Shown piece after piece: positions 1 through 62,680 of a stretch of 62,680 nt of DNA. The notes below the pieces were generated by a model. The model was not told the DNA's origin. It saw only the letters and a list, made by a program, of their open reading frames with translations, and made no database searches. Made by a program: the position numbers and the translations under genes. Source of the DNA: Acidobacteriota bacterium (lineage in GTDB: Bacteria > Acidobacteriota > Terriglobia > UBA7540); assembly GCA_902812365.1 (NCBI GenBank), contig CADDZC010000005.1:37501-100180 (forward strand). Direction: 5' to 3'. Each line of letters begins with the position of its first letter. Position 1 is the stretch's first letter.

Positions 1-162
1 CAAAGAGCGTTTAAGTCCGAAGCTGTTCAGCCCGGCGCCCCCTGACCGGAGGCAAAGACAGCCTTGCCGAGCACGAGAGGTTCGCCAACGCTTCCAGCCG
101 GCCCCTCTCGACCCAGCAGCTTATGACTCTGTGGGGTTATTGCCCTGCCAGAGCAATTATTA

Positions 163-190
163 ATACTAGCAGGTGGAGCGCGTTTGTCAA
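163..190 (-). promoter_or_regulatory. Strong sigma70-type promoter firing left, out of the window
   Basis: On the minus strand a perfect -35 box TTGACA (190-185) is followed after 16 nt by TAGTAT (168-163), a 5/6 match to the -10 consensus. It is one of the best promoter matches in the window. Transcription would start near 155 and run toward position 1. No convincing reading frame begins between there and the edge, so the product is either a gene beyond the window with a leader of more than 150 nt, or a non-coding RNA. Confidence 0.6.
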
Positions 191-294
191 GAGGGCATTT
201 TGGTGGCATTTTGTCGTGGGGCCGGAATGCGTTTCAGCCCGCCTTCGCCGTGCGGAGCTCGAAAGGCAGCCTCGCCTAGTCCCCAAGCTTACTC

Positions 295-300
295 TATGAT
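295..300 (+). promoter_or_regulatory. Possible -10 box of murA, 8 nt before the start codon
   Basis: TATGAT (5/6 match) ends at 300 and the murA ATG begins at 309, so a transcript from it would have almost no leader. No good -35 box is visible 16-18 nt upstream, and the bases between (gggaagcc) could instead serve as a weak ribosome-binding site. The call is tentative. Confidence 0.3.
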
Positions 301-308
301 GGGAAGCC

Positions 309-1601
309 ATGGATAAATTCCGGATCCACGGCGGGGTGCCGCTCTCCGGGACCGTGGTGATCCGCGGCGCCAAGAACGCCGCGCTGCCGGCCATGGCGGC
401 GGCGCTGCTAACCGGCGAGCGCGTGGTGCTGCACAACGTCCCGCGCGTGCGCGATATTGCCACCTTGCGCAGCTTGCTGGACGAACTGGGCGTGGATTCG
501 TCCATCGCTCATGAGGAGTATGGCAACCGGGTGGAGATCGAAGCCCGCCAGCTCATCAGTCCTGTGGCTCCCTATGAGCTGGTGAAACAGATGCGCGCTT
601 CGGTGCTGGTGCTGGGCCCCCTGCTGGCGCGGTTCGGACATGCGCGCGTCTCGCTGCCAGGCGGATGCGCGATCGGTGCGCGTCCTATCAATCTGCACCT
701 CAAAGGGCTGGAGCGATTGGGCGCCACTATCACCATGGATCACGGCTACATCGACGCCCGCGCCGAACGCCTGCGCGGGGCCGCTTTTCATTTCGACACC
801 ATTTCCGTTACCGGCACCGAAAACCTGATGATGGCCGCCTCGCTGGCGGAGGGCACTACGGTACTCGAAAACGCCGCCCTCGAACCCGAGGTGCAGGACC
901 TGGCCTGCCTGCTGAACGCCATGGGCGCGCGCATCCAGGGGGCGGGCACCAGCCGAATCACCATCGAAGGGGTCGGCCGGTTGCACGGCACTGAACACAC
1001 GATCATCCCCGACCGCATTGAGGCCGGAACGTTCATGGTGGCCGCGGTCATCACCCGGGGATGCCTGCGCCTAGAACGGGTCCGGACCCAGCACCTGACG
1101 GCAGTGATCGCCAAGCTGGAGGAGAGCGGCGCGAAGGTGAGCCCGGGTCCGCCGTCCGGCGCCGGGCAGGCGTTCGACACTCTCACCGCCGAATTGCCCG
1201 GCGGTCTCACGGCTGCGGACGTCACCACGCGCGAGTATCCCGGCTTCCCTACGGATATGCAGGCGCAGTATATGGCTCTGATGACCCAGGCCTCCGGATC
1301 GTCGGTGATCACCGAGACTATCTTCGAGAACCGCTTCCTCCACGCCCTCGAGCTGGTGCGCATGGGCGCCGACATCACGGTAGACGGACGGCGCGCGGTG
1401 GTAAGAGGTCCCACGCCGCTCAGCGGTGCCAACGTGCAGGCGTCCGACCTGCGGGCCAGCGCCTCACTCGTCTTGGCAGGACTGGCCGCCGAAGGTGAGA
1501 CGGTAATCGACCGCGTCTATCACATCGACCGTGGCTACGAGCGGATCGAGCAGAGGCTGGCACAGGTGGGCGCCCGAATCCAACGCATCTCGGAGGATTG
1601 A
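309..1601 (+). CDS. murA: UDP-N-acetylglucosamine 1-carboxyvinyltransferase
   Basis: The enzyme transfers enolpyruvate from PEP to UDP-GlcNAc, the first committed step of peptidoglycan synthesis, in the cytoplasm. The protein has 430 residues, normal for MurA. It shows the EPSP-synthase-type double inverted barrel. The substrate-binding pair K22-N23 lies in RGAKNAALPAM, the catalytic Cys is C120 in LPGGCAIGARP (E. coli C115), and the PEP-domain motif EYPGFPTDMQAQ is near residue 315. The fosfomycin-target Cys is kept, so the product should be fosfomycin-sensitive by family knowledge. The gene stands alone, with more than 700 nt of gene-free DNA after it. Confidence 0.97.
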   Translation: MDKFRIHGGVPLSGTVVIRGAKNAALPAMAAALLTGERVVLHNVPRVRDIATLRSLLDELGVDSSIAHEEYGNRVEIEARQLISPVAPYELVKQMRASVLVLGPLLARFGHARVSLPGGCAIGARPINLHLKGLERLGATITMDHGYIDARAERLRGAAFHFDTISVTGTENLMMAASLAEGTTVLENAALEPEVQDLACLLNAMGARIQGAGTSRITIEGVGRLHGTEHTIIPDRIEAGTFMVAAVITRGCLRLERVRTQHLTAVIAKLEESGAKVSPGPPSGAGQAFDTLTAELPGGLTAADVTTREYPGFPTDMQAQYMALMTQASGSSVITETIFENRFLHALELVRMGADITVDGRRAVVRGPTPLSGANVQASDLRASASLVLAGLAAEGETVIDRVYHIDRGYERIEQRLAQVGARIQRISED

Positions 1602-2050
1602 GGCAAGGCGCTGCGTGCTACCCAACCCGCGCTGCCCAACTGAGCGATACCTTCCCTTGGATGTTGAATCCTAAGAGCTGCGCAACCCGTTCTTTAGAGC
1701 AACCGGATAGCAACCGATGAGTTGCCGGATCCGCCCACGCCAACGATATCGTTGACCTGGACAGGAACTCTCTGCGCGTGATCCACCTTTCGCAGGGTCA
1801 GCCCCCGCCTCCCTCCTCATCGGCTCCCTCCCCTTGACCGACCGGGAAGAGCTTTCGAGATTTCCGGAAACCTAAGGCGCCCTCCTGGCTTGGCCATCTC
1901 GATGGCGGGGGGCGTGGATGGTTCAGGCTCGTGTTCCCCCGGAATGGTGGTTCAGACGAAAAATGTCCCTGTTCAGGTCTTATTCATTGTCAACATTGTG
2001 CAATTCGTGCCGACCGTAGAAGGCCTTCTCTCACACGGCTGCGTCCGTGC

Positions 2051-2090
2051 TTTTGACGAAACGAACCGGATATATTGTTGAAAATTCGAG
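2051..2090 (+). repeat. Dispersed intergenic repeat, copy A
   Basis: One of four near-identical copies. The shared parts, in order, are TTTGAC, AAA, GAACCGGATAT and TTGAAAA, spaced identically in all copies. Copy A reads GACGAAACGAACCGGATAT and then TATTGTTGAAAA. It lies in the same direction as the next gene (2384) and about 230 nt upstream of that gene's promoter. The other copies are at 8847-8887, 42466-42507 and 57339-57378. Confidence 0.8.
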
Positions 2091-2323
2091 GTTGGGGTCA
2101 CAAAGACGTGCGCGCGGAAGGCGTCCCTTGGAGAGCCGGCGGCTAGGGCCCGGTCCGCCAAATGGGAGCAAGCCCTCGTTCCGGGGCATGGCTGGCACCC
2201 AGTTGATCCTCAGCCCGGGAAGGCTGAAAAGCTGCAAACTGAGCGCGGGGAGTACCCGGCGGGCGCCGCCACATGTTTGTCAAGTGCCATTTTCCCGCAG
2301 CGCCGGGCGCTCTGCTTTCCAGC

Positions 2324-2353
2324 TTGACACGCCTTTCAGGGGGGCCCTACAAT
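2324..2353 (+). promoter_or_regulatory. Sigma70 promoter of the small gene at 2384
   Basis: Perfect TTGACA (2324-2329), an 18-nt spacer, then TACAAT (2348-2353). The predicted start of transcription near 2360 lies downstream of the ATG at 2273, so that ATG cannot be used from this promoter. This supports the TTG start at 2384. Confidence 0.7.
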
Positions 2354-2383
2354 GCCAGAGAGAAGAGGAAAGTAAGGTGCTCC

Positions 2384-2683
2384 TTGGAACTGGACGACAA
2401 TTTTAAGCGCCTCGTGAAAGAGCTTGGGCAGGCCATCAACGAGTCATTGGCTGAATCAGACAAGATCTCTGAAGTGATGGGCCGCATTCGGGCTGCCGGG
2501 TACGACCTGTTCCTGGTGCTGGAAGTTACCATCGGTTTTAATAAGCGGGGTGAGGAGAATCTGATTCACCGTCAAAAGCTCAGCAGCCCCGAGCGACGCA
2601 GCAAGCGGGAGTTTCGTCTGACGAGCCAGGACGCCCAATTCCTGCGCGCCCTCAAGATTGCTGTCGACGACGACAAGCTCTGA
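2384..2683 (+). CDS. Small conserved-looking protein of unknown function
   Basis: I do not recognise this 99-residue protein. It begins LELDDNFKRLVKELG and looks mostly helical and charged. A central segment (MGRIRAAGYDLFLVLEVTIG) and a basic C-terminal third ending DAQFLRALKIAVDDDKL follow. There is no signal peptide or membrane segment. I chose the TTG at 2384 because it follows a purine-rich AAGG by 6 nt and lies about 25 nt after the predicted transcription start. An in-frame ATG at 2273 would place the promoter inside the gene. The frame is in good high-GC codon usage. It may be a small cytoplasmic regulatory or nucleic-acid-binding protein, but nothing in the sequence proves this. Confidence 0.6.
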   Translation: MELDDNFKRLVKELGQAINESLAESDKISEVMGRIRAAGYDLFLVLEVTIGFNKRGEENLIHRQKLSSPERRSKREFRLTSQDAQFLRALKIAVDDDKL

Positions 2684-2763
2684 CGCGATGGGTCCGCTCT
2701 CTGGGAGCCCCTTGCCCAGGCCGTGCCAGCCTAAGCCTTGAGGCCGCGACCGGAGAAAGCAGT

Positions 2764-3594
2764 ATGCCGGAGCCGCTGCGACTCCCCGCCGTAGCAGGCC
2801 GGTTCTATCCCCTCGACAGTGCCAGCCTAGCACGAGACCTGGATGCCTACCTAAGAGTCCAGGAGCCACCAGCTCCCCAGGCGAAGGACGCGGTGGCCTG
2901 CATGGTGCCGCATGCTGGCTACATGTACTCGGGGCATGTGGCCGGCGAGGTCTACCGGCGGCTTGCGCCCTGCGATTCGTGCATCGTGCTCGGCCCCAAC
3001 CATTTCGGGCGGGGCAGGGCAGCGTTGGCGCTGATTTCACACGGGTCCTGGGTGACACCACTGGGAAAGGTGGAAATCGACGAGGACCTCTGCAAGCTGC
3101 TTGTGCAGGGCTGCCCCCAAGTGGAGGAGGACCCTGAGGCACACGCCGGTGAGCATTCGCTGGAGGTGCAGATACCGTTTCTGCAGAGGGTCTTCCGGTC
3201 CTTCAGGTTGGTTCCCGTGGCTGTAGGTGCTGGCCGCTATGACGTACTGGAGTCGCTGGGCCATGGGGTAGCGCACGCCGTTCGGAACGCCGGCAAGAGC
3301 GTGCTGATTGTGGCCTCCACTGACTTGAATCACTACGAGCCCGACGAGCCGACGCGAATCAAAGACCGCAAGGCCATCGACCGCATTCTGGCCTTGGACC
3401 CTCAGGGCTTGTACGAGGTCATCGCCCGCGAGGATATTTCGATGTGCGGATTCGGGCCGACCATAGCCATGCTGGTAGCTGCCCGGGAGCTGGGCGCCAA
3501 GCGGGCTGAGTTGGTAAAGTACGCCACTTCTGCCGACACCAGCGGCGATCGTAGCGCAGTGGTGGGCTACGCGGGTATTATTGTGTCGGCGTAG
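2764..3594 (+). CDS. amrB: Memo-family protein (AmmeMemoRadiSam system protein B)
   Basis: A 276-residue protein of the Memo/AmmeMemoRadiSam B family, structurally related to extradiol dioxygenases but of uncertain reaction. Family landmarks are all visible: VPHAGYMYSGH (H50, H58), LGPNHFGRG (H80), GEHSLEVQIPFLQ, STDLNHYEP and the late Cys in MCGFGP. These His residues form the presumed metal site. In many genomes this protein is encoded beside an AMMECR1 protein and a radical SAM enzyme. Neither is next to it here, so the partners must lie elsewhere if the system is complete. A small upstream gene ends 80 nt before it. Confidence 0.88.
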   Translation: MPEPLRLPAVAGRFYPLDSASLARDLDAYLRVQEPPAPQAKDAVACMVPHAGYMYSGHVAGEVYRRLAPCDSCIVLGPNHFGRGRAALALISHGSWVTPLGKVEIDEDLCKLLVQGCPQVEEDPEAHAGEHSLEVQIPFLQRVFRSFRLVPVAVGAGRYDVLESLGHGVAHAVRNAGKSVLIVASTDLNHYEPDEPTRIKDRKAIDRILALDPQGLYEVIAREDISMCGFGPTIAMLVAARELGAKRAELVKYATSADTSGDRSAVVGYAGIIVSA

Positions 3595-3596
3595 TG

Positions 3597-3615
3597 GTTC
3601 GGCGCAATGCCGAAC
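3597..3615 (+). terminator. Hairpin right after the Memo gene, possible terminator
   Basis: A perfect 7-bp inverted repeat, GTTCGGC / GCCGAAC, encloses a 5-nt loop (GCAAT) and begins 3 nt after the stop codon. No T-run follows, so it may act as a weak terminator or as a 3'-end stabiliser. Confidence 0.4.
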
Positions 3616-3783
3616 GGAGGTGGGCGCGGAGGGGTGGCCGGTCCCAGGGAGAAGGGGGGCGTTTCCTAACCAAGGTTTACGGGCTGGCTCCTGGTTACGT
3701 GCGCCGGCGTGGCGCGGCCATGGTCGCCTTGCCGACGCGCACGGGCTCCCGCCGTTCGACGCCTTCATTTTTCAGAATCGCCC

Positions 3784-5157
3784 ATGGTACGTCACATCAT
3801 CAGCAAGGAACTGAAGGACTGCGTCTACGGCTACCGCTCTGTGGTTGTGTTTGTGCTCGCTGTGTCGCTGTTTGCTATCTCCACGGCTACCGGGGCGCAC
3901 GAATATACCACGCGGCTGCAAGAATACCGGCGGGCCGAAGCCCAGGTTCGCGAGCAAGTACGGGCAGCACAAAGCTTCTACGACTTCGCCTCGAACAGTC
4001 TCAACTTCAGCAAGCCGCCGCTGGTTCTGGGCGTGCTAGTGAGCGGGGCTGACTACTTCGCCCCTCAGGTCTATGCCTTCAATCTGTACGATCCGCCCCG
4101 CCCCCAGAGCAGTCCGACAGCCGAAAGCCCGGACGGCGCCGTGTTCGGCTCGCTGGACTTGGCGTTTATCGTCGAAGTGGTGCTGGGCCTGGCCGCCTTG
4201 CTGTTCACGTTTTCCATGGTCTGCGGGGAGAAGGAAACCGGTACTCTTAAGCTCCAGTTGGCCAACGCCCTGCCCCGGGACACGCTGCTGCTGGGCAAAT
4301 TGCTCGGCAACCTTCTAGGCTTGCTGATACCCGTCACGCTGGCCTTCCTCATCGACTGCCTGCTATTGGCCACACTACCCGGCATCGCACTCTCAGGGAC
4401 GGACGTGCTTCGCATTGCCCTGCTAGGGGTTAACTTTGTGCTCTACCTCGTGGTGCTCTTCGCCTTGGGAGCCTGGGTTTCCACCCTTACCACCCGCAGC
4501 ACCACTTCGTTTGCGTTATGTCTAATGGCGTGGGTCCTGCTCGTGGCCATCCTGCCCAAGCTCTCGCTGGTGGCGGCGCGGCAGCTTTCACCTTTAGGCT
4601 CGTTGGCCGACTACGAGATGAAGAAAGTACAGATCGGCCGCGAAGGGACCATCAAGTTTCAGGAGGCCTTGCGGCAATACTCCGCCACTCACAATGGGCA
4701 GTCACCGCCGCGCCTGGTTTACGAAGAACTGGTGGCTCCCGTACGCACGTGGCAGAACCAGGAGTTTAACCGCCTGGCGCAAGATTATGAGCAGCGGCGC
4801 CAACGCCTGGCTCGCACGGCCCTCCTCCTGTCGCGGCTGACGCCGGCGGGTTCGGCCTCTTTTGCCGCCATGTGCCTGGTTGGAACCAGCCTCGATCGCG
4901 ACTTCCGCTTTCGAGCGGCACTGGATGAGTACCGCGACGAGGTCACAAGCTACTACGACAACAAGCGCCGCACCGTAGACCCCGGCCCCGAAGAAGGCAC
5001 CGTCTCCTTCACCGATTTGCCTTCCTTTGAGTTTCGGGAGGAACCGCTTTCCGCAGCGCTCGATCGCGCCTTACCGGATTTCGGCTTGCTCGCGGCCTGG
5101 TCACTGGTTCTCTTCGTCGCGGCGTACTTCAGGTTCGCGAGGTATGACGTGCGCTAG
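3784..5157 (+). CDS. ABC-2 type transporter permease
   Basis: An integral membrane protein of 457 residues that would form the channel of an ABC exporter. It has one N-terminal membrane helix (about 14-34) followed by a long soluble loop. A block of hydrophobic helices (roughly 128-285) follows, with the ABC-2 landmark CGEKETGTLKLQLANALPR. A second soluble section and a C-terminal helix (about 435-452) complete it. This layout matches the NosY-like, DUF3526-type permeases linked with metal-enzyme maturation or gliding transporters. The ATG at 3784 puts the first helix near the N-terminus; the in-frame ATG 75 nt upstream adds an Arg-rich tail that looks non-coding. No ABC ATPase is adjacent. 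Confidence 0.8.
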   Translation: MVRHIISKELKDCVYGYRSVVVFVLAVSLFAISTATGAHEYTTRLQEYRRAEAQVREQVRAAQSFYDFASNSLNFSKPPLVLGVLVSGADYFAPQVYAFNLYDPPRPQSSPTAESPDGAVFGSLDLAFIVEVVLGLAALLFTFSMVCGEKETGTLKLQLANALPRDTLLLGKLLGNLLGLLIPVTLAFLIDCLLLATLPGIALSGTDVLRIALLGVNFVLYLVVLFALGAWVSTLTTRSTTSFALCLMAWVLLVAILPKLSLVAARQLSPLGSLADYEMKKVQIGREGTIKFQEALRQYSATHNGQSPPRLVYEELVAPVRTWQNQEFNRLAQDYEQRRQRLARTALLLSRLTPAGSASFAAMCLVGTSLDRDFRFRAALDEYRDEVTSYYDNKRRTVDPGPEEGTVSFTDLPSFEFREEPLSAALDRALPDFGLLAAWSLVLFVAAYFRFARYDVR

Positions 5158-5253
5158 GGGTGCAAAAATCCAAGAGCCAGCGTCCCGGGGCTGAGCCGGA
5201 ATCACCAAGTATGCAGGGAGGGGATTCTGAGAGGTTTGCCCGTGGCCTCCTGA

Positions 5254-6777
5254 TCAGTGGTGCGGAGTCACCCCTCCGCCACCATGGGCAATGCTGCCAC
5301 CACCGATCGCTCCTCCACCGGTGCGGTGAACGCTTCCACCGAAGACGTCGCCATGCGAAACAGGAGGCGCGCTGTGTGCGCCGGTAGTGCCGCCCATCCT
5401 GCCTGCAGCGCCGACTCGGGATGCTTCGCTCGGCGGCCAGTTATGCACAGGATTACGCAACGGCGTACTGCTTTGGGCGGTCGAGCTCGCCGGAAGCTGC
5501 GAGCGGATCGGCGCCGGTCGCACCCAGCCCTCTCGAGTTGTCCGGGCGAGCGGTGCGGCTGGGCCGAGTACTTGTGGACCCCGTGCAGCTGGCAGCCTCA
5601 CGCCGACCATTTCACCCGGCAAGCGGGCCATCAGCGTTGGCCTGATGGAGGGAGACCGAACGGCCTGGCCTCGCGTCGGATCCACAGCCAGCACACTCGA
5701 AGGGCCAACGGGCCTTCCCGTGCGAATGACGTCCGTGGTCACGGCCGTCACGCATCCTTTGGTCATCAGGCAGCTTCCGCCCGCGCCGGCCGGTGCCCAG
5801 CCGATCCAGCCTGGCCCCTGATACCACGTCACCAAGGCCGGGCTCCAGGTGTCGAAGCCGCCAGGAATCCAGACCCAGCCAAAGACGGGATCAAACGTCC
5901 ATGTGCCGTAATGGAAGGGCAACCATCCCCAGGGTTCGGCGGCAACCCAGGTGTAGCCCCAGTTGGGATACCACACCCAGCGTCCGCAGGAATAAGGTGC
6001 CCATCCGAGGCCCACGGCCGGAGCCCAACCGTAGCCTATACCAGGAAAGTAAGACCAAGTTCCGTAATTGTAGAGATCGCTCCACCCATAGTACGTATTC
6101 CCCACGTCTGCAGAGTAAGGGGATGGCGGCCGGTTCTCGGCTGAAAGCTTGTCGCGTGAGGAGGCCCACTCGTCCCAGCTATCGCGCGTAATGCCATGCG
6201 TGATGTTGTACGCCTCATCCGAGCCGGCCTCGTACTCCAATACCTTATTTTTGGCCAGCTCTACGGTTCCGCGCGGACCAGCGAATTCGACAGAACCCTT
6301 GAACACTTCGACTCGCAGTGCCTCTTCACCCAAGTCGGCACGAAACTCGGCCTTGCCCTGAGGCGTCAGCGTAGCATCCGCCACCTTCACCTCATAGACG
6401 TCGTCGCGCTCCGGCGTTACATGGAAGGTGCCGTACCCATGCTCGAGGGTGAGCCGATTCACCTTGCCTCCAGAAGGAGCCAAAGAGAGCTCGGTGAAGA
6501 CCAGAAGGGAATTCTCACCGATCCGGGCGGTCGATCCATTCTCGAACTCCACCTCGGCGAAGCTATCCTGATCGGTGGCCAGCTTGTAGCCTTCTTGAAG
6601 GGGAGTATTAACAGGGGCCTTCGACCACTCGGGTAGGTCAGGGCGTTGCAAGGTCACGGTACCCTCGGCAAAACTCAAGCGGACAATACGAACGTGGGTA
6701 TTCCCTTGCGCCCATGCTCCCGCGAACGCCACCAGCCATACCCCTGGAAGCACGGATAACCATTTCCGGACTGTCAT
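5254..6777 (-). CDS. Exported FecR-domain protein with DUF6600-like aromatic repeats
   Basis: A 507-residue secreted or periplasmic protein. The N-terminus is a signal peptide ending near AGAWAQG. Residues about 30-200 form a FecR-type beta domain (VTLQRPDLPEWSKAPVNTPL, FENGSTARIGENSLLVF). Residues about 240-350 are packed with Trp, Tyr and Gly in repeats such as YGWAPAVGLGWAPY and GWLPFHYGTWTFD, the DUF6600 pattern. The C-terminal quarter is low-complexity and ends in a Gly/His-rich tail. The start at 6777 is set by AGGAGGTGG 6 nt upstream. There is no FecA/FecI partner nearby, so a classical iron-signalling role is unlikely. A cell-envelope structural or carbohydrate-binding role is possible but unproven. 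Confidence 0.82.
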   Translation of the reverse strand: MTVRKWLSVLPGVWLVAFAGAWAQGNTHVRIVRLSFAEGTVTLQRPDLPEWSKAPVNTPLQEGYKLATDQDSFAEVEFENGSTARIGENSLLVFTELSLAPSGGKVNRLTLEHGYGTFHVTPERDDVYEVKVADATLTPQGKAEFRADLGEEALRVEVFKGSVEFAGPRGTVELAKNKVLEYEAGSDEAYNITHGITRDSWDEWASSRDKLSAENRPPSPYSADVGNTYYGWSDLYNYGTWSYFPGIGYGWAPAVGLGWAPYSCGRWVWYPNWGYTWVAAEPWGWLPFHYGTWTFDPVFGWVWIPGGFDTWSPALVTWYQGPGWIGWAPAGAGGSCLMTKGCVTAVTTDVIRTGRPVGPSSVLAVDPTRGQAVRSPSIRPTLMARLPGEMVGVRLPAARGPQVLGPAAPLARTTREGWVRPAPIRSQLPASSTAQSSTPLRNPVHNWPPSEASRVGAAGRMGGTTGAHSAPPVSHGDVFGGSVHRTGGGAIGGGSIAHGGGGVTPHH

Positions 6778-7150
6778 GATGCCACCTCCTGCCGAGCCGG
6801 GGCGCACGCAGCCACGGGCGGTGGTTGGCGTTCCGGCGAACCTTGTCAAGTTAATCCTACCACCGTGCACCCCTGCTAGCCAGCGAAAAGGTTCGTCTGG
6901 CCTGGACTCATTTCTGGATCAGTTTCGCGGAACCGGCCGTCCGTGTTATCCGCCAGAACGCCCCCTGCCTAATGCTCTCGATGCCCCAGTGGCTGCTTTG
7001 TCCCGTGCCCGCACCAAGCCTTGGATGAACCTTTTTGGCGCCGCCAGTCATCCACCAAGACGGACCCGAGCCGCCGACAAGCACCTGATGTGACGCGTCA
7101 GGTTGTCCCGCGGTCGGCGTCCGGAACGGCGGATAGGGTGGAGGTGACTG
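6778..7150. other. Gene-free divergent region
   Basis: About 370 nt separate the minus-strand FecR gene from the plus-strand DUF3096 gene and must hold both promoters. A TTGACA occurs on the minus strand just upstream of the FecR gene (near 6849-6844), but I see no matching -10 box. Nothing else was recognised. Confidence 0.4.
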
Positions 7151-7378
7151 GTGAAGTTATCTCGATCAAGCGTGTGGGCTCTGGCATGCGTGGGGTTTTT
7201 GGCTGCAATACCTGCATTCGCTCAAGTGCGAGGCGGAGCGGTTACGCTGAGGTTCAGTGCTGCCTCGCCTCTGGTGGCCCTGCTGGCGGGGATCTTGATT
7301 TTGGTGTTCCCCCGCCTGCTAAATTACATCGTGGCCTTCTACTTAATCCTGATCGGACTGCTCGGCCTCTTCGGCTGA
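7151..7378 (+). CDS. DUF3096-family small membrane protein
   Basis: A 75-residue protein. An N-terminal signal-like helix (about 7-24, ending PAFAQ) is followed by a short loop. The DUF3096 core then has two hydrophobic stretches with the landmarks LVALLAGILILVFPRLL and YIVAFYLILIGLLGLF. The family is small, widespread and of unknown function, and members are usually two-helix inner-membrane proteins. The GTG start at 7151 is preceded closely by GGAGGTG. The gene converges on the 7565-7795 gene, with a terminator between them. Confidence 0.85.
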   Translation: MKLSRSSVWALACVGFLAAIPAFAQVRGGAVTLRFSAASPLVALLAGILILVFPRLLNYIVAFYLILIGLLGLFG

Positions 7379-7500
7379 GGTAGCGGATAGCATCGTGGTG
7401 AAGGTGGGATTCTGGCAAGGGGAAGCAACGGCATAGCGCCGAGGTTCCCAGGCGGTCGAAAGCAAGTCAACGCGGATGGTGTGCAGGGTTGCGGGACAAA

Positions 7501-7529
7501 AAAGCCTCTGGCTTACCACCAGAGGCTTT
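7501..7529. terminator. Bidirectional rho-independent terminator
   Basis: An 11-bp perfect stem AAAGCCTCTGG / CCAGAGGCTTT encloses a 7-nt loop (7512-7518). On the minus strand six A residues (7498-7503) give a run of T directly after the stem, the classic form. It sits between the convergent DUF3096 gene and the small Lys-rich gene and should end both transcripts, the minus-strand one most efficiently. Confidence 0.8.
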
Positions 7530-7564
7530 CTGTGATCTTCTAAAAGTTAACTTGTCTTGGAAGG

Positions 7565-7795
7565 CTACTGAGGATTGGAAGAGGTGGAGCTGTCGCTCTT
7601 CTTCTCTTCCTTGGACTTCTTCGCCTTCTTCAATAAGTGGTGAGACTTCTTAGTCTTCTTGCCAGTCTCAGTTGTCTGGCTCTGGCTGCTCGAGGACGAT
7701 TCCTGGCCGCCAGCGGGCTGGTTCTGAGCGAAGGCCGGCATCGCAAGGGTCAACGCCAGAGCAAAGGTAAACAGCAGCGTGAACAGCTTCTTCAT
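7565..7795 (-). CDS. Small exported Lys/Ser-rich protein, unknown function
   Basis: A 76-residue protein. The first 23 residues are a clear Sec signal peptide (MKKLFTLLFTFALALTLAMP, cut after AFA). The mature part is only about 50 residues and has two low-complexity zones: a Ser/Gln/Thr stretch and a strongly basic stretch rich in Lys. It lacks Cys and aromatic residues and is probably disordered. GGAGGTT lies 8 nt upstream of the ATG. Such small basic exported proteins are common in Acidobacteria-like genomes; binding to envelope polymers or nucleic acid is a guess from charge alone. Confidence 0.75.
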   Translation of the reverse strand: MKKLFTLLFTFALALTLAMPAFAQNQPAGGQESSSSSQSQTTETGKKTKKSHHLLKKAKKSKEEKKSDSSTSSNPQ

Positions 7796-8122
7796 AAGGT
7801 TGCAACCTCCATTGGGTTAGAACTACCCCCTCCCCCTATGCACCCGCAACTCCAAAGCCGAGGTCCGGCCGGACGCCTGGTGTAAGTGATGTATTCTGAA
7901 GGCGTAAGAAAATGATCGCAGGCTCGGGTGCCTGCGAGCGACCGGCAGCCAGAAAACCAGCCTACCCTTAAGATTACACGAAGTCGTATAACTGATACAC
8001 CAAATCGGCAGACTTCTGCCCCGCCCAAGTGGTCGGGAGGCAGGGAGCCTGGGTTCCCGACGATGAGCAATGCTGAGGCGGAAGCCCAGCCCGGGTGGCG
8101 GCCGTCTCCGTTTGGAGCAACT
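7796..8122. other. Divergent intergenic region
   Basis: About 330 nt lie between the minus-strand Lys-rich gene and the Pr6Pr gene. An upstream in-frame extension of the latter (from 7928) has poor coding character and no ribosome-binding site. No clear promoter or RNA was seen. Confidence 0.4.
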
Positions 8123-8776
8123 ATGAGACCGAGCCGAAGCTCACGCGTTTGCGGAATAGGGGTCGCCTTGCTGGCGTGGATGGGGATTGTGCTCCAGCTT
8201 TGCGTGGTAGCGGCTAACCCTGCCGCGCATAACGGGTCCCTGATCACCACGCTAATCAATTTCTTTGGCTTCTTCACGGTTCTGACCAATCTGCTCATCG
8301 CTATTGGGCTCACTCTGGCGCTAACGGCGCCCGCGACTTCCCCAGGAGCCTTCTTCTCCCGAGCCTCCGTACAGGCAGCCATGGCCGCTTATATCGCCCT
8401 GGTGGGAGGGGGGTACGCCTGGCTGCTTCGTCCTCTGTGGAACCCGCAAGGGGTACAAAAGCTTGCCGATGTGCTCTTGCACGATGTCGTCCCGGTTACC
8501 TACCTGGCGTACTGGTTGATCTTTGCTCCCAAGAGCAAGTTGGGCTGGCGCAACTTATCAGCGTGGGTCTTCTATCCCGTCACCTACCTGGTTTACACCC
8601 TGGTTCGAGGGGCGCACTCCGCCTGGTATCCCTATCCCTTCCTAGACGCCCGAGCTTTGGGTTACAGGACCGTAGCCTTCAACATCTTGGCGCTTGCAGT
8701 AACTTTTGTCGGCATTTCGGGTGTCGTCATAGCGCTCAGCCGCTTGAAAGCCTACAGTTTGTCCAGCGATTCGTAG
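8123..8776 (+). CDS. Pr6Pr-family integral membrane protein
   Basis: A 217-residue membrane protein with six hydrophobic segments, resembling the bacterial Pr6Pr (FAR-17a/AIG1-like) group. Landmarks are NFFGFFTVLTNLL in the second helix, LLHDVVPVTYLAYWLIF in the middle, and WVFYPVTYLVYTLVRG with WYPYPFLD near the end. Residues in LLHDVVP match the conserved His/Asp of the family. Eukaryotic relatives hydrolyse lipid esters, but bacterial function is unknown. I prefer the ATG at 8123, which has GGAG 6 nt upstream. The ATG at 8063 adds 20 residues without an adjacent ribosome-binding site. Confidence 0.78.
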   Translation: MRPSRSSRVCGIGVALLAWMGIVLQLCVVAANPAAHNGSLITTLINFFGFFTVLTNLLIAIGLTLALTAPATSPGAFFSRASVQAAMAAYIALVGGGYAWLLRPLWNPQGVQKLADVLLHDVVPVTYLAYWLIFAPKSKLGWRNLSAWVFYPVTYLVYTLVRGAHSAWYPYPFLDARALGYRTVAFNILALAVTFVGISGVVIALSRLKAYSLSSDS

Positions 8777-9159
8777 TTGTTAGGAATGTTAGCGTTGTAT
8801 AAACGCCGCGGTGATCTGCCCGGCGGGCGTGCCCCCTTGCATAGCATTTTGACCAAATGAACCGGATATGTTGTTGAAAAATCGAGGCGAGTCTAGATTT
8901 GATCTTAGCCTGTGACCGTCCCATGATGCCCATTCCATCGGGCGCTGTAGGTGCTGAGGCGTGAGGTGCCGGCAAGCCGTGCCCTTCTGGAACCTAGGAA
9001 ACAAACCCCTGTTGGGAGGCTCGCTCTGCCCGCGACCCGGAGGAGCTTGGCTTTATCCATCCAATAACGGCTTTTGATTAGTCGCCGCCGGACAGGATGA
9101 ATATACTGGTGAGCCGGTACGCCGCGTGACCGGGCACATTTTTGTCGAGGGAGACTGGC
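8777..9159. other. Upstream region of amt with repeat copy B
   Basis: About 380 nt without a gene. It holds repeat copy B (8847-8887) and, nearer amt, a TATACT (9102-9107) that could be a -10 box but lacks a -35 at proper spacing. No sigma54 (-24/-12) element was found, although nitrogen genes often have one. Confidence 0.5.
8847..8887 (+). repeat. Dispersed intergenic repeat, copy B
   Basis: Reads TTTGACCAAATGAACCGG, then ATATGTTGTTGAAAA and ATCGAGG. It differs from copy A at about four positions over 41. It points toward amt, about 270 nt upstream of the start codon, and lies 70 nt after the Pr6Pr stop codon. Confidence 0.8.
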
Positions 9160-10966
<1,807 letters not shown>

Positions 10967-10975
10967 TCAGGGACG

Positions 10976-13708
10976 GTGGACGATGAGCTGCCAATCGGAA
11001 GCCATAGGAAGGAAGGCTGGACAGCCAGGCGGAGCTTGCCGTCATCCGTCGCCTCGCGTCCCGCGGCCATGATCATGTCGACCGTCCCGGCATCCGTCTC
11101 GGGGAGGGAGCTGTACGCGGCGGAATCGTCCCGGCTCCGCCAGATGTTTCCGTCCCAGTACGACGGCCGGAGGCTCGCCCGTGCGCGCTCTGACCTTGTG
11201 GACCGAGTGGTCCATTGCCTCCTGGAGCAGCACTGGCCTGGGCTCTCGGGCCGCACCGATGGCATGGCCGTGCTGGCGGTGGGCGGCTACGGACGCCGCG
11301 AGCTCTACCCGCACTCCGACCTCGACCTGCTTTTCCTCTTTTCCAGCCAGCGGTGGCGCGACGCGAACCAGGATGCGGTAGCCGCAGCGGTGCGTGCGCT
11401 TTGGGACCTCGGTTTGCGCGTCGGCAGTTCCTCGCGCACGCTCGAGGAATGCTACGAGGTCCGGCGCGACAACCTCGAATTCACCACCTCTCTGCTCGAT
11501 GCTCGCCTGCTCTCCGGCAGCGTGCCCTTGTGGGTTCATCTGCGCGACGAGGCCGTGCCCCACGTTTTCGCGCGCGACCAGCGCGATTTTGTTGACGACC
11601 TCATCAGCCTCACCCGCCGCCGTCATGAGAAGTATGGTCGCACCATCTTCCACCTGGAGCCGAACGTCAAAGAGGCACCGGGTGGCCTGCGCGACTACCA
11701 GGTGGCGGGCTGGCTGACCCTGATTAACGAGCTCGCCGAATACGGACGATGGGCGCCACCCCAGGCGGCCTGGCCAGCTGCCCTGCGCGCGGCCAGCGAA
11801 GAGGCCTATGCCCGCTTGAGCACCATCCGCTGTTTCCTTCATTACCGTCGCAATCGCGACGACAACCTGCTGAGCTATGAACTGCAGGAGGAGGCGGCGG
11901 CCATGGGACTGGCAACAGGTTTGCCGACACCAGCAGGGGAGTGGATGCGCGGGTATTTTCGCTGTGCCCGTGTCATTCAGCAGTTAGCCGCCCAGGTGAT
12001 TGAGGAAGCGGCGCGCTCGCGTTCATCGATTTACGGATTCTTCCAGCAGTGGAAGTCACGCCTGGCCAATGCCGACTTCTCCGTAGTGCGTGGCCGCATC
12101 TTTCCCCGCTCGGCGGCCGTCCCCCCGCCGGACGCTCGGATGGTACTGGACCTGTTTGAGATGGTAGCCCGCCACGCGCTTGAGCTGAGTCACCAGGCCG
12201 AGCGCTGGGTGGCCGGCAGCGTGCCACTCCTTAAGCCTTCCGATCCGCAGCTCTGGGAACACTTCCGCCGCATCTTGCTGCTGCCGCATGCGGCTGCGGC
12301 GCTGCGAGCTATGCACCGGCTAGGCGTGCTGGTGGCTTTCTTCCCCGAGTTTCGTGCCGTGGACGCGCTCGTGGTCCGCGATTTCTATCATCGCTACACT
12401 GTGGACGAGCACAGTTTCATGGCCATCCAGCATCTGCAGGCCCTGAGTGCGTCCCCCGGCGCCTCGCAGGTGTCGGAGGACTGGGAGGCGAGGTTTGGTG
12501 AACTTGCGGGCGAACTCGAGCGTCCGGAGCTGCTGTGTTTTGCCCTGCTGTTTCACGACGTGGGCAAGGGGCTCACGGAAAAGGGGCACGTCCAAGCCAG
12601 TGTGGAGGCTGCCGGTGCCATCTGCTCGCGTCTCGAGATGGCTGCTGAGGACCGGGAGACGGTGAGCTTCCTGATCGCCCACCACCTGGACATGTCAGCC
12701 ACGTTGCAGCGCCGCGACATCTTCGATCCTGAAACCATCCGCGGCGTGGCCGAAACCGTGGTGGTCCCGGAACGCTTGAAGATGCTCTGCCTGATGACCT
12801 ACGCCGACATCAAGGCCGTGAACCCCGAGGCCCTTACTTCCTGGAAGGCGGAGATGCTCTGGCGCCTCTACGCTGCGGTCGCCAACCATCTGGCGCGCAG
12901 CGTGGATGAGGAGCGTGTTCATTACACGGAGGCGCTGGCCCCCGGGCTAGCTGCGATCTTGCCGGCGCTTCCCCCGGGCATCCGGCCCGATGAGTTGGAG
13001 GCCTTTCTCGAGGGCTTTCCGCGGCGCTACTTGGCTACACATACTCCTGCCGAGATTGCTCAGCATTTCCTCATGGCCCGCGAGCTGGCCCGAAGCCACG
13101 TCCAGGTTCGCGTGCAGCCGCGCGGCCACTTCTACGAACTAACTGTGATGGCCGAGGACCGCCCCTTTCTCTTTGCTTCCATTACCGGAACCCTCGCCGC
13201 CTGGGGCATGAGTATCCTCAAAGCGGACGCATTCGCCAATCGGGCCGGGGTGGTGCTCGATACCTTTCGCTTTCGAGACCTCTTCCGCACCCTAGAACTG
13301 AATCCGCCAGAGGTGCCGCGCTTTGAAAGAAGCGTCGTGGACGTGCTGACGGGGGTCGTACGCCTCGAGACTTTGATGAGCGGCCGGATGCAGAGGCAGC
13401 CGCTCCCTGCGCCCAAAGTGGTCACGCCCACTCAGCTTCGCTTCGATAATGCTTCGTCTTCGCACAGCACTTTGCTGGAGCTCACCACCCAGGACTTTCC
13501 TGGGTTGCTTTACCGCCTCAGCTCGTGCCTGTCCAAATGGGGTTGCAACATCGAAGTCGCCCTGGTAGATACCGAGGGCCCAAAGGCTATCGATGTGTTC
13601 TATCTCACCTACAACGGTGTCAAGCTCACCCCGGACCAGCAGGAGAGCCTGAAACAAGCAATTCTCGAGAGCCTGGCTTCGCCCCAACCATCGCCCGCCG
13701 CCGCTTGA
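10976..13708 (+). CDS. glnD: PII uridylyltransferase/uridylyl-removing enzyme
   Basis: A 910-residue bifunctional enzyme that adds UMP to PII when glutamine is low and removes it when glutamine is high. The nucleotidyltransferase motif GGYGRRELYPHSDLDLLF lies near residues 100-120. A GlnD-specific helical region follows. The HD hydrolase motif FHDVGKGLTEKGH is near 525, and two C-terminal ACT domains sense glutamine (ELTVMAEDRPFLFASITG; LELTTQDFPGLLYRLSS). Length is typical. The start is uncertain: the GTG at 10976 is only 9 nt past the PII stop codon, while ATGs at 11069 and 11075 would give a shorter N-terminus closer to the family norm. Confidence 0.95.
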   Translation: MDDELPIGSHRKEGWTARRSLPSSVASRPAAMIMSTVPASVSGRELYAAESSRLRQMFPSQYDGRRLARARSDLVDRVVHCLLEQHWPGLSGRTDGMAVLAVGGYGRRELYPHSDLDLLFLFSSQRWRDANQDAVAAAVRALWDLGLRVGSSSRTLEECYEVRRDNLEFTTSLLDARLLSGSVPLWVHLRDEAVPHVFARDQRDFVDDLISLTRRRHEKYGRTIFHLEPNVKEAPGGLRDYQVAGWLTLINELAEYGRWAPPQAAWPAALRAASEEAYARLSTIRCFLHYRRNRDDNLLSYELQEEAAAMGLATGLPTPAGEWMRGYFRCARVIQQLAAQVIEEAARSRSSIYGFFQQWKSRLANADFSVVRGRIFPRSAAVPPPDARMVLDLFEMVARHALELSHQAERWVAGSVPLLKPSDPQLWEHFRRILLLPHAAAALRAMHRLGVLVAFFPEFRAVDALVVRDFYHRYTVDEHSFMAIQHLQALSASPGASQVSEDWEARFGELAGELERPELLCFALLFHDVGKGLTEKGHVQASVEAAGAICSRLEMAAEDRETVSFLIAHHLDMSATLQRRDIFDPETIRGVAETVVVPERLKMLCLMTYADIKAVNPEALTSWKAEMLWRLYAAVANHLARSVDEERVHYTEALAPGLAAILPALPPGIRPDELEAFLEGFPRRYLATHTPAEIAQHFLMARELARSHVQVRVQPRGHFYELTVMAEDRPFLFASITGTLAAWGMSILKADAFANRAGVVLDTFRFRDLFRTLELNPPEVPRFERSVVDVLTGVVRLETLMSGRMQRQPLPAPKVVTPTQLRFDNASSSHSTLLELTTQDFPGLLYRLSSCLSKWGCNIEVALVDTEGPKAIDVFYLTYNGVKLTPDQQESLKQAILESLASPQPSPAAA

Positions 13709-13954
13709 GTAAGTCCTGCACCCGATACTGCGCTTGGCTAGGTGAGTGGGCCCGGTTTGGGCTTCCTGCGGGCCGTTCTTCTCTGTGATCTTTCAGCATT
13801 TTCGGGTTTTTCCCAGGGCCCGATGGAGGGCAAAGAAGCAGGCAAGCTGTTTGTATAGCCCCGCCTTACGCTATTATCAAACAGGCGGGATCACTGAACG
13901 CTTGGCCAGGGTACCGAGCTGCTGATCTTGCGCCTGGAGGCAAGACGGGTTCGC

Positions 13955-14857
13955 ATGGGCGAAACATCGAGTGCGCGTGGAGAATGGGCGGCAAGGCCGG
14001 GACTCCTTGCTAAAATCCGGACAACGCTAGAAATGATCAAGTTCGAGCATTCCGTCTTCGCCTTGCCGTTTGCGCTCACCGGAGCGCTGCTCGCCGTGCG
14101 GGGTTGGCCGAGCCTGCGGCAGACGCTATGGCTGATCGTGGCAATGGTGGGAGCGCGCAGTGCGGCGATGACCTTCAATCGCATTGCCGACCGCGAGTAC
14201 GATGCGCTCAATCCACGCACGCAAATGCGGGCCGTGCCGACGGGACAAATCAGCTTGCGGTTCGCGGGCCTGTTTACGCTGGTTTCAGCCGCTTTGCTGG
14301 TGCTGGCCGCCTATGAGCTGAATCCGCTCGCCTTTAAGCTAAGCCCGGTGGCCCTGGCTGCGGTGCTCGGCTACTCTTACACCAAGCGCTTCACATGGCT
14401 CTCGCACTTTGTCCTAGGCGCCTGCTTAGGGATGTCGCCCATTGCAGCCTGGATCGCTCTGCGGGGCGAGTGGAGTCAGCCAGTCCTGCTTCTTGGCGCA
14501 GCCGTCGCGCTCTGGGTGGCGGGCTTCGACATCATCTATGCCTGCCAGGACGTTGATTTCGACCGCCAGGCCGGGCTCCAGTCCCTCCCGAAACGCGCGG
14601 GATTAGCCTGGGCACTGCGTCTCTCGGCGGCAATGCACGTCATCACGCTCGCGCTTCTCCTGCTGGTGGCGCGCATGGAGCGCCTGGGATGGCCAGCATT
14701 CGCCGGCGTGGCTGCGGTAGCACTCCTGCTGGCCTATGAGCACTCGCTGGTGAAGCCGACGGATCTTTCACGTGTCAACGCCGCCTTTTTCACCGTGAAT
14801 GGCTACGTCAGCCTACTGCTTCTGCTGACTTGGGGAGTTGATATCCTGAGGCATTAG
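13955..14857 (+). CDS. UbiA-family polyprenyltransferase, likely menaquinone pathway
   Basis: A 300-residue membrane enzyme with about eight helices that attaches a polyprenyl chain to an aromatic acid. The first Asp-rich metal site is FNRIADREYDALNPRT near residue 80 and the second is YACQDVDFDRQAGLQS near 200. The overall sequence resembles UbiA-like proteins assigned to the futalosine menaquinone route (MqnP) more than proteobacterial UbiA. This is a family-level inference, since no other mqn gene is in the window. A possible -10 box TATTAT lies about 80 nt upstream. The start is uncertain: an in-frame TTG at 13928 is an alternative. Confidence 0.87.
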   Translation: MGETSSARGEWAARPGLLAKIRTTLEMIKFEHSVFALPFALTGALLAVRGWPSLRQTLWLIVAMVGARSAAMTFNRIADREYDALNPRTQMRAVPTGQISLRFAGLFTLVSAALLVLAAYELNPLAFKLSPVALAAVLGYSYTKRFTWLSHFVLGACLGMSPIAAWIALRGEWSQPVLLLGAAVALWVAGFDIIYACQDVDFDRQAGLQSLPKRAGLAWALRLSAAMHVITLALLLLVARMERLGWPAFAGVAAVALLLAYEHSLVKPTDLSRVNAAFFTVNGYVSLLLLLTWGVDILRH

Positions 14858-14916
14858 CGACACTTCGAGGCGCGAAAACCTCTGCTGCCTAGGATGGTGG
14901 CGAGTTGGCGAGATTT

Positions 14917-15177
14917 CTACTGAGGCCTCGCGGGGGACGACATCTCGCGAAAGACGAGCGAATCGAAAATGGCAAGGACTTGTCTGCGGTAATTAACCAC
15001 CCGGTGCGCCGCTAGACGATACCAGGGGTCATGCGCGCCGAGCCGCTGCCAGCGCTCGAGCACGTGGGCCGGCACATTGATATCCGCCCGCAGCTTCTGC
15101 AGCGGATGGCCGCGCAAAAAAAGCCCATAAAAGAAGGCTGCTTCGTGGCGGGGCTCAGTCAGTTCGCTTTCTGGCAA
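14917..15177 (-). CDS. Small conserved hypothetical protein
   Basis: An 86-residue soluble protein that I cannot assign. It has a helical pattern with the segment FFYGLFLRGHPLQKLRADI followed by VPAHVLERWQRL, resembling a helix-turn-helix-like or RNA-polymerase-helper fold, but no named motif. The TTG start at 15177 has GGGGAG 6 nt upstream, a good ribosome-binding site. It is read in the same direction as ligA, 235 nt downstream of it, and converges on the UbiA gene. Confidence 0.6.
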   Translation of the reverse strand: MPESELTEPRHEAAFFYGLFLRGHPLQKLRADINVPAHVLERWQRLGAHDPWYRLAAHRVVNYRRQVLAIFDSLVFREMSSPARPQ

Positions 15178-15411
15178 GGCGCACTCCCCAACTGGCGGTA
15201 AAATGGGCAGCGGTGCAAACGCTTGCTGGCGGCCGCCGCCAGGATGTAACTCTATATGGTAAACCTCGTGTCAAGCCCTCGCAGCCAGTGTTTACGCGGC
15301 CCAGAGGAAGCGGTCAGCAAGTCAGCTGCCAAATCCTGGCTGGTCATAGAATTGCTCAGTACCCGTAAACGATCGCCTCGCCAGAGACGCATCCGGTGGG
15401 CAGTCTACCCG

Positions 15412-17469
<2,058 letters not shown>

Positions 17470-17680
17470 TCAGCCGGCGTAGCCAGCGAGGCTATTATCC
17501 CGTGGACTGCGGCGCAAGGTGAATAGTCTTCGCTGCCCAGAAACGATAGGCGTGCCCACCTCGGGCCATGCCTCGCTGGAAGGACCAGCACACCAGAGAA
17601 GCGACTGTTCCCAGGTACGAAATTGGAAATGCGACCGTGAAATGTGTTAGAAAGAAAGACTCTTCCGGAGAGGAGCCTCC

Positions 17681-19045
17681 ATGCAAGGGCGTCGCCTGAT
17701 GCTTGCCGTTGTGATGCTCGCCGCCGCGCCGGCACTGGCGGCGGAGGGATGGAAAGTACCCACCGCCATGCAGAGACTGGGAAACGGGCTGGTGGTGGTA
17801 GTTTCGGAAGACCATTCGGCACCGACTTTCGGGCTTTGCGTTGCCTACGGCATCGGCTTTCGGCTCGAGCCCGAAGGGCGAACAGGGTTCGCCCACCTGT
17901 TCGAGCACATGATGTTCGAAGGGACGCCGAATGCTCCGAAGGGTGTCTTCGATCAGGTGATCGAGGGCGGAGGCGGATTCACCAACGGTGACACCCGCTA
18001 CGACTACACCGAGTATATCGAGAGCGCGCCGATCTCGGCTCTTGATCCGGCGCTGTGGCTCGAGGCTGACCGGATGAAGACGCTGGACTTCTCCCCTCAG
18101 AACCTCGATAACCAGCGGAAAGTGGTGGAAGAGGAAGTGCGCGTTAACGTGCTCAACCAGCCCTACGGGGCCTTCGAGTGGCTCGACCTGCCCCAAAAGG
18201 CCTTTTCCAAGTATCCCAATGCGCATAACTTCTACGGCAATTTCAAGGATTTGGACGCTGCCACGATCAGTGACGTCAAGAGCTTTTACGAGCGCTACTA
18301 TGCGCCCAACAATGCGGTTCTGGCCATCGCCGGCGACGTCAAACCGGAAGAAATCTTTGCCAAGGTGGAGAAGTACTTCGGCTCGATTCCCATGCGCCAA
18401 GTTCCTCCGCGTCCGGACGTTTCCGAACCGCCCCAGACTTCCGAACACGACGCCGTCGAAGAGGACAAGCTGGCCAAGGTCCCGGCCATGGCCATCGGTT
18501 ACCGCATGCCGCCGCGCAACTCACCGGATGCCATTGTCGGCGCGCTGGTGGGCGAGTTGCTTCACAACGGGGAAGCCTCCCTGCTTTACCAGTCGCTGGT
18601 GAAGGAGAAGAAAGTGGCTCTGCAAGTGGCAGGCGGCGTGAACTGGCCGCTGGGCAGTCCGTATGAGTACAACGGTCCGACGCTGATGACGTCTTTTATC
18701 GTTTATCCAAACAGTGTTAAAGCTGCCGAACTGCGAAAGGCCTACGACGAGGTGATTCGAGGCCTTGCCACAGGCGGCGCCTCTGGGGCGGAACTCGAGC
18801 GGGTGCGCGCCAAGATGCGTTCGGACTGGTATGGGGAGCTGGAACTGCCCGTCGAACGGGCCTCCGTGCTGGCGCACGCCACGCTATTTGACGGCAAGCC
18901 GGACCGCGTCAACGAAATTCCTGACGAACTGGCGCACATCACCCCGGAGCAAGTGAAGGCCTTTGCCCGGAAGTACCTGGTCCCTACCAACCGCACTGTG
19001 ATCGAGCGCGTGCCGGCAGCCGGCATGGCGCAAGGAGGGCGATGA
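17681..19045 (+). CDS. M16 family zinc peptidase, catalytic member
   Basis: A 454-residue exported insulinase-type peptidase. A signal peptide (about 1-21, ending ALAAE) is followed by two M16 domains. The inverted zinc motif HLFEH is at residues 72-76, and the third ligand is among E150-E152 in VVEEEV, so the active site is complete. GGAGAGGAG lies just before the ATG. The gene overlaps the next M16 gene by four bases (ATGA), which implies coupled translation and a heterodimer of one active and one inactive subunit, as in other bacterial M16B pairs. The natural substrate is unknown. Confidence 0.92.
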   Translation: MQGRRLMLAVVMLAAAPALAAEGWKVPTAMQRLGNGLVVVVSEDHSAPTFGLCVAYGIGFRLEPEGRTGFAHLFEHMMFEGTPNAPKGVFDQVIEGGGGFTNGDTRYDYTEYIESAPISALDPALWLEADRMKTLDFSPQNLDNQRKVVEEEVRVNVLNQPYGAFEWLDLPQKAFSKYPNAHNFYGNFKDLDAATISDVKSFYERYYAPNNAVLAIAGDVKPEEIFAKVEKYFGSIPMRQVPPRPDVSEPPQTSEHDAVEEDKLAKVPAMAIGYRMPPRNSPDAIVGALVGELLHNGEASLLYQSLVKEKKVALQVAGGVNWPLGSPYEYNGPTLMTSFIVYPNSVKAAELRKAYDEVIRGLATGGASGAELERVRAKMRSDWYGELELPVERASVLAHATLFDGKPDRVNEIPDELAHITPEQVKAFARKYLVPTNRTVIERVPAAGMAQGGR

Positions 19046-20466
19046 TGAGACGCGCTTGGCTTGTCTGCATCGCTTTCTGGGCGAGTGCTTGCATTGCATC
19101 GGCCCAAAAGGCGCCCGCCCTGCCCAAGGAGCTCCCTCCCTACGGCCCGCTAGTGCCGTTTCGTGCCCCGCAGGTGATGGCGCGCAAGCTGGACAATGGC
19201 CTGACGCTTTGGCTGGTTCCTCGCCCGGGATTCCCCAAGGTCGCGCTAGTGCTGGCGACGCAGGGGGGCCTGGCCGCGGATCCCAAGGACCGCCCCGGAC
19301 TGGCCGAGCTGCTGCTGGCTACCATCGATCAAGGCACCACCACGCGTTCCGCGAGGCAGATTGCCGAAGGGGTGGAGGCAGCGGGCGGCGACCTCACCGG
19401 CAACGCGCTGTCGGATTATCTGGTCGCGGCCACCGATGTGCTCTCCTCCAAGCTGTCGGACGTCCTGCCGATCCTGGCGGACATTGCCCAGCACGCGACT
19501 TTCCCCGACTCTGAGGTAGAGCTGGCCAAACGCAATGCCGCCGACAACCTGCGCGCCCAGGAAGCGGAGCCCAATTTTCTGGCACGCCGCGCCCTGGCCA
19601 AGGCAGTCTACGGCGATCACCCCTACAGCGTGATGGCACCCACCCAGGAATCCATTGCCGCCACCCAGGCTGCCGAACTGCGCCGCGAGTACGCGCGGCG
19701 CCTCCGGCCGGACACCTCCATTTTGGTTGCCGTCGGGGATTTCGACGCCGGCAGCCTCACCGAAGCCATAGGGAAAGCCTTCGGGACGTGGAAAGCTCCG
19801 GCTGAGGCCCGTACCCCTTTAGTCGCCCCTCCCACCGGGCAAAATCCGCACGCGGTATTCATCGTACCGCGCCCGGGCAGCGTGCAAACCGAATTTATGA
19901 TGGCTGCCTTCGCGCCCAAGGAAGGCGACGCTGACTACGCCGCCGTGCAGGTGGCGAATGCCATCTACGGCGGCATGTTCGGCTCGAGGCTCATCAAGAA
20001 CATTCGCGAGGATAAGGGCTACACGTACTCGCCCCGCGCCTTTCTTTCCCCGCGTCGGCAAGCTGATCTGCTCCAGACGTCGGCCGCCGTGCGCAATCCG
20101 GTGACCGGCGCCAGCTTCAATGAGATCAACTACGAACTAAACCGCATGGCCACCACTGCCCCCGCCGCCGACGAGCTCGAGCGCGCCCAGCGCTACCTCG
20201 TGGGTATCCAGGCAATCCAGCTTCAGTCCCAGATGGCCGTCGCCATGCAGCTTGCCCGGCTGTGGGCGTTCGGACTCCCCCCCGAACAACTGCAGCGTGA
20301 GAGCGAAAACGTGCAGCGCGTCACGGTGCAGGACGTCGAAGCGGCCGGCCAGAAATATTTCCCCGCCTCGCGTGAGACGATTGTCGCTGTGGGCGAGGAA
20401 AAGGTGATCCGCGGGCAGCTGGCTCCCTTTGGGATAACGATGGAGCCCGCCCCCAAGCCTGATTGA
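19042..20466 (+). CDS. M16 family peptidase-like protein, inactive partner
   Basis: A 474-residue exported M16 homologue with signal peptide (about 1-21). At the place of the zinc motif the sequence reads GLAELLLATIDQG instead of HxxEH: the first His is replaced by Glu (E89), and the Glu and second His by Leu and Ala. It therefore cannot bind zinc in the usual way. The C-terminal substrate-binding landmark MFGSRLIKNIREDKGYTYS is well kept, as in non-catalytic partners. Its start overlaps the stop of the catalytic gene, so the two are made together. Confidence 0.9.
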   Translation: MMRRAWLVCIAFWASACIASAQKAPALPKELPPYGPLVPFRAPQVMARKLDNGLTLWLVPRPGFPKVALVLATQGGLAADPKDRPGLAELLLATIDQGTTTRSARQIAEGVEAAGGDLTGNALSDYLVAATDVLSSKLSDVLPILADIAQHATFPDSEVELAKRNAADNLRAQEAEPNFLARRALAKAVYGDHPYSVMAPTQESIAATQAAELRREYARRLRPDTSILVAVGDFDAGSLTEAIGKAFGTWKAPAEARTPLVAPPTGQNPHAVFIVPRPGSVQTEFMMAAFAPKEGDADYAAVQVANAIYGGMFGSRLIKNIREDKGYTYSPRAFLSPRRQADLLQTSAAVRNPVTGASFNEINYELNRMATTAPAADELERAQRYLVGIQAIQLQSQMAVAMQLARLWAFGLPPEQLQRESENVQRVTVQDVEAAGQKYFPASRETIVAVGEEKVIRGQLAPFGITMEPAPKPD

Positions 20467-20688
20467 GCGCTCAGGAACACGGCGGCTTCAACGCTGCCTC
20501 GACCGCCCGCCGCGTTTCCGGCCCTCCTCACAGCCCTCCCTGAGTGCTCGTGGCCGTTAGCGCGAAGACGACGTGCTGGGGCGGATTCTTCGAAATCAGA
20601 TGCCCGCTGTGGTGCCGAATACCCACGCCTCCGCGAAATCCAATTCGAAACCAGTCCCAGAAACCCAGCGGCCTTCCATGGCGGTGCG

Positions 20689-21141
20689 TTAGGACGCAGG
20701 TGGAGAGGTACGGTGCCCCAGCTCCCTTTCCAGCCGGTCGATGGCGTGGTGGGCGTCTTTGGCTTCCTCAGCCTGTTTGGCGGAGGGCAGCAGGTCCAGG
20801 TACTGCATATAAGAGTCCAAGGCTTTCTGCTTAAGGCCGAGCTTCTCATAGGTTTTGCCCAGCCCGAGGTAGGCGGGAGCGTAGTCGGGATCGGTTTGCA
20901 CGGCTTCTTCGAAGCGGCTGAGTGCTGCCTTGTACTTCTTGCGCCGGAGATAGAAATTGCCGATTTCAACCGACTTGCGAGCGCCCGGCAGCTGATACGG
21001 CCGCGTGACGTCGTTGGTGCTGTGGACGGCAGCCCTGGGATCGATGTCCCGCTGGGCGCGCACGCTGACGGTCGCGGCCACGCAGAGCGGCGCGACGATG
21101 AGGGCCCAGCATCTCCGGAAGGTGGTTCTTCCTCTTCTCAT
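20689..21141 (-). CDS. Exported TPR protein
   Basis: A 150-residue protein with a signal peptide (about 1-29, ending VRAQ). Two or three tetratricopeptide repeats occupy about 55-125: ARKSVEIGNFYLRRKKYKAA, FEEAVQTDPDYAPAYLGLG and a third beginning YEKLGLKQKALDSY. TPRs mediate protein contacts, and in the periplasm these small versions often assist outer-membrane assembly or peptidoglycan complexes. No partner can be named from the neighbourhood: the M16 pair converges on it and a small exported protein lies upstream. Confidence 0.8.
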   Translation of the reverse strand: MRRGRTTFRRCWALIVAPLCVAATVSVRAQRDIDPRAAVHSTNDVTRPYQLPGARKSVEIGNFYLRRKKYKAALSRFEEAVQTDPDYAPAYLGLGKTYEKLGLKQKALDSYMQYLDLLPSAKQAEEAKDAHHAIDRLERELGHRTSPPAS

Positions 21142-21241
21142 GACGCTATCTTAGCAGGCCGGCAAGGCTATGACGCCGAGGTTCCCGCTGGCGATTTGCG
21201 GGCCTGAAGGCAGCGCGCTACCGCAGCAGTCGTCGCGAATT

Positions 21242-21658
21242 TTACTTCGTTGTCGCCGGCGACGGCCGGGCCGCTGCAGCCGCCGACTCGCCCTGGCAGA
21301 CCTTGCGGGCCTTCTTTAACTGCTCATCGGTGTAGTGCGACGGTATCACGACCAATTTGATGTTATCCTTGACGGCGAGCTGGTTCAGCTCTTCGATTTC
21401 GTCCTGCCCGGTGTATTTCTGCTTTGGCATGGAGTGGTTGAACGACTGCACCACCCGGTATTCGGTGCGGGCGTAGACCACTCCCAGCGGCAGCAGCTTA
21501 CCCTTGACTGGCATGTGCTTTTCCAGAATGACGCAGCCCACATTGCCCTGCCTGGTTCCTGACACGATGGGTTGCTCGTGCTTGTCCGGCAGCCCGCGAG
21601 CGCCCACCGAAAGAGCCATAGCCAAGAAGAATGGGCACAAGGCAAGCCTGATGACCAC
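21242..21658 (-). CDS. Small exported protein of unknown function
   Basis: A 138-residue protein with an N-terminal signal-like helix (about 1-20). The mature region includes NVGCVILEKHMPVKGKLLPLG and then FNHSMPKQKYTGQDEIEEL, with a charged helical end and an Ala/Pro-rich tail. I do not recognise the family. The GTG start at 21658 has AGGAGG about 6 nt upstream, which is strong support. It is the last gene downstream of the RND operon on the same strand and 50 nt past the pump's end, so it could be co-transcribed with it. Confidence 0.65.
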   Translation of the reverse strand: MVIRLALCPFFLAMALSVGARGLPDKHEQPIVSGTRQGNVGCVILEKHMPVKGKLLPLGVVYARTEYRVVQSFNHSMPKQKYTGQDEIEELNQLAVKDNIKLVVIPSHYTDEQLKKARKVCQGESAAAAARPSPATTK

Positions 21659-21707
21659 GAGAGCCTCCTGCCGGATTCGATGCTGTACCCCTCGTTTTCG
21701 CGTCCGT

Positions 21708-24700
21708 CTATGCTTCTCGCGACAGATAGAACTGCACCGCTGGCGTGATGATCAGGGATAGGACCATCGAAACCAGGATACCCCCGATCACGGCGATGGC
21801 CAGCGGCTGCAGCATCTGCGACCCGGCACCCAGGGCCAAAGCAAGGGGCAGCATGCCGGCGACAGCGGCTAGTGCGGTCATGGCGATGGGACGCAGGCGG
21901 CGGCGCCCGGCCTGGACCATCGCCTCCTCGGCGGAGAATCCGGAGGCGCGGAACCGCTGGTCCGCGTCGAGCAGCAGGATACCGTTCTTGGCTACGATGC
22001 CGATCACCATGATGAGTCCCATGAACGAGGAAATATTGAACGTCGTGCGGGTGACGAGCAGCGCCAGGACGACGCCCGAAGTCGAGAGCACGGCGGAGGA
22101 AAGTATCGCCGCCGGTGCCGTGAAGGTGCGGAATTCAAACAAGAGGACCAGGAACACCAGCACCAAGGCCAGCAGCAGCACCGTCACCAGATCGCGAAAC
22201 GACTTCTGCTGCTCCTGGTAGGTGCCGCCGTAGACGACACGGATGGAAGGAGGCAGGTTGAGATCGCGCACCGCCTTCTGCACGGCTTTGATACCGGTAC
22301 CCAGGTCGACGCCCTCGAGCCGCGCCGTCACCGCAACGTTACGCTGCAAGTTCTCGCGCAGGATCTCCGTCTGGCCGGGCAATTCGATGAGGCTGGCGAG
22401 CGAACCAAGGGTGGCCGTCTGACCGCCGGCGCTGGTGAGCAGGGTGTTGCTCATGGCTTCGAGGGACGAGCGGCAGTACTCGGGAAAGCGAACGCGCAGT
22501 GTATAGGGGACGCCGTTGACCACCACGGGTGTGGGCGTAGGCTCGCCTTCGAGCAGCGCCGCGGCGTCGGTGGTCACTTCCTCGGGGGTGAACCCGGCGC
22601 GCGCCGCTCGCGCGGGATCCACCTGATAAACGACGGCGGGGCCGCTGATGGTATTGTCGATGCCGTTCAGGATGTCGACCACTGACCTCTTGCCGCCGAA
22701 CTGGATCTTGCCGATCGCCTCTGCCACTTTGGGCGCCCACTCAGCCAGTAGGCCGGCGTTCGGCGAGAAGAGCTTGATCTGGATGGGCTGGGGGGCGCCG
22801 GTAAGGTCGCCGATCATGTCCTGCAAGATCTGGATGAATTCGACATCGACACTGGGCTCTTTTTCAGCGATTTGCGCGCGCAGGTCGCTGATGATCTCCT
22901 CAATGGTGCGGCGGCGCTTCTGCTTGAGCTTTACGGAAATGTCGCCGCTGTTGGCTTCGGTTACGGTTGCCAACCCCAACTGCATTCCCGTGCGGCGCGA
23001 TGTGCTTTCAACCTCCGGGATGGCGCGAATCATTTGCTCAAGGTGCGTCACCACGCGATCGGTCTCTTCCAGGGAGCTGCCGGCGGGCATGATGTAATCG
23101 AGGATGAAACCGCCTTCATCCATCTCCGGAAGCAGGTCCGTGCCCAGCGCCTTGTAGCCGACGTCGGAGAGCACCACCAGGATGGCGCAGAAGGCGGCGA
23201 GCCAGCCGGGATGTTCGAGGGCGCGGCGCAGCCAGCGCTCGTAGAAGCGGATGACGCGGCCAAAGAAGCCGGTCATGGTGGCTTCCTCTGCCGCCAGCAG
23301 CCGCTGCAGCTCCTGGTCCTCGGGGCTCAGCTGTTCGGTGGCTCCTGCCGGAGGTGGACCGTCGCCGGCGGGCGCGTTCCATGCTTCCCGGTGCTTCGGT
23401 CGCAGCAGGTGCATGCTGAGGTTCGGGGTCCACACCAGGGCCAAAGCGAGCGAGGTAAACAACGAGACGGCCATGGTGACGGCGAGGGCGCGGAAGAAGG
23501 TGCCGGCCACGCCCGTGATCGAGATGAGCGGCAGGAAGACGACCACCGGGGTGATCGTAGAGCCGATGAGAGGTATGGTGATCTCCTTCAGCGCGCTATG
23601 AATCGACTCCAAGCGCCCTTCGCCGGAGTCGCGGTGCAGGACGATGTTCTCCACCACCACGATGGCGTCGTCGATCACCAACCCGACGGCCGCGGCCAGC
23701 CCGCCCAGCGTCATCAGGTTGAAGCTCTCACCCAGCACGCGCAGGGCGATGAACGTCACCAGCACGGTGACGGGAATCACCAGGCCGGCTACCACCGACG
23801 TTCCCCAGTCGCGCAGGAAGACCACCAGGATGATGGAAGCCAGAACCAGACCGATCAGGATGGCATCCCGCACGCTCTTAATGGACTCGGTTACCAGGGT
23901 CGCCTGGTCGTAGAAGTTCTGCAGGACAACGCCGCGGGGCAGCGTCTTCCGGATCTGTTCAATCTCGGCGTGCACTTCATCCGCCACAGCCACGGTGTTG
24001 CTCGTTGGCTGGCGATTGATGCTGAGCAGCACGGCCGGCTTCGCGTTCGCGGTCACGATGGTGTAGACGGGCTTCACCGACGGCCCCACGCTGGCCACGT
24101 CCTCGATGCGCACCGGAACGCCATCCTTGGTGGTCTTAATGACCACCTGGGAAATCTCGGCCGGATCGTGCACCTGAGCGGTGACCAGTCCCAGATGGAG
24201 CTGGTGGTTGCGATTGAGCAGGCCCGGCGAATCAATCAGGTTCGTACGGCGAACGGCATCGAGAATGTCCGGCACTGTCACGTGCGCCTCCAGTAGCTTG
24301 GCCGGGTCGGGAGTGATTTGAAACTCAGGTTCCTGCCCACCCTGCACTAGCACACTGGCAACGCCGCTTAGGCGATTGAGCCGCGGCTTAATCTCGTAGG
24401 TGGCCATTTCCCAAAGCTGGGTTTGGGGGACGGCGTCTGACGTAAGGCTGTAACCCATGATGGGAAAGCTGGCAAAGGTCAACCGGTGCGCCTCCAACTG
24501 GACCGTCGGCGGCAAGGTTGCCTGGACGCGAGCCAGCGCCGAGTTCACTAGCTGCAGGGTCTGGAACATGTCCACGTTCCAGTCGAAGAAGAGGTCTACC
24601 TCCGCCGACCCGCGGCTGGTGATGGAGCGCACCGTCTCGAGACCCGGCACGCTATTCACCGCTTCTTCGATGGGCCGCGTGATGGAGACCATCATCTGGT

Positions 24701-24914
24701 CGATGGGCATGACGCCGTTTTCCGCACCAATAAGGATGCGGGGGAAGTTGGTTTCCGGAAAGACCGCCACGGGGATGCTAAGCGCCAGGTAGCCCCCAAC
24801 CAAGGCCAGCGTCACGATGAGGAAGATGATGGACTTGGAGTGGCGGGCGAACCAGTAGGCTTCATCGGGAGGCTTTCCTTTGTTTTCAATCACTTGGTGG
24901 CTTCGAACCTGCAT
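21708..24914 (-). CDS. RND-family efflux pump, inner-membrane permease
   Basis: A 1068-residue proton-driven pump of the AcrB/CusA superfamily, forming a trimer that hands substrate to the TolC-like exit duct. It has 12 membrane helices in two halves, each with a large periplasmic loop. The helix-4 signature GLAAAVGLVIDDAIVVVEN contains the paired Asp of the proton relay. The second half repeats the pattern (GLIMVIGIVAKNGILLLD). The sequence is nearer to heavy-metal or multidrug pumps of soil bacteria than to AcrB, and the substrate cannot be told. The ATG at 24914 fits the family start. A GTG at 25067 would add 51 poorly coding residues. The TolC and adaptor genes lie upstream. Confidence 0.93.
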   Translation of the reverse strand: MQVRSHQVIENKGKPPDEAYWFARHSKSIIFLIVTLALVGGYLALSIPVAVFPETNFPRILIGAENGVMPIDQMMVSITRPIEEAVNSVPGLETVRSITSRGSAEVDLFFDWNVDMFQTLQLVNSALARVQATLPPTVQLEAHRLTFASFPIMGYSLTSDAVPQTQLWEMATYEIKPRLNRLSGVASVLVQGGQEPEFQITPDPAKLLEAHVTVPDILDAVRRTNLIDSPGLLNRNHQLHLGLVTAQVHDPAEISQVVIKTTKDGVPVRIEDVASVGPSVKPVYTIVTANAKPAVLLSINRQPTSNTVAVADEVHAEIEQIRKTLPRGVVLQNFYDQATLVTESIKSVRDAILIGLVLASIILVVFLRDWGTSVVAGLVIPVTVLVTFIALRVLGESFNLMTLGGLAAAVGLVIDDAIVVVENIVLHRDSGEGRLESIHSALKEITIPLIGSTITPVVVFLPLISITGVAGTFFRALAVTMAVSLFTSLALALVWTPNLSMHLLRPKHREAWNAPAGDGPPPAGATEQLSPEDQELQRLLAAEEATMTGFFGRVIRFYERWLRRALEHPGWLAAFCAILVVLSDVGYKALGTDLLPEMDEGGFILDYIMPAGSSLEETDRVVTHLEQMIRAIPEVESTSRRTGMQLGLATVTEANSGDISVKLKQKRRRTIEEIISDLRAQIAEKEPSVDVEFIQILQDMIGDLTGAPQPIQIKLFSPNAGLLAEWAPKVAEAIGKIQFGGKRSVVDILNGIDNTISGPAVVYQVDPARAARAGFTPEEVTTDAAALLEGEPTPTPVVVNGVPYTLRVRFPEYCRSSLEAMSNTLLTSAGGQTATLGSLASLIELPGQTEILRENLQRNVAVTARLEGVDLGTGIKAVQKAVRDLNLPPSIRVVYGGTYQEQQKSFRDLVTVLLLALVLVFLVLLFEFRTFTAPAAILSSAVLSTSGVVLALLVTRTTFNISSFMGLIMVIGIVAKNGILLLDADQRFRASGFSAEEAMVQAGRRRLRPIAMTALAAVAGMLPLALALGAGSQMLQPLAIAVIGGILVSMVLSLIITPAVQFYLSREA

Positions 24915-25063
24915 TTTGAGCGCTGGCCGGGTGTCTCCTTTCCTTGAGCCTCTGGTCTGAGGCCGTCGGCGGCCGAGCACATCGGGATATCGAGGTCTCG
25001 GGGCCCCATCCTTTCGCCAACACCGGCTTCCGGCTGGCTCAACGTTCTGTTCCGCCAGCGCCG

Positions 25064-25102
25064 TCACGTATTTTCAATAACTTGGTGGCTTCGTTCCTTC
25101 AT
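25064..25102 (-). CDS. 12-codon ORF mimicking the pump's N-terminus
   Basis: It reads MKERSHQVIENT and then TGA. The real pump begins MQVRSHQVIEN, so 9 of the first 11 residues agree, and 29 of the first 34 bases match. It starts 188 nt upstream of the pump ATG. Its TGA overlaps a GTG (25067) that opens the pump frame, as in coupled genes. It may be a leftover of a partial duplication of the gene start, or a leader peptide. There is no strong ribosome-binding site, so translation is uncertain. Confidence 0.4.
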   Translation of the reverse strand: MKERSHQVIENT

Positions 25103-25214
25103 TTTTCGTTTAGGGTCTCGGAAGATCGCTCCCAGGAGGGTCCTTCGAAATCCGGTCCGCTCTGGGTTCCTCACCAGTTTAGTTCGGAAGCTGCCGGTGT
25201 CCAGGTATATCGCG

Positions 25215-26747
25215 TCAGATTCGTGTGCATTGCTCACGAAAGGTGCAATCCTCGCTTTTTGTGTCTTTTGTCGCCTTTGTTTTGGCCTCCCTGATCCTAC
25301 TTTTCCTTACTTTCTCCTTACTTTCCTTCCCGTGCTGAGGCTGGTCCACCTGCACCCTGGTATTATCCGGCAGGCCATAGGCGCCGACACTCACGACGGT
25401 TTCTCCTGGCTTTAGTCCGTCGGTGATCTGCACGCTGTCGCCGTCCCGCACCCCGGTTTTGACAACGCGCTGATGGGCCCTACCGTCGTGCCCAACAACC
25501 ATGACGGTGGTTGTTCCATCGGAGGCAGCAAGAATGGCGGAAGCGGGCAGCACCAAGGCGTTCTCCAAAGTCTGGGCAGTGATCGTGACTCGTGCGCTCG
25601 AGCCCGGCCGGAGTTGCCCGTGCGGGTTGGGAGCTTGCACCCACACCTCGACAGTGGCACTGTTTGGATCAAGCGCTGGGCTCACCAGTGTCACCTTTCC
25701 CCTTACCTCATTTTCGTTGCCGGCGGGTGAGCCTCCCGTTGGACCCGCACTCATGAAAATGCTAGCCGGATCTCCCACACGCAAGGCGACAGCTTCCGGC
25801 GGTGTGATATGAGCGCGCGCCACAATCTGCGAGGTATCCATCACGGTGATTAGCGGCGAGCCGCTGGTAGCCATCTCGCCAGCGTAGAGGGGGCGGTCGG
25901 TGACCACGCCGTCGATGGGGCTGCGAATCTCGGAGTAGCTGAGCTGGGCCCGTGCCACCTCGTATTTGCCCTTGGCCGAGGTCAGTTGACCCTCCGCAGC
26001 CTTCAACTCCTGCTCGCGGCCGAATGACTTTAAGGCTTCGAGGTGCTGAGCCGCGATTTCGTAGGCATTCTTGGCCTGGATGTAGGCCACCAGCGCGTCC
26101 TCCACGTCCTTGCGCGGCGCGGCCCCCTGGGCGAAGAGTCGCTGCCGGTTCTCGTAGATCTTCTGCTGGGCGTCCATCTGCTCCTTGGCAGCCTTGGCGT
26201 CCAGCTCCGCCTTGCGGATCTCCTCCGGAACGTTGCCACGTACAGCAGTCTCGTAGGCAGCCTGGGCCTGTTCGAAGGCACCGCGGTTGTCGATTTCAGC
26301 CGCCACCAGGTCCCGGTTTTCGAGTTCGGCCAGAAGCTGCCCGGCCTTCACGTGAGTGCCACGCTCGACGTAGAACTTCTTCACAGGAGCGCTAATCTTG
26401 GGCGCGATCGCCGCCTGCCGGATGGGGTAGATGATGGCTTGGGCTTCGATCTTGCTTGCGATGGGCGCGATACGCGCCTGGGTCACCTGCACGGTTACCA
26501 GGGGTTCGTGTTCAGCCTCCTTGTTCGAGCAGGCAAAGAGCGGAAGTAACAGCGCGGCGACGATCAGGAGTAAGGCTGCCTGCCCGCAGGCGCTGCCGCG
26601 GGTTGTCTCCTCAGCCGTTCGTAGGTTGCCGGCTCCGCCGCTTCCCCCAGGAAGGCGGGGTGGCTGGCCGCAGAGTTGTGCGAGCTCTTTACTTGAGGGA
26701 ACGGAGACGAAGGGCGAAAGAGGAAGGCTCATGTGGCGGTTCGCCAT
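25215..26747 (-). CDS. RND efflux periplasmic adaptor (membrane-fusion) lipoprotein
   Basis: A 510-residue adaptor linking the RND pump to the TolC-like duct. After a long N-terminal stretch there is a lipoprotein signal (LLLPLFACSNKE, lipidated Cys). A barrel-sandwich half (SAPVKKFYVERGTHVKAGQ), a coiled-coil hairpin of about 110 residues, the second half (YSEIRSPIDGVVTDR) and beta-barrel domains follow. The last 38 or so residues are Lys-rich and encoded by short tandem purine repeats (25296-25330), unusual for the family. The ATG at 26747 lies 4 nt past the TolC-like stop codon, and an in-frame TTG at 26753 overlaps it. The true start could also be later, nearer the lipoprotein signal. Confidence 0.9.
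   Translation of the reverse strand: MANRHMSLPLSPFVSVPSSKELAQLCGQPPRLPGGSGGAGNLRTAEETTRGSACGQAALLLIVAALLLPLFACSNKEAEHEPLVTVQVTQARIAPIASKIEAQAIIYPIRQAAIAPKISAPVKKFYVERGTHVKAGQLLAELENRDLVAAEIDNRGAFEQAQAAYETAVRGNVPEEIRKAELDAKAAKEQMDAQQKIYENRQRLFAQGAAPRKDVEDALVAYIQAKNAYEIAAQHLEALKSFGREQELKAAEGQLTSAKGKYEVARAQLSYSEIRSPIDGVVTDRPLYAGEMATSGSPLITVMDTSQIVARAHITPPEAVALRVGDPASIFMSAGPTGGSPAGNENEVRGKVTLVSPALDPNSATVEVWVQAPNPHGQLRPGSSARVTITAQTLENALVLPASAILAASDGTTTVMVVGHDGRAHQRVVKTGVRDGDSVQITDGLKPGETVVSVGAYGLPDNTRVQVDQPQHGKESKEKVRKSRIREAKTKATKDTKSEDCTFREQCTRI
25296..25330 (-). repeat. Short tandem purine repeats at the adaptor 3' end
   Basis: On the minus strand about three imperfect copies of an 9-11-nt unit, AAAGTAAGG with A/G variations, stand in a row. 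They encode the basic tail KESKEKVRKSR of the adaptor. Slippage in such a tract could change the tail length or frame. Confidence 0.5.
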
Positions 26748-26749
26748 CT

Positions 26750-28189
26750 TCAAAAGCTCCCCGTCAGAGTCTGGAGGTTGGCCAAAGCGGCGCGGTAGCG
26801 GGCCTGGCCATCGTCGTAGGCGTTGCGGGCCTGGGTGAGCGTGTTCTGGGCATCGACCAGCTCGAGCGCTGTCGCTTCTCCCGCCTCGTAGCGCAGACCC
26901 GTGAGCCGCAGGCTTTCGGCGGCTAGTCTCGCGGCCTCGCGCAGAGACTCGGCCTCGGTACGGGCGGCCAGCGCTTCGTCGTAAAGCGCGTAGAGATTCG
27001 CCAGGAGCTGCCGCTGGGCCTGAGTGAGCTCGAGCTGGGCCTGCTGGCGGTGAAATTCAGCCTGCTTCAGCTTGCTGCGCGTGGCGCCCCAGTTCCAGAT
27101 GGGTACGTTCAGCGTGACGGTAGCAAAGTAGCCGAGGTTGGGAAGCCTGAGAGTAGGATCGGTGATGCTGGTGCTCTTAAGGGCTACGGCGTTTGCCTCG
27201 ATGCCGTAGTCGACGTCGGTGGTCAGAGTGGGTAGAAAGGCGGCGCGGGCCGCGGAGACGTCCAGCCGGGCCTGCCGCAGGGCGGCGACCGCCGCGCGCA
27301 GGTCTGGGTTTTCGCGCTGGGCCATTGCCTGCACTTCGCTGAAGGAGGGCAGGACAGGCTCCGCTTCGAGGTCGTCGACGACCGTGAAGTTCTCATTGAA
27401 ATTGGGGAAGAGCAGGACGGCCAGCGCCAGTCGTGCTTGCTCCATGCCGAGCTGCGCCTCCTGGAACGCCTGTTTCTGCTGGTCAAACTGGATCTGAGCC
27501 TTGATGACATCGCTGTGGGCGGCCTCGCCGGCGCGCTCCTTGTTCTGGGTAATCCCCAGGAAGCGCTGAGCCTGCGCCAGGCTCTCCTGGGCGGTAGCAT
27601 ACTTGCGCTGCGCCACCACCAGCCCATAGTAGGCCTTGGTCACCGTGACGGTCAGGCCTCGGCGGGCGATCTCCTCCTTGGCCTGCGCCAGCGCCTCCGC
27701 GGCGCTAGCCCGGTGGTAGGCGGTCCGCTGGAAAGTAGCGGGCGAGAAGTCCTGGTGGAAGACACCCCAGATGCGGTAAACGTGGACGCCGTCGTTGGTC
27801 ACATAGCGGCCGGAAGGCAAGTGGCCGTTCCCCTGCGTGCCCAGATACTCGGAGTGAAAATTCAGGGACGGCAGCAGAGCCGCGCGGGCCTGGACACGGT
27901 CTTCATGGGCCACGCGCCTATCGCTGACCGCAGCATTATAAGAGGCGTCGTTGTGCCGCGCCCGCTCGAGGGCGTCGCGCAAGGTGAGGGTGAGCGGAGC
28001 ACCCGAAGGCGAGGGCGCCTGAATAAGCTCGAGCGCCGACTGGACTGCGGGTCCAGGCGGTGGCTGCAACTGGCCGTAAGCCCCTGAAGGACCGTTGGTT
28101 AAGGCCCACATCAGTGTGGGAATCGCAAGATAGCCACGGCTTGGCTGCCCCTTTCCGGTTAGAGAGTGCCGAACGCTCGGTCTCGCCAT
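26750..28189 (-). CDS. TolC-family outer-membrane efflux protein
   Basis: A 479-residue protein expected to form the trimeric exit duct of the tripartite pump. Two OEP repeats are visible. The first begins LTLRDALERARHNDASYNAAV and carries long Ala/Gln-rich helices. The second begins PSFSEVQAMAQRENPDLRAAV. The C-terminal repeat end is YEAGEATALELVDAQNTLTQA. The N-terminal export signal is weak. The ATG at 28189 is chosen because AAGGAG lies 8 nt upstream; the frame remains open for 65 more codons, which look non-coding. It is the first gene of the three-gene pump operon. Confidence 0.92.
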   Translation of the reverse strand: MARPSVRHSLTGKGQPSRGYLAIPTLMWALTNGPSGAYGQLQPPPGPAVQSALELIQAPSPSGAPLTLTLRDALERARHNDASYNAAVSDRRVAHEDRVQARAALLPSLNFHSEYLGTQGNGHLPSGRYVTNDGVHVYRIWGVFHQDFSPATFQRTAYHRASAAEALAQAKEEIARRGLTVTVTKAYYGLVVAQRKYATAQESLAQAQRFLGITQNKERAGEAAHSDVIKAQIQFDQQKQAFQEAQLGMEQARLALAVLLFPNFNENFTVVDDLEAEPVLPSFSEVQAMAQRENPDLRAAVAALRQARLDVSAARAAFLPTLTTDVDYGIEANAVALKSTSITDPTLRLPNLGYFATVTLNVPIWNWGATRSKLKQAEFHRQQAQLELTQAQRQLLANLYALYDEALAARTEAESLREAARLAAESLRLTGLRYEAGEATALELVDAQNTLTQARNAYDDGQARYRAALANLQTLTGSF

Positions 28190-28485
28190 CAGCTTTCTCC
28201 TTGGGATCGATATGCCAGGTTGGCGGATCGGGGCGGCAATTGGCACTGCTTCGCAAGAGCGGCGATTGCTACCAAAAAGGCTTGAACTAGGCACCTGTTC
28301 AAGTCCGCTCCCTTCACCGCGAGGCGCGCGACATTCAGAACGGCATGCGTCCCGGAGCTCGGTTAGGCCACCCAATGGGCCCACCCGCCGACGCGCTTGT
28401 TGCGAATATAGAGTAGGTAGCTGGGGTGTGCCTTAATGGTGGATTAATTTTTGTTTATCTTTGCGGCCGAGATGCCGCAGGCAAC
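28190..28485. promoter_or_regulatory. Regulatory gap before the pump operon, with TTAAT inverted repeat
   Basis: This stretch of about 300 nt separates the two-component genes from the pump genes, all on the minus strand. It is AT-rich near 28400-28460 and holds a perfect inverted repeat TTAAT-N5-ATTAA at 28433-28447. A TATATT lies 20-30 nt downstream of it on the minus strand and could be a -10 box. The layout suits a binding site for the adjacent response regulator, but this is not shown. Confidence 0.35.
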
Positions 28486-29910
28486 TTAGACGCAGGCTTC
28501 TGAGCGTGCGGGCAGGACGGGCAAGGGGCTGGGTTCCAAAGGCAACGTGACCGTGAAGGTCGATCCCCTTCCGGGTGCACTCTCGCATTGAACCGAGCCT
28601 CGCATGGCGGTAACGATGGCCTGGGCAATGGCGAGTCCCAGGCCGCCGCCGTCTGCCTCGCCGGACCCGCAGGGCGCCGCGCGGTAGAAGCGCTCGAAGA
28701 TGCGGGGGAGGTGCTCCGCCGGGATGCCGACGCCTTGGTCCTCAAAACGGATGCGAGCGCAGCCTGCCGAACAGTCCAGACGCACGCTCACGCGGCTACG
28801 CGACGGGGAGTACTTGATGGCGTTGTCTAGGAATATGAGGAAGAGCTGGCGGAGGAAAGCTTCGTCGCCAACGTAAGGAATGTCCTGCCCAAGCTGGCGG
28901 TCGATGGCAATGTCCTTGGCGCGGGCGCGTGAGGACACTAGCGCACAAGCTTCTTCGAGGACTTCGTTCAGGTAAAGAGGCTCAGCATTCAGGCGAAGCT
29001 GGCCAGCATCGGCCATCGAGAGCGTAAACAGCCCTTCGACGATGCGGATCAGCTTCTTGACTTCGTCCTCCATCACCCGCAGGGCTCTTTGGTACTCTTC
29101 CGGCGTCCGAGGCTGCGCGAGCAGCAGCTCGGTTTCGCCCTCGAGCACGGACAGCGGAGTGCGCAGTTCGTGGGCAGCATCCGTGACAAACTGCCGAAGC
29201 TGCCGGAGCACCACCTCGAGCCGGGCAAAGAGTTGGTTAAAGGTCTGGGCCAGACGACCCAGCTCATCGTGGGCGTGCGGAACTTCGAGGGGATCCCACA
29301 GGCCGCTGCTACCCGGTTCAGCCAGGCGTGCCGTGGTGCGGGCAGCGCGGCACGTGAGCTCTGTCACGGGCTCCAGGCTGCGGCCCACGTACCAGGCAGA
29401 GACCGCCGCGGTCACCAGCAGGCTTAACGGAAAGAACCACAGGGCGATGTGGCGAAAGTCCTCCAGCACCTCGTGGGCCTGCTGATCAGGCATGGCGACC
29501 GCCAGCGCCAGGAGCTGGCCCTGCCGCTGGAAGGGCAGCAGAGCCGCGCGCAGGCGCGAGTGTTGCGGGCTGCGGGCCGTCCCGAACAGAGGCTTGGCCG
29601 GATCAGGCTTGAGTGCACCGAGGTCGAGCGTCTGGCCGCGGAGGTTCTTCGAGCTCTGCAGGACGCGGCCGGAGGCCTCCAGCAGCTCGAAGTAGGCGCC
29701 GGGCAAATCGAGCTGGTTCACATCCTGCTCTGTGGAGTCGGTAACGAGATCGGCGACGACGGGGCGGGCCATTTCAAACAACTGGCGGTCAAGCTGGGAA
29801 TCCGCTTCCCGGCGCAGAAGCCCGTAAAAGGCTAGGTAGGAGGCGGCGAGCAGGATACTGACCACGGCGCAAAACAGCGCCATCATGCGGAAGCGCAAGC
29901 TTTGGATCAC
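28486..29910 (-). CDS. Sensor histidine kinase
   Basis: A 474-residue membrane kinase. Two membrane helices (about 10-30 and 156-176) flank a periplasmic sensor domain of some 125 residues. A HAMP linker is followed by the H-box FVTDAAHELRTPLS with H247, the N-box LFLIFLDNAIKYS, and the G-boxes EDQGVGIP and GGGLGLAIAQAIV. The domain order and HAMP-HisKA-HATPase type match CusS/CopS-like kinases that answer to metals or envelope stress, which fits the pump genes downstream. The signal itself is unknown. Its start overlaps the response-regulator stop by four bases. Confidence 0.92.
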   Translation of the reverse strand: MIQSLRFRMMALFCAVVSILLAASYLAFYGLLRREADSQLDRQLFEMARPVVADLVTDSTEQDVNQLDLPGAYFELLEASGRVLQSSKNLRGQTLDLGALKPDPAKPLFGTARSPQHSRLRAALLPFQRQGQLLALAVAMPDQQAHEVLEDFRHIALWFFPLSLLVTAAVSAWYVGRSLEPVTELTCRAARTTARLAEPGSSGLWDPLEVPHAHDELGRLAQTFNQLFARLEVVLRQLRQFVTDAAHELRTPLSVLEGETELLLAQPRTPEEYQRALRVMEDEVKKLIRIVEGLFTLSMADAGQLRLNAEPLYLNEVLEEACALVSSRARAKDIAIDRQLGQDIPYVGDEAFLRQLFLIFLDNAIKYSPSRSRVSVRLDCSAGCARIRFEDQGVGIPAEHLPRIFERFYRAAPCGSGEADGGGLGLAIAQAIVTAMRGSVQCESAPGRGSTFTVTLPLEPSPLPVLPARSEACV

Positions 29911-30581
29911 TGGGGTGCTCCCAGGCGATATCCGGCACCGCGCACCGTGTGAATCAGCTTGGGCAGGCTGCCGTGATCGATCTTTTGCCGCAAGCGGTTA
30001 ATGTATACCTCCACCAGGTTGGATTCCCGGTCAAAGCCGGCATCCCAGACGTGCTCCTCGATCTCGCTACGGGTGACGATTTCCGGGGCGCGCAACACCA
30101 GCAGCTCCAGCAGGGCGAATTCTTTCGCCGTGAGGGGAACGGTAAGCGAGTTGCGCTTTACTTGCCGGCGGCGGCGGTCGATCTCGAGGTCGGCGTAGCG
30201 CAGCGTTCCTTCCCGTCGGTTGAGGCCGCGCCGAATGAGGGCCCGGACGCGCGCCTGAAGCTCGGCGAGGGCAAAGGGTTTGACCAGGTAATCGTCGGCG
30301 CCAGCATCCAGCCCCTCGACGCGCTGCTCCACCAAACTGCGTGCGGTTAGCATCAGGATGGGCGTTTCAATACGGGAAGCCCGGAGCTCGCGGCAGACTT
30401 CGACGCCGCTCAGGCCAGGGAGACGCACATCCAAAAGGATCGCGTCATAGTTGGCCGAGGCCGCCATCTCGAGGGCCTGCTCGCCGGTAGTAGCGATGTC
30501 CACCGCGTAGGTGTTCTCGCGCAGGGACCGAGCCACGAAGCTCGCCACCTTGCGCTCATCTTCCACCAGGAGGATGCGCAT
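29907..30581 (-). CDS. OmpR/PhoB-family response regulator
   Basis: A 224-residue DNA-binding regulator. The receiver domain has the acidic pair E7-D8, the phosphorylated D51 in AILLDVRLPG, the Thr in LMLTARS and K106 in DDYLVKPFAL. A winged-helix domain begins near 130, with the recognition region SEIEEHVWDAGFDRESNLVEVYINRLRQK-like (only partly quoted: VEVYINRLRQKI). It is paired with the kinase that follows, and they likely control the pump operon. The promoter has its -10 box 8 nt from the ATG, so the message may lack a leader. Confidence 0.93.
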   Translation of the reverse strand: MRILLVEDERKVASFVARSLRENTYAVDIATTGEQALEMAASANYDAILLDVRLPGLSGVEVCRELRASRIETPILMLTARSLVEQRVEGLDAGADDYLVKPFALAELQARVRALIRRGLNRREGTLRYADLEIDRRRRQVKRNSLTVPLTAKEFALLELLVLRAPEIVTRSEIEEHVWDAGFDRESNLVEVYINRLRQKIDHGSLPKLIHTVRGAGYRLGAPQ

Positions 30582-30589
30582 CAGTTTAT

Positions 30590-30618
30590 ATTATAGTGGT
30601 GGCTCAGCGGCCTGTAAC
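30590..30618 (-). promoter_or_regulatory. Promoter of the response regulator, almost leaderless
   Basis: A perfect TATAAT (30595-30590) on the minus strand, a 17-nt spacer and GTTACA (4/6) as -35 box at 30618-30613. Only 8 nt lie between the -10 box and the ATG at 30581, so transcription should begin at or within a few bases of the start codon. No Shine-Dalgarno sequence is present in between. Confidence 0.6.
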
Positions 30619-30698
30619 CGCTGGAGGCTAGAGTGTCCTGCGCATGTTGTCAGGACCTGGCACAACTCGATCGTCGCGACAGAAGAGGCGGCTGAGCG

Positions 30699-32153
<1,455 letters not shown>

Positions 32154-32232
32154 CGGCACGCCGTGTTCGGAAAGCAGGCGAGGTGTTAAGTCGGCTCGCC
32201 CCGCTTCGTATTGAGAATCAGGGGGAGGAACA

Positions 32233-33528
32233 GTGACCATTCTCAGCCAGACCCGCGCGTTGGTGGAGCGTTCGCCCTTGCTGCGCCGCCATAGCGGTTT
32301 CTGGTGGACGGCCCGCGAGGCATTCTGGATCGCCGTCGACGCGCTGGTGAACCACAAGCTGCGGTCGTTTCTAACCCTGCTGGGGGTAGTGATCGCCACG
32401 ACGACGCTGATCGTGGTCATGTCGATCGTCAACGGCATGAACGTCTACATCGCTGAGCATATCGCCAACCTCGGCACCAACACCTTCGTGCTGCACCAGT
32501 TCAAGTGGGCGCAAGGCTTCGAATCCTTCTTGAAGGCCCAGCGGCGCAACAAGCCCATTCGTCTTGAGGACTATGAGTTCCTGAAGGAAAACCTGGCCGG
32601 CTACCAAGCTATGAGCGCCATTGCCCCGCTTCCAAGCGGCCCGCCCGCGCGGTACGGTGGGCATTCGATTGATGAGGTGACGCTGATGGGCGTTACGCCC
32701 AGCCACGTGGATGTGGGGCGCGAAAAGGTCCTGTATGGCCGGTACATCAACGACCAGGACAACGCCCACAATGCCCAGGTCTGCTTCATCGGGCAGGACA
32801 TCGTCGACAAGCTCTTCCCTGGCATGGACCCGCTGGACAAGGAACTGAACGTGGGCGGCCAGCCCTTCCGCGTAATCGGCGTGGCGGAGAGGGTGGGCAC
32901 CACCTTCGGCATCAGCCAGGACAACTTTGTCTTTATCCCCCTCAATACCTTCCGCGAGCTGTATAGGGCGCGACCCGAGCTGATGGTCTTCATCAAGGCT
33001 CCGGATTCGGCCCATATGAGCGAGCTCGAAGATGAGGTCCGTGCCCTCATGCGAGCCCGCCGCCACGTCCCCTATCGCGAAGAAGACACGTTTGGGATCA
33101 ACGCGTCCGAAACGCTGATGAGCGCCTGGCAGCAACTGACCGGTACCATCTTCGCCGTCACCATCGGGGTGGTGGCCGTCTTCATGGTCGTAGGCGGAAT
33201 CGTGATCATGAATATCATGTTGGCCAGTGTGACCGAGCGCACCCACGAGATAGGTATCCGCAAGTCGTTAGGAGCCCGGCGGCGAGATATCGTGATGCAA
33301 TTTGTTATCGAATCGGCGGTGATGGCTGCGGCGGGCGGCGTGATTGGCGTAGTACTGGCGGCGGGCATCAGCCAGTTGGTGAACATGGTCTTCACCGCCT
33401 CCGTACCAGTCAGTGCCGTCGTGGTTGGGCTGGTGCTCTCCACGGCTGTGGGGCTGTTCTTTGGCATCTACCCTGCCAGCCAGGCCGCGAAACTCGATCC
33501 GATCGAGGCGCTAAGAACCGAAACGTAG
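32233..33528 (+). CDS. MacB-like ABC transporter permease (no ATPase domain)
   Basis: A 431-residue mechanotransmission-type permease: one N-terminal helix (about 45-70, LRSFLTLLGVVIATTTLIVV), a large periplasmic domain, and three C-terminal helices. The C-terminal FtsX landmark is MNIMLASVTERTHEIGIRKS. MacB proteins of this group use ATP energy to drive periplasmic transport or signalling rather than to pump across the inner membrane. The usual N-terminal ATPase domain is absent and no ATPase gene is adjacent. The GTG start follows GGGGGAGGAACA. A second homologous permease follows 141 nt downstream, so the two may act as a heterodimer. Confidence 0.88.
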   Translation: MTILSQTRALVERSPLLRRHSGFWWTAREAFWIAVDALVNHKLRSFLTLLGVVIATTTLIVVMSIVNGMNVYIAEHIANLGTNTFVLHQFKWAQGFESFLKAQRRNKPIRLEDYEFLKENLAGYQAMSAIAPLPSGPPARYGGHSIDEVTLMGVTPSHVDVGREKVLYGRYINDQDNAHNAQVCFIGQDIVDKLFPGMDPLDKELNVGGQPFRVIGVAERVGTTFGISQDNFVFIPLNTFRELYRARPELMVFIKAPDSAHMSELEDEVRALMRARRHVPYREEDTFGINASETLMSAWQQLTGTIFAVTIGVVAVFMVVGGIVIMNIMLASVTERTHEIGIRKSLGARRRDIVMQFVIESAVMAAAGGVIGVVLAAGISQLVNMVFTASVPVSAVVVGLVLSTAVGLFFGIYPASQAAKLDPIEALRTET

Positions 33529-33669
33529 AGTTAAGGAGCGAAGAGCGACCGGAGGTGGAAAGACACGACACCGAAACGCTAGCGTGTGAAGAGCACGCAG
33601 GTGTAGAGCCGAGTCACCTTTTGCTTGCCCGGCGGGCGCGACTTACCGCTCCCGCGCGCTGACTCTCAG

Positions 33670-34929
33670 ATGAGCGTTTATAGCCAAAATATCCGCGAGA
33701 ACCTGCTGCTGGCCCTGGACACGCTTCGAACCCATAAGTTCCGATCGTTCCTCACGGTACTTGGCGTGCTTATCGGTACCATGACGGTCATAGCCGTCGC
33801 CTCGATAATCACCGGCCTCGACAGCAAGCTGGTGAGCGCCGCCGAACAGTTCGGGACGCGCGTCCTGTGGGTTTACAAGCTGCAGATCGGCCAGCCACAT
33901 CGCCTGACGCGGGAGGAGCGCCTGCGCAAGCCTCTCACTTACGACGACGCGATGGCTATCCGCCAGCAATGCCCGGACGTGGAGGCTGTTTCCGTGGCCA
34001 TCTTCGCCAACCTGGGCCAGTTCGGACTTCAGCCCACCACCGCAAAATACAAGGGCAAGGACATGCTGGACGCTCAGTTCATGGGCGTTACCGCCAACTA
34101 CCTCCAGACGGCCACGGTCTCGCTGGCCGACGGCCGCTTCTTCAGCCAGGCCGACGAGCTCCATCGCCGTGATGTCGCCGTCATCGCCGCCACCGTGCGC
34201 GATCGCTTCTTCGAGCACGAAGACCCGGTGGGCAAGAGCATCGAGGTGAATGGCCACACCTTCGAAGTGGTCGGCGTCCTCGATAAGTTCAAAGGCTTCA
34301 TCGGCGATAATCCGGACGACCGCGACATCATGATTCCGTACTCGACCTACAAGAAGTATTACCCGGACGCCAAGGACAACTTTCTCAACGTCTTGGCCCG
34401 CGAGGGACGTCTGGACCAGGCGATGGACGAGGTCCGCGGCCTGCTCCGCCGGCGCCGCCACGTCAAGCCCTCCGAGCCCGATAATTTCGGCATCGCCACC
34501 GCGGAATCCGTGGTGAACAACTTCCGCCAAATCCTCGGAACGGTTGCGCTGGTGATGGTAGTGATCTCCTCCATCGGACTGTTGGTGGGCGGCATCGGTG
34601 TGATGAACATCATGCTGGTGTCCGTTACCGAGCGGACGCGCGAGATTGGCGTGCGCAAGGCGATTGGGGCCCGCCGCAGTGACATTAAGTGGCAATTCCT
34701 GCTGGAGGCCATGACGCTGACCGGCGCGGGCGGAACGCTGGGAATCATCCTTGGCTGGCTGCTCAGCTTTACTATTCGTCACATCATCCCCAGCGTCCCG
34801 TCCACCGTTCCCCTGTGGTCCATCGCAGCGGGCTTCGTGGTGGCGGTCAGCGTGGGTTTATTCTTTGGCTTGTGGCCGGCGCTGAAAGCGGCGCGCCTGG
34901 ACCCGATCGTTGCCCTGCGCTATGAGTAG
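33670..34929 (+). CDS. MacB-like ABC transporter permease, second copy
   Basis: A 419-residue permease of the same design as its upstream neighbour. It has an N-terminal helix (LRTHKFRSFLTVLGVLIGTM), a periplasmic MacB-PCD domain of about 230 residues, three C-terminal helices, and MNIMLVSVTERTREIGVRK. The two proteins are clear paralogues but differ along most of their length. The ATG at 33670 puts the first helix near the N-terminus; the frame extends 15 codons further without support. A separate ATPase from elsewhere in the genome must serve the pair. Confidence 0.88.
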   Translation: MSVYSQNIRENLLLALDTLRTHKFRSFLTVLGVLIGTMTVIAVASIITGLDSKLVSAAEQFGTRVLWVYKLQIGQPHRLTREERLRKPLTYDDAMAIRQQCPDVEAVSVAIFANLGQFGLQPTTAKYKGKDMLDAQFMGVTANYLQTATVSLADGRFFSQADELHRRDVAVIAATVRDRFFEHEDPVGKSIEVNGHTFEVVGVLDKFKGFIGDNPDDRDIMIPYSTYKKYYPDAKDNFLNVLAREGRLDQAMDEVRGLLRRRRHVKPSEPDNFGIATAESVVNNFRQILGTVALVMVVISSIGLLVGGIGVMNIMLVSVTERTREIGVRKAIGARRSDIKWQFLLEAMTLTGAGGTLGIILGWLLSFTIRHIIPSVPSTVPLWSIAAGFVVAVSVGLFFGLWPALKAARLDPIVALRYE

Positions 34930-35090
34930 GGCGGCGGGCGCGATGCGCGGTTTCCACATCGTGTTGCATGAATGCCACACCTCACGGGCTCCGGCGCGAT
35001 CCCGCCTTACCGTTTAACTTATTACAAAGCGGACACTTAATCGTCCAATGGTCGATTGGCCGCCAGATTGCCCTGCTTACTCTCAGCCAG

Positions 35091-36011
35091 ATGCCAGATT
35101 ACCAGCACACCCTCGCCAAACCCGTCTCGACGTCAGGCGTCGGCCTGCATACCGGATGTCAGGTGCGGTTGTGCCTCCTCCCTGCGCCGTCGAACACAGG
35201 TATTGTGTTTCGTCGCGTTGATCTGGAGGGCTTTGAAATTGAGGCCAAGGCACGCCACGTGGCGCGTGTCAGCTACGCCACCAGCCTGATGAAAAAAGGG
35301 GTGCTGATCTCGACCACCGAGCACCTGCTCTCCGCCTTGGCGGCCATGCGCATCGACAACGTTTATGTCGAGTTGAACAACCTTGAAGTTCCGATCATGG
35401 ACGGCAGCGCTCTCCCTTTTGTACGGCTGATCCACGAGGCCGGATTGCGTCGACAGCGGGCGCGGCGGACCTATGCGCGCATCCTCAAGCCCATCGAGCT
35501 GGCCGACGGCGCCCGGCGTATCGCCGCTTATCCTGCCGACGCATTCAGCGCCAGTTACACTATCTCTTTTCCTCATCCCCTGGTCGGCGAACAGCATTTT
35601 GAATTTGCCGGCGACAGCGCCCAGTACGAAGCCGAAGTAGCACCGGCCCGCACCTTTGGCTTCCTGGAAGAAGTAGAGACACTGCGCCAACAGGGATTGG
35701 TGCGTGGCGGCTCGCTGGAGAACGCCATCGTTCTGGCGCGCCACGGCGTTCTGAACCCCGAAGGGCTGCGATTTCCCGACGAGTTCTGTCGGCACAAGGT
35801 GCTGGACCTGATGGGTGATCTGGTCATGCTGGGTTATCCCCTGCTGGGTCGCGTGGTGGCGGAGCGCGCCGGTCACGCCATGCACGTCGCCCTGGTAGCG
35901 CAGCTGCTGCGCGACAAAAGCACCTGGACACTGGTGGAATCCCGAAGGCGTGCGGACCGCGAACTCAGCTTCCAGAAGCGCGAGGCGGCGGTGGCTAGTT
36001 CTGCACTCTGA
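35091..36011 (+). CDS. lpxC: UDP-3-O-acyl-N-acetylglucosamine deacetylase
   Basis: The zinc enzyme for the committed step of lipid A synthesis, which shows that the organism makes lipopolysaccharide. Length is 306 residues. The zinc ligands are H78 in STTEHLLSAL and H235 and D239 in CRHKVLDLMGD. The motif MDGSALPFV and the general-acid His in RAGHAMHVAL are present. The ATG at 35091 matches the family N-terminus (TLAKPVSTSGVGLHTG). An ATG 123 nt upstream opens the same frame but adds an unlike, probably untranslated stretch. The gene stands alone, without fabZ or lpxA next to it. Confidence 0.95.
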   Translation: MPDYQHTLAKPVSTSGVGLHTGCQVRLCLLPAPSNTGIVFRRVDLEGFEIEAKARHVARVSYATSLMKKGVLISTTEHLLSALAAMRIDNVYVELNNLEVPIMDGSALPFVRLIHEAGLRRQRARRTYARILKPIELADGARRIAAYPADAFSASYTISFPHPLVGEQHFEFAGDSAQYEAEVAPARTFGFLEEVETLRQQGLVRGGSLENAIVLARHGVLNPEGLRFPDEFCRHKVLDLMGDLVMLGYPLLGRVVAERAGHAMHVALVAQLLRDKSTWTLVESRRRADRELSFQKREAAVASSAL

Positions 36012-36106
36012 CCCTGAGCCGTCGCAGAGGGTGCTGTTCTGCGCCGGCCCAACCGTTTTGCTTGGGGCTGGACTATGGTCTTGTCGCCCGGCTTTTCACG
36101 GCTACC

Positions 36107-38797
36107 TCATGGCTGATCCGCCAGCGCCGTGGCTAACTGGAGGAATCGTTGCCGGGCCTCCGGCCTGAGCGGGGCCCGGGTGCGCTGCGGCAGGGCAGCC
36201 GAGGCTTCCAGCGTCTGCTCGATACGGTTGACGTCCAGGGTGCCGTGCGGGAACAGTTTCCGGTAACGTTCGAGCGTGGCGCGCGCGGCTGCGATCTGGC
36301 CTGTCTCGTAGTAGAAGACACCCAAGGCTGAATAACTGCTCTGCCAGTCCGGCATCAACTCCTGGGCGCGTTGGAAATCGGACTCCGCCTCGGCGTTGCG
36401 GCCTTCCAGCGCGGCGACAACGCCCATACCCCACAGCAGCCTCGCGGAATCGGGAACGCGCGCGAGACCGCTCCGCAGGACCTTTTCAGCAGACCTCACG
36501 TCACCGGAGCGCAGCCGGACCAGCGCCAGCGACAGGTAGTTCTGGTCGTTGTCGGGGTTGGCGGCAATGGCTCTCTCGAACGCCTCGCTCGCTTCCCGCG
36601 TGCGGTCCAAGTGCGCGCAGACATCGCCATAAAGAGCCATCACCGCGCTGTCATTACGTCCGGCCGGGGAAATCTGCTCGAGCGCCTCGAGCGCCCGCCT
36701 GTAGTCACGCCTTTGGAAATAAGTGTTGGCCAGGTTGTAGCGCGCGTCGTCGGACGCCGGATCGGCAGTCAAGGCCGCCTGGAAATGCTCAATGGCCTCG
36801 GGATAGAGGTGGTAGCGCGCCAGCAGGACGCCGGTGCCGAGCGACGTGCGGGCGTCCTGACCGCTCACCTGGTCAAGTTTCTTGATAGTCTCCCTCGCCT
36901 CTTCGAGGCGGCCTAGCTTGAGGTATGCCTCCGCCAAGAGGTAGAGGTTGCGCGGCTGATCGGGACGCTTTTCCACCTGGGCGCGCAATTCCTGGAGGTC
37001 AAGGTCTGCCTTTTGCCGCGGCGGCAGAGCTGCCCTCTGGCCGAAGTAGTCGAAGAGGTGTTGGAGGGGATAGGGTCCAGGGCGCGGGTCCTTGGAAAGC
37101 GTCTCGAAGATCTTTAGGTCGCGTGCTGCAGCTTCGGTCTGATGCAGATTCCGCTCCGCGGTGGCCAGCTTGTAATAGACCTCGGCCGGTTTGTCCGTAT
37201 CCTTGAGAGCACGGCGCAGCAGAGGAATCGCCTCGGCATACCGCCTTTGGGCCATCTTCACGCCTGCCAGCTCAAAGAGCGCATCGCTGTAATCAGGCTG
37301 GGCCGCGATGGCGCGCTCGAGGAGCTTTTCCGCGGCGGGATAATTGCCCTGTTTGCTCTCAATAAACCCCAGGCTGTAGAGGCAGGCGGCGTTATGGGGA
37401 TCGCGCCGCAGGCCCTCATTGAGGTATTTGCGCGCCTCGTCGAACCGGCCCAGGTGCCGGTAGCACAACCCCATAAAAGCGTAGGAGCTGGCGGAGGGAT
37501 CCAGCCGGATCAGCTCGGTGAATTCCTGGAGGGCCTTGGTCACGTTGCCAGCCATGAAGTAGCTCTCTCCCAGCGCGGCGTGGAGGTCGGCGCGCCGCGG
37601 CGCAATCCTGACGCCCTGTTCGAGCAACTGAATGGCGTCCTCAAAGTAGGACTGCTTCATGCTGAGGCGGCTGAGAAGGAAGATGACATCGGTGTTCTGG
37701 GGAGCCAGCTGGTGGGCGCGAGTCAGCACTTCGAGAGCCTGAACATCCTTGCCCTCATCTGCGTAGCTCTTACCGAGCAGAAAGAGTGTGTCCGCGGAGT
37801 CGGGCTGGAGCTCGAGCGCGCGGGTGAGTAGGCCCTCCGCCCTTTCACGGTTACCGGCGCGCAGCTCGGCTTCACCCAAGTTATGCAGGATCTCGAAGGT
37901 GCCCGGCTTCAGGGCATCCGCCAGCTCGAATTCTTGTACAGCCATTGAGTATTGTTTCTGCGAGGCAAGCACCACCCCCAAAGTGAAATGCAGTTGCAGA
38001 TTGTCCCTGTCCTTCGATGAAAGCGACCTGGCAATCTCGATGGCCTTGGCCTTCTGGCCCGTGGCAAAGTAGGCCTGCACGAGGTTGAGCAGGGTGGGTG
38101 AGTCCGGAGGCTGGACACGCTGGAAATAAGTGATGGCAGCTTGCGATTTCTTCTCCGCTAGAAGCACCAGCCCCAGGTTGTAGTTGACGCCGCGGTCGCG
38201 CGGCTGGATGGCCAAAGCCTGGCGAAACTCCTGCTCAGCAAGATCCACTCGCTTTTCGGCGAAGTAGATGTTGCCCAGACCCATATGGCTTTCGAGCGAG
38301 CGAGGATCAAGTTCCAGGGCACGACGAAAGGAGGCAATAGCGCGGTCATAGTTCCGCGCCTGGGAGTAAATCAGCCCCGCTAGGTTCAGCCCATCAATGC
38401 TTCGTGGCCATAGCTTCAGCCCTTGCTCGACCGCCGCCTGAGCTGGCTCCACCTGGCCCTGCCGGAGCAGTTTTCTCGCCTCATCGAACTGCTGCCGGGC
38501 CTGAGCGGCCGCAGTGGTTCCCGCCTGCTGCAAAGACGCGCAGGCTGCAGAAGCAGCGAAAAACAGAAGCGCAGCCGCTAGAAGGCCCGAGGCGAGAGCA
38601 TTTGCCTTTAGCAGCGGGATGGCGGGCCATAGCAGCCCGCCTGGAACAAAGTCGAGAGATCCCGCCGCGCTGGCGCGCCTGATGCGCGCCAGGGCTTTTG
38701 CGGCAAGGAAGTCGCCTGTGTGGGCGGGAACTGCGTTAAGGCGGAATTTGAAGTCGCCGGTTGAAAATCTCAAATGGCAAACGATCCAAAGATCCAA
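36107..38797 (-). CDS. Large exported TPR-repeat protein
   Basis: Up to 896 residues, almost all tetratricopeptide repeats (at least 18 units in two blocks), for example GLNLAGLIYSQARNYDRAIA and ESHMGLGNIYFAEKRVDLAE. A hydrophobic stretch (ALASGLLAAALLFFAASAAC) marks an export signal. The start is unclear: no ATG, GTG or TTG lies close before that signal, only TTG at 38797 and 38773. The first 60 codons look untranslated and contain a GGCGGGC/GCCCGCC hairpin. The N-terminus may be damaged or use a rare start. It is the last gene of a minus-strand block starting with the MsrP-like gene. Confidence 0.75.
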   Translation of the reverse strand: MDLWIVCHLRFSTGDFKFRLNAVPAHTGDFLAAKALARIRRASAAGSLDFVPGGLLWPAIPLLKANALASGLLAAALLFFAASAACASLQQAGTTAAAQARQQFDEARKLLRQGQVEPAQAAVEQGLKLWPRSIDGLNLAGLIYSQARNYDRAIASFRRALELDPRSLESHMGLGNIYFAEKRVDLAEQEFRQALAIQPRDRGVNYNLGLVLLAEKKSQAAITYFQRVQPPDSPTLLNLVQAYFATGQKAKAIEIARSLSSKDRDNLQLHFTLGVVLASQKQYSMAVQEFELADALKPGTFEILHNLGEAELRAGNRERAEGLLTRALELQPDSADTLFLLGKSYADEGKDVQALEVLTRAHQLAPQNTDVIFLLSRLSMKQSYFEDAIQLLEQGVRIAPRRADLHAALGESYFMAGNVTKALQEFTELIRLDPSASSYAFMGLCYRHLGRFDEARKYLNEGLRRDPHNAACLYSLGFIESKQGNYPAAEKLLERAIAAQPDYSDALFELAGVKMAQRRYAEAIPLLRRALKDTDKPAEVYYKLATAERNLHQTEAAARDLKIFETLSKDPRPGPYPLQHLFDYFGQRAALPPRQKADLDLQELRAQVEKRPDQPRNLYLLAEAYLKLGRLEEARETIKKLDQVSGQDARTSLGTGVLLARYHLYPEAIEHFQAALTADPASDDARYNLANTYFQRRDYRRALEALEQISPAGRNDSAVMALYGDVCAHLDRTREASEAFERAIAANPDNDQNYLSLALVRLRSGDVRSAEKVLRSGLARVPDSARLLWGMGVVAALEGRNAEAESDFQRAQELMPDWQSSYSALGVFYYETGQIAAARATLERYRKLFPHGTLDVNRIEQTLEASAALPQRTRAPLRPEARQRFLQLATALADQP

Positions 38798-38800
38798 AGT

Positions 38801-40135
38801 TCAAACGTCCCAAATCGGTTTCCCTGGCGACCCTGGCAGTTGAACGCCCAGGCGGTGAGCCATGGTCGCGGCCACATCCATCAGGGTGGCGCGCCGCGGC
38901 GCCGGCAACTGGCGCGAAGCGGGCAGGACAGCCAGCATCTCATCGACGCCGTCCGCCAGCAGCAGGTACAGGGTGTTCTGGCGGTTAGCGGGAACTTCTT
39001 CGGCATTCAGCCAGATGTAGTAGGAAAGCAGCTCGACGTCGATGAAGGAACCTAGCGGGTCCTGCAGGATGGGGATCTGGTCCGTTGGGCGCGGCTTAGA
39101 AAAAAGCAGCAGGCTGCTGAAGGGCTTCATCTTATCGCGGACGCCGAAGCGCGCCACCACTAGCTGTGGCTGGACCCGCCGAAGCGCCTGCACCGCACCC
39201 CACTCCACGAACGTGTTGTTAATGATCAAGGTACCGCTACCCGACAGCAGAATGTCGCGCATGAATGCGGCCACCTTGGGATCAGGGTGAACTGGCTTGC
39301 CTCCCTCGTCGAGCTCGAGCGTCTTCATCCACGCCGCCAGTTCCTGCGGGCCGCGCACACCGCCGCTCGTCACCTTGGTGTAGATAGCTTCTGCCAGCCG
39401 CTCACGGTAGGCGCGCAGACGCGCGTAGCTCAGCCCCGTGGCGCAATCCGAGTGGCCAGCTTGCTCGCGCAGCGAGCAAAGGCTATCGCCCGCCTCAAGA
39501 ATCCAGGCGCTGAGTGGCGTGAATCCGCTCTTTTGGCTGAGAACTTCGAAGAGCGTCGCCCCACTGCCGTCGCCCGGGGGCCGGCCAGTGAACAGCGCCC
39601 GCACGAACGGGTCCCTCGCCTGGGCGCCCGCCAGATCGAGCGGTACACGCGTTCCCAGGCTACGAAAGCGCTTCCAAAGGGTCTCGCGCTCGATGGCGAT
39701 CCCTTCCTCATAGAGGATCACTACCAGCCGGGGCGCACGATCGGTGTTCAGACGGGCTTCAACGCGCGGCTCGAGGCGCTGAAAAAGCGCGTCGATCTCG
39801 CGCCTCCATGCCGCGTACTGGCCTTGCCGCTGCAGGTGGTTCAGCAGCCGGGACTGCAGTACCTCGGGGCCGTCGCCCTTGACGCGATCACATCCGGTTC
39901 TGGCCTCGAAGTCGGCAAGGCTGCCGAAAACTTGGCGGAAATCCGAAGCGTCCAGGGCGGCCAGCTCGGCAAAGAGCGCACGGAAGTAAGCTTGTTCCGG
40001 ATCGAAGAGTGTCGGCCACTTCTCAATTTCGGTCAGGGTGTTCACCAGAAAGGTTCGCGGCAAGCGGTCGACGACATCCTGGTGTTGTCGCACCAGCGCC
40101 AGCGCTTCGCCTGACAATCCGCGGTACAGGTTCAT
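38801..40135 (-). CDS. Degenerate alkaline-phosphatase-fold protein, unknown function
   Basis: A 444-residue protein with no signal peptide. Its last 80 residues resemble the C-terminus of the next upstream gene: NRQNTLYLLLADGVDE aligns with YRDRTLMIVIPEVGRD, and MDVAATMAHRLGVQLPG with IDVAPTVAQLLGFKMPG. A mid-protein strand (RLVVILYEEGIAI) may be the first strand of the same fold. The metal-binding Asp and His residues of the superfamily are not visible, so it is probably not catalytic. It overlaps no gene and ends 4 nt before the TPR gene, which suggests joint transcription. Confidence 0.6.
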   Translation of the reverse strand: MNLYRGLSGEALALVRQHQDVVDRLPRTFLVNTLTEIEKWPTLFDPEQAYFRALFAELAALDASDFRQVFGSLADFEARTGCDRVKGDGPEVLQSRLLNHLQRQGQYAAWRREIDALFQRLEPRVEARLNTDRAPRLVVILYEEGIAIERETLWKRFRSLGTRVPLDLAGAQARDPFVRALFTGRPPGDGSGATLFEVLSQKSGFTPLSAWILEAGDSLCSLREQAGHSDCATGLSYARLRAYRERLAEAIYTKVTSGGVRGPQELAAWMKTLELDEGGKPVHPDPKVAAFMRDILLSGSGTLIINNTFVEWGAVQALRRVQPQLVVARFGVRDKMKPFSSLLLFSKPRPTDQIPILQDPLGSFIDVELLSYYIWLNAEEVPANRQNTLYLLLADGVDEMLAVLPASRQLPAPRRATLMDVAATMAHRLGVQLPGSPGKPIWDV

Positions 40136-40245
40136 GATGGGTTCGTAGCTTGCTCTGATTCTTCGCTAACTGTTGGCGCCCGTCCCCGCCGAGAAAGCGG
40201 CTGCGGAGGCGTGGCAAAGGACCAAGCGGTAAAACAGCAGCAAGT

Positions 40246-41439
40246 TTAGATAGCCAGCTCCACCAGCGGCTTGCCGTCACAGCCCGGCATCTTAAAGCCC
40301 AGCAATTGCGCGACCGTTGGAGCGACATCGATGTGGTGCACCGGACGCTCGGAAGCCGTGCCCTTGGGCACCCCGGCGCCGAGGGCCAGCAGCCACACGC
40401 GGCGGCACGAATCGTCGCCGCTCCGATGGTTCGCGAAGCCGTTTCCGTGAATGTCGCCGTCGCGCCCCACCTCCGGAATGACGATCATCAAGGTGCGATC
40501 GCGGTAGGCCGGTAAGGATTGCGCGTACTGCCACAGCTCCCACACCAGGCGGTCTGTACGGCGAATCGCCTGCAGGTAGAGCGAATAGGAACCGTAGTGC
40601 GCAATATCGATGTCCCAGAAGTTCACCAGCATCAGGGAGGGCGCAAAGCGGTTCATGATCTCCTTGGTCATGAAGAAGGTGAGCTCGTCGCCGCTCGAGG
40701 GCACGCTGGGATCATTGAAGTAATCGAGCAGGGACTGAGCCAGGCTTTGGCGCAGTTCCTGGCTGAGCTTGCGGCCCGAGTCGTACACCTGCCAGCCGTA
40801 ATTCTCGTAGCCCTCGTCCAGGGCGGAAAGCATGGTTTTGAGAAAGCTTTCGCGGTCCTCGACGCCCGGGCCCTGCGGCGAGCCCACGGCGGACTGGATT
40901 GCCTCGAGCAGCAGCTGCTTTGGCAGGATGACGTTGGCGGCATAAGGCACGCCGTAGTCGCGGCCATGGCTTCCGCCGATCAGGCTGAAGCTCTTATTGG
41001 TGGCGATCACCCAGGTTTCCTCGACGGGGAGGTGCCGTTCCTTGCGCAGGTATTCGAAAAACGTCGGCGTCGCGGGTGGTTCACTGCCGAAAGAGTCCAC
41101 GAACTGCCAGTTGCCAGTAAGCAGTGCGGCGCTCGAGTTGAAGTGTCCCGTCAGCCCCTCGTTCCGTGCCGAAGGATAGAAAATGGCTTGCGGAAGCAGG
41201 TCGTTCACTAAATGAGGAATATTCACCCAGCCTTCGGGCGCGAAAGTATCCTGGTAACGGGCGCCGCCCCCGAACGTCACCACAATGGCGCGATAGGCGG
41301 GCTTCACTGAACTCCCCCGGGCTAGCAGGCGTCGTGGCAGAAAATAATCGGCAATCAAAGCCGCCGCCAACTTCAGGAAATTGCGACGGGCCTCGCCGTT
41401 GGGGGTTCGGAATTCAGGGTGGGGGATTCGCCAGATCAT
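40246..41439 (-). CDS. Tat-exported alkaline-phosphatase-superfamily protein
   Basis: A 397-residue protein with a twin-arginine signal (RRNFLKLAAALIADYFLP) and an alkaline-phosphatase/sulfatase-like fold (DUF1501-related). Landmarks are NFWDIDIAHYGSYSLYL and LMIVIPEVGRDGDIHGNGF, typical of the acidobacterial group of this family, and the C-terminus HHIDVAPTVAQLLGFKMPG. The first metal site is unusual: the strand reads VVTFGGGARYQDTF, where the nucleophile region lacks the classical Asp. The substrate is unknown. It is followed by the degenerate paralogue, then by the TPR gene. Confidence 0.7.
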   Translation of the reverse strand: MIWRIPHPEFRTPNGEARRNFLKLAAALIADYFLPRRLLARGSSVKPAYRAIVVTFGGGARYQDTFAPEGWVNIPHLVNDLLPQAIFYPSARNEGLTGHFNSSAALLTGNWQFVDSFGSEPPATPTFFEYLRKERHLPVEETWVIATNKSFSLIGGSHGRDYGVPYAANVILPKQLLLEAIQSAVGSPQGPGVEDRESFLKTMLSALDEGYENYGWQVYDSGRKLSQELRQSLAQSLLDYFNDPSVPSSGDELTFFMTKEIMNRFAPSLMLVNFWDIDIAHYGSYSLYLQAIRRTDRLVWELWQYAQSLPAYRDRTLMIVIPEVGRDGDIHGNGFANHRSGDDSCRRVWLLALGAGVPKGTASERPVHHIDVAPTVAQLLGFKMPGCDGKPLVELAI

Positions 41440-41539
41440 GTTGGTTCTTCAAAGCACGTGTTGCGCTGTCCGCCGCACTTCTGCGCGGAAAGCTCGAAGA
41501 CCCTGCGGGCAAACTTGGTCCTATCGACCACCGATGCTT

Positions 41540-42292
41540 TTAGTATTCCGTAATCTCCCCGCCCTTAATTTTCCGCGTCTGGCCGGGATAGTCGTAGGGA
41601 TGGTCGTAGCCTGGCTCGATGTTGCCGCTCTGTGAGTAGTAAGGCCAGGTATCCGCCACCACGCCCTGCCCACCGTGATCAAGCAGCGTGATCTTGCAAA
41701 TGAGCTTGGACGACTTGTAACCGTACTTGAACGGGATCACCACGCGCAAGGGCGCGCCATGTTCAGGCGTCAAGGGTTCGCCGTTCATCTTCAGCGCAAA
41801 CAGGGTACGGGGATGTAGTAGCTCGTCGAGTGACACGTAGTCGTAATACATGTCGGCACAGTCGAAGCGCACGTGCGTCGCCGACTTTTTCGGGCGAACC
41901 AGCTTGAGAAGCTCGCCGGCACGAAACCCCTCCCACTGAATCTTGGCGGACCAGCATTGGACGCACTTTAGCCGGCTGGCCTGGTTCACCATCGCAAAGT
42001 GCTTGAGGTCGGCCACCCTCAGCTTGATCGGCCTATCGACCAGACCGGTCACCTCCAGCTGCCAAGTCGCGGGGTCAGGCGCCGGCACAGGGTTGAACTC
42101 CATCACCTTGACCTTGAACCGGTCTGGGACATCGGTGGGGATGATCAGCTTTCGCGCCTTAGCTTCGGCGGGGTGATAGAGCCCGAGGGGTTGAGGCAGG
42201 GCCGGCGGACGAAACGCCGGGGCGTTGTCAGCTCCCGCAAGCGCGGCCGCCCCGGTAGCCGCAGCCAGACCCAAAAAGCGCCTGCGATGCAT
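41540..42292 (-). CDS. MsrP-like molybdopterin-dependent oxidoreductase
   Basis: A 250-residue protein of the sulfite-oxidase superfamily. The Tat signal is MHRRRFLGLAAATGAAALAG. The Moco-binding Cys is C110 in LKCVQCWSAKIQWEGF, with an extra C113. Other landmarks are FDCADMYYDYVSLDELLHP and VVIPFKYGYKSSKLICKI. MsrP reduces oxidised methionine in periplasmic proteins, taking electrons from the heme protein MsrQ. No msrQ is beside it, so the electron donor is unknown and another oxidoreductase activity is possible. The ATG at 42292 is set by the Tat motif and the promoter at 42316. Confidence 0.85.
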   Translation of the reverse strand: MHRRRFLGLAAATGAAALAGADNAPAFRPPALPQPLGLYHPAEAKARKLIIPTDVPDRFKVKVMEFNPVPAPDPATWQLEVTGLVDRPIKLRVADLKHFAMVNQASRLKCVQCWSAKIQWEGFRAGELLKLVRPKKSATHVRFDCADMYYDYVSLDELLHPRTLFALKMNGEPLTPEHGAPLRVVIPFKYGYKSSKLICKITLLDHGGQGVVADTWPYYSQSGNIEPGYDHPYDYPGQTRKIKGGEITEY

Positions 42293-42315
42293 AGGCCTGC
42301 CCTTGTGAGGGCCCC

Positions 42316-42324
42316 ATTGTATCA
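42316..42324 (-). promoter_or_regulatory. Extended -10 promoter of the MsrP-like gene
   Basis: On the minus strand TGA followed directly by TACAAT (42321-42316) forms an extended -10 element. No -35 box is evident. Transcription would begin near 42310, leaving a leader of about 20 nt with a purine-rich AGGGCAGG before the ATG. Confidence 0.45.
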
Positions 42325-42465
42325 CAGCCGGCCACGAGCCGGGCTGGTGGGGCGCGGGATACAAACCGCGCCCTGGGCCCCCGCCGCGACCGACCTCCGG
42401 CCTAGCCGGGTTCGCTGCTCACCGTCGGCGAAACTCGCGTCATCGCTGGTTCTTTACTAAGGCCG

Positions 42466-42507
42466 ATCCTTTCTTTTCAATCACATATCCGGTTCGTTTT
42501 GTCAAAT
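42466..42507 (-). repeat. Dispersed intergenic repeat, copy D
   Basis: On the minus strand it reads TTTGACAAAACGAACCGG, then ATATGTGATTGAAAAG. It is the most divergent copy (TGTGATTG where the others have TTGTTG). It points toward the MsrP-like gene, about 175 nt from its start and 140 nt upstream of its promoter. Confidence 0.75.
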
Positions 42508-42757
42508 TCGCTTTTGTGGCGTGGCAGCTCTTGCCAAGCCTTCGACACGGTGAACTTTGCAAACGAGGTATACGTTACCAACAAGCCTTACGGACGCATA
42601 CCGCCGTGAGCAATGGGAACAAAACGTGAGACTGGGTCCAGCCAGGTGGACGAGGTGGCCTGTGGTGAGGCCCAGCTACCTTGACGGAGGCCAATGGGCT
42701 TTGGCAACTTATGGGTGGGAGGTGGCGCGACCGCAAGCAGCGCCGTTGACGGCCGAG

Positions 42758-43318
42758 ATGTTGGGGAATACACTGCGAGCAAGTCACCCTCTGAGCCTAC
42801 TATTCCACGACTTGGTTCACCGAACGTTTCTGCACGAGCTTCACCATCATGACGCGGAGATGGCGGATTATCTCGCCGGCCTGCTAACCGATTTCACCTT
42901 TGCCGAGCGCCTCTACCAGATCCGCGACGCTCAAGGCCGGCGGCTCGAGGACGTGGGTGAAATGCTGATTGAGTCCCACCCGCTGCTGGCCGCTGAATCG
43001 TTCGACCGCGAGCGCGAAGTTCGCAAGCACATTGGCGACTACACGCTGTTCTTCACGGGCCTCTTTCCCGAGCACCTCCGCCGCCGACAGCGCTCACTGG
43101 TGCTCGACCGTTTTGTGGACTATGTCAAGGCTGGCAAGGAGTCCTACCACATTGTCTCGAAGTTTGACCAGTTCGAGTACCGACGCGTCGCGCCCCTCTT
43201 TCGCCGCCTCTCGGAGAACTTCGAACTGTGCGTCTACGGCCTCAACCGCGTCCGCGACCAGCTCCGCGCCATGCAGGACAGCTACTACCAGAAACTCGAG
43301 CGAACCTTGATCCTCTAG
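42758..43318 (+). CDS. Conserved-looking protein of unknown function
   Basis: A 186-residue, mostly helical soluble protein. It begins MLGNTLRASHPLSLLFHDLVH and has a His-rich stretch (FLHELHHHDAEMADYLAGLL) and later ERLYQIRDAQGRRLEDVGEM. The middle (FTGLFPEHLRRRQRS) and the long C-terminal helices are strongly charged. His and Glu spaced along helices could bind a metal, as in ferritin-like or hemerythrin folds, but no family motif is certain. Upstream codons to 42557 stay open but look untranslated, so I begin at the ATG 42758. No ribosome-binding site decides this. Confidence 0.65.
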   Translation: MLGNTLRASHPLSLLFHDLVHRTFLHELHHHDAEMADYLAGLLTDFTFAERLYQIRDAQGRRLEDVGEMLIESHPLLAAESFDREREVRKHIGDYTLFFTGLFPEHLRRRQRSLVLDRFVDYVKAGKESYHIVSKFDQFEYRRVAPLFRRLSENFELCVYGLNRVRDQLRAMQDSYYQKLERTLIL

Positions 43319-43386
43319 TGGGTACAGGCGGTCTTGAAGCAAGCCGGTAACAGCGGGCGGGAGCGCCGTGCCCCGGCTGCAAAGCC

Positions 43387-43405
43387 GGCGGGGGCAAGCC
43401 CCGCC
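43387..43405. terminator. Hairpin between two convergent genes
   Basis: A perfect 7-bp stem GGCGGGG / CCCCGCC with a GCAAG loop lies between the stops at 43318 and 43428. It lacks a T-run on both strands, so it may be a weak bidirectional terminator or one of the GC-rich hairpins often scattered in such genomes. Confidence 0.4.
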
Positions 43406-43427
43406 TTGAGCCAAGCCGCGGGTAGGG

Positions 43428-44174
43428 TTACCGGGCGCCGGCTGCTGCGCAAAGCCTGAGGAATCGCCGGGCATCCTCCGCCATGGCGATATTGTTGAAG
43501 AGCACGTAGCAGGGGTTATTCTCCAGCGCCCTTTCCAGCAGTTGCCTGAGGTCGCCGTCCGTGTAGCGGTAACGGTAGCCGCCCCGCCCATGCAGGCGAA
43601 AGTAGCCCATCCCCGCCGTCACCGGCCGCCCGACGAACGGATCGACGGCGTGGACCAGCCCGAGCTCCTGACAGAGCTCGCGCACTTCTGCCGGCTGCCA
43701 GCGGCCCCGCGGCTCCCAAGCGAGCGTCCATCGTTGCGGCGGGCTGCTTCGAGCACGAATCTGGCGGAAAAAGGCTCGGAGATTGGCCTTGTTTTCGGGA
43801 GAAGGCGTAAAACTGGCCGGGCATTGAAACAGGATGATAGGGCTGCGCAGAATACAGGCCGCTTCCGCGGTCCGCTCCCAGGCAGCCATCACCGCCGGGC
43901 TCAGCCGAAATCCCCCCACCTCGCGCTTCTGCTGCTTACTGAGCTTCTCGCGCAAGCGCCGGTAGGTGGGGCTGGAGGGCTCGTGGGTGATTAGCTGCCA
44001 TGCCTTCAGCGTGAACTCGAACTCGTCATCGACAACGGCTCGCCACCTTGCCAGGGTTCGGGGGCGGGGCGGCTGGTAGAAGGTCTGCTGAACCTCGGTC
44101 ACGCGGAACTCCCCTGCATAGCGCTGGAGGCTGACGGGAAAGCCGCAGCATCCGACTCGCAGATCTCCTCGCAT
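43428..44174 (-). CDS. DUF72 (YecE-like) protein
   Basis: A 248-residue TIM-barrel protein of the DUF72 family, widespread and without a proven role. It starts with LRVGCCGFPVS, the normal beta-1 landmark (usually GTSGW), and continues with VEVQQTFYQPP-like residues (VTEVQQTFYQPP), FTLKAWQLITH, ILFQCPASFTPSPEN, AWEPRGRW and GMGYFRLHGRGGY. The His-Gly near the end and the Glu in AWEPRG are conserved in the family. The usual W in the first motif is replaced by F. It is transcribed alone, converging on the unknown gene at 42758. Confidence 0.88.
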   Translation of the reverse strand: MRGDLRVGCCGFPVSLQRYAGEFRVTEVQQTFYQPPRPRTLARWRAVVDDEFEFTLKAWQLITHEPSSPTYRRLREKLSKQQKREVGGFRLSPAVMAAWERTAEAACILRSPIILFQCPASFTPSPENKANLRAFFRQIRARSSPPQRWTLAWEPRGRWQPAEVRELCQELGLVHAVDPFVGRPVTAGMGYFRLHGRGGYRYRYTDGDLRQLLERALENNPCYVLFNNIAMAEDARRFLRLCAAAGAR

Positions 44175-44374
44175 GGCGTCCTTACCGGAGAATTGTAGCG
44201 GGGTGGTGGAGCGTTACCTGCCCTTGCTTCAGCCTGAACGCATTGGCAAAGCCACCCGAAAGCAGGATTATGCCGGACTTTTGTCACCGGCGAGGTCCCC
44301 AGGGAGGCAGACGCGATCTCCTTCGTTCCACCTTTGGCTCAAAGTCGGACGTTCCGGCTTGGCTCCCATTGGGC

Positions 44375-44884
44375 TCACGTCGGCTCGCGCAGCCGGTCCA
44401 ACGCTGAAAAGAGAAGTACCGCCAGCGCGGTATTCACGAGGACAGCGCTGGCCAGGTCCAGCGGTTCGAGGGGAGCCGATTCGATCAGAAGGAATCGCAG
44501 CGCAAACATCATCAGGTTGTGGATCAGCACCAGCGAGGCGGCCAGCAGCAAACGCGCCAGCATCTGCTCAAGGTCGAACTTTACGCTGGCCCACGCCGCG
44601 ATATAGCCCGCCAGAGCCTTAGCCATGCCGAACATGCCCAGGTAGCCGTGCGAAAGGGCGTCCTGCAGCAGGCCGGCCACGGTGCCAACCAGCGTGCCGA
44701 AGATTCGATTGCGGCGGACCAGGGAGAAGTAGATAGTGACGAGCAAAGGAAAGTCAAACAGGCGGGCGAGGGGGATCACGAGCGGCAGGAAGGCCTGTAG
44801 AAGAAGGGCGGCGAAGAAACTTAACCCCCAGACGACCGGATGGAATTTATAGACCGCGATGGGTCGCTCCGCGGGGCTAGGCAT
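44375..44884 (-). CDS. mreD: Rod shape-determining protein MreD
   Basis: A 169-residue inner-membrane protein with five or six helices, part of the elongasome that guides lateral wall synthesis with MreB, MreC, RodA and PBP2. Landmarks are LLLQAFLPLVIPLARLFDFP and the central GTLVGTVAGLLQDALSHGYLG motif, in which the Asp and Gly are family-typical. MreD is usually encoded directly after mreB and mreC. Here neither is adjacent, and the gene runs divergently from DUF1385-prfA. Assignment rests on the central motif and the membrane layout. Confidence 0.82.
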   Translation of the reverse strand: MPSPAERPIAVYKFHPVVWGLSFFAALLLQAFLPLVIPLARLFDFPLLVTIYFSLVRRNRIFGTLVGTVAGLLQDALSHGYLGMFGMAKALAGYIAAWASVKFDLEQMLARLLLAASLVLIHNLMMFALRFLLIESAPLEPLDLASAVLVNTALAVLLFSALDRLREPT

Positions 44885-45122
44885 GGGAGGAGACTATCAG
44901 ACGGAGGGCACAATCGTGAAGCATTCGGGTCGCCCGTCTTCACGGGAGCCTCTGGTGGGGGGCATCCGTTGTACTTGCTGCGACGTGACGAGGCAGGAGA
45001 TCGGCAGAGTCGAATGCCTAGTGGGAGCCTGGCATAGTTGCGCCAAGCGGCGGAACACGGTTATTGTAAACGTGGGTTGGGGTGTCAGCATCCCAACCGA
45101 GGGAGGCAGGGCAAACGGCGGC

Positions 45123-46151
45123 ATGGAGGGAATAAAGGTCAGAGCCGCGTTGCGGCAAGCAGCGGGCTTGGCTCTGGTACCGCTCACCCAGGGCCCGGAC
45201 GAAGTGTTGGTAGGCGGCCAGGCGGTGATCGAGGGCGTGATGATGCGCTCGCCCCATTCATTCGCGGTCGCCGTCCGGAGGTCAAACGGTTCGGTGGCAG
45301 TAACCCGAGGCTATCTTGAGCGGCCCTCCGAGAAGCATCGATGGCTCCGCTACCCCGTTTTAAGAGGTTTGGGGATTCTGGGCCAAGCTATGTGGCTGGG
45401 CATTCGCGCTCTGCGCTATTCGGCACGCCAGGCCATGGAGGACGCGTCTTCTGCTGCGCATCCCCGCCGGAGTGACACGTCGCAAGAGGCCGGCCTAACG
45501 GTGGAATCGAAATGGGATCGTTGGCTGATGGCTTTGAACATCGCCTTGTCCGTGACCTTCTTCGTTCTGTTCTACAAATTGCTGCCACTCTACCTGGCAA
45601 CTCGGCTGGGGAACCATTACCCCCAGTTGAGGAACGTCTTCGTGTTTAACGTGGTAGACGGCGTCCTTCGCATCGCGTTGTTCCTTGCCTTTTTGGCGCT
45701 TCTGGCGCAGGCCCGCGACGTTCAGCGAGTCTTCGAGTATCACGGCGCCGAGCACAAGGTGGTGTGGGCCTTCGAAAAGACGGGACGGCTGGATGTGGCC
45801 ACGGCGCGCGCCTGCACGCGCTTCCATCCACGATGCGGCACGAGCTTTCTGCTAGTGGTGATGGTGATTGCGCTGCTGACCTATATGTTTCTGCCTTTCC
45901 ACTCCTTCTGGTTGAAGCTGGCAGGGCGCATCCTCCTGTTGCCCGTGATCGCTGGCGTCTCCTATGAGTTCATTCGCTTTGCCGCGCGCGCGCAGGGAGT
46001 CATCTGGCGCTGGGCTTCGGCGCCCGGTTTGTGGCTGCAGCGCCTGACAACGCGCGAGCCTGACGACGCCCAGCTGGAAGTGGCCGTTAGGGCGCTGGAG
46101 ACAGCGATGGACCTCGAGCGCGTGCGCGGTGGCGAGCTGGTGGTGGCTTAG
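45123..46151 (+). CDS. DUF1385 family membrane protein
   Basis: A 342-residue protein. It begins with the DUF1385 hallmark VLVGGQAVIEGVMMRSPHSF and then has about four membrane helices (150-260). The second hallmark is VFEYHGAEHKVVWAFE, and FHPRCGTSFLLVV follows. The His/Glu and Cys residues of these motifs are complete. Its role is unknown. In Firmicutes and Acidobacteria it often sits next to prfA, as here (84 nt apart), which hints at a link with translation termination or membrane-protein quality. The ATG at 45123 is preferred over an open extension of 88 codons that is poorly coding. Confidence 0.88.
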   Translation: MEGIKVRAALRQAAGLALVPLTQGPDEVLVGGQAVIEGVMMRSPHSFAVAVRRSNGSVAVTRGYLERPSEKHRWLRYPVLRGLGILGQAMWLGIRALRYSARQAMEDASSAAHPRRSDTSQEAGLTVESKWDRWLMALNIALSVTFFVLFYKLLPLYLATRLGNHYPQLRNVFVFNVVDGVLRIALFLAFLALLAQARDVQRVFEYHGAEHKVVWAFEKTGRLDVATARACTRFHPRCGTSFLLVVMVIALLTYMFLPFHSFWLKLAGRILLLPVIAGVSYEFIRFAARAQGVIWRWASAPGLWLQRLTTREPDDAQLEVAVRALETAMDLERVRGGELVVA

Positions 46152-46235
46152 CGTGGGAGGCGAGAGGCGAGTGCCGGGAGCGGCAGCGGAAGGGCTCAGG
46201 AGCCAGCACCGGCCAAACAAGAACGGTAACCCAAG

Positions 46236-47321
46236 ATGCATTTCGCGGAAAAACTGACCGGAATTGAGAAGCGATACGAAGAACTGAACGCCCAGCTCAG
46301 CGACCCCAGCGTTCTGGCAGAGCCGGCGGCATACCAGAAAGCCGCCAAGGCACAGGCGGAGCTCCGCCCGCTGGTCGATAAGTATCGCGAGTGGAAGGAG
46401 ATCGAGAGGGCTCTAGCGGAAACCAAGGCCCTGCACGATGAGTCTGCTTCCGACCCGGCCATGAAGGCGCTAGCACAAGAGGAGCTGGTGCGGCTGGAAA
46501 GGCGCAAGGAGCAAGTGGAGGGCGAACTGAAGGTCCTGATGTTGCCCAAGGATCCGAATGATGAGAAGAACGTCATGCTTGAGATTCGCGCCGGCACCGG
46601 CGGAGACGAAGCCACGCTCTTCGCCCAGGAAGTGTTCCGCATGTACACCCGGTATGCGGAGTCCCAGGGCTGGCGCGTGGAGGTGCTGTCCAGCAGTCTA
46701 TCCTCGGTAGGCGGTCTCAAGGAGGTGATCGCCAGCATCCAGGGTGAGCGCGTTTACAGCCGCTTGAAGTACGAAGGGGGTGTGCATCGGGTGCAGCGCG
46801 TGCCCGCCACCGAGCAGCAGGGGCGCATCCACACCTCGACGGTCACGGTGGCAGTGATGCCCGAGCCCGACGAGGTGGAGGTGGAGATCGATCCCAAGGA
46901 CATCCGCGTGGACACCTTCTGTTCCTCTGGGCCTGGCGGCCAGTCCGTGAATACCACGTATTCGGCGGTGCGCATCACGCACCTGCCGACGGGTCTGGTC
47001 GTCTCGTGCCAGGATGAGAAATCGCAGATCAAAAACCGCGCCAAAGCCTTGCGCGTCCTCCGCTCCCGCCTCTATGAGATGAAGCTGCGCGAGCAGCAGA
47101 AGCAGATCACGGAAGAGCGCCGCTCGATGATTGGCAGCGGCGAACGTAGTGAGAAGATCCGCACCTATAACTTTCCCCAGAATCGCCTCACCGACCACCG
47201 TATCGGCTTGACGCTCCATCAGCTTGACCGCGTGATGGACGGCAAAATCGACGACATTCTGGACGCCTTGATCGCCCACTACCAGGCGGAGAAGCTCAAG
47301 CAGGGCGATGCCGCTGCATGA
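46236..47321 (+). CDS. prfA: Peptide chain release factor 1
   Basis: A 361-residue factor that reads UAA and UAG and triggers release of the finished peptide. The codon-recognition tripeptide PAT is at 190-192 in [14 protein letters not shown], as in RF1 rather than RF2 (SPF). The catalytic GGQ is at 234-236 in [13 protein letters not shown]; its Gln is normally methylated by PrmC, whose gene is not next to it. Length and domain order are typical. It likely shares a transcript with the DUF1385 gene upstream. Confidence 0.96.
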
Positions 47322-47426
47322 GCGGGACGAAACGAGCCGGGGATGCTGCCGCCTCATGGGCGAAGCCAGGAATTATCGCCCAATTCTTTCCGGGCTGGGT
47401 GGGTGCTCGAGCAAAGAGTGCAGGAA

Positions 47427-49163
47427 CTACACTTTCACGGACGGCCACCGGCGCGGCACGACGCCCTTACCTTCTTCAATGGTTACCACTTGATTGCTGG
47501 CGAGCTTTTCGATACGATCCACAACCCCGCTTGGCCAGCGCACCTCCACCAGGTCCACTTCACGGCGCCCGCCCAGGCCAAAGTGGAGCCTCGGGTCTTG
47601 TGCGGACTGGTAGCTCATGCCGCCCTTGCGCTGATCATGCTGGACCAAGTCCTGGGCCGCCACCTTTACACGGGCTCCGACGCCATCCCGGTTGGATCGC
47701 GTGCCAATTAGAAAGATCTGAAGCCAGTGATAGCGGTTGCCGCCGTCGTTGCGAAGGAGCTGCGGCGGCTCGCCATTGTTGCTAACCAGAATGTCGAGGT
47801 CGCCGTCGTTGTCGAAGTCGGCGACAGCCACGCCGCGGCTGACCCGGGGCTGCACCAAATCGGGGCCCAGACTGTGGCTCACGTTGGTGAACACACCGTG
47901 TCCCAGGTTGCGGAACATCAGCTTGGGCTCGCGGTAATGGGTCTCGGTGTGGTAGAGCTCGATGTTATCGAGGATGTGTCCGTTGGCGATGAACAGGTCG
48001 CGCGCGCCGTCATTGTCGTAATCGAAAAAGCGGGTGCCGAAGCCGCTGAGCTGGAAGGTGGCGTAGCCCAGCTGGGAGGTGAGTGTGGCATCGTCGAAGG
48101 TGCCGTCGCCGCGGTTGCGATATAAGCGTGCCAGCTCGAAATCAAGGTGCGTCACGATCAGGTCCAGCCAGCCGCTGCCCGTGATATCGGCGGCGTCCGC
48201 GCCCATGCCGGCCTCGCTCTTACCGTCCTGGCTCACGGCCACACCAGAGGCGAATGCCACCTCGCGAAACGTCCCGTCATGGTTGTTGCGGAGCAGAAAA
48301 TTGGGCATCGAGTCGTTGGCAATAAAGACGTCCTGCCAGCCGTCATTGTCGTAATCAAACGTTACCACCCCCAGACCGTTGCCCGGCTTGGCGCCAATGC
48401 CCGATGCTTGACTCACGTCGGTGAAGGTACCGTTGCCGTTGTTACGATACAGCGTCGGAGTCTGGCCGTGATAGACGTCGGGGTGGCAGTAACCGCGATA
48501 GCCGGGCTTGCGTTCGCCACACCAGACGTTATTCTTAGGTGACCAGTCGACGTAATTGGCGATCACAAGGTCGAGATAACCGTCGTTGTTGTAGTCGAAC
48601 CAGGCGGCACTCGATCCCCACTTGCCGGTGTTGGCCACGCCCGCCTTGGCGGTGACGTCGCTGAAGGTGCCGTCCCCATTGTTGTGATAGAGAATGGCGC
48701 GCCCGTATCCGAGTACGTAGAGGTCAGGATAGCCATCATTATCGTAGTCGCCGACCGCCACCCCCATGCCAAAAAGGCCCTCGCCTCCGACCCCCGCCTT
48801 CTCCGTGACGTCCGTGAAAGTGCCATCACCGTTGTTACGGTAGAGGGCGCTGCGCGGGGGATGAGCAGGCTGATAGAGTTGGGTGGCGGCGCCGTTAACG
48901 AGATACAGATCGAGGAGGCCGTTCTGGTCATAGTCAATCCAGCCGCAGCCTGAGCCCATTGTCTCGATGAGGTACTTCTCATGGGACGCAGCGTTGTCGT
49001 GCACGAACGTGATGCCCGCCGCGCGCGCCACGTCTACGAACCTTACGGTGTTCTCGGAAGTGTGCTGGTCACGAGTACCAGGGTAGGCGAAGACGGGGAG
49101 GACCAGGGTTCCGCCGAGAGCTTTCAGGCACTGGCGGCGGGAGAGGCGGGTCAGCAGATTCAT
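47427..49163 (-). CDS. Exported FG-GAP/ASPIC-UnbV repeat protein (CRTAC1-like)
   Basis: A 578-residue exported protein. The Tat-like signal is SRRQCLKALGGTLVLPVFA. Seven or so FG-GAP (VCBS) repeats form a beta-propeller, each with a Ca-binding type loop such as DYDNDGYPDLYV, DYNNDGYLDLVI and DFDNDGDLDILV. A C-terminal ASPIC/UnbV domain follows (SNRDGVGARVKV, HFGLGGRREVDLVEVRWPSG). Such proteins are abundant in Acidobacteria and Planctomycetes and are thought to act at the cell surface, but function is unproven. The ATG overlaps the TPR gene's stop codon by four bases, so the two are made together. Confidence 0.9.
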   Translation of the reverse strand: MNLLTRLSRRQCLKALGGTLVLPVFAYPGTRDQHTSENTVRFVDVARAAGITFVHDNAASHEKYLIETMGSGCGWIDYDQNGLLDLYLVNGAATQLYQPAHPPRSALYRNNGDGTFTDVTEKAGVGGEGLFGMGVAVGDYDNDGYPDLYVLGYGRAILYHNNGDGTFSDVTAKAGVANTGKWGSSAAWFDYNNDGYLDLVIANYVDWSPKNNVWCGERKPGYRGYCHPDVYHGQTPTLYRNNGNGTFTDVSQASGIGAKPGNGLGVVTFDYDNDGWQDVFIANDSMPNFLLRNNHDGTFREVAFASGVAVSQDGKSEAGMGADAADITGSGWLDLIVTHLDFELARLYRNRGDGTFDDATLTSQLGYATFQLSGFGTRFFDYDNDGARDLFIANGHILDNIELYHTETHYREPKLMFRNLGHGVFTNVSHSLGPDLVQPRVSRGVAVADFDNDGDLDILVSNNGEPPQLLRNDGGNRYHWLQIFLIGTRSNRDGVGARVKVAAQDLVQHDQRKGGMSYQSAQDPRLHFGLGGRREVDLVEVRWPSGVVDRIEKLASNQVVTIEEGKGVVPRRWPSVKV

Positions 49164-50590
49164 GGGTGAGCTTTGGCTGCGTCCGGCGCGCCAGTCGCGG
49201 CGTGCCCGAGGCCTTTCAGCACGCTGCGGGACAGAGCTTCCCGGTCTTCAGCCTGCATTTGGGCGACGCGCGAAGTCAACTCCTGCGCACGGGGCTCGTC
49301 TCCTTTGCGCCGGTACGCCTGAGCCAGGAGGTATAGTGGCTCCGTCGCCTTGGGATTCAGCTCTGCTGCCTTCCGAAGCTCGACGATGGCCGGATCAATC
49401 TCGCCCCGGTCCAGCATCACTTTCCCCAGGTCGGCACGGGCGTGCCAGTAATTCGGGTTTAAGCGCACCGACGCTTCTAAAGCCGCTTTGGCTTCATCTC
49501 CTTCTCGGCTTCCAGGAACTGCACCTGCTCGCAACAACGCCTGGCTAAGCCAGTACTGTGCTGCGTAGTTGTCAGGATGCTTACGAACGGCGGCACGCAG
49601 ATCCTTTAGTGCGACATCGAGGTTGCCGGTTTGGATGGCGACGACCCCCAGCGCAATCAAAGGCGAAGGATCGGCTGGAGCAAGCTCAGCTGCCGACTCG
49701 AAGTCGGCCTGCGCCTGGACAAATTGACCCTTCATGGCGTGCAGCACGCCTCGTTGCAAACGAAGGCGGCTTGAGTGAGGCAAGTGGGATAGGCCAATGC
49801 TGGCGATCTGCAGTCCCTGATCGTAACGGTCCCGGTCGAGGGTGATGAGGCAGAGGTCGACGTAGGCATCCTCGTCCTTGGGGTTGAGTTGTGTCGCCAG
49901 GCGCAGGGCATTGTAAGCCTCCTGCGTGTGGCCGCTCTTGAGATAGGCGGTCGCGGCAACGTCCGCAAGTTCTGCGGTTTCATGGCCCTGATTCAGCAAC
50001 TCATTCGCTGTATCGATCGCCGCCTGGTAGTTGCCGGCCCGCAAATAAGCGAGGGCTTGGTTGTATCCGGCCAGATAGGAGTCCTTGGAGCTGCGGCGGG
50101 CGATTCCAAACTGCTGGGCGGCCGCCGAGTAGGCCCCGCTTTGCGCCAGTAGGAGGCCTGCCTGAAAATGGCTCGCGCTGTCGACCTTCGGAAGCAGTCC
50201 GAGCATTCGGATGGCGTCGGCCGCCTCGCCGCGGCTGAGCGCGCACCGGGAATACGCCAGGATAGCCTGTGGATCCGACCCGGCGCCTGGGAGCGGCCGT
50301 TTACAAGGTTGGTCCGCCGCGGCGCGGGACACGATGAGCAGCAGAAGACCGAGATGTATCAGCCTGCGCAGGGTCCGTGTGTCGATTCGCGACCTTCCGT
50401 CCAGGTGAGTGACTCGAAAAGGCCGAGCGGTGAAACTGCCAGGAGCTTCGATTTCCCGCTCAACGGTCGCTTGGACGGAGACTCCTCGTTCCCGCTCTTG
50501 TTCTCGCGCGGCGTCCACAGGTTGCCGTTTCCGCCCCGGCCGACTAGGTGCTGGGCGAAATGAACGCGGAACCCGTTGCACCGCCGTCAT
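49160..50590 (-). CDS. TPR-repeat protein partnered with the ASPIC protein
   Basis: Up to 476 residues. After a long Arg-rich N-terminus comes a hydrophobic helix (LIHLGLLLLIVSRAAA), probably a signal or anchor. Nine or ten TPRs follow, for example HFQAGLLLAQSGAYSAAAQQ and YAAQYWLSQALLRAG. The start is uncertain: ATG at 50590 or GTG at 50581 are the last candidates before the hydrophobic helix, and the codons in between look little like protein. Overlap with the ASPIC gene and the frequency of this pairing suggest that both belong to one surface complex. Confidence 0.78.
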   Translation of the reverse strand: MTAVQRVPRSFRPAPSRPGRKRQPVDAAREQERERGVSVQATVEREIEAPGSFTARPFRVTHLDGRSRIDTRTLRRLIHLGLLLLIVSRAAADQPCKRPLPGAGSDPQAILAYSRCALSRGEAADAIRMLGLLPKVDSASHFQAGLLLAQSGAYSAAAQQFGIARRSSKDSYLAGYNQALAYLRAGNYQAAIDTANELLNQGHETAELADVAATAYLKSGHTQEAYNALRLATQLNPKDEDAYVDLCLITLDRDRYDQGLQIASIGLSHLPHSSRLRLQRGVLHAMKGQFVQAQADFESAAELAPADPSPLIALGVVAIQTGNLDVALKDLRAAVRKHPDNYAAQYWLSQALLRAGAVPGSREGDEAKAALEASVRLNPNYWHARADLGKVMLDRGEIDPAIVELRKAAELNPKATEPLYLLAQAYRRKGDEPRAQELTSRVAQMQAEDREALSRSVLKGLGHAATGAPDAAKAHP

Positions 50591-50605
50591 AGGGGAATAT
50601 ACAAT
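50576..50605 (+). promoter_or_regulatory. Promoter of the phosphoglucomutase gene
   Basis: TTGCAC (50576-50581), an 18-nt spacer and TACAAT (50600-50605). Only 9 nt remain before the ATG at 50615, so the transcript would be leaderless or nearly so. It overlaps the start region of the divergent TPR gene, whose ATG is at 50590. Confidence 0.5.
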
Positions 50606-50614
50606 GGGGCAACG

Positions 50615-52030
50615 ATGCCTGGCAGCCCGATCCATTTCGGTACTTCCGGCTGGCGAGGCATCATCGCCGAGGATTTTACCTTTGCCAACGTCCGCTTGGC
50701 GGCGGCTGGGATTGCCCATTACCTGCTCACGCGTTCCCGTCGGCCCCGAGTCATCGTCGGCTACGATACGCGCTTCCTTTCGGAGCGGTTCGCGGAGGCG
50801 GCGGCTGACATACTAAGTTCCCACGGCGTCGACACAGACTTAGCCAAGCAGGCCGATCCGACACCGGCCATCGCCTTCGAAATCATCCGCCGAAGGCTGG
50901 ACGGCGGCGTGAATATCACGGCCAGCCACAATCCCGCTGAGTACAATGGGCTGAAGTTCTCGTCGGCAGACGGCGGCCCCGCCTTGCCCGAGGTGACGCA
51001 GGAAATTGAGAGCTTCATCGAGCGGGTGCAAGCCAACGAGTATTCGCTCCAGGGACCCCACTTCCCCGCCCCCTTCCGCCACTCCACCGATCCGCGCCCG
51101 GCGTACCTAGAGGAGATTCGCCACAAGGTCGACCTCGGTGCCATCGGCCGGGCCAAGCTGAAAATCGCCTATGACCCGCTTTACGGAACGGGGCGCGGCT
51201 ATTTGGATCATCTGCTCCGCGAGGCTGGAGCGGAAGTGCATACGCTGCATGACTACCGCGACGTGCTATTTTCTGGCGTCGGCTCGGAGCCGAGCGAGTT
51301 CAACCTGCGTGAGCTCTCCCAGTATATCAAAGAGCAAGGGTGTGCCGTGGGTCTGTCGACCGACGGCGACGCCGACCGCTTCGGAATCGTCGACGCGGAC
51401 GGCACATGGATTCATCCCAACTACATCTTGGCCCTTGTCGCGGACTACCTCATCGAGGTCCGGCATATCGCCGGCGGCATCGCTCGGAGCGTGGCCAGCA
51501 CCCACTTGTTGGATGCGGTGGCCAAGTATCACGGCGTGCCACTTTTCCAAACCCCCGTCGGCTTCAAGTATATCGGCGCCCTAGTCAAAGAAGACAAGAT
51601 CGCGCTGGGGGGTGAGGAGAGCGCCGGCATGACCATTCGTGGCCACCTGCCGGAGAAGGACGGTATCTTGGCCTGCCTGCTGGTGGCTGAAGCCGTGGCC
51701 CAGCGGGGCGCGTCGGTTCGCGAGCAGATCGCCTCCCTGTTCAAGAAAGTCGGAGCTTACTATTCCGTCCGACTCAACCTACCTCTGCCCGGGGACGTCC
51801 AAAGGCGGCTGCTCAACAAGCTGAAGCAGGATTGGGAGCACTTCGATTCGCACCGCGTCGCTGGAATCGATCGTACCGACGGGTTGAAGATGATTTTCGA
51901 AGACGGCTCGTGGGTACTGATGCGGCCGTCGGGGACGGAGCCGGTGGTCCGCATTTACTGCGAGGCGCATACGCCCACCGACTTGGAACGCCTCATGGCC
52001 TCGGCCAAAGCTTTTGTGTTGAATTCATGA
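50615..52030 (+). CDS. Phosphoglucomutase/phosphomannomutase family protein
   Basis: A 471-residue alpha-D-phosphohexomutase that moves phosphate between C1 and C6 of hexoses. The active serine is S104 in ITASHNPAEYNG. The Mg loop is STDGDADRF, the sugar-specificity loop is GGEESAGM, and the phosphate-binding loop is RPSGTEPVVRIY. It starts with HFGTSGWRG, as is usual. GEESAG favours glucose-1-phosphate, but mannose or dual activity cannot be ruled out. The gene stands in front of the ftsB-like gene (16 nt), likely as one unit. Confidence 0.92.
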   Translation: MPGSPIHFGTSGWRGIIAEDFTFANVRLAAAGIAHYLLTRSRRPRVIVGYDTRFLSERFAEAAADILSSHGVDTDLAKQADPTPAIAFEIIRRRLDGGVNITASHNPAEYNGLKFSSADGGPALPEVTQEIESFIERVQANEYSLQGPHFPAPFRHSTDPRPAYLEEIRHKVDLGAIGRAKLKIAYDPLYGTGRGYLDHLLREAGAEVHTLHDYRDVLFSGVGSEPSEFNLRELSQYIKEQGCAVGLSTDGDADRFGIVDADGTWIHPNYILALVADYLIEVRHIAGGIARSVASTHLLDAVAKYHGVPLFQTPVGFKYIGALVKEDKIALGGEESAGMTIRGHLPEKDGILACLLVAEAVAQRGASVREQIASLFKKVGAYYSVRLNLPLPGDVQRRLLNKLKQDWEHFDSHRVAGIDRTDGLKMIFEDGSWVLMRPSGTEPVVRIYCEAHTPTDLERLMASAKAFVLNS

Positions 52031-52046
52031 AGGTACACCTACCGGC

Positions 52047-52382
52047 ATGAAGAGGGCTCGCAGCCTAGGGAAGAAGAACTACCAGCCGTTGCTGCTAGTC
52101 TGCCTGCTTCTCGTCGCCCTGCTGGTGATGCACGAGGTCTTCGGGCAACACGGGTGGTTCGGCATGCAGCGCGAGAGGAGGCGACTGGAGGCGCTCGAGC
52201 AGGAAATCCAGCGGCTGCAGCAGGAGAACGAGGCGCTGCAATCCGAGATCAATGCCCTCAAGTCTGACCCCAAGGCCATCGAACGCGCGGCGCGCGAGCA
52301 GATGCATATGGCGCGTCCGGGCGAGGTGATTCTGACACTGCCTGCAAAAGACCATACCGCAAACCTGACGACCACAAAATGA
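52047..52382 (+). CDS. FtsB/DivIC-like septum formation protein
   Basis: A 111-residue bitopic protein of the septum formation initiator family. A short basic N-terminus is followed by a membrane helix (about 14-31, LLLVCLLLVALLVMHEVFG). A coiled coil follows (RRRLEALEQEIQRLQQEN). The final motif, DPKAIERAAREQMHMARPGEVIL, is the usual FtsB/DivIC C-terminus. Such proteins join FtsL and FtsQ in the divisome. It follows the phosphoglucomutase with 16 nt between. Confidence 0.88.
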   Translation: MKRARSLGKKNYQPLLLVCLLLVALLVMHEVFGQHGWFGMQRERRRLEALEQEIQRLQQENEALQSEINALKSDPKAIERAAREQMHMARPGEVILTLPAKDHTANLTTTK

Positions 52383-52398
52383 GCCTTGTTCGCGGCGC

Positions 52399-52436
52399 AA
52401 GACCAGGTTAACCTTGCTGGAGCCAGTCCTGGTCTT
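52399..52436. terminator. Inverted repeat between ftsB-like gene and thiG
   Basis: A perfect 9-bp stem AAGACCAGG / CCTGGTCTT with a 20-nt loop lies between the convergent stops at 52382 and 52505. The loop is long and no T-run follows. A terminator is plausible from its place only. Confidence 0.4.
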
Positions 52437-52504
52437 CGCCTCTAAGTTCCCACTCCGGTGCCCGATAATTGAATCCACTCGGGCCGCGCGCCGCCCCCTG
52501 GTTC

Positions 52505-53278
52505 CTATCGCACCACCCCTTCGAGTGGGCTAGAAGCAGTAGCATAGAGCTTCTTCGGCATGCGGCCCGCCAGATAGGCCTTGCGACCGGCGATTACCGC
52601 ATGCTTCATCGCTTCGGCCATCTGCACCGGATCTTGAGCGGCGGCAATCCCCGTGTTCATTAAGACGGCGTCCGCGCCTAGTTCCATGGCGATGGCGGCG
52701 TCGGAAGCCGTGCCGACACCGGCGTCCACGATGAGCGGCACGTCCGTAATCATCTCGCGCAGAATCCGAAGGTTGGCGGGATTCTGAATTCCGAGCCCAG
52801 AGCCAATCGGCGCGGCGAGGGGCATGACTGCCGCGGCTCCCGCATCGATGAGCCGGCGGGCAGCGATCAGGTCGTCGTTGGTGTAAGGCATCACCACGAA
52901 TCCCTCGCGGGCCAAGACCTCAGTGGCCTTCACTAGCTCGAAGTTGTCGGGGAAAAGAGTCTTCTCGTCGCCGATGACTTCTAGCTTAACCCAGTGGGAA
53001 AGGCCTATTTCGCGTGCTAAGCGCGCCGTCCGGATCGCCTCGTCCGCCGTGTAGCAGCCGGCAGTATTGGGCAAGATGAAATACCGGTCGCGGTCAATGT
53101 AATCGAGCAGCGACTCCTGGCTGCGATCTGTCAGATTCACGCGCCGCACGGCGACGGTGACGATCTCCGCGCCCGAAGCCTCGTGCGCACGAGCCATTAC
53201 TTGGAAGCTCCGGTACTTTCCCGTACCCACGATCAGACGCGAGCGGAACTCTCTGCCGGCAATACATAGCGCATCCAT
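52505..53278 (-). CDS. thiG: Thiazole synthase
   Basis: A 257-residue TIM-barrel enzyme that builds the thiazole ring of thiamine from deoxyxylulose phosphate, an iminoglycine and sulfur carried on ThiS. The Schiff-base Lys is K98 in [16 protein letters not shown]. Other landmarks are [35 protein letters not shown] and [21 protein letters not shown]. No thiS, thiF or thiH is next to it. No TPP riboswitch is seen in the 125 nt upstream, where a TACAAT lies only 17 nt from the ATG. Confidence 0.95.
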
Positions 53279-53295
53279 GTTTTGCTCCTACGCTG

Positions 53296-53301
53296 ATTGT
53301 A
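53296..53301 (-). promoter_or_regulatory. Possible -10 box of thiG
   Basis: TACAAT (minus strand 53301-53296) lies 17 nt before the ATG, with GTAGGAGC between them as a ribosome-binding site. The -35 region is poor. The short leader leaves no room for a riboswitch. Confidence 0.35.
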
Positions 53302-53405
53302 TAACGCCTGCGCGGCGCGTGCCGGATGAAGGCAGACTTGGGGCAGGGCCACAAAGAGCTAGGCGTCGAGCGAAGCAAACGCCGAAACCGGGTCTGCCTT
53401 CGGGC

Positions 53406-55006
53406 TCAGGGAGCCTCCGGCGACAGGCCTGCTCCAGGCCAGGCCACAACAAGCGGGCGGCCGTCCGGACCGAGTTCGAGCTCCGGGGCGTAAAGGCCCC
53501 GCAGCTCTCGTCTCCACCACAGCCCGGTCGCACGCTTGGTGGCAAGATCCGTAAACCAATATTGCCAGAGGACAGCTCGAACCCGCTTGGGAGGATTCGC
53601 TGCAAAGGGGTTGCTGGCGAAAAGCTTCAGCACCCAGGGCTCGTTGTGGAGGAGTCGCTCCTCGGTGCGTAGGACGAAGGGGTACTCGCGCCACGTGCCC
53701 AACGAGGCGAACCACAAATTCCAGTCAAAGCGCGGCTGATAGGGAGCGAAGAGGCGCGGCGGTTGCCGCACGTCCTGGGGCTTGTAGCGGAACGGATAGG
53801 CGATTCATGTCGTGCCATCGCGGCTCCCTTGGAACTCGATCTCGTACCTTGCGGTGGTCATGACCGCGAACAGGCCGTACTGATTGGTGATACGAAACGG
53901 CTCCAGTATCTCCACTGGCTCGAGCGGCAGCGGGAGGCGCGGAACGACAATCTGCAGCAGCAGCACCGTCGTGTTATAGAAAACCCAACCCAGGGCGGCA
54001 AGCGTAGCGTAGGCCCCGAGGGAGCGGGCAAACCGAGGCCCGGCCGTGGAATCACGGTCACCGACCGCGTTGAAGGTGGGAACACTCGGGATGCCGCTGG
54101 CACATCGATTTGCCTTTAAACCTAGCTTGCCCAGAAAGTCATCGTCGAGCAGAAGAACGCCGAGCGCCAGCACGTAATAGTTCAGGAATGCAAGGTTGGC
54201 CGTTAAGATGATACCCACTTGGAACAGGGTCACAATGAAGAACAAGACCAGCCGAAAGCGCCGGGGAAAGAAGAGCAGCCACACTAGTCCGAGCTCGAGA
54301 ATCAGCGTCATCAGCGCCACCCCGGCGTGGAACCAGTGCGGCCGGTGCTGCACGTACCAGCCGATCCAGTTGGGCAGCGGGCCGTTTTGGTAATACTGGT
54401 CCAGCGCCGTCAGGTTGCGCCACTGCGGATCGCCGCTCAGAACCTTGGCCAGCCCCGACTCGAAGTAGATGCGCAGCCATAGCCACTGAAGCAAGAACCG
54501 GCTGGCGCGCGACGGCGGATGCCGCGCGCCCAATCCGGGGCGCCACCCCGGAGGAGCGAAGAACATGGCCAGAAAGCCGGCGGCCAATAGCATCCCGTCC
54601 GACTGGTAGGAGGCAAAGTCCTGGGCCGCGCTGACGAACGAGAGGAAGGCCGCCAGACAGACGGCAAGCGCTCCGCGTGGCCACCAATTCAGTACCAACG
54701 CTAGCGAAGCCAGCAGCCCCACCCAGCAGACGAGCAGAAGGGCTTTGTTGCTGGCGCTCAGCCAGAATAGCGTGGGAGCGTACCAGAATCGCAGCGGACC
54801 AAAGTGCTCGGCAACGGCACGAAGATAGGCCTCGGCGGGAAGAATACCGGAAGGTCCGATCAAGCCGCGAATCTGAAACTGCAAGGAATAGAAGGCGGAG
54901 AAAAAATCAGCCCCAGGGCACGCAGGAGCAACCAGCGAGGCCACAGATGCCCCGTCGGTCCGGGGCCCACCAACCAGCGCACAGCAGGGGGAAGCTCGAA
55001 GAACAT
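53406..55006 (-). pseudogene. Lipase maturation factor family protein, frameshifted and interrupted
   Basis: The original gene would start at the ATG 55006 (FFELPPAVRWLVGPG), run through LMF1-type membrane helices and end near WPGAGLSPEAP at 53406. Two lesions break it. A T-run near 54906-54901 holds six T where seven are needed, shifting the frame between RALGLIF and FFSAFYSLQFQI. Further on, a TGA at 53807-53805 stands where relatives have Trp, in the same frame on both sides (FQGSRDGTT, then IAYPFRYKPQDV). Motifs such as WLRIYFESGLAKVLSGDP and FDWNLWFASLG are otherwise well kept. LMF proteins assist folding of secreted lipases. Confidence 0.75.
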
Positions 55007-55018
55007 GGCGGCCGTGGG

Positions 55019-56890
55019 TTAAGCGATGGCCGCGCATTCTTTTTCGGGAGCCGGCCGCCGGTAGATTTCCTCGATCAGGTCGCGGTACTTGGCTTCCACC
55101 ACCCAGCGTTTGATCTTCAGCGTGGCCGAAAGTTCGCCCGAGTTAATGCTGAATTCCTCGGGCAGGATTCCGATTTGACGAATTTTCTCGTAAGGAGGCA
55201 GGTCGCGGTTGAGCTCGTCCACCTGTTCTTGCAGGAAGCGCTGGATTTCCGGCCGACGCACCAGCTCTTGGCGGCTTTGGAACGGAATGGCGTGCTCGCG
55301 CGCGTAGGCCTCGAGGCGGTTAAAGTGGGGAACGATCAAAGCGCTGACGAACTTGCGGCCCTCGCCCAGCACCATAACCTGCGCCACATAAGGGTGGCCT
55401 TGGAACAGGTTCTCGAGTTTCTCGGGTGCCACGTATTTTCCGCCCGAAGTCTTGAACAAGTTCTTCTTGCGGCCGGTCACACGCAGGAACCCATCCGCAT
55501 CGAGCTCTCCCAGGTCCCCGGTGTGGAACCATCCGTCCGTGAACGCTCTCCGGTTCTCCTCTTCCAGGTGATAGTATCCCGGCGTTACGTTGGGTCCGCG
55601 CACCAGGATCTCGCGGCCGGTGCGCCCTTCAAAGTCCGTGGACTCCTCGCCCATCTTCACCTCGCAGCCGGGAATCGGTGGGCCTACCGTTCCCAGCTTG
55701 ACGCGCCCCGGATAGTTAGTACTGATCACTGGCGAAGTCTCCGTCAGACCGTACCCTTCGTACACCGGCAGCCCGGCGGACCAAAAGAACTCAGCCAGCT
55801 CACGCGACAGGGGAGCGGAGCCGCAAATGATGCTGCGCATGCGGCCTCCCAGTCGGGCCCGCACCTTGGACAAGACCAGCGTATCCGCGAAAGCGTGACG
55901 TAATCGCAGCCACCAGGGCGGCGTACGGCGCGTAAGCTGGTAGGGAAAGTACTCTCGTCCGATGGAGAAGGCCCACTGAAACAGCTTCTGTTTCAGCGGC
56001 GATGACTGCTGTACGGCCTCGAGCACGCGCGCATGAATTCTTTCCAGAAGCCGCGGCACCACGGCCATCTCGGTCGGCCGCACCTCGAGGATATTCTGCG
56101 GCAGGGTCTCGAGGCTTTCCGCGTAGGCGATCGTCACCCCACGCCACAGATAGAGGTAATCGAGCATTCGCTCGTAGATGTGGGAGAGGGGAAGGAACGA
56201 AAGTGCCACGTCACCTTGCTCGAACGCAAGAAGTCCGGCGCAGGCACCTACATTGGAAGCGATGTTGGCGTGGGTCAGCACCACGCCCTTAGGCTGTCCC
56301 GTACTGCCCGAGGTGTAAAGGATGCTGGCCGTGTCGCCAGGCTTTACCCTGCTCGCGCGCTCGCGAAACGCCCCTTCCACGTCACCGCCCTCTTCGAGCG
56401 CCCTGCCCAATACCTCGTGCCACGCTCGAAGCGCCGGGGCCTGCCGAGTACTCCCGGCGGCTGCAGCGGTGCGGTCCATGGCCAGGATGAAGCGCAGACC
56501 CGAAACGGCTGCGGTGTTCAGCACCTTCCTCAGTTGCGTTTCGGAGGAGAGCACCACACCAATGGCGCCGGAATCGCGCAGGATGTAATCAGTGTCCCCT
56601 TCGAGCAGCGTGGGGAAAATCGGGACGACGATCCCACCCAGTCCCAGCACGGCGTAATCGGTGAGCGCCCATTCTAGGCGGTTCTCGGAGAGCAAGGCGA
56701 CGCGGTCGCCTGGCCCGACTCCGAGGCGTGTAAGCCCCTTGGCCAGGGCGCCTACCTGCCGCAGCACTTCGCGCGAGGAGACTGCCTGGTACGCGCCTTT
56801 CACCTTATGCAGGAAGGCATCTGGCTTATCGTAGCGGTCGATAGCCTTGAGGAAAAGCAAGTTGAGAGTGTCAAAATCGCGTTCAGACAT
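55019..56890 (-). CDS. Long-chain fatty-acid--CoA ligase (AMP-dependent synthetase)
   Basis: A 623-residue adenylate-forming enzyme that activates long-chain fatty acids with ATP and CoA. The AMP-binding P-loop is ILYTSGSTGQPKGV, the A5 motif is YEGYGLTETSP, and the A7 motif is DGWFHTGDLGELD. The A8 hinge is VTGRKKNLFKTSGGKYVAPE, and the A10 Lys lies in SATLKIKR. The LIF and KTSGGK features fit the FadD15/long-chain subgroup. The N-terminal Met is unambiguous. The broken LMF gene begins 13 nt downstream on the same strand, so lipid handling may have been the shared theme. Repeat copy C lies 450 nt upstream. Confidence 0.92.
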   Translation of the reverse strand: MSERDFDTLNLLFLKAIDRYDKPDAFLHKVKGAYQAVSSREVLRQVGALAKGLTRLGVGPGDRVALLSENRLEWALTDYAVLGLGGIVVPIFPTLLEGDTDYILRDSGAIGVVLSSETQLRKVLNTAAVSGLRFILAMDRTAAAAGSTRQAPALRAWHEVLGRALEEGGDVEGAFRERASRVKPGDTASILYTSGSTGQPKGVVLTHANIASNVGACAGLLAFEQGDVALSFLPLSHIYERMLDYLYLWRGVTIAYAESLETLPQNILEVRPTEMAVVPRLLERIHARVLEAVQQSSPLKQKLFQWAFSIGREYFPYQLTRRTPPWWLRLRHAFADTLVLSKVRARLGGRMRSIICGSAPLSRELAEFFWSAGLPVYEGYGLTETSPVISTNYPGRVKLGTVGPPIPGCEVKMGEESTDFEGRTGREILVRGPNVTPGYYHLEEENRRAFTDGWFHTGDLGELDADGFLRVTGRKKNLFKTSGGKYVAPEKLENLFQGHPYVAQVMVLGEGRKFVSALIVPHFNRLEAYAREHAIPFQSRQELVRRPEIQRFLQEQVDELNRDLPPYEKIRQIGILPEEFSINSGELSATLKIKRWVVEAKYRDLIEEIYRRPAPEKECAAIA

Positions 56891-57636
56891 CGACCTTGTG
56901 AGAGCGAGTCCGCCAATTCCGACCCAGTCGAATCGGCACGGACCTGACCGGGGTCACGGGCTTCCGCGGCCATCTAGCGGCTTTCAGGGCGGACCGACGC
57001 CGCCAGCCTATGGTGCTCGAAGCCGGAGCGGCGTGTCAACGGGACTGGCTCATGGCGAGTGAAACCTGGCCAAGCCTCGAAGGGCCGCCTGGGCCCTCGT
57101 CCGCGTTTCCGGATTGAGCCGCAGGCGTTAGGCTTCGCCCGGCGGCCCCGGGACTGGCAGAGGCGGACGCCGCCACTGCCCTAGGCCAAGGTCGATCGAG
57201 CCAACGGGTACTAGCATTTTGCCTGCCTGAGGCTACGCGACGCACCGGCCGCGGTCAACGCCGCCGAGCGCGCGGGCTGCCGTCTTCCGGTGGCTAGCAA
57301 GGCTGAGTGCGCCGTTGCCACAGTTTTCCGAGGCCAAGCTCGATTTTTCAACAACATATCCGGTTCGTTTCGTCAAATTAACAGTTGTTCCTGGCGCTGC
57401 AGTACGCTTTCCCACCGCGTCCGCCGACGGTGAGTGTTGCGGAGCTATACAGCGTTCACAAAGACTACCAACACGCGCTGAGTATGGCCTGCTGACGGAC
57501 TGCACACTGTTTACACTGTGTATAATTCAGACGCGAATCTTCCGCCCTGCCCACCGGTGGCCAGGCTCCGATGCTCTTGCCCCGTGCTGGCTCTGACGTC
57601 AAAAGGTGAGGAAAGAGCCCAGCTTGACGGCAGCAC
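56891..57636. other. Long gene-free region with repeat copy C
   Basis: About 745 nt with only short, poor frames. It contains repeat copy C (57339-57378). A TATAAT at 57520-57525 has no good -35 box. No RNA gene was recognised and no remnant of a gene family was apparent. Confidence 0.5.
57339..57378 (-). repeat. Dispersed intergenic repeat, copy C
   Basis: On the minus strand it reads TTTGACGAAACGAACCGG, then ATATGTTGTTGAAAAA and TCGAG. It is the closest copy to the consensus. Its TCGAGCTTGG end resembles TCGAGGTTGG of copy A. It points toward the acyl-CoA ligase gene, about 450 nt from its start codon. Confidence 0.8.
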
Positions 57637-58275
57637 CTACCCGTCCGGGGATTGAAACGCGAGCTCGCCGATGGGCTGTGAATGCTGGATGTACCGGAAA
57701 GTCAGGTTAATGCGTGGCTGGGTAATGCCTGGCGCTTTGGGGACCTCGTGCTGGAAGTTCTTCTGGGTTTCTCCCGCCATGATCAACAAGCTCCCGTGGG
57801 GCAAGCGCTCGGCGAAGGCGACCGCGCCGTCCCGCCGCTTGAGGCGAAAGAGGCGTTCAGCTCCCAAGCTGACCGAAGCGATCACCGGGCCCATTTCTGG
57901 CTCGGCGTCAGCGTGCAGACCCACGCTATCACTCCCGTCGCGGTAGAGATTACAGAGCACGGCGTTGTAACCCAGTCGGGGCAAGCCGAGGTGGGCATAT
58001 GCCGTTTCGGGCGTGGCTTTCTCCACGCGCGCCTTCAAGGCGAGTAACTCGGGAATCCAGGGGAGTGGCCGATATTCGCGTTGCGAATATCGGTAGTCAG
58101 TCTCCGCGTCCCCGTAGTAGGCTTCGTCGCGTGGCACGGGACGGTTGAAAAATGAGCGGCGCCGCTGCCAAGCGCACTTCGCCAGGAGCACATCGAAGAG
58201 CGCCGTGGCTTCCTCGGCTGGGAGAAAGCGAGGGTCATAGTAGATTTCTGCTCCGGGAATGGGAATTCTTTCCAT
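57637..58275 (-). CDS. AlkB-like 2-oxoglutarate/Fe(II) oxygenase
   Basis: A 212-residue oxygenase of the AlkB family, which repairs alkylated DNA or RNA bases by oxidative demethylation. The Fe ligands are the His and Asp of GLHADAEPEMG near residue 120 and the His in KNFQHEVPK near 176. The 2-oxoglutarate-binding Arg lies in RINLTFRYI. The nucleotide-recognition lid includes FFNRPVPRDEAYYGD. The protein is closer to the plant/bacterial ALKBH2/3-like branch than to E. coli AlkB by its RPVPRDEAYYGD motif; this is my judgement from the motif. The ATG at 58275 is chosen; one 48 nt upstream is possible. Confidence 0.88.
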   Translation of the reverse strand: MERIPIPGAEIYYDPRFLPAEEATALFDVLLAKCAWQRRRSFFNRPVPRDEAYYGDAETDYRYSQREYRPLPWIPELLALKARVEKATPETAYAHLGLPRLGYNAVLCNLYRDGSDSVGLHADAEPEMGPVIASVSLGAERLFRLKRRDGAVAFAERLPHGSLLIMAGETQKNFQHEVPKAPGITQPRINLTFRYIQHSQPIGELAFQSPDG

Positions 58276-58736
58276 CGAAGCGCATCCATCGAACTGCGCG
58301 GGTTGCCTGGCAACCCGGCTCATGGGCCGGGAGGGCTCAGCGGCATGATCCGGCCGGGTCAGTTGTCTGCATGGAGAGCAGCAACACTCTCTTCCAGAAG
58401 TTTGTCGCTGACAGGCGCCGGCGTCGCTCAGCTACCCCCAGCTGTCCGCCATCCAGGACGGCGCAGACGGCTACACCGCCTCGCAATAGCCCGGCGTTTC
58501 AAGCGGACATGGCGCGTCCTGCTGGGCGCGATAAGCTTGCGGGTCACGCGCCCTTCTTCATATTATTCCAACTCTTTGAGAAACCGCCGTTGATGCGCGG
58601 TTACCAGAAAGCCTTCTGACGGTGCCCTTCCGGGGGCGCCTGGCAACACCCGGGCAAGAGAGTGCGCCGAGACCCAAGAAGGGTTATCTTGCGGTTTCGC
58701 GAATTCTTATGTCATGTTGAAGAACCTGGAGGAAGC
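58276..58736. other. Divergent region before the succinate dehydrogenase operon
   Basis: About 460 nt lie between the AlkB-like gene (minus) and sdhC (plus). The plus-strand frame that overlaps the AlkB-like gene is its shadow. I see no convincing promoter; the bases before sdhC carry GGAGG 5-6 nt from the ATG. Confidence 0.4.
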
Positions 58737-59519
58737 ATGGACGCTCTCGGAGCGACTCAGCGCCGAGGCTTCGGCCAGACCCTGCGGCGCGACCTGTGGT
58801 GGGTGCAGCCGGTGGTGGTTTTCCTGGGGCTTTCGGCGTTCGTTGTCTATGCCACCTGGGCGGCTTTGCAAGGAGACCATTACCGTTTCGGGCCCTACCT
58901 GTCGCCTTTCTACTCGCCCGAGCTCTTCGGCGACCCGCTGCACGCCTGGTTAGGTGCCAAGCCTTCCTGGTACCCGGGCTGGCTGATCTTCTCGCCGGCG
59001 ATCTTCATCCTTTGGGCGCCGGGCGGGTTCCGCCTGACGTGTTATTACTATCGCGGGGCCTACTATAAGGCCTTCTGGGCTGACCCGCCTTCTTGCAGCG
59101 TAGGCGAGCCTCGCCAGCGCTATCGGGGCGAGCGTTCTTTCCCGCTCATTTTGCAGAATGTCCATCGCTATTTCCTTTATCTGGCTCTCGTCTTCCTGGT
59201 GATCCTGGCGCACGACGCGTGGGACGCCATGTGGTTTGACGGAAAGTTCGGCATTGGGGTTGGGACGCTTGTGCTCACCACCAACGTGATCCTGCTGGGC
59301 GGCTACACGCTGGGCTGCCATTCTTTGCGCCACTTGGTGGGAGGGTTTATGGACCGGCTCTCGCGTTCTCCCGTCCGCCGCCAGGCCTATGCTTGCGTGA
59401 GCTGCCTGAATGCCGCGCATATGAAATGGGCCTGGATGAGCCTCTTCTGGGTGGCGTTTTCCGACCTCTACGTCCGCCTCTGCGCGATGGGCGTGTGGAA
59501 GGACTGGAGAATCCTCTGA
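58737..59519 (+). CDS. sdhC: Succinate dehydrogenase cytochrome b-type membrane subunit
   Basis: A 260-residue membrane anchor with five helices that binds heme b and quinone and anchors SdhAB to the inner membrane. It is the fused type seen in actinobacterial and acidobacterial enzymes rather than the short SdhC/SdhD pair. His residues that could hold heme lie in NVHRYFLYLALVFLVIL, LGGYTLGCHSLRHLVGG and the late AAHMKWAWMSLFW helix. GGAGG precedes the ATG. The stop codon TGA shares its A with the ATG of sdhA, so translation is coupled. Confidence 0.88.
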   Translation: MDALGATQRRGFGQTLRRDLWWVQPVVVFLGLSAFVVYATWAALQGDHYRFGPYLSPFYSPELFGDPLHAWLGAKPSWYPGWLIFSPAIFILWAPGGFRLTCYYYRGAYYKAFWADPPSCSVGEPRQRYRGERSFPLILQNVHRYFLYLALVFLVILAHDAWDAMWFDGKFGIGVGTLVLTTNVILLGGYTLGCHSLRHLVGGFMDRLSRSPVRRQAYACVSCLNAAHMKWAWMSLFWVAFSDLYVRLCAMGVWKDWRIL

Positions 59520-61330
59520 TGGCGGAATACCAGACGCATGAGCATGAAGTCCTGGTCATCGGCGCGGGAGGCGCGGGCCTGCGCGCGGCGATTGAGGCCT
59601 CGGCGCTGGGAGCCAAGGTGGCTGTGGTGTGCAAGTCGCTGCTCGGCAAGGCCCACACGGTGATGGCGGAAGGAGGGATCGCGGCGGCGCTGGCCAACGT
59701 GGATGACCGCGACAACTGGAAGGTCCACTTCGCCGATACCATGCGCGGCGGCCAGTACCTCAACAATCCGCGTATGGCGCAGTTGCACGCTCAGGAGGCC
59801 CCGGCGCGGGTCCGTGAACTCGAGGCCTGGGGCGCGCTCTTCGACCGCACTCCCGACGGGCGCATCCTGCAGCGAAATTTTGGTGGCCACAAGTATCCAC
59901 GACTGGCCCACGTCGGCGACCGCACGGGCCTGGAGATGATTCGCACCCTGCAGGACCACGGTATCCACCGTGGCATCGATTTCTTCATGGAGTGCACGGT
60001 TCTGCGGCTGCTCAAAGATGGCGGGCGCATCGCTGGAGCCTTTGCCTACGACCGCGAGCGCGGTTTCTTTCATCTGTTTCGCGCTCCCGCCATTGTCCTG
60101 GCCACCGGCGGAGCTGGCCGAGCGTACCAGATTACCAGTAACAGCTGGGAGTACACGGGAGACGGGCTGGCGCTGGCTTATGAGGCGGGCGCCACGCTGA
60201 TGGACATGGAGTTCGTCCAGTTCCATCCCACGGGCATGGTGTGGCCGCCCAGCGTGCGCGGCATCCTGGTGACGGAAGGTGTGCGCGGCGAAGGCGGCAT
60301 CCTGCTGAACAAAGACGGCCGGCGCTTCCTATTTGACGATATTCCTGAAAACTACCGCGCTCAGACAGCTGACAACGAGGAAGAAGGCTGGCGCTACACC
60401 CAGGGTGACAAAAACGCGCGGCGCCCGCCGGAGCTGCTCACGCGCGATCACGTCGCCCGCTGCATCGTGCGCGAGATCCGCGAAGGACGGGGCAGCCCGC
60501 ACGGCGGCGTTTTCCTCGATATCTCCTGGATCAAGCGGAAGCTGCCTAACGCCGCCGAGTACATCAAACGCAAGCTCCCCAGCATGTATCATCAGTTCAA
60601 GCAACTGGCCGATATCGATATCACCGCGGAGCCGATGGAAGTGGGCCCGACCACACATTACATGATGGGCGGCGTGCGGGTCAATGCGGAAACTCAGATG
60701 TCCGATGTGCCGGGGCTCTTCGCGGCGGGCGAGTGCGCGGCCGGCCTGCACGGCGCCAACCGGCTGGGTGGCAATTCGCTTTCTGACCTGCTGGTGTTTG
60801 GCAAGCGGGCGGGTGAATACGCCGCCCGCTTTGCTCAGCAGAGCCGGCCGGCCACGCCTGACCCGGAAGAAGTGGAAGCTGTAGCAAGGCAGGCCCTGGC
60901 ACCCTTCGAAAGCTACTCGGGTGACAATCCGTACCAGGTGCAGCGCGAGCTGCAGGAAGTGATGCAGAACTGGGTGGGTATCGTGCGTCGCGAGGAGGAA
61001 TTGCACCGCGCATTGGAAGCGCTGGGGCGCTTGAAGGAGCGGGCCAAGCGCGCCTCGGTGACCGGTAACCGCGAGTACAATCCGGGCTGGCACACCGCTC
61101 TTGACCTCCATAGCCTGCTGGTGGTGTCGGAGGCCATTGCGCGTTCGGCTATCGAGCGTAAGGAGAGCCGCGGCGCACACTTCCGCGACGATTATCCCAG
61201 CCAGGACCCGGCCTTCGGCCGTGTTAATGTAGTGGTGCGCAAGGGCGCCGATGGCACGATGCAAGTGACGCGCGAGCCGCTCCCGCCCATGCCGGCCGAG
61301 CTGCAGCAGATTATCGAGGAGATGAAGTGA
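59519..61330 (+). CDS. sdhA: Succinate dehydrogenase flavoprotein subunit
   Basis: A 603-residue flavoprotein that oxidises succinate to fumarate and passes electrons through SdhB to quinone. The FAD-binding nucleotide fold starts at VLVIGAGGAGLRAA. The FAD-linked His is H46 in KAHTVMAEGGIAAAL. The active site has FVQFHPTGMVWPP, the catalytic Arg in TEGVRGEGG, and TTHYMMGGVRVN. The C-terminal helical domain is complete. It overlaps both sdhC and sdhB by one base. The sequence type agrees with the menaquinone-linked enzymes of Gram-positive and acidobacterial lineages. Confidence 0.95.
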   Translation: MAEYQTHEHEVLVIGAGGAGLRAAIEASALGAKVAVVCKSLLGKAHTVMAEGGIAAALANVDDRDNWKVHFADTMRGGQYLNNPRMAQLHAQEAPARVRELEAWGALFDRTPDGRILQRNFGGHKYPRLAHVGDRTGLEMIRTLQDHGIHRGIDFFMECTVLRLLKDGGRIAGAFAYDRERGFFHLFRAPAIVLATGGAGRAYQITSNSWEYTGDGLALAYEAGATLMDMEFVQFHPTGMVWPPSVRGILVTEGVRGEGGILLNKDGRRFLFDDIPENYRAQTADNEEEGWRYTQGDKNARRPPELLTRDHVARCIVREIREGRGSPHGGVFLDISWIKRKLPNAAEYIKRKLPSMYHQFKQLADIDITAEPMEVGPTTHYMMGGVRVNAETQMSDVPGLFAAGECAAGLHGANRLGGNSLSDLLVFGKRAGEYAARFAQQSRPATPDPEEVEAVARQALAPFESYSGDNPYQVQRELQEVMQNWVGIVRREEELHRALEALGRLKERAKRASVTGNREYNPGWHTALDLHSLLVVSEAIARSAIERKESRGAHFRDDYPSQDPAFGRVNVVVRKGADGTMQVTREPLPPMPAELQQIIEEMK

Positions 61331-62082
61331 TGGCGAAGGCCACGTTCCGGATATGGCGAGGAGACGCCAAGGGTGGTCGCTTCGAGGACTACACCACGGA
61401 GGTCGTGCCCGGCATGGTGGTGCTGGATGCCATTCATGAAATCCAGGCCACCCAGGCGAATGATCTGGCGGTGCGCTGGAATTGCAAAGCCGGCAAGTGC
61501 GGCTCCTGTTCGGCCGAAATCAACGGCCTGCCCAGGCTGATGTGCATGACGCGGCTCAGCCAGCTTTCCCTCGACAAGCCTGTCACGGTCGAGCCCATGC
61601 GCAGCTTTCCGCTGATCAAAGATTTGGCTACCGATCTCTCCTGGAACTTTCGCCTCAAAGGAAGCATTAAGCCGTTCAAGCCGCGTCCCCCCGATGCGCC
61701 CGACGGCACCTGGCGCATGGATCAGGCAGACGTCGACCGAGTGCAAGAATTTCGCAAGTGCATTGAATGCTTTCTGTGCCAGGATGTCTGCCACGTCCTG
61801 CGAGATCACCAGCTGTTCGACGAATTCATCGGGCCGCGCTTCCTGGTGCATGCGGCATCACTCGAGATGCACCCCCTGGATATCGAGGACCGCCGGGAGG
61901 AGTTGCGCAAAGCCCAGGGCATCGGCTACTGCAACATCACTAAGTGCTGCACCAAGGTCTGCCCGGAAGAAATCAAGATCACTGACAATGCCATCATTCC
62001 GTTGAAGGAGCGGGTGGTGGACCAATTCTACGATCCACTGGCCCGGCTGCTGCGCGTGTTCCGCGGCAACCGCTCTGGATGA
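61330..62082 (+). CDS. sdhB: Succinate dehydrogenase iron-sulfur subunit
   Basis: A 250-residue electron-transfer subunit. The [2Fe-2S] centre uses C52, C57, C60 and C72 (CKAGKCGSC and LMC). The [4Fe-4S] and [3Fe-4S] centres use C144, C147, C150, C154 and the late Cys cluster C201, C206, C211 (CNITKCCTKVCP). Numbers and spacing are family-typical, although the last cluster has two adjacent Cys (C206, C207). It is the last gene of the sdhCAB operon; an inverted repeat follows at 62100. Confidence 0.95.
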   Translation: MAKATFRIWRGDAKGGRFEDYTTEVVPGMVVLDAIHEIQATQANDLAVRWNCKAGKCGSCSAEINGLPRLMCMTRLSQLSLDKPVTVEPMRSFPLIKDLATDLSWNFRLKGSIKPFKPRPPDAPDGTWRMDQADVDRVQEFRKCIECFLCQDVCHVLRDHQLFDEFIGPRFLVHAASLEMHPLDIEDRREELRKAQGIGYCNITKCCTKVCPEEIKITDNAIIPLKERVVDQFYDPLARLLRVFRGNRSG

Positions 62083-62099
62083 GGCAACCACGTTGTCGG

Positions 62100-62116
62100 C
62101 TGCGGTACAGCCGCAG
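62100..62116. terminator. Small hairpin after sdhB
   Basis: A 6-bp stem CTGCGG / CCGCAG with a 5-nt loop lies 18 nt after the sdhB stop and just before the convergent gene at 62130. It is weak and lacks a T-run. Confidence 0.3.
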
Positions 62117-62129
62117 GCTAATGAAATCG

Positions 62130-62680
62130 CTACTGGATACCAGTGATGTGGAAGTCCGGAGGGATTTGAAAATAACTCGGGTCGGGCTGCTTGCCCACTT
62201 CTATCTTGTCCAAAACCGTGTCCGTTTCGCCGCCGTACTCGACGGTCCTGGTTTCCACGATCAGATATTCGAGAGAGGGTGCAACCCACATTTCTAGCCT
62301 TCTGCCCTCTCCGCTGGCGGCGGGAACCGCCCAGCCCTCACATTCAACCCCCGCAATCATTTTTGCCCCGAGAGACTGGCCAGACCGGGCTAGCGATGCG
62401 CCGAACACGTCGGCAGGGGGACGCGAGAAGTTTCCAGTTACCATGGCCGTTTTGCGGACATAGTTCAGCAGGTACGTTTTACCGGTGGCAGCGTCGTTCA
62501 GGGTAGCGACATTCGCAATCATGGGCGGGAGCCCGCGCACGGGCACCTGGCGCGAGTATTCAGAGCCGTGGCTATCGCGCAGGAAGACCGCCTCCGTTTG
62601 GCTTGTAAGACTCTTCTGCCCGTTCGGCCCAAGCCGGTACATCTTGGTTGTCTTCGTCGCGATCACAGGAATTACTGTTC
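62130..62680 (-). CDS. Exported or outer-membrane lipoprotein-like protein, cut by the window edge
   Basis: The C-terminal 180 or so residues of a larger protein whose start lies beyond the right edge; the frame remains open to 62680. The visible part has KMYRLGPNGQKSLTSQTEAVFLRD near the edge (partly quoted: MYRLGPNGQKSL), LNDAATGKTYLLNYVRKTAM, and VEYGGETDTVLDKIEVGKQP. It ends PPDFHITGIQ. The repeated pattern of beta strands and the final SYFQIPPDFHI resemble a LolA/LppX-type lipid- or metal-reporter domain (DUF4412-like), but this is tentative. Confidence 0.6.
   Translation of the reverse strand, partial: TVIPVIATKTTKMYRLGPNGQKSLTSQTEAVFLRDSHGSEYSRQVPVRGLPPMIANVATLNDAATGKTYLLNYVRKTAMVTGNFSRPPADVFGASLARSGQSLGAKMIAGVECEGWAVPAASGEGRRLEMWVAPSLEYLIVETRTVEYGGETDTVLDKIEVGKQPDPSYFQIPPDFHITGIQ

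Follow-up and report, generated by a model that had tools for sequence, protein, structure and literature searches.

What does it mean when a 12-codon open reading frame (ORF) upstream of an RND efflux pump gene encodes nearly the same residues as the start of the pump itself? In the window, by which we mean the whole 62,680-nt stretch of Acidobacteriota DNA that was analyzed, the ORF translates as MKERSHQVIENT-stop and the pump frame, read from the ATG at 24914, begins MQVRSHQVIENKGKPPDEAYWF (in a longer read, MQVRSHQVIENKGK). Direct comparison confirmed the observations of the first-pass annotation: the two starts share 9 of 11 residues and 29 of 34 bases, they are 188 nt apart, and the terminal TGA of the ORF (25066-25064) shares bases with a GTG (25067-25065) at which the pump frame opens. 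As a start codon for the pump this GTG is unsupported; it would add a 51-residue extension that is absent from orthologues. The likeness between ORF and pump is not due to chance, since a 22-nt core, allowing up to three mismatches, has two occurrences in the window and is absent from all 100 shuffles.

We find that the resemblance almost certainly reflects two copies of a dispersed repeat, with a unit of ~22-40 nt and the core GAAGCCACCAAGTTATTGAAAA. A 501-bp query around the ORF gave 34 more matches in the window's own genome bin (G000), nearly all to the same 30 nt, and a pattern search for the core within three mismatches returned 55 copies in this bin and none for the reversed-pattern control. 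With a degenerate pattern there were 91 copies in Acidobacteria bacterium isolate 21 (G001), 74 in the genome G010 and 59 in the genome G023, with none in the controls; among the 39 genomes of this family of uncultured Acidobacteriota, 25 were positive for the pattern, and a narrower one had no matches in 16 searched genomes of other families. Searches of the open-access literature by phrase, topic and sequence returned no report of the repeat, which, rather than the tiny ORF, is the real feature at this locus and is apparently undescribed. A local duplication of the pump 5′ end, private to the locus, would also leave two similar stretches at this distance from one another, but it is refuted by the presence of the same sequence genome-wide; in addition, the likeness does not extend past the repeat and the stretch is missing from pump orthologues, so that we give this explanation almost no credence. 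The earlier suggestion of a residual duplication of the gene start is thus correct in that the two stretches are homologous DNA, but what was copied is a dispersed intergenic repeat and not the start of the pump. The positions of the repeat copies and of the genes around them are collected in Table 1.

Table 1. Repeat copies, the reported ORF and associated genes in the window
Feature	Position	Strand	Remark
12-codon ORF	25064..25102	-	Essentially within repeat copy 1; ORF not conserved
Repeat copy 1 with conserved flanks (AAAAATGAAGGAAC + core + TACGTGA)	25064..25107	-	Consensus of G001 copies
Repeat copy 1, 22-nt core GAAGCCACCAAGTTATTGAAAA	25071..25092	-	Pattern search
Repeat copy 2, 22-nt core GAAGCCACCAAGTGATTGAAAA	24883..24904	-	In-frame as pump RSHQVIEN
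Start-codon variant of repeat (ATGCAGGTTC + core)	24883..24914	-	Common to two unrelated G001 genes
RND efflux pump (ACR_tran)	21708..24914	-	1068 aa from ATG within repeat copy 2
HlyD/CusB-like membrane fusion protein gene, upstream of pump, same strand	25215..26753	-	
Sister sub-family copy GAACCGGATATATTGTTGAAAA	2063..2084	+	Upstream of Memo-like gene (2764-3594)
Sister sub-family copy GAACCGGATATGTTGTTGAAAA	8859..8880	+	Upstream of ammonium transporter
Sister sub-family copy GAACCGGATATGTGATTGAAAA	42474..42495	-	Upstream of molybdopterin oxidoreductase
Sister sub-family copy GAACCGGATATGTTGTTGAAAA	57345..57366	-	Upstream of AMP-binding ligase

The HlyD/CusB-like gene and the pump probably belong to one operon, with the ORF in the gap between them. 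Pump orthologues in other genomes do not carry the repeat and begin with unrelated short N-termini, and an orthologue elsewhere in the same bin, with 75% identity, is likewise without it. In G001, two unrelated genes, one HlyD-like and the other encoding an endonuclease/exonuclease/phosphatase-family protein, start with the ATGCAGGTTC variant, and a third ORF, apparently for a large membrane protein without a Pfam match, starts MKERSHQVIENTQ and so contains all 12 residues of the reported ORF. A repeat copy appears to supply the apparent start codon and the first ~12 codons in at least four apparent, unrelated genes (the window pump and these three).

The first-pass annotation had also raised the possibility of a leader peptide, attenuator-like or coupled, that is translated to control the pump. 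Leader peptides and attenuators likewise place a short ORF upstream of a gene, and the stop codon that overlaps a GTG in the pump frame is in keeping with such an arrangement, but here the ORF is not conserved. An ATG is present at the ORF start position in only 4 of 34 G001 copies of sub-family 1, a comparable short ORF is present in one of the 34, the stop codon is not conserved in sister copies either, and many G000 copies have TAA or TAG in place of the Q codon. The differences between copies are non-synonymous or frame-shifting: one-base changes in length shift the reading frame, and the core changes A/G, C/T and A/G/T alter or stop the encoded peptide. No good Shine-Dalgarno sequence was seen before the ATG when the region was read, and relatives retain the sequence without the ORF, an outcome that the first-pass annotation had itself named as refuting its proposal. 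Judged from the sequences, the conserved entity is the DNA and not the peptide, and we regard a translated leader as very improbable. The 12-codon ORF is neither a small gene nor a private duplication; a suspected leader peptide gives way to a family-wide repeat, and the case is a warning that repeats can create both apparent small genes and apparent protein N-termini. A leaderless small ORF ending RSH-stop in G000 was also considered and set aside; it was seen at single loci, and on reading its frame did not seem consistent.

The organization of the repeat differs between genomes. Outside the window contig, the G000 arrays span ~250 nt with copies at 0, 52, 93, ~147 and ~199, the later ones shifted by ~10-11 nt in some arrays, and with one inverted copy besides; their cores are nearly invariant and their spacing rigid, over diverged spacers and unrelated flanks. 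Spacing is also rigid in G010, whereas the copies in G001 occur singly, paired or tripled at variable distances. Helical phasing was suggested by the G000 spacings (52, 41, 53-54 and 52, with the +10/11 variants) but not by those of G010 (66) or G001, and was dropped. G001 carries the window's variant GAAGCCACCAAGTTATTGAAAA, extended in the consensus to AAAWTTTGAAGGAAC-core-TACGTGA, and also a sister sub-family, TTTTGACGAAAC-GAACCGGATATGTTGTTGAAAA, of which there are four copies in the window and none elsewhere in the bin. Two copies from one genome resemble each other more (0.88) than two from different genomes (0.83), and copies at orthologous sites are no closer to each other than non-orthologous copies; together, these results suggest concerted evolution or co-evolution with a factor.

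That the window carries G001-like variants bears on its origin. Its tetranucleotide profile correlates at 0.994 with G001 and at 0.927 with the other contigs of its bin, the halves of which agree with one another at 0.992. Both the pump and the AMP-ligase of the window have diverged orthologues elsewhere in the bin (75% and 63%, respectively), and the contig makes up ~2.9% of the bin compared with an estimated contamination of 2.5%. The contig is probably mis-binned and derived from a G001-like organism; G001 itself is not the source because it has no close homologues of the pump and the AMP-ligase.

The copies are strongly oriented with respect to genes. For 46 of 49 intergenic copies (the window and 40 G001 loci), the nearest downstream gene is on the same strand, where genes are those called in this analysis with a codon model and individual starts are approximate. 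The downstream genes are unrelated in function and include HisD, Mur ligase, UvrD, CcmF, ThiC, SpoT-like, EF-P and IMPDH. When a sample of 17 sites from G010 was compared with one of 19 from G023, five orthologous genes proved to be preceded by a copy in both genomes, against a chance expectation of ~0.1 (an estimate that assumes ~4000 genes), and these shared sites argue for old positions. G000 and G010 share a copy site before the IMP dehydrogenase (IMPDH) gene, and orthologous sites are retained while the flanking intergenic DNA diverges. Ahead of most G000 arrays stands a strong promoter-like sequence directed towards the array; in most loci it resembles TTGACA-N17-TACTAT, with the array some 150-230 nt further downstream. 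By contrast, several G001 sub-family-2 copies, read by eye, lie upstream of promoter-like sequences. The proposal of a promoter-capture remnant is not supported in the form in which it was made, though the repeat is indeed a 5′-flanking element. A shared promoter module, TATACCTGGAC, proved to be confined to a few loci, and likenesses to IHF sites, ECF promoters and the ends of CRISPR repeats, judged by eye only, were discarded.

Arrays that follow a promoter could be parts of a structured, riboswitch-like 5′-UTR RNA, and the one inverted copy in the G000 arrays does allow a stable hairpin. The RNA analyses argue otherwise: there was no Rfam covariance-model match at the gathering score, the consensus fold (RNAalifold) contained no pair with a two-sided change, and pairing was no better between spacers of one locus than between those of different loci, a comparison that also disposed of a pairing across copy D seen by eye. 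Of four single copies that were folded none was significant, and the window copies folded no better than shuffles, in tests that covered the copies rather than the whole 188-nt leader. We consider a structured RNA of this kind improbable.

As a whole, the explanation that we favor, and consider likely, is that the 12-codon ORF is an intergenic copy of a dispersed cis-element whose sequence is conserved, and that a second copy happens to cover the pump start and there provides the apparent start codon and first ~12 residues. The element may be an array of binding sites, at the level of DNA or RNA, for a putative trans-acting factor that co-evolves with the repeat, and its site of action in the window would be the stretch that separates the pump from the membrane-fusion gene. 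The regulatory component, for which the mechanism is inferred, is proposed more tentatively. A cis-regulatory site array is preferred because of the orientation of the copies, the conservation of sites and the genome-wide drift of the sequence; it is disfavored by the differing position relative to promoters, downstream in G000 but upstream for several G001 sub-family-2 copies, and by the contrast between the rigid spacing of G000 and G010 and the variable spacing of G001. Arrays of operators for global regulators are similar in having conserved, oriented short sites 5′ of many genes (46 of 49 here), with some orthologous sites conserved and a motif that drifts with the genome, but differ in that the unit here is long and non-palindromic, the genes are without a theme and the factor is putative. 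More speculative, and somewhat unlikely, is a lineage-specific regulatory system in which a long non-palindromic motif, arrayed 5′ of unrelated genes by the dozen, would change sequence in step genome-wide through a dedicated co-evolving factor, with some copies read as the N-terminus of the protein itself. If the regulatory reading is true, the repeat would exert global control in a phylum that has received little study.

The main rival is a short repeat of the MITE or REP type, selfish or neutral, that propagates within intergenic DNA; one of its copies would have come to lie over the pump start and been absorbed. With biased insertion or retention 5′ of genes, such a repeat could give much of the same picture: there are tens of copies per genome, their genome-specific signatures suggest amplification or gene conversion, and the adjacent genes have no common theme. 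Spread of this kind does not readily account for the strict orientation towards downstream genes, the retention of orthologous sites within diverging intergenic DNA or the conserved copies at fixed spacing over diverged spacers, and no REP transposase gene is present in G000 or G001; on balance we think it somewhat unlikely. Like REPs and REPINs mobilized with RAYT enzymes, the copies here are short, intergenic, present in tens per genome and often paired, but they are direct repeats that run the same way as the downstream gene, and they are not palindromic in themselves. Identity with the REP/RAYT system was rejected because G000 and G001, which are rich in copies and stand nearest to the window, gave no Y1_Tnp (RAYT) match. 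MITE-like repeats such as ERIC, BOX and Correia elements are dispersed, non-coding, located near genes and sometimes fused to coding sequences, in all of which they resemble the repeat described here. They differ from it in that no terminal inverted repeats were seen, the conserved unit is only 22-40 nt and the copies form fixed-spacing arrays in some genomes.

Several minor observations were made in the course of this work. A UvrD-like helicase gene has its likely start at a GTG furnished by the end of a repeat copy (CACGTGA; L079:2051-2080), and two in-frame repeat copies (VKVRSHQVIES...KRSGQVIEKIGLAMP) lie within a 54-codon ORF that precedes an adenosine deaminase gene (L078, minus strand, reverse-complement index 2210-2370). 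In the window, a possible small ORF lies between the first sister sub-family copy and the Memo-like gene. The G010 and G023 arrays (L172, L180-L237) follow a conserved leader, CTTGACA..GGCCTAGCATGGTAGTCT and then GGGACAAATGAGACGAATGGGACAAAAAA, as if leader and array were transcribed as one unit. An exact match to the core was found in a viral-contig collection (L104, IMGVR_UViG_2832936583_000003, 3744-3765), possibly in bacterial flanking DNA. Finally, copies of the sister sub-family (sub-family 2) are accompanied, about 60-150 nt on their upstream side, by a second motif, rich in TGTA (like TGTAAACAACGTG and TTGTAAGCGTTGT), which recurs at loci L238-L257 and, in the window, near 8800, 42550 and 57500.
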